Virus record (IMG/VR): IMGVR_UViG_3300032053_000420 | Coordinates: 1 to 27,394 of that record | Length of the DNA: 27,394 bases | Direction: 5' to 3' (one strand) | Origin: a virus | Part shown: positions 1-27,394 of the stretch, piece by piece | How positions within the stretch are numbered: the first letter of the stretch is position 1 | Layout: every line of letters starts with the position of its first letter | Notes under the pieces: generated by a model | Database searches by the model: none | What the model was told of the DNA's origin: nothing | Seen by the model: the letters and a program-made list of their open reading frames with translations, nothing else | Made by a program: the position numbers and the translations under genes

Positions 1-210
1 ATCGTACTGGTTACGCTTCTCAGCGTCGCTCAGTATTTCATATGCCTCCTTGGCTTCTTTGAATTTTACCTCAACGGCTGCTTTCTCAGCATCACCTTGT
101 ACTTTGTCAGGATGATATTTACTAGCGAGCTTACGATATGCTTTTTTTATATCGTCGTCGGATGCGTTTTTTGCAAGGCCAAGGATTTCGTAATAATCCC
201 GTTTGCTCAT
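1..210 (-). CDS. DnaJ-type J-domain protein, C-terminal part outside window
   Basis: The 70 visible residues are a complete J-domain. It opens [12 protein letters not shown], continues with the basic helix II ([16 protein letters not shown]), has the diagnostic HPD at residues 33-35, and ends with a helix III/IV segment ([13 protein letters not shown]). J-domains stimulate the ATPase of Hsp70 (DnaK) and deliver clients to it. The ORF runs off the left edge, so I cannot tell whether it has Gly/Phe and zinc-finger regions (true DnaJ) or is a short J-protein. It is the last gene seen of a leftward run that starts with IF-1, 12 bp upstream. With the co-chaperonin at 6.1 kb and two ClpP proteins at 15-16 kb it suggests the phage supplies several proteostasis factors. 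Confidence 0.93.
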
Positions 211-222
211 TCAGTTCTTTCT

Positions 223-444
223 TTAGAATCGATATGTAATCCGACCAAGCGTTAGATCGTATGGGCTCATCTCGATTTCAACCAGATCGTCTATAATAAT
301 CTGGATGTTATTCTTTCGAATCTTTCCGCTGACAACTGCATTTAAGACATGCCCGTTTTCAAGTTTAACTTTAAATCGAGCCCCAGGTGCTGCATCAGTA
401 ACGCGGCCCTTCGTGGTAATCATGTCATCTTTAATCTTTGCCAA
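223..444 (-). CDS. infA: Translation initiation factor IF-1
   Basis: This 73-residue protein matches bacterial IF-1 in length and over its whole sequence. It has the MAK start, the beta-barrel core with [20 protein letters not shown], then [20 protein letters not shown] at the end, all very close to E. coli IF-1. IF-1 is an OB-fold protein that occupies the 30S A site and works with IF-2 and IF-3 in start-site selection. The start is TTG at 444: it gives the conserved MAK N-terminus, whereas the next ATG (423) would remove it. No strong Shine-Dalgarno is visible, so it may be translationally coupled to the upstream gene, whose stop is 4 bp away. A complete infA copy in a phage is uncommon. 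Confidence 0.95.
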
Positions 445-448
445 GTTA

Positions 449-1201
449 TCAGTTCCCGTAATTAATTTGTGTATTTTTAAGTAACATTACCCTGTCGTCC
501 CTATTGACGCAAAGGTATTTTCCGAGAGGTAGCACCTGACAGTTACCGAGGATGCTCATTAATACTTTAGCCTCGAACGGATTCTGTCCCACTCCAAAAG
601 CTGATTCGCTTAAGAAGTTTCTACCAATCACAACATCGTAATCGCCAACATCCACAACTTCTGCGACGATCTTTCTGCTGTTACCTGTGAGTGTAACAAC
701 ATTGCCCTCAATAGTCAAGCCTGCAGCCAAGGATCCAGCAAAAAATTCCTCAATACCTTCTGTCATTTCTTTCATTTTGAATTTATCCTTTGGCACATAT
801 TGTTCTGGATCAATAATTATGTAGTTATACAATTCTGGATCATTGAACGCAAAGGTCCTGTCATCAGAAAAGTAAGTCTTAATTTTCCAATCCATATCTC
901 CAGTGAGATTTTCTATATCTTTAAGCAACGCTTGAAACTTATTAGGAAAAGTATCATCTCTCGACATTTCGACAAAGACGAGATAGCGCCCTTCTTCATC
1001 TGTATTGGGACTTACTTCAACATCCAGGGTGTCGATAAACCCACGTTGGATGAATGTGTTAAGATCCGCTGCTGGTGCTTCGTCGGTGAGATAAAAGGCT
1101 ACCACTATAACTTCAAGATCGCCCCCGGCTTTTGGCTCAAACTCATCGATAGAAACTTCCGGCAGTATGGTTCCTGCTAGATCGCCATTCTTTAAGCTCA
1201 T
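449..1201 (-). CDS. Hypothetical acidic protein, 250 aa
   Basis: I do not recognise this family. The protein is acidic, has no membrane segment or signal peptide, and looks like mixed alpha/beta. The N-terminal half has a strand-rich part ([12 protein letters not shown], then [12 protein letters not shown]). The C-terminal half has a barrel-like stretch ending [20 protein letters not shown]. The start ATG at 1201 overlaps the stop of the upstream gene (ATGA) and follows AGAGGAAG, so the two are translationally coupled. The IF-1 gene follows 4 bp downstream. The shared late-type promoter at 1782-1789 suggests a late or virion-associated role, but this is inference only. Confidence 0.8.
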
Positions 1202-1764
1202 ACTTCTTCCTCTGGGGGAGTCATGTCACTTGTTGGCTCCATACCCATTTCGTCTTGTGGTGCTTCTTCCTCTTGCGGCATTTCATCTTCAAATGCATCA
1301 GCAAGTTCAGCGTTGGTATCTTGAATGTCTCTCTGAATAATCTCGTCTGTATCTTCCAGTCCGCGATTAATGTATTTTAATGGTAGTTCAATGGTTACGA
1401 GCCAAATTTCGTGCTCTACCATTTTTGCTCTCTTCGACTGTGGATCTACCCAATCCTGCGGGCCCTCAACCTTTACAGGTTTCTTAAATATGCCCTTCCT
1501 AAAGTTTACTTTTGCACCTAGCTTGGTTAGGCGCAGGCCGCCGTTTGGATCTGGCATCATAGCATAGGGATACATCCAGACAGTCTTAAACCAATAGCGG
1601 CCAATATCTGGACCTTCGACAAGTTCGCCCAGAATCCAATTCTTATATGCAAATAGTTCTGCATTATCGAGAGTGCGTTCGAACTCCAGTAAAGTATCAA
1701 GTATGCTATTGCCCTTTGATATGTTTACTAAAGTCGTTTTGATAGAGTCTAAATCGGTAGTCAT
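1198..1764 (-). CDS. Hypothetical protein with acidic C-terminal tail, 188 aa
   Basis: No family recognised. Residues 1-140 look globular (YKNWILGELVEGPDIGRYWF, WVDPQSKRAKMVEHEIWLV). The last 45 or so residues are strongly acidic and Pro/Met-rich (EEEAPQDEMGMEPTSDM), a likely disordered tail. I chose ATG 1764 because GAGG lies 5 nt upstream of it; a GTG at 1770 would add two residues and overlap that Shine-Dalgarno. It is the first gene of a leftward unit starting at a NATAAATA box about 18 bp upstream and is coupled by ATGA to the next gene. The context suggests late expression; the function is unknown. Confidence 0.78.
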   Translation of the reverse strand: MTTDLDSIKTTLVNISKGNSILDTLLEFERTLDNAELFAYKNWILGELVEGPDIGRYWFKTVWMYPYAMMPDPNGGLRLTKLGAKVNFRKGIFKKPVKVEGPQDWVDPQSKRAKMVEHEIWLVTIELPLKYINRGLEDTDEIIQRDIQDTNAELADAFEDEMPQEEEAPQDEMGMEPTSDMTPPEEEV

Positions 1765-1781
1765 TGTCACCTCGTTTTGAT

Positions 1782-1789
1782 TATTTATC
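1782..1789 (-). promoter_or_regulatory. T4-late-like promoter box GATAAATA
   Basis: GATAAATA on the minus strand, 17 bp before the ATG at 1764. A start site about 6 nt downstream, as at T4 late promoters (TATAAATA), would leave a short leader containing the GAGG ribosome-binding site. It is one of nine such boxes in the window. Confidence 0.6.
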
Positions 1790-1854
1790 AGTATTATAGA
1801 AGAATGTCAAAGTTTTGAAAAGGATGTCTATTATTGCTCTAGGACAAGGTTATT

Positions 1855-1862
1855 CATAAATA
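1855..1862 (+). promoter_or_regulatory. T4-late-like box CATAAATA before phoH
   Basis: CATAAATA on the plus strand, upstream of phoH. The predicted start of transcription (about 1868) falls 2 nt before ATG 1870 and about 104 nt before the better-supported TTG start at 1972. Confidence 0.5.
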
Positions 1863-1971
1863 ACTTGGTATGCAAAATACACTCGATAATTCTATCGACG
1901 TTCCACCGGGAGGGCAATTCCTGCCCAGCAATCCCTTAACTCCAAAAAAACCAACACTTAGGAGCATAACC

Positions 1972-2718
1972 TTGAGCAAAAATCGTAAAATGGCTAAGCC
2001 AGTTCCACAATCTCGCGGCGCACGTCAACTAGACGTACAACCGGCAACAAATGTTGTCAAATTAGGCAATAGACATTACAGGAGAGTTGAGATGCTCCCT
2101 CGTAATACAGCACAGGAGAATTACGTAGAAGCACTATTAGAAAAGAGAATGGTATTTGCAGTAGGACCAGCAGGTACAGGAAAGACGTTGCTCGCAGTAT
2201 TGAGAGCAATTAAGGCACTTCGTGAGCAGGAAGTTACGAAGATTATTCTAACACGACCAGCAGTCAGCGTAGATGAGAAGCATGGATTTTTACCTGGAGA
2301 CCTAAATGCAAAAATGGAACCTTGGACTAGACCAATATTTGATGTATTCGAAGAATACTACGGATTGCAAGAAACAAAGCGAATGTTGGATGAGGGAACA
2401 ATTGAAATTGCACCTCTCGGCTTTATGCGAGGAAGAACATTTAAAAATGCATATGTCATCGCAGATGAAATGCAAAACGCTACACCAGACCAAACCAAAA
2501 TGCTACTAACACGAATTGGTGAAGGTAGTAGCATGATTGTTACGGGTGACCTAAAACAACACGATCGCGGATTCGAAAAGAATGGACTAAAGGATTTTCT
2601 TGAACGTCTTGCATTAAACAATATGGGCTCTATGGCAGTATGCACATTCCAGAGATGCCACATTGAGCGTGACCCATTGGTTGCAGAAGTATTAGAAATT
2701 TACGGAGAAGAAGATTAA
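1972..2718 (+). CDS. phoH: PhoH-family ATPase
   Basis: This is a PhoH P-loop ATPase, numbered here from TTG 1972. Walker A GPAGTGKT is at about 65-72, the TRPAV segment follows near 95, Walker B IADEMQN is at about 163-169, and a sensor-like TGDLKQ near 191. Length (248 aa) fits phage PhoH proteins. The start is a judgement: TTG 1972 has TAGGAG seven nt upstream, while the in-frame ATG 1870 (282 aa) has no ribosome-binding site and adds a Pro-rich, low-complexity extension. PhoH is induced under phosphate limitation in bacteria and common in marine phages; its role in infection is unsettled, with RNA-related ATPase activity proposed. It stands alone on the plus strand and ends at a strong terminator. 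Confidence 0.95.
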   Translation: MSKNRKMAKPVPQSRGARQLDVQPATNVVKLGNRHYRRVEMLPRNTAQENYVEALLEKRMVFAVGPAGTGKTLLAVLRAIKALREQEVTKIILTRPAVSVDEKHGFLPGDLNAKMEPWTRPIFDVFEEYYGLQETKRMLDEGTIEIAPLGFMRGRTFKNAYVIADEMQNATPDQTKMLLTRIGEGSSMIVTGDLKQHDRGFEKNGLKDFLERLALNNMGSMAVCTFQRCHIERDPLVAEVLEIYGEED

Positions 2719-2734
2719 CTTTTAAGGAGCAAGC

Positions 2735-2759
2735 AAAAAGGGCCCTTGGGGCCCTTTTT
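2735..2759. terminator. Bidirectional rho-independent terminator
   Basis: AAAAAGGGCCC, loop TTG, GGGCCCTTTTT: an 11-bp perfect stem with T-runs on both strands. It lies between the convergent phoH (ends 2718) and the membrane-protein gene (ends 2762), so it can end both transcripts. Confidence 0.9.
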
Positions 2760-2761
2760 CT

Positions 2762-3091
2762 TTAGTCTAATGCTTTTCCTGCTTTGAGATCATCTAGTTG
2801 TCGTTTATACCGAGCTTCCATTGCTGTGTCCATCGGTGTAAGTTTTCTATCTGTGCTTTGTGCTCTCTTTACGTCGTATTCAAATAATTTGTCTTCAAGA
2901 GATTGTTTTCTAAGTATTACTGCTGTGTCTTTGATAACTCTTTGAGTTTGTACTTTATCCTTCTCAACATCCGCGGCGTGTGCATATCGTGCATCTACTG
3001 TAAATAACGCTGCCACAACGGCAATAATTGAGCCGACTGAACCTAATAATAATTTTGTTGTATTGCTTTTTGCGATGTCTGAAACTGGCAT
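2762..3091 (-). CDS. Small single-pass membrane protein with coiled tail (paralogue A)
   Basis: This 109-residue protein has a short N-terminal segment, one hydrophobic helix at about residues 13-32, and a long charged helical tail. Right after the membrane segment it carries RYAHAADVEKDK (35-46). The next gene upstream has RYATVADLEKHK at the same place, so the two are paralogues. N-terminal anchoring with a charged helical domain on the other side of the membrane is clear; no signal-peptidase or lipobox site is seen. It follows ACGGAG and a NATAAATA box, indicating late expression. A role in lysis or membrane association is possible but not shown. Confidence 0.8.
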   Translation of the reverse strand: MPVSDIAKSNTTKLLLGSVGSIIAVVAALFTVDARYAHAADVEKDKVQTQRVIKDTAVILRKQSLEDKLFEYDVKRAQSTDRKLTPMDTAMEARYKRQLDDLKAGKALD

Positions 3092-3113
3092 AATAAACTC
3101 CGTAATGAGTATA

Positions 3114-3329
3114 TTATTTATCTTGTTTCTTGGATAATTCGGTTATCTGATTCTGCAATTCCCTAATTATAACAGAATTTTCTATCTTGTGTTTTTCGAG
3201 ATCGGCAACTGTTGCGTATCTCATTTCAGAGAAGATAGTACCTACGAGCGTAAATATTATTGTTCCAATGGAAATTGATCCAATTAGGGCCTTCCATGGA
3301 TTTTCTTTGATAATTTCTCTTACTGACAT
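3114..3329 (-). CDS. Small single-pass membrane protein (paralogue B)
   Basis: This 71-residue protein has an amphipathic start (MSVREIIKENPWKAL), one membrane helix at about 12-34, then RYATVADLEKHK and a heptad-like tail rich in Glu, Leu and Ile (IRELQNQITELSKKQ), probably a coiled coil. It is a shorter paralogue of the neighbour at 2762-3091. It has a strong CAGGAG ribosome-binding site 7 nt before the ATG and its own late-type box. The separate but nearly identical promoter/leader arrangement of the two genes suggests tandem duplication including the control region. Function unknown. Confidence 0.78.
   Translation of the reverse strand: MSVREIIKENPWKALIGSISIGTIIFTLVGTIFSEMRYATVADLEKHKIENSVIIRELQNQITELSKKQDK
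3115..3122 (-). promoter_or_regulatory. T4-late-like promoter box GATAAATA
   Basis: GATAAATA followed by ATAT on the minus strand, about 23 bp before the ATG at 3091. It overlaps the end of the upstream paralogue gene. Confidence 0.6.
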
Positions 3330-3350
3330 AATATACTCCTGCGTAATATA

Positions 3351-4145
3351 TTATTTATCCAATCCCATTTCCTTCCTGATTTTTGTTGCTGAAATAGAAG
3401 TAATAGATTCATCAAAGCTTTCCTGTTCAATTTTATATCCAACATCGCGACCATAGGTAATATTTACAATATTGGGTACAAGAATAATTTCATACTGACC
3501 CTGATATACGGGATCAAGGTCTCTCTTGATAAGTTCTTTTACTTGATCTGCTGCAAAGGGATTACTTCCGTTCCATCCTTGACAATCTCTAATCATAATA
3601 GCTACTTGCCCCGTTTTTGCTATTGCCCGTTCAAACAATGCACGATGTCCTTTATGCCAGGGTTGCCATCTGCCTAACATTTGAACTGTTTCCTTCTGCC
3701 AATCAAAAACAGGTCGACGACGATCTTCAATAATGTGTGTTGCAATAAATTCAGACCACTTCTGTGCATCCTGTTCTATTACACGAAAATCATAAACATC
3801 GGGTGTCACAAATGCTTTATTCGTATCATCGAACCTACTGCGCTCAATTGTATCTACCCAAATAGTCCAATCTGCTTTGAAATTGTTACGCATTTCTACC
3901 AACGGCGCTACAAAATCACAAACGGCAATATCGGCACCACATTTGTCGGCTAATTCCCTCATACGATGACTTTGTCGGATTCTACCCTCATGGCTGAAGT
4001 CCCAATCATTATATTTCTTGCGAACAATATCTGCATTAAACCATTCTACACTTGCACCGGCTGCAATAAACTGTTCGACAAGTTTTTCAGTTAATGTCGT
4101 TTTTCCTGCGCCTGGCAAGCCCATTACTAAAATTCGTTGTGTCAT
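3351..4145 (-). CDS. Fused P-loop kinase (APS-kinase-like) and HxGH nucleotidyltransferase
   Basis: The 264-residue protein has two domains. Residues 1-140 form a P-loop kinase with Walker A GLPGAGKT (9-16) and the segments WFNADIVRKKYNDWDFS and GADIAVCDFVAPL, typical of adenylylsulfate (APS) kinases. Residues 155-264 form a nucleotidyltransferase of the NMNAT/cytidylyltransferase type, with GRWQPWHKGH (HxGH, 164-167) and the C-terminal ISATKIR (251-257). The first domain phosphorylates and the second would transfer a nucleotide; neither substrate can be read from sequence. The second domain is far too short for ATP sulfurylase, and the order is opposite to NadR. The ATG at 4145 lies just past the upstream stop (TAATATG), better than an ATG 57 nt earlier inside that gene. 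Coupling to the HAD gene suggests one pathway. Confidence 0.85.
   Translation of the reverse strand: MTQRILVMGLPGAGKTTLTEKLVEQFIAAGASVEWFNADIVRKKYNDWDFSHEGRIRQSHRMRELADKCGADIAVCDFVAPLVEMRNNFKADWTIWVDTIERSRFDDTNKAFVTPDVYDFRVIEQDAQKWSEFIATHIIEDRRRPVFDWQKETVQMLGRWQPWHKGHRALFERAIAKTGQVAIMIRDCQGWNGSNPFAADQVKELIKRDLDPVYQGQYEIILVPNIVNITYGRDVGYKIEQESFDESITSISATKIRKEMGLDK
3352..3359 (-). promoter_or_regulatory. T4-late-like promoter box GATAAATA
   Basis: GATAAATA followed by ATATA on the minus strand, about 22 bp before the ATG at 3329. It is built into the last codons and TAA stop of the kinase fusion gene. Confidence 0.6.
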
Positions 4146-4146
4146 A

Positions 4147-4749
4147 TTATATTCCGTATTCGTTTCGTACCATGTTATAGATTTCGTTCCACGGAGTATC
4201 ATAACTTACAGTTGGAAATAAATCTGTTTTATAATGGAAATTGTAAGGATGGTTAATCAGAACTGTTCTGAGGCCGGCTTCATAGCCCGCCTCAGCCTGA
4301 CGCATGTGATCCTCAATCCAAAAGTATCCTGTGTCGGCCCACTTCATTAGAATGCTTGCTTTACTAGCACCTTGTTCGATGCAATGAACATCGTCAAATA
4401 CATCACCAAACAAGTCTGTTAGATTATTGGTTCTATGAATTTTGGCATCGGGGTGACTGCTAATGCTAGTGACAACAATGAATCTAAAACCTAACTCCGA
4501 TAATAATCTCACATGCTGAACTGAATCAGCAAATGGAGAAAGATGTGCTATATCGGAGCTTTCGTTAAATTCCTTGACATAGTCCATTGCTTGGTGAGTT
4601 GTGACATTATGCCTGAGAGAAATATTATATTCAGTATCAGTTTCGGGCACCCGTGGATGTCCACGCCTTGCCATGAATTTATCAAATGCTGTATTCCAAT
4701 CTACCAAGACGCCATCAGCATCTGTTAGAATAATTTTCTCTCTTTTCAT
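4147..4749 (-). CDS. HAD-superfamily phosphatase, 5'-deoxyribonucleotidase-like
   Basis: The 200-residue protein opens with HAD motif I, TDADGVLVDW, with D10 and D12 as nucleophile and acid/base. VVTSISS near residue 93 is motif II, and WIEDHMRQAEAG holds the late acidic motif. The helical cap after motif I and the size fit the 5'(3')-deoxyribonucleotidase branch, which removes phosphate from nucleoside monophosphates; other small-molecule phosphatases remain possible. Its start overlaps the preceding stop (ATGA), and the kinase/nucleotidyltransferase gene begins 1 bp after its stop. The tight pairing points to joint action on a nucleotide or nucleotide-activated metabolite. Confidence 0.85.
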   Translation of the reverse strand: MKREKIILTDADGVLVDWNTAFDKFMARRGHPRVPETDTEYNISLRHNVTTHQAMDYVKEFNESSDIAHLSPFADSVQHVRLLSELGFRFIVVTSISSHPDAKIHRTNNLTDLFGDVFDDVHCIEQGASKASILMKWADTGYFWIEDHMRQAEAGYEAGLRTVLINHPYNFHYKTDLFPTVSYDTPWNEIYNMVRNEYGI

Positions 4750-5126
4750 ACAGGATCAAAAACTGTTTTTGCCCTTACATTGCCAAATGGATCGACAAAT
4801 ACTTCCGGGCTAGGTACTTCTTCCTTTACGGGCCTGCTTGAATTATATGCTGCATCTAATTCTGCCATTTGCTTAGGATACTTTGACCTAACGTAGTTTT
4901 CAAACTTGTCATAATCTGTAATATCAAACCTAGCACCGGTGATCATTTTTCTGTTGACATAATCAGCAATTGCGCTCGACATACTGGTATGTTTATTTCG
5001 AATTTGATTTACAAACTCAACAGTCTCGGTAATTTCCCAGTCATCGGATGTGCCTGTGCGTACACGAAGCTTTGGCTTCAGACTGTTCTTATGTGATACA
5101 ACGATGAATACTTTTTCTTTTCTCAT
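4746..5126 (-). CDS. Hypothetical protein, 126 aa
   Basis: No family recognised. It begins with strand-forming MRKEKVFIVVSHKN, then a helical middle with several Lys/Arg (SAIADYVNRKMITG, YVRSKYPKQMAELDAAY), and ends with a Pro/Val-rich tail (PSPEVFVDPFGNVRAKTV). It sits between the clamp-loader gene and the HAD gene, coupled to both by ATGA overlaps. In T4 the gene after 44 is 62 (clamp-loader small subunit, 187 aa). This protein is shorter and I see no resemblance, so I do not call it gp62. Confidence 0.78.
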   Translation of the reverse strand: MRKEKVFIVVSHKNSLKPKLRVRTGTSDDWEITETVEFVNQIRNKHTSMSSAIADYVNRKMITGARFDITDYDKFENYVRSKYPKQMAELDAAYNSSRPVKEEVPSPEVFVDPFGNVRAKTVFDPV

Positions 5127-6061
5127 AATGCGCCCTTTGCAATCATTTCTAATTCGACCAATGTGGCAGACAGATTTATCTCAACATCGGCACACATCGT
5201 ATGCTTAACCAATCCATCTCGGATAACAAGAATGGCCTTGTTTTGCTTGTCATCTTCTTCGCCCCATACTTCTAGATTCTGATACATGAAAGAATAGATA
5301 TCTTCATATTCCTCTCTACCTACCTTTGTGCAGATAAGCTGGCGCGCTTCCTTATACTTCCTAGACCTGAATAATGCAATCATGTCTAGCTTATAGTCAG
5401 ACACGACCTCGCTGTCAACGTCCGGTGATACTAGCTTACTACCAAACGAATTCGCCTGAATCATGCTAATACCGCGACGTAGATCGGGGTATGTCTTCTG
5501 CACTATTGCTTCTAGCGCATCGGGGTCAATCTCAACATTTTCCAAATCAAGCACATTTACAAGACGCATGTAAAATTCACTTGTGTCTAGTTTTTCAATG
5601 TGCATACGTCCTGTTTCACAACGGGATTTAATGGCATCAATGATCTTGTGTGGATGATTGCAAGTCAACAAGAAACGTACAGAACTTGCATACTTTTCCA
5701 GTGTTCCCCTTAATACGCCCTGTGCGGGCGGAGATAATCCATCAGCCTCATCAAGGAAGATGTACTTCATTTCTCCTACACCCATGGTTTCGGAGAATTT
5801 TGTAATCTTGTCTCGAATAAAATCTACACCGTTATCTTTGGAAGCATTTACTTCTAAGACATCAAACGGATCAACTCCGAGTTCGTTTAATAGAACCTTG
5901 ACAAGAGTGGATTTGCCTGTGCCTGGGGCGCCAGATAGCAACATGTGTGGAAGTGCGCCACTTGCTATCCATTTTGCGATTTGCTTTTTTTGCTTCTCGT
6001 CTTTAAAGACGTAATCGTTAATGTTCTTGGGTCTGTATTTTTCTGTCCATAACTCTTTCAC
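5123..6061 (-). CDS. 44: Sliding-clamp loader ATPase subunit (gp44-like)
   Basis: This AAA+ protein has the clamp-loader layout: LWTEKYRPKNINDYVF at the N-terminus, Walker A GAPGTGKS (44-51), Walker B IFLDEAD (DEAD at 104-107), a sensor-1 Asn in LLTCNHP, and the SRC arginine-finger motif (146-148). With 312 residues it matches T4 gp44 (319). It would form the ATPase ring that opens the phage sliding clamp and loads it on primed DNA. The start is GTG 6061, overlapping the co-chaperonin stop (GTGA), with AAAGGG upstream. A longer frame to 6163 would add a Cys/Arg-rich stretch that is only out-of-frame co-chaperonin sequence. I saw no clamp (gp45) or second loader subunit in this window. Confidence 0.95.
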   Translation of the reverse strand: MKELWTEKYRPKNINDYVFKDEKQKKQIAKWIASGALPHMLLSGAPGTGKSTLVKVLLNELGVDPFDVLEVNASKDNGVDFIRDKITKFSETMGVGEMKYIFLDEADGLSPPAQGVLRGTLEKYASSVRFLLTCNHPHKIIDAIKSRCETGRMHIEKLDTSEFYMRLVNVLDLENVEIDPDALEAIVQKTYPDLRRGISMIQANSFGSKLVSPDVDSEVVSDYKLDMIALFRSRKYKEARQLICTKVGREEYEDIYSFMYQNLEVWGEEDDKQNKAILVIRDGLVKHTMCADVEINLSATLVELEMIAKGAL

Positions 6062-6411
6062 ACAGGGGCCCTTTCGTTCGCTTGGCTGAATATGGAAAAG
6101 ATTTCTGTCTCTGGGTCTTCGTCCGAAACAAGCATAACAGATTGCGGCCATTCCACACCCCATAACTGAGTGTCAATTCCGTCATCGCCCTTAACCTTAA
6201 GCATTCTTGTCCAGCGGCCATTCTCAATAAGAATCCACTGTCCTACTTTAATATCGACAATGTCTTCGCCTACTGAATAAACGCGACCCCAACGTGGGCG
6301 AATACCTTCGCTCTTGCCGTTGTCATCTGGAATAATAATACCGCGAACAACACGTGACCCGCGTTCGAGATCAGTAACTAATACCTTGCCTTTTAATGCT
6401 CTAGCTTTCAT
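6058..6411 (-). CDS. GroES-like co-chaperonin (gp31-type)
   Basis: The 117-residue protein follows the Cpn10 pattern: MKARALKGKVLVTD (first strand), RVVRGIIIPDDNG (mobile loop that contacts GroEL), GRVYSVGEDIVDIKVGQWIL (core barrel), and WPQSVMLVSDED near the end. Cpn10 caps the host GroEL chamber; T4 gp31 replaces GroES so that the major capsid protein can fold. I chose ATG 6411 because it lines up with GroES; upstream TTG and GTG codons lie inside the neighbouring gene. It overlaps the upstream gene by 11 bp and the clamp-loader gene by 4 bp. The C-terminal tail after about residue 95 is longer than in GroES. Confidence 0.85.
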   Translation of the reverse strand: MKARALKGKVLVTDLERGSRVVRGIIIPDDNGKSEGIRPRWGRVYSVGEDIVDIKVGQWILIENGRWTRMLKVKGDDGIDTQLWGVEWPQSVMLVSDEDPETEIFSIFSQANERAPV

Positions 6412-6748
6412 CTTTTTCACTTTCAATGATAATGTCGCCCGATGGCAACTCGCGTTCTACAACCTTTTTCTCAACTGTAGCCTTTACCTTCGTTGCCGGC
6501 TTTGTGGGTTCAACAGTAATACCGGTTGCGTCGGGTTGCCTGCCCTTAAGACCTGTATTTACTACAGCCGTCTGCACTCGGTGGTTCTCTCTGGCAATTT
6601 GATCTGCTGTCTTTGTAACAACGCCACGATTAATCTGGTCACCCTTGGCATTGACTTTCATGTTACCAATTGCAGGAACCTTTTCGTTTTCACGACGCAA
6701 GGAATCCATATCTATTGTAACACCGCGATACGATACATGTCTACTCAT
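6401..6748 (-). CDS. Hypothetical protein, 115 aa, Lys/Val-rich tail
   Basis: No assigned family. The first 40 residues look conserved and ordered (RHVSYRGVTIDMDSLRREN, PAIGNMKVNAKGDQINRG). The second half is a Thr/Lys/Val-rich, probably disordered linker (TKPATKVKATVEKKVVER) ending in an acidic ESEKDES. AGGAAAT precedes the ATG at 6748. Its 3' end overlaps the start of the co-chaperonin gene, so the two are probably cotranslated, which might indicate a virion-assembly protein. This is inference. Confidence 0.78.
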   Translation of the reverse strand: MSRHVSYRGVTIDMDSLRRENEKVPAIGNMKVNAKGDQINRGVVTKTADQIARENHRVQTAVVNTGLKGRQPDATGITVEPTKPATKVKATVEKKVVERELPSGDIIIESEKDES

Positions 6749-6759
6749 ATTCTTATTTC

Positions 6760-7293
6760 CTATTTCAAATAATCTCTAATATCAAAACCATATTTCAACG
6801 AGTCTACTCTGTGTACGCCTATGAGGTACAGTATATACGAAGAAACGCTGGAGCCACGACCTACACCCCACACGAATTTGTTCTTTCTCATGTAATCTAC
6901 AAGAAATATAAACAACCGTAAAAGCATGATTAGATCACGTGCTTCATAGAGAGTATATTCATCGTTCACACGATCAACCTCTTGCTGTGTCTTACATTTA
7001 TCAATCAACCAGGAATGAACATTAATTTGTTGATAGACTGCCGGGAAAATCCATTCGTCAGCGCATTTTTGATGAAACTCGTCAAAAGTTAAAACTTCCT
7101 CCGGTGCATCTAAAAACGTTATTGTTTCAGGTAAAAGTGTTGATTGATATTCTTCGAAGAGATTAATTTCTTCATCGAAGATAACATTTAAGTGACTTAT
7201 ATTCTTTCCTTGGAGCAATAATTCTCTAAGGTTCTCACTCGATAGTATGGCCTGGCCATACATATTCACTTTTACACTTTCTTTGGCTTCCAT
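6760..7293 (-). CDS. DnaE-like (DNA polymerase III alpha) fragment protein
   Basis: The 177-residue protein ends with FVWGVGRGSSVSSYILYLIG and then HRVDSLKYGF. This is the GxGRGSxxxSxxxYxLGIxxxDPLxY motif of bacterial C-family polymerases (DnaE/PolC), which lies in the palm and contacts the incoming nucleotide. The preceding 140 residues resemble the helical part before it. The protein stops before the catalytic aspartates that follow this motif in DnaE and has no PHP domain, so it cannot be a polymerase alone. It has an intact ATG, an AGG ribosome-binding site and a normal stop, so it is probably a repurposed domain rather than decaying DNA. It overlaps the upstream gene by 22 bp. Confidence 0.7.
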   Translation of the reverse strand: MEAKESVKVNMYGQAILSSENLRELLLQGKNISHLNVIFDEEINLFEEYQSTLLPETITFLDAPEEVLTFDEFHQKCADEWIFPAVYQQINVHSWLIDKCKTQQEVDRVNDEYTLYEARDLIMLLRLFIFLVDYMRKNKFVWGVGRGSSVSSYILYLIGVHRVDSLKYGFDIRDYLK

Positions 7294-7991
7294 CTTTCTA
7301 CCTGAACAATTCGTGCTGGTTCTTTTGTTATGCCAATGTGTATATCCATATCTGTCATGGCCTTACGAAAATCATCCATGGGATCCGAGATATCCTTAAA
7401 CAATTCTTCATCTGGTATCACTGGCGTACCTTCGACGGCAATTGGTCTGACAAATTCGAAACAAAACCCATCGTCTCGAGCCCACCATGGAATTTTATCA
7501 CGCGTCGTACTTTCGGTATAATACTCGGTAGTTGTCGGCAATTCATAATCACCGTCGGAACAATCAAATGTGTATTCCAGGGACGTATCACTACCCTTTA
7601 ATTTCATTTCACCTACAATTAATCCTGTCCCGGCTAGGACCGATATCTTCGAATGTAATAATTGTATAAGTGTATCATCACCAGGGTTGCCAGGGCAATA
7701 CATCATAAGATTAGAAGAAAGATTTGCAATATACAAGTCGTCTTCAGTTCCTACATCGACCATAAGAATATTGGGTAAATTTGTATCTAACCAAAAATAT
7801 ATTTTCTGATATGTAAATCCGGCAGTATCCTCTATTTCTTCTCTTGTTTTACCTTTCTTGCCCGTAGCAACAAGATCCGCAGTTAATGTCCAATCAACGG
7901 GTGTAAGACAACCTTCTTGCAATCTAATTCCAGTAAAATCATATGAAAATGTCATATGACTCTTAATGATGTGTCTGCCACGTTTAATCAT
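7272..7991 (-). CDS. Hypothetical protein, 239 aa
   Basis: No family recognised. The protein looks beta-rich with many aromatic and acidic residues (IYFWLDTNLPNILMVDVGTE, DDLYIANLSSNLMMYCPG, WWARDDGFCFEFVRPIAV) and ends in basic ERWKPKKV. No membrane segment or catalytic motif is seen. The ATG at 7991 overlaps the upstream gene by 8 bp; a second in-frame ATG (7955) would remove twelve residues. It overlaps the DnaE-like gene downstream by 22 bp, so the two are coupled and may cooperate. Confidence 0.75.
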   Translation of the reverse strand: MIKRGRHIIKSHMTFSYDFTGIRLQEGCLTPVDWTLTADLVATGKKGKTREEIEDTAGFTYQKIYFWLDTNLPNILMVDVGTEDDLYIANLSSNLMMYCPGNPGDDTLIQLLHSKISVLAGTGLIVGEMKLKGSDTSLEYTFDCSDGDYELPTTTEYYTESTTRDKIPWWARDDGFCFEFVRPIAVEGTPVIPDEELFKDISDPMDDFRKAMTDMDIHIGITKEPARIVQVERWKPKKV

Positions 7992-8232
7992 CTATTTTTC
8001 CAAGCTCAATAGGTTTTAAATCTTCTGGATACTTTTTCTTAAATTCATCATCCATTCTATTTTGCATGCGTTCGCGCCGCTCATCTTCAAGAGATTGAAT
8101 TACTTCTTTGATGCTAAAAACTGTAGGATTATGCCCAAGTGAAACCTGAGCATTCATATAGGTGTATGCCTTGCCCAACCTTTCAATAATTTCTTCATCA
8201 GTTAGCTTTCTTACATCAAGAAATGGGTGCAT
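7984..8232 (-). CDS. Hypothetical small helical protein, 82 aa
   Basis: Unknown family. It is almost entirely helical and highly charged (LTDEEIIERLGKAYTYMNAQ, then SLEDERRERMQNRMDDEFKK), with no Cys and no membrane part. AAGGAG lies 6 nt before the ATG, and a NATAAATA box is 21 bp upstream, so it leads a leftward transcription unit that goes on to the DnaE-like and clamp-loader genes. Confidence 0.75.
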   Translation of the reverse strand: MHPFLDVRKLTDEEIIERLGKAYTYMNAQVSLGHNPTVFSIKEVIQSLEDERRERMQNRMDDEFKKKYPEDLKPIELGKIDD

Positions 8233-8253
8233 GGATACTCCTTGGGATCTCTG

Positions 8254-8261
8254 TATTTATG
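8254..8261 (-). promoter_or_regulatory. T4-late-like promoter box CATAAATA
   Basis: GCATAAATACAG on the minus strand, 21 bp before ATG 8232 and upstream of an AAGGAG ribosome-binding site. It is in the short gap between two genes. Confidence 0.55.
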
Positions 8262-8267
8262 CTGGGC

Positions 8268-8849
8268 TCAGAACAGCCTACTAATTGCTGATACAGCATC
8301 ATTATTTTTCCTCAGATAATCCGTGACTGCTTTTTGATATTTACCGGCCCATTCTTTATCATAGAAAACTGCAACATGTGATAGAGGACCGGGCAACAAT
8401 CCTATATCTGTTATCTTTATTACTATTTGCTCGACAGTATTTTCAATGCTCGAACAAACACAAAGATTGTGTGCAAATAACATCCGATCTATATCATCTT
8501 CCGTTATAATGTCGTCTAATGTCTTAGGACTAATTAACGGACCATATACTATAATTGGTTTCTCTATTGCATATATTCTTATATCGTCATATCCGTATGC
8601 TTTAGTAGATACATCGGTGTGAAAATATTCACATGGTTGGACAATATATACAACATCGTCTCTTAAATCAAGTAATTGCTCTATGAACTCAAGGCGGCAG
8701 GGCCAGACAAATGTAGGGTCATTTGCCTCAGGCCCGAGTTGTATTCTGTTTACTTCCGATGCCCTGCGTTTATAGTAGGCAACATCTTCAGGAGAACTTT
8801 TTAAGTATTTGAAATCCCTAAATTCGGAATTGTATAGATCAAGATTCAT
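8268..8849 (-). CDS. Hypothetical protein, 193 aa
   Basis: No family recognised. It is soluble with a mixed alpha/beta look (VAYYKRRASEVNRIQLGPEA, VVYIVQPCEYFHTDVSTKAY, IYAIEKPIIVYGPLISPKT). Several Cys (WPCRLEF, QPCEYF, LCVCSS) are present but not in a zinc-finger spacing. The ATG at 8849 lies within the end of the upstream gene (11-bp overlap). Part of the accessory block of small unknown genes. Confidence 0.72.
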   Translation of the reverse strand: MNLDLYNSEFRDFKYLKSSPEDVAYYKRRASEVNRIQLGPEANDPTFVWPCRLEFIEQLLDLRDDVVYIVQPCEYFHTDVSTKAYGYDDIRIYAIEKPIIVYGPLISPKTLDDIITEDDIDRMLFAHNLCVCSSIENTVEQIVIKITDIGLLPGPLSHVAVFYDKEWAGKYQKAVTDYLRKNNDAVSAISRLF

Positions 8850-9270
8850 CCGTTTCTACTACCTCATGGATAGTGAACCATCGTGTAGGCCACATTTTTA
8901 CCTGTATGGCTCTTGTGTCGATGGATAGTCTAAATTGCAGAGCATCTAATTCATCTTCAAAGCAAAGATATCCGCGTGATACATGCGCCCAGTCGGTATT
9001 GAACAGGGAACTAAGAATCTGCTGTTGATTCATTCCATTGAAATGTGCAGGTCCCGGCGGCGCTGGATGTCCGTGATCATTCTTAACCTGCACCTGCTCA
9101 TATTCGAGCTTAGAATATCCCCAGGTGCCATGTATTAACTTATAGGCATTCCGCGTGACTTTCCTATAATCGGCTTCTGCCTGATCCATAGGAATCTCGT
9201 GGCTATACTCCATTCTCACCACATAAGGATCTGGAAAAAATATCTTTGTGCGAGTATGGAGTAATTTCAT
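8839..9270 (-). CDS. Hypothetical protein with FxDxxDAxxFxLxx motif, 143 aa
   Basis: Unknown function. Near its C-terminus it has YLCFEDELDALQFRLSI followed by a Trp-rich strand pair (VKMWPTRWFTIHEVVE). The FEDELDALQFRL pattern recurs at the C-termini of at least three other small proteins here (11051, 11251, 13853), so it belongs to a family of small phage proteins sharing this mini-domain. The middle is Pro/Gly/His-rich (DHGHPAPPGPAHF). The start ATG shares its A with the upstream stop (TAATG). Confidence 0.74.
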   Translation of the reverse strand: MKLLHTRTKIFFPDPYVVRMEYSHEIPMDQAEADYRKVTRNAYKLIHGTWGYSKLEYEQVQVKNDHGHPAPPGPAHFNGMNQQQILSSLFNTDWAHVSRGYLCFEDELDALQFRLSIDTRAIQVKMWPTRWFTIHEVVETDES

Positions 9271-9512
9271 TACAGATATTCGTGATGCTGCCTGTGGAAA
9301 GCAGTTACGTCATCCTTTTCGGAAAAACGAATTACAACGAATTGGCCCTGATCAATCTCGGTATAAAGACCTCTCGACTTCTTAAGGCTTTCGGTGATTT
9401 CTTCCTGACGGCGATAATAGCTTGTAGGATGCATACGAACAGACATCCAACCAGCCGTATAGCTAGCAACACGAATTGGGTCGCCCGTAATGCACTTGCC
9501 TTGTTGTTTCAT
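9270..9512 (-). CDS. Hypothetical protein, 80 aa, possible member of the same mini-domain family
   Basis: Unknown family. It is a basic protein with a Tyr/Arg-rich middle (SVRMHPTSYYRRQEEITE) and a C-terminal VVIRFSEKDDVTAFHRQHH. That end resembles the FxDxxDAxxFxL motif of neighbours but with His/Arg in place of the final Leu/Trp. An AGGAG ribosome-binding site is 6-7 nt before ATG 9512. It is coupled to the next gene by TAATG. Confidence 0.72.
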   Translation of the reverse strand: MKQQGKCITGDPIRVASYTAGWMSVRMHPTSYYRRQEEITESLKKSRGLYTEIDQGQFVVIRFSEKDDVTAFHRQHHEYL

Positions 9513-9525
9513 TCACTTCTCCTGG

Positions 9526-9789
9526 TTAACGATGAATATGTTTCCACTTATCAAATACACTCTGCGCAATCTCGGGAACGGCACCACCGCCTCCCACAAT
9601 CTTGGCAATAAGTTTTGTAGAAATGCGATATTCCTGTCCAGAGACAGTTCGAATATTGAAGCAAAAGTCATCCATGAGTTTGTCTATTACCAACTCCTCC
9701 GAACCTTTGTCGAAGGAGAAGGATTCAACAAACTTAAGGAGGACAGTTGCTCCGCAAGTTGTATAAATTGAATCAGCCTGGTATACCAT
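9526..9789 (-). CDS. Hypothetical protein, 87 aa
   Basis: No family recognised. It has two likely strands near the N-terminus (TCGATVLLKFVESFSF) and a helix-rich end with IAKIVGGGGAVPEIAQSVFD. No signal or membrane segment. The start shares its A with the stop of the gene upstream (TAATG), so the two are cotranslated. Confidence 0.72.
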   Translation of the reverse strand: MVYQADSIYTTCGATVLLKFVESFSFDKGSEELVIDKLMDDFCFNIRTVSGQEYRISTKLIAKIVGGGGAVPEIAQSVFDKWKHIHR

Positions 9790-10058
9790 TAAAGGAGACT
9801 GAGATACAACGAAGACGCGGGATCAAAGTCCTGACGGAACACGTAGATCTTGGGGCTGACTGACTTGCCCTGCTTCAGGGTCTTCAGTACACGGCCTTCC
9901 ATGGTCCACTTGTCTTCGCCCTTGCCGACGTTTGCGTTCAGCCAGTTAACGAGCTTGTAGAAATGGTCACGATCACGAATCGTAACACGGAAGGTATGAG
10001 CCGCGTTCTGTTCCTTCAGGTTCACCGGAGGTGCCTTGGGAGTAGTTTGCTTGTTCAT
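9789..10058 (-). CDS. Hypothetical basic protein, 89 aa
   Basis: Unknown. After a Pro-rich start it has HTFRVTIRDRDHFYKLVNWL, then a Lys/Gly-rich part (VLKTLKQGKSVSPKIYVFRQ). Net positive charge with alternating strands and a helix is compatible with nucleic-acid binding, but no named domain is visible. The DNA here is more GC-rich than in adjacent genes (many C-ending codons, for example in the stretch 9850-10050), unlike the AT-rich neighbours; this may mark recent acquisition or high expression. Confidence 0.74.
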   Translation of the reverse strand: MNKQTTPKAPPVNLKEQNAAHTFRVTIRDRDHFYKLVNWLNANVGKGEDKWTMEGRVLKTLKQGKSVSPKIYVFRQDFDPASSLYLSLL

Positions 10059-10119
10059 ATTACACTTTCTGTAAGTTAGGTTGTTGAGCTTATATTTTAA
10101 CAGGGTTCGCTACCTATGT

Positions 10120-10296
10120 CTACCAGAATTTAATCTCACGACACAAACTACATTTATAGGCGGTAGAATTATGTGAATGGCCATCTTCGTACCATGCTGC
10201 ATTATGTGGGCACTTTCCTTGAAGAATTAAAAATGCCTGCTCTTCTTTAGAAGGTTGTAGGAACCATCCTTCTACAGATTTATCACGATCATTCAT
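10120..10296 (-). CDS. Small zinc-ribbon-like protein, 58 aa
   Basis: The C-terminal half has KCPHNAAWYEDGHSHNSTAY followed by KCSLCREIKFW: a CxH pair and a CxxC pair placed to bind one zinc ion. Such small zinc proteins are frequent in T4-like accessory regions and usually bind nucleic acid or protein. I chose ATG 10296, which overlaps the dCMP deaminase stop by 8 bp; an in-frame GTG at 10323 would add nine residues deeper inside that gene. The 60 bp downstream hold no gene. Confidence 0.68.
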   Translation of the reverse strand: MNDRDKSVEGWFLQPSKEEQAFLILQGKCPHNAAWYEDGHSHNSTAYKCSLCREIKFW

Positions 10297-10750
10297 CTGG
10301 TTTTGCCGCAAGTATTTTGACACCTGCCTCTAAAAGCATTTCCTGTGCTACTAACATATCCTCTTGCCATCTTTCTGGCATTTTTTCTGCTATGTAATTC
10401 TCGTCTACTACTAGAGTCCTAATCTTACGCTGAATGATAGATTGGGCGCAGTTGGTACATGGAGAAAATGTAACAAACATCACGCAGCCACTTAAATCGC
10501 CCTTTGGAGCCAAATCCATTGCATTGCGCTCTGCGTGTGCCATCCACTTGTATTTATATGGGCGTTCGTGGCGTGCTGGAACTGTATCATCAATTCCCAT
10601 GGGCATGCCATTAAACCCCCACGATACTGGAGAGCCGTCAGCATTAGTAATAACTGCGCCAACTTTGGTCGATTCGTCTTTGGACCAGGATGCTACCTCC
10701 TTTGCCATCTTTAAAAGACGGCCAGCCCATTTTTTATTTGTTACATCCAT
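10289..10750 (-). CDS. dCMP/deoxycytidylate deaminase-family protein
   Basis: This is a zinc-dependent cytidine/deoxycytidylate deaminase: WGFNGMP near 44-50, HAE at 72-74 (zinc ligand and catalytic Glu), and SPCTNCAQ with C98 and C101 as the other zinc ligands. These enzymes convert dCMP to dUMP, the precursor for dTMP, and are standard phage nucleotide-supply genes; T4 Cd is 193 aa, this one 153. The start ATG 10750 shares its A with the upstream TAA stop. It sits in the same run as MazG. An insertion between GFNGMP and HAE (DTVPARHERPYKYKW) is typical of the dCMP branch. Confidence 0.92.
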   Translation of the reverse strand: MDVTNKKWAGRLLKMAKEVASWSKDESTKVGAVITNADGSPVSWGFNGMPMGIDDTVPARHERPYKYKWMAHAERNAMDLAPKGDLSGCVMFVTFSPCTNCAQSIIQRKIRTLVVDENYIAEKMPERWQEDMLVAQEMLLEAGVKILAAKPDE

Positions 10751-11058
10751 TATCTTGACAAACTTTCTTTTGTAATAATTTGTCCGAGCTCTTCTCCAAG
10801 GTCTTCCTTATCCGTAACTATGTAAAGATTAGAAAATCCCCGATCACGAACAGGATCATAAGTGGCAAATTGGATTACCTTCCCGCCTATCGCATTATAG
10901 ACCGTAAAATTCATACCGTTGTTTCCATCACCTATACTGTTGGCGCCCCTGGATTTTACAGGACTGCCGTGATATGACGTAACTTCCTCGGGCTGCGGGG
11001 CGTTCGCGTCAGAGCTTATTGCCCATTTCACAAGTCTACGTAAAAGTTTCTTAACCAT
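10750..11058 (-). CDS. Hypothetical protein, 102 aa
   Basis: No functional family known to me. A basic N-terminal helix (MVKKLLRRLVKWAISS) is followed by a linker and a compact domain: NFTVYNAIGGKVIQFATYD, then NLYIVTDKEDLGEELGQII. The second part looks like a small beta-sheet domain with an acidic helix. It is coupled to the dCMP deaminase gene by TAATG. Confidence 0.74.
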   Translation of the reverse strand: MVKKLLRRLVKWAISSDANAPQPEEVTSYHGSPVKSRGANSIGDGNNGMNFTVYNAIGGKVIQFATYDPVRDRGFSNLYIVTDKEDLGEELGQIITKESLSR

Positions 11059-11254
11059 TATAACTCCATCTTAATTTAAATACTATTAGATCTGCTGCCT
11101 CTTTGAATGCGTAAATTCTGCCTTCCGTGGCATAATATCCGTACCAATCCCGGAATCTTCTTCCTATATTTTCCCGGCACCAATCATCTATACTGTCGTT
11201 ATTAGACATAATGGTAATTTGAAATGGCCAGACTTCTTGTTTTAATTTTCTCAC
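11051..11254 (-). CDS. Small protein ending in FxxxxDxxxFxLxW motif, 67 aa
   Basis: Function unknown. It begins with a strand (VWPFQITIMSNN), then DDWCRENIGRRFRDWYGYYA, and ends RIYAFKEAADLIVFKLRWSY. The last part matches the C-terminus of the neighbour at 11251 (DNEDATLFKLTW) and of the gene at 13853. The most likely start is GTG 11254, overlapping the upstream stop (GTGA); TTG 11260 is two codons longer. The layout, a W-rich centre followed by the motif, looks like one small fold that has been duplicated. Confidence 0.7.
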   Translation of the reverse strand: MRKLKQEVWPFQITIMSNNDSIDDWCRENIGRRFRDWYGYYATEGRIYAFKEAADLIVFKLRWSYNG

Positions 11255-11532
11255 ATCCAAGTTAGCTTAAAAAGTGTTGCATCCTCGTTGTCGGTAATAA
11301 GCACAGTGTACATAGGATTACCGGAATTAAATCTAAAGGTGCAATCATACACCCCTGTCATATTTTCCTCCATCCATTTCTCAAAGTCTATATCATTAGT
11401 GGGATAGACCCAACAGTGCCATCCTTTGATATCCTCTCTAAATTCCCGAAGGGCACCGCTCGAATCACGAAGTATAACAGGAATATCTTGCCAACCATCA
11501 TCATATCGCCAATGATTTACAAATGGTTTCAT
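11251..11532 (-). CDS. Small protein with DNEDATLFKLTW motif, 93 aa
   Basis: Function unknown. N-terminal NHWRYDDGWQDIPVIL, middle GWHCWVYPTNDIDFEKWMEE, then YDCTFRFNSGNPMYTVLITD and finally NEDATLFKLTWM. The end is the clearest copy of the mini-domain shared with 11051, 13853 and, more weakly, 8839 and 9270. ATG 11532 overlaps the upstream stop (ATGA). The compact size and absence of catalytic residues suggest a binding or modulating protein. Confidence 0.74.
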   Translation of the reverse strand: MKPFVNHWRYDDGWQDIPVILRDSSGALREFREDIKGWHCWVYPTNDIDFEKWMEENMTGVYDCTFRFNSGNPMYTVLITDNEDATLFKLTWM

Positions 11533-11777
11533 ACACCGAGTAATCTTTTAATAACTAAAAATTCTTCCCAGGCTTCTTTTAGTGCAGGATGTTTACTAAG
11601 TTGTTCCTCTGTCGGAACGGTAAATGATGCCAGTTCGGCTCCCGATGCTGAAAATCCTATCCAGGCGGATCCTTGCCAGATATATGCTTTATTTAGGGTT
11701 TGATCAAAATAGCAATCCCCAGCTATTGGATTTTGTGATGGGCCACTGAGCCAATTTATTCCCGTGGTTATTTCCAA
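11529..11777 (-). CDS. Small protein with fibre-like motif and WEE C-terminus, 82 aa
   Basis: The first half has NPIAGDCYFDQTLNKAYIWQ followed by GSAWIGF, a pattern (GDxYxD....YxWxGSxW) seen in tail-fibre and head-decoration proteins. The second half, TEEQLSKHPALKEAWEEFLV, is a helix that resembles the end of the gene at 13318 (DEEYLRHKNATLMRAWEEYQ). The start is TTG 11777 with AAGGTG 5 nt upstream. Structural or adaptor role possible; not shown. Confidence 0.7.
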   Translation of the reverse strand: MEITTGINWLSGPSQNPIAGDCYFDQTLNKAYIWQGSAWIGFSASGAELASFTVPTEEQLSKHPALKEAWEEFLVIKRLLGV

Positions 11778-11779
11778 AA

Positions 11780-12133
11780 TTACACCTTATCTAATCTTGC
11801 CGAAGCATGCTCGTCAGTGTACTTTTCTGGATAACGCTTTGTCAACTTATCAATGTTTGCCTGCATCAGTTCTTCAAACGATACATTTAGTGTGCGGCAA
11901 GCAAGTGCCATGTACCAAAGCAGGTCTCCCAATTCTTCTTTTGCATTTACAACATCAAGTGGCTTGCTGTAAATGAAAGACTTCTTAACTGCATCAAGCA
12001 GTTCTCCAGCTTCGCCGGAAATTCCCAATGTTGCGTGTAATAGGTCATACATCTCTGGGAGGATTACAACACCCTCTGCCGCGATATGTTTGCATGTACG
12101 ATCTGATAATTCTAAATACTTTGTTGTGTTCAT
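11780..12133 (-). CDS. mazG: MazG-like nucleotide pyrophosphohydrolase
   Basis: This 117-residue all-alpha protein has the MazG signature: ISGEAGELLDAVKK with EAGE at 41-44 and KEELGDLLWYMA with E66, E67 and D70, the Mg-binding acidic residues. MazG-type enzymes hydrolyse (d)NTPs to NMP and pyrophosphate; in phages they may trim unusual nucleotides or alter ppGpp-linked starvation signals. Length fits a single-domain phage MazG. AAGGA precedes the ATG. It lies in the accessory block close to dCMP deaminase. Confidence 0.9.
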   Translation of the reverse strand: MNTTKYLELSDRTCKHIAAEGVVILPEMYDLLHATLGISGEAGELLDAVKKSFIYSKPLDVVNAKEELGDLLWYMALACRTLNVSFEELMQANIDKLTKRYPEKYTDEHASARLDKV

Positions 12134-12145
12134 TTTGTTCCTTAA

Positions 12146-13315
12146 TTAGACGTAAGTTTCGTTCTTAACGTGTTTGACTATTTTATAGAATTTCGCAAAA
12201 TTGTCAAACGAAAAGCTCGGCTTCGTCTTAGAACTGCCGTACATAAGAGACTTTCTACGCTCTGTTAATGTTAGGGTTTTTGAATTTGCCATGTCAACCG
12301 GCAACAACTCGCATGCATCAAATGCGTCAGTAGTTATAGGTATTAAGGACATCGTGTTATATGTATATGGATAGTCTACAAGATATTTGGTACCATTTTT
12401 ATGTTCGAGCATCAATATACTGTTATCCCCGGTTGTTGTTGCTGCCCCTATATAAAAGATACTGGTAGCTTCCGTTTCTGAAATTTCTTCAAATGATAAT
12501 GAAACCTTAGGCACAGCATGCAGGGAGGCGTGTGTAACTCTTCCATGCACTCCGAAATATTTGCCAGCCATATTTGAACTACTACCAAAATAAGAATTAC
12601 CTCGATCAATTCCCCGTCTTATTCTCTCTAGTGATTCCTCCCTTGTCATTGGCTGCATGGCTGGCGCAATTACTTTCAATATCTTTAAATCAGTTTGGTA
12701 ATGGTAGTTGCCAATCCCCACTTCAATTACCTGGCGGCGCATAAACACCTGCGGTTTATATTCATTTTTATATGAATCTAGCATAGGCCCATATAGGGAG
12801 ATTATTCCCAGATATACACCTTGCAATTTATTCTGAAGAAGGACAGTGTCGCCAATTTGAACAGCCCTCATGCTTACCTTGCCCTCAATGAGTTCAGTAT
12901 TTCGAACAGCTTCAAGATAGTTACTCGAACTTACTGGAACAAGTGTCATTTTTGTTTCAGTATTTTCTCTAGCCCACACACACTTTTCCTGGATTAGACC
13001 TTCTGTAATTCCCGTAACATGCAATATCTTCTCTAGATTCTGTGAACTAATTCTGACTAGAAATCCGCGGGGATCAATAACCAGCCATGTTTGGTCAACC
13101 GATCCCCAATTTTTTCTGTCTGTTTTATGGAGAGTAAATCCCGGTAACGGAATATTCTCGTGATCCATTAGCGTAGAGTATTTCTTAGTTATATTTTCAA
13201 GCTTACGTTTTTCGTTAGCCGACTCTCCGTATGGGATAACCTCTGCTTCAGGAAGTTCGTATTTACTCTTAGTTGAATCCCAGCCAAAATATATATTTCT
13301 TGCAATATTGAGCAT
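12146..13315 (-). CDS. Hypothetical protein, 389 aa
   Basis: No family recognised. It has a conserved-looking N-terminal half (TWLVIDPRGFLVRISSQNLE, GLIQEKCVWARENTE). The centre has barrel-like repeated strands (AVQIGDTVLLQNKLQGVYLG, reminiscent of an SH3/KOW-type strand pattern) and the C-terminal helical end is basic. A strand-rich segment KNGTKYLVDYPYTYN lies near 310. No membrane segment and no catalytic signature. It is the largest gene of the 7-14 kb block; AAGG lies before the ATG. Function unknown. Confidence 0.76.
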   Translation of the reverse strand: MLNIARNIYFGWDSTKSKYELPEAEVIPYGESANEKRKLENITKKYSTLMDHENIPLPGFTLHKTDRKNWGSVDQTWLVIDPRGFLVRISSQNLEKILHVTGITEGLIQEKCVWARENTETKMTLVPVSSSNYLEAVRNTELIEGKVSMRAVQIGDTVLLQNKLQGVYLGIISLYGPMLDSYKNEYKPQVFMRRQVIEVGIGNYHYQTDLKILKVIAPAMQPMTREESLERIRRGIDRGNSYFGSSSNMAGKYFGVHGRVTHASLHAVPKVSLSFEEISETEATSIFYIGAATTTGDNSILMLEHKNGTKYLVDYPYTYNTMSLIPITTDAFDACELLPVDMANSKTLTLTERRKSLMYGSSKTKPSFSFDNFAKFYKIVKHVKNETYV

Positions 13316-13317
13316 CT

Positions 13318-13623
13318 CTACCTTGTTAGTCTTAGTAATAATTGGTATTCTTCCCAGGCCCTCATAAGAGTGGCATTTTTATGTCGTAGATATTCCTCGT
13401 CCGATAATTCTTCTAATCGAACTATATCTCTAACAAAATTTTCAAATCCGCCAGGCGAATGGAATACAACATTCATTTTTATGGTCGATGACCTAACCAT
13501 ACTATATGACATGGCTGACCCAGCAAAACTGAGATCATCCGTTTCGACACCTACATCAACCGCAATAAGTGAGTGGTATCTATGAAATAGCTCGCATAAC
13601 CTATTATAGTCTATTTTTTCCAT
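13318..13623 (-). CDS. Hypothetical protein, 101 aa, WEEY C-terminus
   Basis: Function unknown. It has an N-terminal helix, two strands (SLIAVDVGVETDDLSF and STIKMNVVFHSPGGFENFV) and a C-terminal helix LSDEEYLRHKNATLMRAWEE. That helix resembles the end of the 82-aa protein at 11529. It overlaps the upstream gene by 20 bp and is followed 2 bp later by the 389-aa gene. Confidence 0.73.
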   Translation of the reverse strand: MEKIDYNRLCELFHRYHSLIAVDVGVETDDLSFAGSAMSYSMVRSSTIKMNVVFHSPGGFENFVRDIVRLEELSDEEYLRHKNATLMRAWEEYQLLLRLTR

Positions 13624-13810
13624 CTGTGGCAGTTAGTTGTTTGATCCTACGCTGCACATTGGAATGTAGAATCAAAAATTGTTGCTGCTCTTCGGGATTC
13701 GGAGTGTTCCTTATTAGCTGCATATAATTTTCGTCGAGGATTGTTGCGTCATCAAGATTAGAATGCTTGATGATAACAAGGCGTTGCTTTAGTTCAGCAT
13801 TATCGTACAT
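13604..13810 (-). CDS. Small helical protein, 68 aa
   Basis: Unknown. Almost wholly helical and polar (LKQRLVIIKHSNLDDATILD, NPEEQQQFLILHSNVQRRIK). The ATG at 13810 is chosen because AGAGGAG lies 6-7 nt before it; a TTG 27 nt further upstream lacks this. A NATAAATA box lies about 28 bp upstream, so this begins a transcription unit. Confidence 0.72.
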   Translation of the reverse strand: MYDNAELKQRLVIIKHSNLDDATILDENYMQLIRNTPNPEEQQQFLILHSNVQRRIKQLTATDGKNRL

Positions 13811-13838
13811 AGTGTTCTCCTCTGTAAGTTCTACCAAC

Positions 13839-13846
13839 TATTTATT
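13839..13846 (-). promoter_or_regulatory. T4-late-like promoter box AATAAATA
   Basis: GGAATAAATAG on the minus strand about 28 bp upstream of ATG 13810, in the only gap between this gene and the one above it. The first base differs from the usual G or C. Confidence 0.45.
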
Positions 13847-13852
13847 CCGCTG

Positions 13853-14083
13853 TCAAATACCTAGGCCAAATTGCATCCTAAACATGGTGGCATCTGTGCC
13901 GTCCTCGAAACCAAATTTGTTGCCACCTAGCATTGTCCATCTACCTTCGAGATTCGTAACACACCAGATAACAATTCCCCTTTTAGCAATTTCATGATAC
14001 GGGAGATTTATACTTGTAAAGGTCCAAGATGTTTCCTTATCACGAATCAACTCGTTCATAGGAACATACATATTTTTATCCAT
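13853..14083 (-). CDS. Small protein with FEDGTDATMFRMQF motif, 76 aa
   Basis: Function unknown; another member of the mini-domain family, ending GGNKFGFEDGTDATMFRMQF. The rest has WTFTSINLPYHEIAKRGIVI and WCVTNLEGRWTML strands. ATG 14083 is the start: AAGGAG sits upstream, and the earlier in-frame ATG at 14104 lies within the -10 box of a sigma-70 promoter and would not be transcribed. The first gene downstream of the strongest promoter in the window is usually an early gene, so host takeover or regulation is a reasonable guess. Confidence 0.76.
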   Translation of the reverse strand: MDKNMYVPMNELIRDKETSWTFTSINLPYHEIAKRGIVIWCVTNLEGRWTMLGGNKFGFEDGTDATMFRMQFGLGI

Positions 14084-14102
14084 ACACCTCTCCTTAGTAA
14101 GC

Positions 14103-14131
14103 ATTGTAACATTACTTTAGTAATATGTCAA
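14103..14131 (-). promoter_or_regulatory. Sigma-70-type promoter (early class) A
   Basis: On the minus strand TTGACA (14131-14126), 17 bp spacer, TACAAT (14108-14103). Predicted start near 14096 gives a short leader that contains the AAGGAG of the 76-aa gene. The spacer ends AAAGTAATGT, almost as in the promoter at 17.9 kb. Confidence 0.88.
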
Positions 14132-14141
14132 ATTTTTGACA
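14111..14141. promoter_or_regulatory. Two inverted repeats over promoter A, possible operator
   Basis: TGTCAAA-TT-TTTGACA (14126-14141) overlaps and extends upstream of the -35 box, and ATTACT-TT-AGTAAT (14111-14124) fills most of the spacer. Two perfect palindromes over a promoter resemble repressor or activator sites. Neither can be assigned to a known regulator. Confidence 0.4.
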
Positions 14142-14147
14142 CAATGT

Positions 14148-14171
14148 AAAAAGCCGGCAAGCCGGCTTTTT
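14148..14171. terminator. Bidirectional rho-independent terminator
   Basis: AAAAAGCCGG, loop CAAG, CCGGCTTTTT: a 10-bp perfect stem with T-runs on either strand. It overlaps the stop codon of the hydrolase gene (14170-14172) and would end that leftward transcript just before promoter A. Confidence 0.9.
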
Positions 14172-14916
14172 ATGAACCTAATATATTAAAAGGTCGCCAC
14201 GTGTCCTTGGTCTGGGATAATCTATTTGCTACCACAAACATAGCTATAGGATTATGACCGAGTCCTAAATGACTTGCGCCCGGTATTTCTACATTCTCAA
14301 TATGTTCTCCGGATTCTTCTATTGAACATTTCCAATGTACTACACCGTCAGTCTTGCTATAAATGGATGTAAACGGAACCGATGGTGGTGTCTCTAGTTG
14401 CTTAAGAATAGTTGGATTCTTATGGCTTTTATCTTTGCTTAAAAATTCATAGAATCTGTCAGCATTTGTTCCACCATTATTCATCTTAAAAGGTGTACCT
14501 AATGTAATTACCTGCCGCACTACTTCGGGACACATCTTGGCTATTTCCCTTGCGTAAATACCGCCTAAACTCCATCCTATTAGGCTGACCTGTTGCCCAC
14601 CCGTATCCCTGGAAATACTTTGAACAAGGTCAGTTAACCTCTTAGACATATCATCCATGCCGCGCCGCGGGCCTAGATTACGGCCTTGGCCCCATGGAAA
14701 TGCTTCATATCCCATGTCATCTAAAAATCCACGAAGATAATGGGTTGAACCGTCAGCAGCACCAAGGCCGGGAATAGTTAAGACAGGGTGCCCATCTCCT
14801 TTTGGAGATATATATCTTAGCGGCATATTTAGAGCCCATGCCATTGCGTATTCGTAAAGACTCCTGATACCTTCAACAGACAGAAGAATTTTAGAAGGTT
14901 CGTCAATCTGATCCAT
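14170..14916 (-). CDS. Alpha/beta-hydrolase, lipase/esterase-like
   Basis: The 248-residue protein matches a lipase-like alpha/beta-hydrolase. DGHPVLTIPGLGAADGST (oxyanion region), WGQGRNLGPRRG, nucleophile elbow GWSLGG with S116, VITLGTPF, D190 in SKTDGVVHW, and H216 in GASHLGLGHNP complete a Ser-Asp-His triad. The N-terminal lead SPKGDGHPVL is typical of homologues in Alpha- and Betaproteobacteria, so it is probably host-derived. The substrate cannot be named (acyl ester, perhaps membrane lipid). There is no signal peptide, so it should act inside the cell. It is coupled by TAATG to the A-type Fe-S carrier gene and ends at a terminator. Confidence 0.87.
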   Translation of the reverse strand: MDQIDEPSKILLSVEGIRSLYEYAMAWALNMPLRYISPKGDGHPVLTIPGLGAADGSTHYLRGFLDDMGYEAFPWGQGRNLGPRRGMDDMSKRLTDLVQSISRDTGGQQVSLIGWSLGGIYAREIAKMCPEVVRQVITLGTPFKMNNGGTNADRFYEFLSKDKSHKNPTILKQLETPPSVPFTSIYSKTDGVVHWKCSIEESGEHIENVEIPGASHLGLGHNPIAMFVVANRLSQTKDTWRPFNILGS

Positions 14917-15236
14917 TAGAATCCTACGCTAGAACCACACCCGCAACTTGTCTTTTGATTAGGATTATTGAATACAAAACTCTCACCCATCATATCTTTC
15001 TTATAATCAATCTCAGCCTCTTCAAGGTACATGTTACTTGCAGCATCTACGAGCAATGTATGCGAACCGTCAATATCGATCTCGAAATCGTCTTCGGTCA
15101 TTTCTTTTTCTACTGCGAAGAAATAGGTAAATCCGTTACACCCGCCGCCTTGCAATCCAAATCGTAGATACGGCGAATCCTCCTCGAGTAATATCGAGGA
15201 TATCTTTTCTTTTGCCTTGTCTGTAATCTTTATCAT
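14916..15236 (-). CDS. A-type iron-sulfur carrier (IscA/HesB/ErpA family)
   Basis: The 106-residue protein has LQGGGCNGFTYFF with C33 and, near the end, SCGCGSS with C98 and C100. This is the three-cysteine signature that binds Fe-S clusters in A-type carriers; length and fold pattern are complete. Such proteins deliver clusters from ISC/SUF scaffolds to target enzymes. HesB-like genes occur in marine T4-like phages, presumably to support Fe-S enzymes during infection. AAGAGGG precedes the ATG. A possible SufB/D-like protein at 26.5 kb might be functionally linked. Confidence 0.93.
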   Translation of the reverse strand: MIKITDKAKEKISSILLEEDSPYLRFGLQGGGCNGFTYFFAVEKEMTEDDFEIDIDGSHTLLVDAASNMYLEEAEIDYKKDMMGESFVFNNPNQKTSCGCGSSVGF

Positions 15237-15245
15237 TTTCCCTCT

Positions 15246-15842
15246 TTATAGTCTCTTATCGACTATGTGGTCGGCTAAACCAAGTTCAACTGCCTGGACG
15301 GCTGTGAGCCATTTATCTCTGTCAAGCAACGGCACGAAATCTTCATATGTCTTGCCCTTTGAATTATGCTTAACATACAGTTCTGTCATTTCCTTCTTGA
15401 TGCGGATACTTTCAATTAAGTCAATCTCCATATCAGACACTTTACCACGAGTGCCACTTGACGGTTGGTGAATCATTGTCATAGCTCTTGGCAGAATGTA
15501 CCTATGTCCTGCTTCTCCTGCCTGAGCAATAAATGATCCCATACTTGCTGCCCAACCCGCCACATATGTGTGAACAGGACACTTAATATATTGCATGACA
15601 TCATAGACTGCCAGGCCATCGTAAACAGATCCACCCGGAGACTTAACATACATACTTATCGGAGCTTCGGGATTTTCTGCCTCAAGAAAGAGTAATTGTG
15701 CAATTGCTACGTTACACATATTTTCTTCCACTTCTCCACTGAAGAAAATGACTCTTTCCTTCATCAGTCGTGAATATAAGTCGTAAGAGCGTTCTCCGCG
15801 TGCGGTTTGTTCTACAACCATTGGGATTAAAGCGTTTCTCAT
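15246..15842 (-). CDS. clpP: ClpP-family serine protease 1
   Basis: This 198-residue protein is a typical ClpP: N-terminal [48 protein letters not shown], catalytic S100 in [10 protein letters not shown]125 in MIHQPSSG, and the Asp in [20 protein letters not shown] (D176 by alignment). ClpP forms a tetradecameric barrel and needs a Clp ATPase (ClpX/ClpA) that the host would supply; I see none here. GQAASM is GWAASM, otherwise the active site is standard. AAAGGAAAT precedes ATG 15842. A second ClpP-like gene sits directly upstream. Confidence 0.95.
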
Positions 15843-15851
15843 TTATTTCCT

Positions 15852-16421
15852 TTAGATAATTTTAGTTGATATGCCGAGCTGTAATGATTCTTCTGCTGTG
15901 AAGTGCTGATCAGTGTTTATTGTTCTTCTATTTTTAAATTGCTTCTTTGTGAGTCTTGCTCTATTTGAAATAATCTCATCAGTATAATCTTCAATCTCGG
16001 AAAGACGGCTAATTGCCGTGTTTAATTGTGCCTGCACAGTATATACTTCTGATAATGTCAAAGTCAAATCACCTGTGTTTAAAGTTCTATATGTTTTAAG
16101 AAAACTATACATACCCCACAAAGTCCACGAGGTCGGGTGAATCATAAAATCTGCTTTCTCTCCTGCAATACGTGTATCCGCTGCCAAAAAGATAAGAACT
16201 GCTGAACTCATGCATTTGCCATTAACTATTGCAGTAGTTCTGGATCTATAATTTTCTAATAGGTCAAAAATGTGCTTGGCAATATCGGGATCTCCACCAT
16301 CTGATTCTATATGTATTTCTAATTCAAGTGCAGGATCGGCAATCATTGCATTTATTGCAACCTGAATTATATGAGTATGATTACCGTTAATAGTCCCGGT
16401 GATATTAGCTATGTACGACAT
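15852..16421 (-). CDS. ClpP-family serine protease 2 (divergent)
   Basis: The 189-residue protein has the crotonase/ClpP fold signature: IHIESDGGDPDIAKHIFDLL, then TTAIVNGKCMSSAVLIFLAA, MIHPTSWTLWG, and TDQHFTAEESLQLGIS. Aligned to ClpP it keeps the triad (S72, H95, D171), so it may be active. The sequence between H95 and D171 is long and unlike ClpP1, and the N-terminal axial-loop region is missing. ATG 16421 has GGGG upstream; a TTG at 16436 gives five more residues. Two ClpP subunits side by side may form a mixed ring, as in cyanobacterial ClpP/ClpR, or the second may have a separate job such as prohead processing. Confidence 0.85.
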   Translation of the reverse strand: MSYIANITGTINGNHTHIIQVAINAMIADPALELEIHIESDGGDPDIAKHIFDLLENYRSRTTAIVNGKCMSSAVLIFLAADTRIAGEKADFMIHPTSWTLWGMYSFLKTYRTLNTGDLTLTLSEVYTVQAQLNTAISRLSEIEDYTDEIISNRARLTKKQFKNRRTINTDQHFTAEESLQLGISTKII

Positions 16422-16442
16422 TGACAATTGCCCCAAAACATG

Positions 16443-16450
16443 TATTTACT
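16443..16450 (-). promoter_or_regulatory. Weak T4-late-like box AGTAAATA for ClpP2
   Basis: AGTAAATA on the minus strand, 21 bp before ATG 16421. It differs from the usual NATAAATA at the second base and pairs divergently with the plus-strand box at 16464. Confidence 0.3.
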
Positions 16451-16463
16451 ATCGACCAAATTA

Positions 16464-16471
16464 GATAAATA
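16464..16471 (+). promoter_or_regulatory. T4-late-like promoter box GATAAATA
   Basis: GATAAATA on plus. Six bases downstream the predicted transcript would start at about 16477, which is the first base of the ATG for the small cargo gene, so the transcript would be leaderless or nearly so. Confidence 0.5.
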
Positions 16472-16476
16472 TGTTT

Positions 16477-16866
16477 ATGAAGATAAAAGATATTCTAAAT
16501 GAAGGTGTTACCGATATTGTTGCTCGTTTCTACGTAGAGGCAAGTAAGGATAGTGAAAGATTTTATAATCCCGAAGTTGTCAAGTATAAGGAAAAAAATG
16601 GCGAATACTATGACGACCATTTTAAACAATGGTTTAATGAAGAGGTTGTTCCTGTTTTCACAAAACCTGTCGATAAACCACAACCAGAATTTACCAATAC
16701 TCCTAAAACTGGAAAACTTCAGTCGCCCGGTTACAGGGGACTACAGTATGCATTAGCTGGTGCGGGCCTACCTTATAATCACAAAGTTCAACGCTACGAA
16801 CCAAACGCATCCAGAATGATTGCATCGCAAACTATGGACGCAGCCAGGAACAATAACGGTCAATAA
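16477..16866 (+). CDS. Probable capsid-targeted small protein, 129 aa
   Basis: Starting at the second ATG (16477) the N-terminus is MKIKDILNEGVTD. This fits the T4-type capsid-targeting sequence: a short amphipathic helix ending in LNE followed by G, the (I/L)xE|(A/G/S) rule of the gp21 prohead protease (compare T4 IPI, MKTYQEFIAE|A). The body is basic and Tyr/Asn-rich (FYNPEVVKYKEKNGEYYDDH, GYRGLQYALAGAGLPYNHKV), with no named domain. The ATG at 16471 would add MF. No ribosome-binding site is visible. It is convergent with and overlaps by 7 bp the minus-strand gene at 16860. Confidence 0.68.
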   Translation: MKIKDILNEGVTDIVARFYVEASKDSERFYNPEVVKYKEKNGEYYDDHFKQWFNEEVVPVFTKPVDKPQPEFTNTPKTGKLQSPGYRGLQYALAGAGLPYNHKVQRYEPNASRMIASQTMDAARNNNGQ

Positions 16867-17099
16867 CCCTTTAGTTTCTTAACTAGTAAATCTTCTACCT
16901 GTTCTTCTGTAAATTCAAAAACAGACATATTGTAATCTCCAGAAGCAGACATATAATCCTGCAATAATTGATCAATCTCAAGTGGTGATTTTCTCATTGC
17001 TGGCATTGTCGCCCTGTCCCACTTTTTAAGAATATAAACAACTGTTCCAGACCGCTGGCATAATACTCTTTGCCCATCCTGGGTCATTATTCCAAACAT
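16860..17099 (-). CDS. Hypothetical protein, 79 aa
   Basis: Unknown. N-terminal half MTQDGQRVLCQRSGTVVYIL looks like beta strands; the rest is helical (SPLEIDQLLQDYMSASGDYN, EFTEEQVEDLLVKKL). It is coupled to the exonuclease gene by TAATG and could be a partner or a further member of the early unit driven from promoter B. Confidence 0.73.
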   Translation of the reverse strand: MFGIMTQDGQRVLCQRSGTVVYILKKWDRATMPAMRKSPLEIDQLLQDYMSASGDYNMSVFEFTEEQVEDLLVKKLKGY

Positions 17100-17875
17100 T
17101 AGTCTATACCAAGCGCCTTATGAATACTGGCTGCTAAATCTGGATCAAAGTTATCTGCTTCTTCGTTAAACCAGTCTGTATTTTTCATTGCCCATTGCCA
17201 ATATGAATGCGGCACAGAAGTCATTAATTCATTCTTGTGCTTACCGAATGGCATCCTCTCATAAATGATCGGGTCTGTTGCCCATTGTGCAATTTGCGGG
17301 CCGTACGGCTCATCCTTGTCAATAAGGCCTGATTCCTCCATCATATCCACTAAGAATTCAAGTAACTTAGCAGTTATATAGGAATCGTTACCCGCACGGT
17401 GGCAACGCATCTCAAGTGGAATATCCAACTTTAATGCAAAACGTAAATAAGGGAGATTTGTTTCTTCGACTGACTCTACGCCATTGAACAGCTTCTTTGC
17501 CATTCTCCATGTGCAAATCCAGTTGTGATTTGTTGTATCAATACCGTGTCTTTCTAAAACACGCATATCGTAAAAGTGGTTATGGGCTACAAGGTAGCCG
17601 GCATTGTAGCCATCAACTACTGATTGAAATGTTTCCATTGAATCAACGAAAGCAGGGCTGCTTTCAACCATTTCATTTGTGATATAACAGATTGATTCCA
17701 CTTTGGGTGGAATAGGACGGTCAACAGGCTTATGAAATTCCTGGAAAATAGTCCAACTATCTCCCTCGCGAATAACAAACCCCGATTCTACGATTTCCGC
17801 AATTTTATAATCATCAGAGTTAGTTTCAGTATCTAATACTAAACAACTCTGTAAAAATTCTTCTTTATGAGACAT
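17099..17875 (-). CDS. DEDDh 3'-5' exonuclease (DnaQ/ExoX-like) with DUF3820-type C-terminus
   Basis: The 258-residue protein has the four acidic residues and catalytic His of DEDDh exonucleases: D15 and E17 in LDTETNS, D103 in HNHFYD, H159 and D164 in CHRAGNDS. The C-terminal MPFGKHKNELMTSVPHSYWQ is the short FGKxKG-like domain also found at the end of exonuclease X-type proteins. It would remove 3' nucleotides from DNA or RNA, in proofreading, repair or host DNA degradation. A very good sigma-70 promoter and GGAGAG ribosome-binding site lie just upstream, marking it as an early gene. Confidence 0.9.
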   Translation of the reverse strand: MSHKEEFLQSCLVLDTETNSDDYKIAEIVESGFVIREGDSWTIFQEFHKPVDRPIPPKVESICYITNEMVESSPAFVDSMETFQSVVDGYNAGYLVAHNHFYDMRVLERHGIDTTNHNWICTWRMAKKLFNGVESVEETNLPYLRFALKLDIPLEMRCHRAGNDSYITAKLLEFLVDMMEESGLIDKDEPYGPQIAQWATDPIIYERMPFGKHKNELMTSVPHSYWQWAMKNTDWFNEEADNFDPDLAASIHKALGID

Positions 17876-17897
17876 GTGAAACTCTCCAGTAAATAAT

Positions 17898-17926
17898 ATT
17901 ATAACAATTACTTACTGAAAAGTCAA
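17898..17926 (-). promoter_or_regulatory. Sigma-70-type promoter (early class) B
   Basis: TTGACT (17926-17921), 17 bp, TATAAT (17903-17898) on the minus strand. Predicted start near 17891 gives a leader of about 16 nt before ATG 17875. The spacer (AAGTAATTGT before the -10) resembles that of promoter A. Confidence 0.9.
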
Positions 17927-17949
17927 ACATTCACCACGGAATCCAGAAA

Positions 17950-19518
17950 TTAACGTCCGTAGCCTTTCATGTTTCCTAGCTTGGCGAAACGACCCATCCA
18001 GGCTAGAACATCTTCATCGGCTGCAACTGCTTCCTTAACATCTTCCTTCTTGTCGGCGGCCTTGTGAACTAGTCCCTTTTCGGTCTTGGTAACTGTACCA
18101 CCCTTAGATGTCTTGGATGTCTTTGCATCGTCGTCCTTCTTGTCAGATGCTAGCTTTTCCCATGGATTCTTGTCTTCGGATTCGTCGACTTCTTCCTTGT
18201 CTTTGGCGGCCTTGGCAATAGATTCCTTCTTGTCGTCATCTTTGTCAATATCTGGGAAGTCTGGCTTCTTCTTTTCATTCATTGTTCTCATGCCTAGAAC
18301 AGGTGCTACTGATTCCTTAAGAATATCGTATTTCTTTAGGCTAGATAGCATTGCTGCTACGTCTTTATCTACATTTTCCATAGTTGGATTTCCTTGTGGT
18401 TGTTGTGGTTGTTCTTGACCAATTTGCTGCGGTTGATCGCCAGCAGGTGCATCTGCTGAGGATACAGACCTAGGGCGTACTTGGTCAGTGAAATAGCCCT
18501 TGTCTACGAACTTGTGTAATTTCTTAATTTCGTCATCGATTTCGTATGTCTTAATTTTATAGTCTTCGCCCTGTAAGGTAGGATCGTCTGTGAGTTCTTT
18601 GAACGCTTGTTCCATCTTACCCTTATTGTCCTTAAGGGCCTTCGCTAAATCAGTATAAAGATAAGGAAACTTTGTTGAGATAACTTTCGCGCCGGCTGGC
18701 TGATCAGTAACATTCATAAAAGATCCACCAGCATCAAATTGATACTTCTCTTGCGGATCTAACATCTTCTTCCCGTCTTCATCTTTCTTTACTTCTTCCT
18801 TACCTTCCTTATCCTTTTCTTTGGCGTAAGTGAACAATTGGAATAACATATTCTTACCAGCATAGGAATGGAAGTGTCCGGCATAATTCGAATTAGCTGT
18901 ACACCATTGTGTACCTAATCCCAATAAACATCCTGCAGCACGATTTAAAGTTGTATAAACTCTATAATCTTCATTGTCGATAAGTTTGACACTCTTTGCC
19001 ATTTTATTTCTGGCTGCATTCTTAGCTGCATCTCTAGTTGCTTCTAGCTTATCCTTATAGTGTGTGGTCATGTAGTAACCTACATCACGCACACTATTAA
19101 ATTTTGGTAAATCCTTGTGATTAACATCGAGCATATTGCGATTTTTCAAGAGATACCAATCGCGCAGATTCATATTCATAACACCGGTTAAATCTTCCCA
19201 GTTATGACTACCTGCAATGTATCTACGAGCAATCCAATCGCTATTGACACCGTCACGAGAATAAACTGTTCCCTCGTATCCTTCTTTTTCGATTTTATCA
19301 ATATTTTCTAAAAACCACTGAACCAATTGTTCGTCCGGTGCCTTCTGAAATGACCTCGATGATCCGGCAGGAAAAGCTGCCGGATGCGAACGTGCATCAT
19401 CCCGAATTGCATCTGCTAAATTAACCACTAAATTTTTGTCATTCATTACACGCTGACTGCCCTTTGTCAGGGCAACAGCTTCCATAAGTAATGACTCAAT
19501 AAGCGAAAAGAAATGCAT
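17950..19518 (-). CDS. Probable virion-cargo protein with capsid-targeting N-terminus, 522 aa
   Basis: The N-terminus MHFFSLIESLLMEAVALTKG contains LMEA (E13|A14) and LIES, both fitting the T4 gp21 rule (I/L)xE|(A/G/S), so it is likely packaged and trimmed. Residues 20-335 are ordered, with a conserved-looking GLGTQWCTANSN (WCTA at 205-208) and GKNMLFQLF. The region after 340 is disordered: a Gln/Pro run, then Lys/Asp/Glu-rich segments; a further LKES lies at ILKESVAPVLG. The WCTA motif is reminiscent of other uncharacterised phage proteins but gives no function. ATG 19518 overlaps the stop of the 1142-aa gene (TAATG), so the two are co-expressed. Confidence 0.72.
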   Translation of the reverse strand: MHFFSLIESLLMEAVALTKGSQRVMNDKNLVVNLADAIRDDARSHPAAFPAGSSRSFQKAPDEQLVQWFLENIDKIEKEGYEGTVYSRDGVNSDWIARRYIAGSHNWEDLTGVMNMNLRDWYLLKNRNMLDVNHKDLPKFNSVRDVGYYMTTHYKDKLEATRDAAKNAARNKMAKSVKLIDNEDYRVYTTLNRAAGCLLGLGTQWCTANSNYAGHFHSYAGKNMLFQLFTYAKEKDKEGKEEVKKDEDGKKMLDPQEKYQFDAGGSFMNVTDQPAGAKVISTKFPYLYTDLAKALKDNKGKMEQAFKELTDDPTLQGEDYKIKTYEIDDEIKKLHKFVDKGYFTDQVRPRSVSSADAPAGDQPQQIGQEQPQQPQGNPTMENVDKDVAAMLSSLKKYDILKESVAPVLGMRTMNEKKKPDFPDIDKDDDKKESIAKAAKDKEEVDESEDKNPWEKLASDKKDDDAKTSKTSKGGTVTKTEKGLVHKAADKKEDVKEAVAADEDVLAWMGRFAKLGNMKGYGR

Positions 19519-22500
19519 TATGTCAATGAAACTAGGCTATCTCTTAGTGCATCTAACACAGGCTTCAATTCCACAGTACCACCATTGGCTGCTCTCTTAA
19601 GGAAATCCTTATATTCATCAGTTCCTTGTCGACCACCCGATGCCTGCACAACTGCCTTGATAATTTGATCAGTAAAACTCTTATTTTGATTGCCATATGC
19701 CTGGCTAAGTGCTACATCACCGGATGTATCAATGGTTGCAAGGAATTGTTTTAGCTTATTACCGCTGGCCGCAATTTTCTGTGCGCCTTCAAAGTTTCCG
19801 CCATCAATATAACGCTTTGCTCTACTGTTAATTTGGCTAAGTGCCTGATTTCCTAATGTCTTAAGAACTGGGCGAACTCTCTTAAAGATTTTTGTTACAG
19901 CATCCATTTCGTTGACTTCGGGCTCAACCTTCATGTCAGCACGGCCCTTCATCTTATCACGTTCAACGGCACCACTAGCAACCCAAACGGTCTTCAATGG
20001 ACCAATTTGGTCTGCAAGCAGATTGAATGTGTTGTTAGGGTTCTGCATATCCTTGCCACTAATCTTACCCATACGTGCCTTCATTACTGTAGGATCAGGA
20101 TGACGCTGCTCTGGTTCTTCTCCAGGAGCGGTAGGCTGACGCAACAGAGAAGGATCAACTTGCTGACCATCATCAGTAAAAGCGATAATCTGATATGGAA
20201 GTGTGCTATCTCCGGCCGGATTATATTGTTTTCCCTTTCTAGCAAATTCTGCAGTTCTGTCCTTAATAAACTTTTCATAAGGCTTAATACCAGCGACGCC
20301 ATCTGTCGCCGAAACAATAACAAAGTTATCAGGATTAGCTTTAAATTCCTTCCATAGAAGTCTTTCGCTAAACGGTGCCGGTTCTAGTGCAGCCTCATTG
20401 CTCAACTTATGCTTATTGTGCATCCAACGAACTAAATTTTGTCCGCCCTTTTCCTTGCCAAGCATTTTGCTTAATGAGCTTTCGTCGAGCAGCTCTTCTT
20501 CAACCATTGTTTCCTTTAAAACTGCAATAACTTCTTCGTCCCACTTGAGTTGCTCAAATAGGGTAGGTCTTAGCATTGCTAGCTCTGCAGATTCACGTAA
20601 TCTAGGCATATTTCCACGTCCTCCAAGTTGTCCTTGTCCCTGTGGCGGTCCGCCTAGTCTTGCATCTGCATCAGGGTATGCATAAATGTATTGTCCCATT
20701 GGATCTCTGACCAAATGGAATCTAATTCCGTTTGCCTTATATTCCTTAACATCGGGCTTGTATCCCGGAATTGCCATTCCGTGACTTACATCAACCGTTC
20801 CGAGATCTTCGGCATTATCTCTTAACCATCCAGCAACCGCACGGATTTCAGCATCTGTATTAGGTCCCTGGCCTTCCACATTGGCAACTGTTTGAATAAG
20901 TTCAAGTGGAGTAGAAGTAAACATGCTAAAGACCTGACGTCCCATTCCGCGAACATTTCTATCACCAAATCCTGGTAGATTATTTACATTGTGCCATTCT
21001 GGAGTTTGCGTACCGGCAGCTTGCATTGCTGAACTAATGACAGCAGGAACATCACTGGCTGTTCTAATAGTTAATGCATCTTGCGGAGTATCGGGAAGAT
21101 CGGGTTCCGCGGCGCCTGCATCCGGATTAATGCGGTTCATGAAGTTACGCATTGTATCTGAAGGATTCATACCACGTAATGAATTCTGTGTCGAATCCCT
21201 TGATGCAGCTGGTAGGGACATCGATGGACTGTCAGAAACTTCGCTATCGGCAGGTTCGTCAAATGTTGCAGGTAAATCTGCCTGACGTGGATTAAGTACA
21301 TCATCCATATCGTCGAGATTAAAGCCCTGTGTCTTAGTTTGTGTTGGGCGAGTAGCTTCAGCAACATCTCCCATGACTTCGGAATGATACTTTCTTAATT
21401 GATTTGGAGTCATTTGAGCCATTTGATCTTCTGTATACGACTTTGATGCCTTGCTTAGACCCATGCTATCCATATATTTGATTGTAGCAATCATATCTAG
21501 TGCTTCGTCGGGATCAATTTGTGACATTTCGTCCTGAGCCTGGCGTACTGCCATTGGATCAGCATCGTAGTCCGGCTCCGACATATCCATATCATCGGGA
21601 CCTTCACCTAGATTTTCGTCACCGTAGGTCATTGGGGAATTTTGTCCACCTGACTTCTTGAATTCTGTCTTTGTAACGATGTCGCCAAGCTTAACACCCC
21701 TGCCAGACTTTGGCTTCTCTACAAAATCCATTGGTTCTTCTTCCATTTTCTTCTTCATACCAACAACAGGTAAACCCTGTGTATTAGCGGCATTACCTGT
21801 TCTACTGGATCTCATTGGATCACCGGGCCCTCCGATATGAGCACTTCCCGGAAATGTTACTTCTGCTTTTCTCGGACCGTGGTATTTTCCAACAGTTGGT
21901 TTTCCACCCTTAGCCAAGAAATCTGAAACGGCAGCATCATCTTCGTCAAACATTCCTACTTCTTCGAGTTCCATCTCATCGGCAGCAATATCATTCATAT
22001 CCATTTGCAACTCTGTATCCATTGCATGATCGTGATCCTGGTGGTTACCGGAACATGTTGAGCACGGAGGTTGAGGCATGTTGGGTGGGACCGGCATTGC
22101 AGGATTCATGTCGATCCCGCCAAATACAACTGTATCTGCTGGATGAACACCACCGATACCATCTAGCGCACCATGCATACCCGGCATTTCATCTTGCGAT
22201 GGGAAACAAGCAGGGCAGTCCCAGCTACCGCAACCACATTCGTTGGTTTGTGATGGAATGTCTTCGGCTAATTCTTTTCCTTCCGAAGACAATGCTTCCT
22301 CGACAGCTGACATCCACTTTGAAAATTCGTCTCTTGTATCCATTGCTGGCTCCCTTGATTGCATTCCACTATTCTGTGGCTGTTCTATCTTTACGTTATC
22401 TGATCCAAACGACATGGGTGATAGATTACCATCATTGTCCATGCCGTCAAAATTATCCTTAGCATCTTGTTCTAATACAGACGCCACATTTTCTACAGGA

Positions 22501-22946
22501 ACAACAATCTGTTTACCATCAAATAGTACAATGCAGTCTTCGCCTGTTGTTCCGTAGCCCACGAATACACCAAATCCGGGGCCAATTACCGCACCGTATA
22601 CATCGGCGATTTTTACCATATCACCTGGACGAAATTCCGGACTATCATTCATTCTGCCCGGAGTATCGGGCTGTGTTGACATATGGAACCAGTCATTGCC
22701 ATTCTCTAAATCTCTTTCGGGAATAGAAAAGTCGTCTTTAGCAATTTCTCTGGCTACTCCCTTAATGTCAATCATGGCATTACCTTCTGTTGTGTAATCC
22801 ATAAATCTACCAACACCACCTCCGGCACGTGGATTTATTGTTACGGTAGCATCACGCTTAAAACCCTGACCGATAGCTTCCGGTGCAGTAGCAATTACTG
22901 GTGGCACGCTCTCCATAATTTTTAACCATTTTCTTATATCAGACAT
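19518..22946 (-). CDS. Very large low-complexity probable virion-cargo protein, 1142 aa
   Basis: The N-terminus MSDIRKWLKIMESVPPV fits capsid targeting (IMES, E12|S13, gp21 rule). Residues 100-180 form a KOW/SH3-like region (FRPGDMVKIADVYGAVIGPG, then FDGKQIVVPVENV). Around residues 237-250 lies a Cys cluster (ECGCGSWDCPACF), and near 298-312 another (CSTCSGNHQDHDH), together a probable metal site. Long acidic, Met/Asp/Pro-rich disordered stretches follow, with an internal LRES site. The last 300 residues look ordered again (NLVRWMHNKHKLSNEAALEP to the C-terminus). ATG 22946 has AGAGG and a late-type box upstream. Possible roles: internal head protein, or ejected effector; not determined. Confidence 0.75.
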   Translation of the reverse strand: MSDIRKWLKIMESVPPVIATAPEAIGQGFKRDATVTINPRAGGGVGRFMDYTTEGNAMIDIKGVAREIAKDDFSIPERDLENGNDWFHMSTQPDTPGRMNDSPEFRPGDMVKIADVYGAVIGPGFGVFVGYGTTGEDCIVLFDGKQIVVPVENVASVLEQDAKDNFDGMDNDGNLSPMSFGSDNVKIEQPQNSGMQSREPAMDTRDEFSKWMSAVEEALSSEGKELAEDIPSQTNECGCGSWDCPACFPSQDEMPGMHGALDGIGGVHPADTVVFGGIDMNPAMPVPPNMPQPPCSTCSGNHQDHDHAMDTELQMDMNDIAADEMELEEVGMFDEDDAAVSDFLAKGGKPTVGKYHGPRKAEVTFPGSAHIGGPGDPMRSSRTGNAANTQGLPVVGMKKKMEEEPMDFVEKPKSGRGVKLGDIVTKTEFKKSGGQNSPMTYGDENLGEGPDDMDMSEPDYDADPMAVRQAQDEMSQIDPDEALDMIATIKYMDSMGLSKASKSYTEDQMAQMTPNQLRKYHSEVMGDVAEATRPTQTKTQGFNLDDMDDVLNPRQADLPATFDEPADSEVSDSPSMSLPAASRDSTQNSLRGMNPSDTMRNFMNRINPDAGAAEPDLPDTPQDALTIRTASDVPAVISSAMQAAGTQTPEWHNVNNLPGFGDRNVRGMGRQVFSMFTSTPLELIQTVANVEGQGPNTDAEIRAVAGWLRDNAEDLGTVDVSHGMAIPGYKPDVKEYKANGIRFHLVRDPMGQYIYAYPDADARLGGPPQGQGQLGGRGNMPRLRESAELAMLRPTLFEQLKWDEEVIAVLKETMVEEELLDESSLSKMLGKEKGGQNLVRWMHNKHKLSNEAALEPAPFSERLLWKEFKANPDNFVIVSATDGVAGIKPYEKFIKDRTAEFARKGKQYNPAGDSTLPYQIIAFTDDGQQVDPSLLRQPTAPGEEPEQRHPDPTVMKARMGKISGKDMQNPNNTFNLLADQIGPLKTVWVASGAVERDKMKGRADMKVEPEVNEMDAVTKIFKRVRPVLKTLGNQALSQINSRAKRYIDGGNFEGAQKIAASGNKLKQFLATIDTSGDVALSQAYGNQNKSFTDQIIKAVVQASGGRQGTDEYKDFLKRAANGGTVELKPVLDALRDSLVSLT

Positions 22947-22972
22947 TTATAGGCCTCTACTATCAATGTACT

Positions 22973-22980
22973 TATTTATC
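22973..22980 (-). promoter_or_regulatory. T4-late-like promoter box GATAAATA
   Basis: TGATAAATAAG on the minus strand, 26 bp before ATG 22946. It drives the two long cargo-type genes, in line with late expression. Confidence 0.62.
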
Positions 22981-23004
22981 ACACATCGAAGTCTTCGAGG
23001 TCAT

Positions 23005-23030
23005 TAAAAAAGCGCCCGAAGGCGCCTTTT
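23005..23030. terminator. Hairpin terminator after the RNA ligase gene
   Basis: On the minus strand AAAAG-GCGCC, loop TTCG, GGCGC-TTTTTT. A 5-bp GC stem (extended by A/T pairs) with the stable TTCG loop and six T. It ends the leftward transcript of the RNA/DNA ligase cluster, upstream of the next late promoter. Confidence 0.88.
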
Positions 23031-23043
23031 GACTGCTTGGCTC

Positions 23044-23667
23044 TTATTTTAGGCCATTTGGAACAATCTCTTGATGTCTCCAGTGCTTATCAGTCTGCAC
23101 ATGACCTTTTCTGACGTATTTTGCAACACTGGTTCCAAAATTGTCATATGCAAAACTATCAGCAAGGCGAACAACAAACCCCTCGTCCTTTATGGTATCG
23201 AGGTTCTTGTGCAAGTTCTTGCAGGCATCTTCATTCCAAATGCCATCGTAGATTACAGGAACAGATTCAATTCCGAGTAACTCACAGTATTGGACTGTAT
23301 CATCCCAGGCCAAGCACACATTCGACTCATTCCAAATAGAGAATGCCATGAAGTATGACGGCAGCTCATCATAAGCAATAGAGTGGCGTGCCCACAGATT
23401 CTCACCGCAGATTCGCCAATTTTCGGGGATATTGTGAGCCATACCTGCCCACATTGTCTTGACCCAGTCTCTGTCTACGCCTCCCCTGCTGTCAATACTA
23501 CGAGCATGGATGTGGTTTGAATACATGGTTGTATTCTCGCCGTCCATTTTCTTGGTAATGACAACACGCTTACCACCGAAGTGCGAAAGGTCGTGCAGAA
23601 CCTTATCGTCATCGGTGGTGCCGGGACTCCAGGGGAGGTGTGGGGTACGCGGATATTTTGTAAACAT
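23044..23667 (-). CDS. RNA ligase (Rnl family)
   Basis: The 207-residue protein has the covalent nucleotidyltransferase motifs: TKKMDGENTTM (motif I, KxDGE, with K40 as the AMP-accepting lysine), CGENLWARHSI (motif III-like), EGFVVR (motif IV) and AKYVRKGHV (motif V). The N-terminal YPRTPHLPWSPG is seen in many phage and bacterial RNA ligases. It seals RNA 3'-OH/5'-P ends and may repair tRNAs cut by host defence nucleases. ATG 23667 has CAGGAG 6 nt upstream; an in-frame start 21 nt earlier overlaps that site. The leader can fold into two exclusive hairpins, one of which masks the ribosome-binding site. Confidence 0.9.
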   Translation of the reverse strand: MFTKYPRTPHLPWSPGTTDDDKVLHDLSHFGGKRVVITKKMDGENTTMYSNHIHARSIDSRGGVDRDWVKTMWAGMAHNIPENWRICGENLWARHSIAYDELPSYFMAFSIWNESNVCLAWDDTVQYCELLGIESVPVIYDGIWNEDACKNLHKNLDTIKDEGFVVRLADSFAYDNFGTSVAKYVRKGHVQTDKHWRHQEIVPNGLK

Positions 23668-23673
23668 GATATA

Positions 23674-23698
23674 CTCCTGTGGTAGCACAGGAGCTACC
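23674..23698 (-). promoter_or_regulatory. Mutually exclusive hairpins over the RNA ligase ribosome-binding site
   Basis: On the minus strand hairpin B is CTCCTGTG, loop CTAC, CACAGGAG (23693-23674), an 8-bp perfect stem whose 3' arm is the Shine-Dalgarno. Hairpin A is GGTAGC, loop TCCTGT, GCTACC (23698-23681), which uses the 5' arm of B and would free the Shine-Dalgarno. The upstream stop (23701) is so close that a terminating ribosome would cover the switch. Confidence 0.65.
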
Positions 23699-23700
23699 GG

Positions 23701-23850
23701 TTACATGCAGGCTTTACGAATTTCTTCAGCCTTTACGCCTGCCTTAATTGCTTCTATTTTACACTGGTGTCCCTGGTATCCCCAGAAAGTAAGGCCTGCA
23801 ATAATCATTGCAGCAACGACACCGGATAGAATGGCTTCAACTCTACTCAT
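23701..23850 (-). CDS. Small single-pass membrane protein, 49 aa
   Basis: The translation begins MSRVEAILSGVVAAMIIAGL and continues TFWGYQGHQCKIEAIKAGVK to the end at AEEIRKACM. A hydrophobic helix spans about residues 6-24, and two Cys (30 and 48) flank an amphipathic helix. ATG 23850 overlaps the preceding stop (ATGA) after AAGGAAATTAA. It could be a holin-like or other membrane-modulating peptide; nothing more can be read. Its stop codon lies 2 bp from the RNA ligase switch, so its translation may control the ligase. Confidence 0.72.
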   Translation of the reverse strand: MSRVEAILSGVVAAMIIAGLTFWGYQGHQCKIEAIKAGVKAEEIRKACM

Positions 23851-24034
23851 TTAATTTCCTTAGGAGGATTCCACTGTCTTGCAACTTGCAGAATACCAAA
23901 CATTGTTGTTTTCAATGTGTCGCCTCGATACAATGATTGCACCACTTCCCAACAAGCCCATTTACAGAGCTCATCAAATGTCCATTCATTAATATCTTTT
24001 TCAAAATTTACAGGCGAACTCATTTAATTTCCTT
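23845..24034. repeat. 17-bp direct repeat at two gene junctions
   Basis: Minus-strand AAGGAAATTAAATGAGT occurs identically at 23861-23845 and at 24034-24018. Each copy spans a junction where the upstream gene ends KEIK-stop and the downstream gene starts in ATGA. The 58-aa gene lies between the two copies as a cassette. Confidence 0.75.
23847..24023 (-). CDS. Small hypothetical protein, 58 aa
   Basis: The protein begins MSSPVNFEKDINEWTFDELC and continues KWACWEVVQS, ending RQWNPPKEIK. It is Trp-rich and helical (FDELCKWACWEVVQSLYRG), with no membrane segment and two Cys. It overlaps the DNA ligase stop (ATGA) and the next gene (ATGA), and AAGGAAAT precedes its ATG. Flanked by the 17-bp repeat. 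Cotranslated with ligase genes, so a small accessory role in replication is possible, not shown. Confidence 0.7.
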   Translation of the reverse strand: MSSPVNFEKDINEWTFDELCKWACWEVVQSLYRGDTLKTTMFGILQVARQWNPPKEIK

Positions 24035-25333
24035 TGAACTATTTGCAACAGTCTTGTCAGTACGGAATTCAGCAAAACGGCACAGGAACAATGAATCAAC
24101 ACCAGTGCGCGACTTGCTCTTAATGCGTTCATTATAAATGACTGTGGCAATTGTGCCTAGCAATCCAGCCTGATTTTTGGTAATTTCCAAACGCAAATCA
24201 TCCGGGAATCCGCTAATGTTACATTCAACAAGCCTATCGCTGGATGCCATTTGCATGCTTCCAACCATACCAAGGAACTTGCCCTCGCCGGGATTGAAAC
24301 CAATAATTTCCATATCTGCGTCTTTTTCCGCCTTCATCTTTACCAGATGCTTGCTGCGCGAATCTTCCCAGAGGGCACAGTAGTTCTTAAGGATGGTGCC
24401 CTCGTGTCCTTCGGCCAAGAGTTGCTCAAAGTGAGCAACAGCTTCTTCGAGACTACCAACGGTCTTGTATGGAATAACCCAATAAGACTTATCTGCTTGA
24501 GGCCTGGCATCAACTGCCTGAATAAGCCTCTCAAAGCGGTGTTTGTAACTATCTACCGACTTTCCTTCCTTAAATTCGGCAAGAGGAATCGCATCCCAAA
24601 TCTGGAACCTGATCATCTTTGCTTCTTCTTCGGAAATTGTGCCCTTAATGGCCTTGTTGATAATGCCATTGCCTGTTTTGCGGTCAATGACGCGGCCGAA
24701 CTTATCCGCCACAACAAATTCACCATCAAAAACGACTGGCCATGGAAATTCGGCAGCCAAAGAAATCATCGCCTGGTCCAGTGCCCCAAGTAAGTCGATT
24801 TCTCTTCCACTGCGGCCGAACAAATTCACAACATGGCCTTCAACGATTGCATTTGCACGCAAACCATCAGCCTTCAACTGACTGTAGGCAGGGTACTTAA
24901 TGTTCTTGATGTTCTTCTCGTCGTAGGGACGAGCAAGCAAACAGGGGTAGCTGGGAATGAACCCGGGCAGTGCTACGTTCGTTGTGCCATCGCCTGCACC
25001 ACAACGCAGGTCTTTACCAATAATCCGGCTAACAACAACAGCATCATCAGCGGAAATGCTACCAAGGATACTGCGCAGATGCTCAATACCTGCGTGGCCA
25101 GTGAGTTGTCTATTCGACAGCCTCTTAAGTTCAACCAATGCCCAGTCGAGGGTCTTTCCACCTTTTGGATCATAGTCGGGGATCTTTCTGATGTGATAGT
25201 TTGTGTAAGGATTCAGCGCAGCCTGCAACACATCCAGAAACAATTGGTTGCCCTTGTTCTGTTCAATGAGAGCTATCTTTGCCGTGCGGGCAGACACCTT
25301 CTCAATATTTTCCAAAATTTGCAGAATGCTCAT
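24020..25333 (-). CDS. 30: ATP-dependent DNA ligase (T4 gp30-like)
   Basis: The 437-residue protein is a T4-type DNA ligase along its length: MSILQILENIEKVSARTAKI at the N-terminus, motif I YSQLKADGLRA with K154 (AMP-accepting), VFDGEFVV (motif III), GTILKN (motif IV), and HLVKMKAEKDADMEIIGF (motif V region). T4 gp30 is 487 aa; the difference is in shorter loops. It joins Okazaki fragments and seals nicks in repair. A sigma-70 promoter lies directly upstream and AAAGGAA precedes ATG 25333, so it is probably expressed early. It ends coupled to the 58-aa gene. Confidence 0.96.
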   Translation of the reverse strand: MSILQILENIEKVSARTAKIALIEQNKGNQLFLDVLQAALNPYTNYHIRKIPDYDPKGGKTLDWALVELKRLSNRQLTGHAGIEHLRSILGSISADDAVVVSRIIGKDLRCGAGDGTTNVALPGFIPSYPCLLARPYDEKNIKNIKYPAYSQLKADGLRANAIVEGHVVNLFGRSGREIDLLGALDQAMISLAAEFPWPVVFDGEFVVADKFGRVIDRKTGNGIINKAIKGTISEEEAKMIRFQIWDAIPLAEFKEGKSVDSYKHRFERLIQAVDARPQADKSYWVIPYKTVGSLEEAVAHFEQLLAEGHEGTILKNYCALWEDSRSKHLVKMKAEKDADMEIIGFNPGEGKFLGMVGSMQMASSDRLVECNISGFPDDLRLEITKNQAGLLGTIATVIYNERIKSKSRTGVDSLFLCRFAEFRTDKTVANSSKEIK

Positions 25334-25353
25334 AAGATTCCTTTGTTGTTACT

Positions 25354-25382
25354 ATTGTACAGGGAATTTATGCAGCAGTCAA
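25354..25382 (-). promoter_or_regulatory. Sigma-70-type promoter (early class) C
   Basis: TTGACT (25382-25377), 17 bp, TACAAT (25359-25354) on the minus strand. The -35 box overlaps the stop of the 57-aa zinc protein gene. Predicted start near 25347 leaves a 13-14 nt leader to the DNA ligase ATG. Confidence 0.88.
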
Positions 25383-25552
25383 TCGGTTTCTTTGAGCTCT
25401 TTTTCTATAATATAATTTGCCATCTCGGTTGGCATTGTAGTATACATCCTATCGTGATGTACTTCGCAATAGGACTTACCGAACATGGCAGGATGGCGGC
25501 AATGTTCGCCATCGCCGATCCAAGCACAAACAATATTCTTCTTTTCTTCCAT
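25379..25552 (-). CDS. Small zinc-binding protein, 57 aa
   Basis: The sequence starts MEEKKNIVCAWIGDGEHCRH, followed by PAMFGKSYCEVHHDRMYTTM and an acidic helix. C9, C18, C29 and H32/H33 form a C-x8-C-x10-C-x2-H zinc knuckle (GKSYCEVH). This pattern resembles the C-terminal cysteine part of the alphaproteobacterial regulator GcrA (CxW ... C ... GxxYCxxH), but the N-terminal DNA-binding half is absent, so it is not a full GcrA. ATG 25552 shares its A with the endonuclease stop (TAATG). It has a normal codon pattern and ends inside the -35 box of promoter C. Confidence 0.75.
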   Translation of the reverse strand: MEEKKNIVCAWIGDGEHCRHPAMFGKSYCEVHHDRMYTTMPTEMANYIIEKELKETD

Positions 25553-25941
25553 TATAATAACAGTTTATAATCTTCCAAATTTCTACAACCTAATTTCTGG
25601 TTATTTTTACTAGGTTCAACTCTGATAGATATTGCCTTATTTGCTGTATCTTGAATAGTAATATATGCTATGTGCTCACCATTTGTTATAGCAAACGCAT
25701 CAACATCTTCTTCTGTATATGCTTCTCCACCGACTGTTGTAGTCTTCAGACAATGCATAGCGCCTCTTACCAGCGCCCTGTATTTTACCTGTATTCTTCT
25801 AATTGTTTTACCTTTTGTAGCAATTAAATCATATCTGGCATATGCCTGTATAGGTAAAGATACAATCCAGTCATTCTTAACAAGATCGGCAATAACAAAT
25901 GTTAATCCGACATCTCCCTTAGACATAGTGTGATGATTCAT
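25552..25941 (-). CDS. PD-(D/E)xK endonuclease, I-Ssp6803I-like (free-standing homing endonuclease)
   Basis: The 129-residue protein has KGDVGLTFVIADLVKNDWIV, then SLPIQAYARYDLIA (D38) and IRRIQVKYRA (Q51, K53), the D...QxK core of the PD-(D/E)xK endonuclease family that includes the intron enzyme I-Ssp6803I. A later EEDVDAFAITNGEHIAYI is also typical of it. Members occur as free-standing homing-type enzymes. Starts are uncertain: ATG 25941 and 25926 lack a clear ribosome-binding site, and a GTG at 25983 is within the structured leader. No intron is seen around it. A sigma-70 promoter about 150 bp upstream and a structured leader precede it. Confidence 0.8.
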   Translation of the reverse strand: MNHHTMSKGDVGLTFVIADLVKNDWIVSLPIQAYARYDLIATKGKTIRRIQVKYRALVRGAMHCLKTTTVGGEAYTEEDVDAFAITNGEHIAYITIQDTANKAISIRVEPSKNNQKLGCRNLEDYKLLL

Positions 25942-25955
25942 AATTAATATAATGG

Positions 25956-26095
25956 TACCCCATGGTGGAACACTTCTAACCACCGTCCTTACAGTTAAGT
26001 GCTGTCTGCTCTCTACAGTGTAACTGGGAATGACATGTAGCCGGCGGCGCCGCCTTGTGTGCAGAGGTCGTCCATTTTTCTGAGCTAATGGGGTA
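25956..26095 (-). ncRNA. Structured leader or small RNA before the endonuclease gene
   Basis: The transcript from promoter D would begin near 26094 and run about 150 nt before ATG 25941. It has a closing stem TACCCCAT (26095-26088) with ATGGGGTA (25963-25956), a perfect 12-nt palindrome GGCGGCGCCGCC (26054-26043), a hairpin CAGTTA/TAACTG with an inner CTGT/ACAG (26026-25992), and GGTGG/CCACC (25984-25964). It is not a tRNA and no group I intron core is visible. It may be a regulatory leader limiting endonuclease translation, or a stable RNA. Confidence 0.55.
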
Positions 26096-26100
26096 TGCCC

Positions 26101-26129
26101 ATTATAGCAGAATTACTCTAATTCATCAA
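26101..26129 (-). promoter_or_regulatory. Sigma-70-type promoter (early class) D
   Basis: TTGATG (26129-26124), 17 bp, TATAAT (26106-26101) on the minus strand, partly inside the end of the upstream gene. Start near 26094. It differs from A-C by its long structured leader. Confidence 0.82.
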
Positions 26130-26439
26130 GGTGTTCAAGGATAATTCTGTCATATCCATTTTTGGTAGCATATTCAATAAGATCGCTAAGTGCTACCTCA
26201 TCCTCTGTAGTTGCATACCAAAGAACTCTGGTTGGATCAATGTCATCCAACCCAGTAAATGATGCAATTGATTTCTCAACATAAGATTCGACTGTGCCGA
26301 ACTCTTCTGTATATGGGCCTAATGAAGCTGACATTAATTCTGTTAGTGGTATCACCTGTATCTTACTAAGGACATTGCCCTCTGAGTCAGAAACTGTGTA
26401 ATCTTCTCCAAGAGATAGGACATCAGTAATCTTATACAT
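26113..26439 (-). CDS. Hypothetical acidic protein, 108 aa
   Basis: Unknown family. N-terminal strands (YKITDVLSLGEDYTVSDSEG, then VLSKIQVIPLTEL) and C-terminal helices (SDLIEYATKNGYDRIILEHL). Net acidic. GGAG lies 7 nt before ATG 26439 and a CATAAATA box 24 bp upstream. It follows the possible SufB/D-like gene, whose stop codon overlaps that box. Confidence 0.75.
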   Translation of the reverse strand: MYKITDVLSLGEDYTVSDSEGNVLSKIQVIPLTELMSASLGPYTEEFGTVESYVEKSIASFTGLDDIDPTRVLWYATTEDEVALSDLIEYATKNGYDRIILEHLDELE

Positions 26440-26463
26440 TTTAGTTCTCCTGCTAGTTGTTAT

Positions 26464-26471
26464 TATTTATG
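26464..26471 (-). promoter_or_regulatory. T4-late-like promoter box CATAAATA
   Basis: CCATAAATAATA on the minus strand, overlapping the final codons and TAA of the gene at 26467, 24 bp upstream of ATG 26439. Confidence 0.55.
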
Positions 26472-27354
26472 GAAAGTGTAGGAACTTTGTTTTATTGTCG
26501 TAAAACCGTTTCACACCAACCAATCTGTCTAAAGTTGTTCGATCAATGATATCAGAGACGAATACTTTAATTTCGTTTTCCACCTTATCTGATGGAATTT
26601 CCTCAAGTGTTATATTTGACACTTCAATTGTTGCGGTATCGGGATTTATATTTCCCTGAATTATTGGAAAGAAAGTAACATTGCCATCTCCGGAGAGCAC
26701 ATCCTTGTAGGTTACAGCAACACGGTAATCTGCTGCCGCTGGCTCCACATACAAAATAGAATGGAAGTCCTTACCACTAGAATTTACAATACCTAACAAT
26801 TCGGACGATGAACCACTCTGCGCATGTATCTTGTTTTCATCAATAATGTTGGACGAACCTTTGCCTAAAAGTACATGACTAAAGGAAGACTTGTCTTGTG
26901 CAATTATGTTTCTGTAACAGAACGATAATGCTGAAATATTATTCTGATAGAATGTTGTTAATTTAAGTTTTGACGATGGATACAATACGTAATTGGTTAC
27001 TGCATTTAGCGCACTAAAACTTTCAATTTCTTCTACAATCTCTACTTCTATGTCATTGGACACATTAAATACGACAACCGAATTATAAAAAGTCTCGTAA
27101 TCGGACTTATATTTAACATAAATGGGTTCATCAATCTCCCCTACAATCTGAAAGGAGGTATGATTCTGGCATACAAGGTAGGCCACTGTCGAAAAAGTCT
27201 CGGCATTATAGAGACTTCTCGGATTAGTTGTTTGATTATTCTCTAGTGAATTGTTAACTACGATATTTGGATGATCAAACAACTCTTGACTGATGTGAAG
27301 TTCGTTACCAGATACAATAACTACGAGCCCGGCCATACCGGGATCAACAATCAT
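26467..27354 (-). CDS. Beta-rich protein, possibly divergent SufB/SufD-like
   Basis: The 295-residue protein is dominated by beta strands. Its order of motifs from residue 155 recalls SufB/SufD: SELLGI (184-189), a Ser-His strand HSILYVEPA, TYKDVLSG (216-222), FFPIIQG..NPDTATIEVSN, then IKVFVSDII and LDRLVGVKRFYD (275-286). In SufB/D the same order is ellG, Asp/His-rich strand, YkxVLxG, GxIxVxxxA, DDV, and L...FYL. Key Cys/His positions of SufB are not evident. Alternatively it is a virion beta-helix protein. An in-frame stop lies upstream of ATG 27354, so this start is within the window, but no ribosome-binding site is visible. Confidence 0.6.
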   Translation of the reverse strand: MIVDPGMAGLVVIVSGNELHISQELFDHPNIVVNNSLENNQTTNPRSLYNAETFSTVAYLVCQNHTSFQIVGEIDEPIYVKYKSDYETFYNSVVVFNVSNDIEVEIVEEIESFSALNAVTNYVLYPSSKLKLTTFYQNNISALSFCYRNIIAQDKSSFSHVLLGKGSSNIIDENKIHAQSGSSSELLGIVNSSGKDFHSILYVEPAAADYRVAVTYKDVLSGDGNVTFFPIIQGNINPDTATIEVSNITLEEIPSDKVENEIKVFVSDIIDRTTLDRLVGVKRFYDNKTKFLHFP

Positions 27355-27394
27355 CTGAACTTTATTGTTCTGTATATAGAATCGTTATTCGAAA

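Follow-up and report, generated by a model that had tools for sequence, protein, structure and literature searches.

The short gap in front of a phage RNA ligase gene holds two hairpins that share bases; do they form a real switch over the ribosome-binding site, and if so, what would throw it? The gap lies in a virus record of 27.4 kb (IMG/VR), which we analysed in full (27,394 nt, hereafter the window). To judge from its gene content, the window is T4-like phage DNA: it encodes members of the head maturation protease and clamp-loader families and carries late-promoter-like NATAAATA boxes before several genes. The RNA ligase was identified by matches to Pfam PF09414 (E 1.6e-30) and phrog_24030 (RNA ligase, E 9.4e-74), a PDB sequence search with the protein gave no match at E 0.01, and the position of its ATG is unchanged among close relatives. 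We infer an operon with the order DNA ligase, 58-aa gene, 49-aa gene, RNA ligase, probably read from a promoter before the DNA ligase gene, where TTGAC/TAYAAT-type boxes are found in nearly all relatives. No promoter was seen inside the 33-nt gap, which is entirely occupied by the element. The features of the locus are:

25354 to 25382, minus strand: sigma70-like promoter TTGACT-17-TACAAT before the DNA ligase gene, the putative operon promoter
24020 to 25333, minus strand: ATP-dependent DNA ligase gene (phrog_114, E 4e-119), first in the putative operon
23701 to 23850, minus strand: gene of a 49-aa small membrane protein, preceding RNA ligase; not a constant partner of the element
23701 to 23703, minus strand: TAA stop of the 49-aa gene, 2 nt 5' of the element
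23667 to 23044, minus strand: RNA ligase gene (207 aa), with its ATG start codon at 23665 to 23667

The 49-aa gene belongs to a family of proteins of ~50 aa, marked by a single apparent membrane segment and the tail QC..EA.KAG....I.K.C, which is a recurrent neighbour of RNA ligase and is without a Pfam or PHROG match. Before the DNA ligase gene, positions 25379-25552 encode a 57-aa Cys/His-rich protein (CAWIGDGEHCRHP...YCEVHHDRM) with a weak WRC match under the Pfam cut-off; in one relative (L010) this protein is the immediate upstream neighbour of RNA ligase. A kinase/nucleotidyltransferase-like gene that matches APS_kinase lies elsewhere in the window (3351-4749, minus strand), together with a HAD-like gene that weakly matches the polynucleotide kinase PHROG; the two are candidates for end healing in partnership with the ligase.

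On the minus strand the gap and the codons that border it read TAA CC GGTAGC TCCTGT GCTACC ACAGGAG TATATC ATG. The layout is A-X-A'-X', in which A and A' form a 6-bp hairpin with X as its loop (hairpin A), while X and X', together with flanking bases, form an 8-bp stem with the loop CUAC (hairpin B). The parts of the element are:

23693 to 23698, minus strand: A, GGTAGC, the 5' arm of hairpin A; in the extended hairpin B its GGUA is paired with UAUC
23686 to 23693, minus strand: CTCCTGTG, the 5' arm of hairpin B, containing X = TCCTGT (the anti-Shine-Dalgarno); X doubles as the loop of hairpin A
23681 to 23686, minus strand: A', GCTACC, the 3' arm of hairpin A, which pairs in 10/10 aligned sequences
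23674 to 23681, minus strand: CACAGGAG, the 3' arm of hairpin B, made of the last base of A' and X'; it contains the Shine-Dalgarno (SD) GGAG (23677-23674) and covaries with X
23668 to 23671, minus strand: UAUC, the 3' side of the base of hairpin B, pairing with GGUA (23698-23695) in the minimum-energy fold

A first-pass annotation had described two perfect hairpins sharing bases in this gap, 2 nt from the upstream stop, and the sequence confirms that arrangement: the 8-bp stem CTCCTGTG/CACAGGAG (23693-23686 with 23681-23674) and the 6-bp stem GGTAGC/GCTACC (23698-23693 with 23686-23681) are both perfect. Sequence and folding likewise bear out that the longer stem buries the SD and that the shorter one is exclusive with it. 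The best fold extends beyond the 8-bp stem, since GGUA pairs with UAUC before the ATG to give 13 bp with one bulged A, and the 5' arm of hairpin A is therefore common to both states. Such an arrangement is hardly expected by chance. The window contains a single match to GGTAGC-N2-9-GCTACC where 0.01 would be expected, the 47-nt leader is predicted to fold at -16.4 kcal/mol (z -4.05; 0/200 shuffles equally good), the lowest folding energy among the gene starts listed, and two interleaved hairpins totalling 15 bp were obtained in 2/300 dinucleotide shuffles of the window leader (0-11/300 for each of the seven other versions described below).

We searched IMG/VR for relatives in two rounds, which yielded 32 and 55 loci (partly the same ones) that encode related ligases; one further locus (L156) was added by its DNA pattern. 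Element-bearing leaders fall into eight distinct versions that share the same architecture and both stems, with TATC before the ATG in 7/8:

window, L006 and L008: X UCCUGU
L007: X UCCU
L156: X UCCU, X' ACAGGAG
L001-L005: X CCUUGG with X' CCAAGG
L009: X CUAU with GCAUAGG, the X/X' pair being CUAUGC/GCAUAG
L189 (same record as L230): X UCCCGG, X' CCGGGA
L195: GGUGAU UCCUAU GUCAUC AUAGGAG
L011: GGUAGU UCUUGG ACUACC AAGAA

In an alignment of 10 sequences all 60 cells of stem A are paired, and double compensatory changes are found at 3/6 pairs, these coming from few lineages with each change seen in one sequence. The percentage paired and the covariation score of stem A were each equalled in 1/500 column shuffles, and sliding the partners by 1-3 columns lowers pairing to 12-69%. 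L195 alone differs at 6/12 bases of the stem with all six pairs intact. Stem B in the same alignment is 89.7% paired, with double changes at 3 pairs; its alignment support is more moderate because X and X' vary in length and shift register. When X' was swapped among the eight versions, the observed complementarity was equalled in 15/20,000 permutations, or in 751/20,000 with L013 added, the omission of L013 having been decided after seeing the data. The arrangement is also specific to this gene. Interleaved hairpins of at least 14 bp precede 10/16 RNA ligase starts and 7/177 other starts on the same contigs (Fisher p 8e-9, a value that ignores relatedness among the sequences), and in 44 viral contigs where ATCATG follows hairpin A, X/X' complementarity is confined to RNA ligase genes.

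A comparison of homologous loci for compensatory changes, which had been proposed as a check on the switch, thus comes out favourably for both stems across the eight versions. Homologues that keep one stem or neither, named beforehand as evidence against it, do exist: L013 retains hairpin A with hairpin B absent, and L010 has neither stem and a different hairpin at its ATG. The switch is accordingly not universal, although the eight versions keep both stems. As read from the aligned relatives, the element consists of two helices that exclude each other and that have both been preserved through compensatory changes, and since the folds are kept in related phages despite changed bases, we consider that it is very probably a real switch.

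L012 and L014 build two exclusive hairpins from unrelated sequence, with the 3' arm of the first hairpin reused as 5' arm in the second. Relatives below ~65% identity have leaders without a comparable element. Cultured phages reach at most ~57% identity over the ligase, and the leaders of CcrBL9, XacN1 and SCTP-2 contain no such element, so that no laboratory phage carrying it was found among those looked at; a protein-based search of bacterial genomes returned a single distant relative. The RNA ligases of L189/L230, L011-L014 and other relatives have an extra N-terminal domain of ~130 aa that shows the HNH-like pattern C..C...H...H (CVFC..DAHHILERR...CEEHH); in these proteins Pfam matched the RNA ligase domain alone. 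The switch precedes the fused and unfused forms alike.

Predicted energetics suggest the order in which the two folds appear. The full hairpin B lies 4-12 kcal/mol below A in energy, its predicted stability across versions being -12 to -19 kcal/mol, and state A is hardly populated in equilibrium folding. A is predicted to be the best fold until 4-9 nt beyond A' have been transcribed. Because A must open almost completely, the predicted barrier for refolding from A to B is ~9-13 kcal/mol (nested paths only). Together these values lead us to expect that A forms first and lasts for an appreciable time, and that B prevails at equilibrium. An H-type pseudoknot combining A with X/X' was rejected on geometry, as the linkers would be 0 nt with both 6-bp stems in the window and likewise 0 nt in L007 with its 4-nt X.

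Phage genes are often described as translationally coupled. In every carrier the upstream stop lies 0-3 nt before the element, and three unrelated upstream genes are involved: a gene of the 49-aa family in the window, L008, L009, L012-L014, L189 and L195, the DNA ligase gene in L006, L007 and L156, and a gene whose product has 157 or 162 aa in L001-L005 and L011. The suggestion that ligase synthesis is tied to the small membrane protein is therefore not sustained, since the element is kept behind DNA ligase or the 157/162-aa gene. In relatives that lack the element, the ligase starts directly at the upstream stop (ATGA overlap in L172, L174 and L180; TAAATG in L176 and L177), the upstream genes are of the same two small kinds, and element-bearing and stop-start forms are interspersed in the ligase tree. 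From this pattern, coupling seems to be reached by either of two routes, the element or direct stop-start overlap, and it is plausible that ligase translation is coupled to whichever gene precedes it.

Folding of the free leaders gives an unpaired probability of the SD near 0 in most versions, with that of L001, L009 and L013 already ~25-50% open. In a crude calculation, masking the bases that a ribosome at the stop would cover raised SD openness from ~0-0.25 to 0.1-0.6 in most versions. A terminating ribosome as the actuator, also put forward in the first-pass annotation, is thus plausible given the stop at 0-3 nt, the stop-start relatives and the effect of the mask, the actuation itself being deduced from these. 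Upstream ribosomes unfolding RNA is one of two models of coupling, and coupling efficiency declines with growing stop-start distance (2025 review, PMC12548453); unfolding would consequently fit a gap of ~30 nt better than scanning. The equality of gap and element may simply be owing to the compactness of phage genomes. A conserved leader peptide was considered and rejected: an ATG or GTG follows or overlaps the stop in L001, L008, L009, L189, L195 and L011, is absent in the window, L006, L007, L156 and L013, and opens differing frames. In L009 and L195 the ATG after the upstream stop opens a frame of seven codons (MVAYATA and MVIPMSS, each followed by a stop) whose TAG overlaps the RNA ligase SD; the other versions are without these frames.

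With both stems, their covariation, their specificity for RNA ligase and the position of the upstream stop established, the reading that we favour, at a probability of about 0.62, is that the gap holds a default-off bistable intercistronic element of ~30 nt that couples translation of RNA ligase to the preceding gene. We infer which state is ON and which OFF, actuation by the ribosome, the part that A plays in timing and what the element is for as follows. In state B, the X/X' and GGUA/UAUC pairs would bury the SD, and in some relatives also the AUG, giving a stable OFF state. In state A, GGUAGC/GCUACC would trap the anti-SD X in the loop and leave the SD free (ON). Because hairpin A is complete before X' is transcribed, new mRNA would pass through the ON state. 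Later, a ribosome ending the upstream gene would cover GGUAGC and the first bases of X, B would open and a 30S subunit could load, while a re-formed A would keep the anti-SD away from the SD. Output of RNA ligase would thereby be coupled to fresh, translated operon mRNA, the spacer element doing what stop-start overlap does in element-free relatives.

Several other accounts share part of this evidence. The simplest is coupling by an SD-sequestering hairpin in which B alone matters and A is incidental. It agrees with B being the minimum-energy fold in all versions, with the position of the element adjacent to the stop and with L010 and L012, where the start region is buried by a hairpin that lacks GGTAGC. 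We nevertheless regard it as unlikely, given that stem A is paired in 10/10 aligned rows and that the changes in L195 and L011 are double, with A' altered where A was altered and pairing retained. A' is mostly loop in state B, and the loop register of B varies by version (CUAC, GCUA, UACC, ACUA, UCAU, CUACCA); a conserved B loop cannot therefore explain the retention of A', and the pairing of A is kept all the same. Another account is a protein operator, with RNA ligase or another phage RNA-binding protein stabilising one hairpin. T4 offers precedents for protein-bound mRNA operators in gp43, gp32 and RegA, the GGTAGC/GCTACC sequence is nearly invariant, and the element accompanies RNA ligase across changes of upstream gene, in front of both its HNH-fused and its short form. 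The base changes at 6/12 positions of stem A in L195, with pairs kept, and the freely variable X argue against a fixed recognition sequence, which makes an operator improbable. No evidence was found for the control by an RNA-binding protein, or for the induction of ligase on demand, that had initially been proposed.

Two further accounts seem to us highly improbable. One is regulation of the T4 gene e/soc type, in which the SD is buried in read-through mRNA and freed in late transcripts starting inside the hairpin. The mechanism is established in T4 (PMC3014915), and NATAAATA late boxes with such hairpins occur elsewhere in the window and in relatives, but there is no NATAAATA box near 23668-23703 in the window, nor in the leaders of relatives looked at, and hairpin A would be left without a role. 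The other, an RNA thermometer or small-ligand riboswitch using two folds, would suit an SD-burying hairpin with an alternative fold; it is at odds with the high predicted stability of B and with the lack of both a conserved unpaired core for a ligand and an Rfam match. A search of the leader against Rfam assigned it to no family, the only hit being Mu-gpT-DE, whose 14.8 bits (E 0.93) fall far short of the gathering score of 49. Distinctly doubtful, too, is a ribosome-actuated latch with memory, in which one terminating ribosome would flip the leader to A, and A, with its loop locking up the anti-SD, would remain ON for seconds to minutes. If such a latch existed, a slowing of ribosomes close to the upstream stop, as when host defence cleaves tRNAs, could yield extra RNA ligase exactly at the time of need for repair.

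The default-off coupling element that we favour would show how a phage confines a repair ligase to mRNA that is newly made and under active translation. A conserved, portable bistable element of ~30 nt with covariation in both exclusive stems is rare and very compact. It is small enough for a complete mutational test and could serve as a ready-made coupling part.

We found no description of this element in the literature and would probably place it as translational coupling with an added conserved bistable element. The phage lambda cIII mRNA also adopts two folds, tuned by temperature and RNase III. As there, alternative open and closed mRNA folds lie over a phage ribosome-binding site; the present element differs in being ~30 nt long, intercistronic and of A-X-A'-X' layout, and we claim no relation to cIII. 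Coupling by RNA unfolding is exemplified by f1 VII-IX, MS2 coat-lysis and rpmI-rplT (PMC12548453). Here as in those systems, RNA structure buries the downstream ribosome-binding site, the upstream stop adjoins it and ribosomes could open it, whereas the conservation of a second exclusive hairpin and the movement of the element between upstream genes set it apart. The leaders of T4 gene e, soc, 49 and I-TevI sequester the SD (PMC3014915) and resemble the element as SD helices in T4-like phage mRNA, but the element is without an internal late promoter and has a second exclusive hairpin. Hairpins that bury the SD and whose 5' arm coincides in part with a T4-type late box (ATAAATA...) lie on the minus strand of the window at 3070-3125 and 3310-3362, and the same type precedes the minus-strand starts at 3143 in L095 (AGATAAATATGTAATCCCGGAGGATTACATATG) and at 3522 in L058; these look like gene e/soc control in other T4-like phages. 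In AapA toxin mRNAs, metastable co-transcriptional hairpins hide the SD (PMC6733600). As in those mRNAs, a short hairpin would form first during transcription and be replaced later, but here the transient hairpin would free the SD and the final one hide it.
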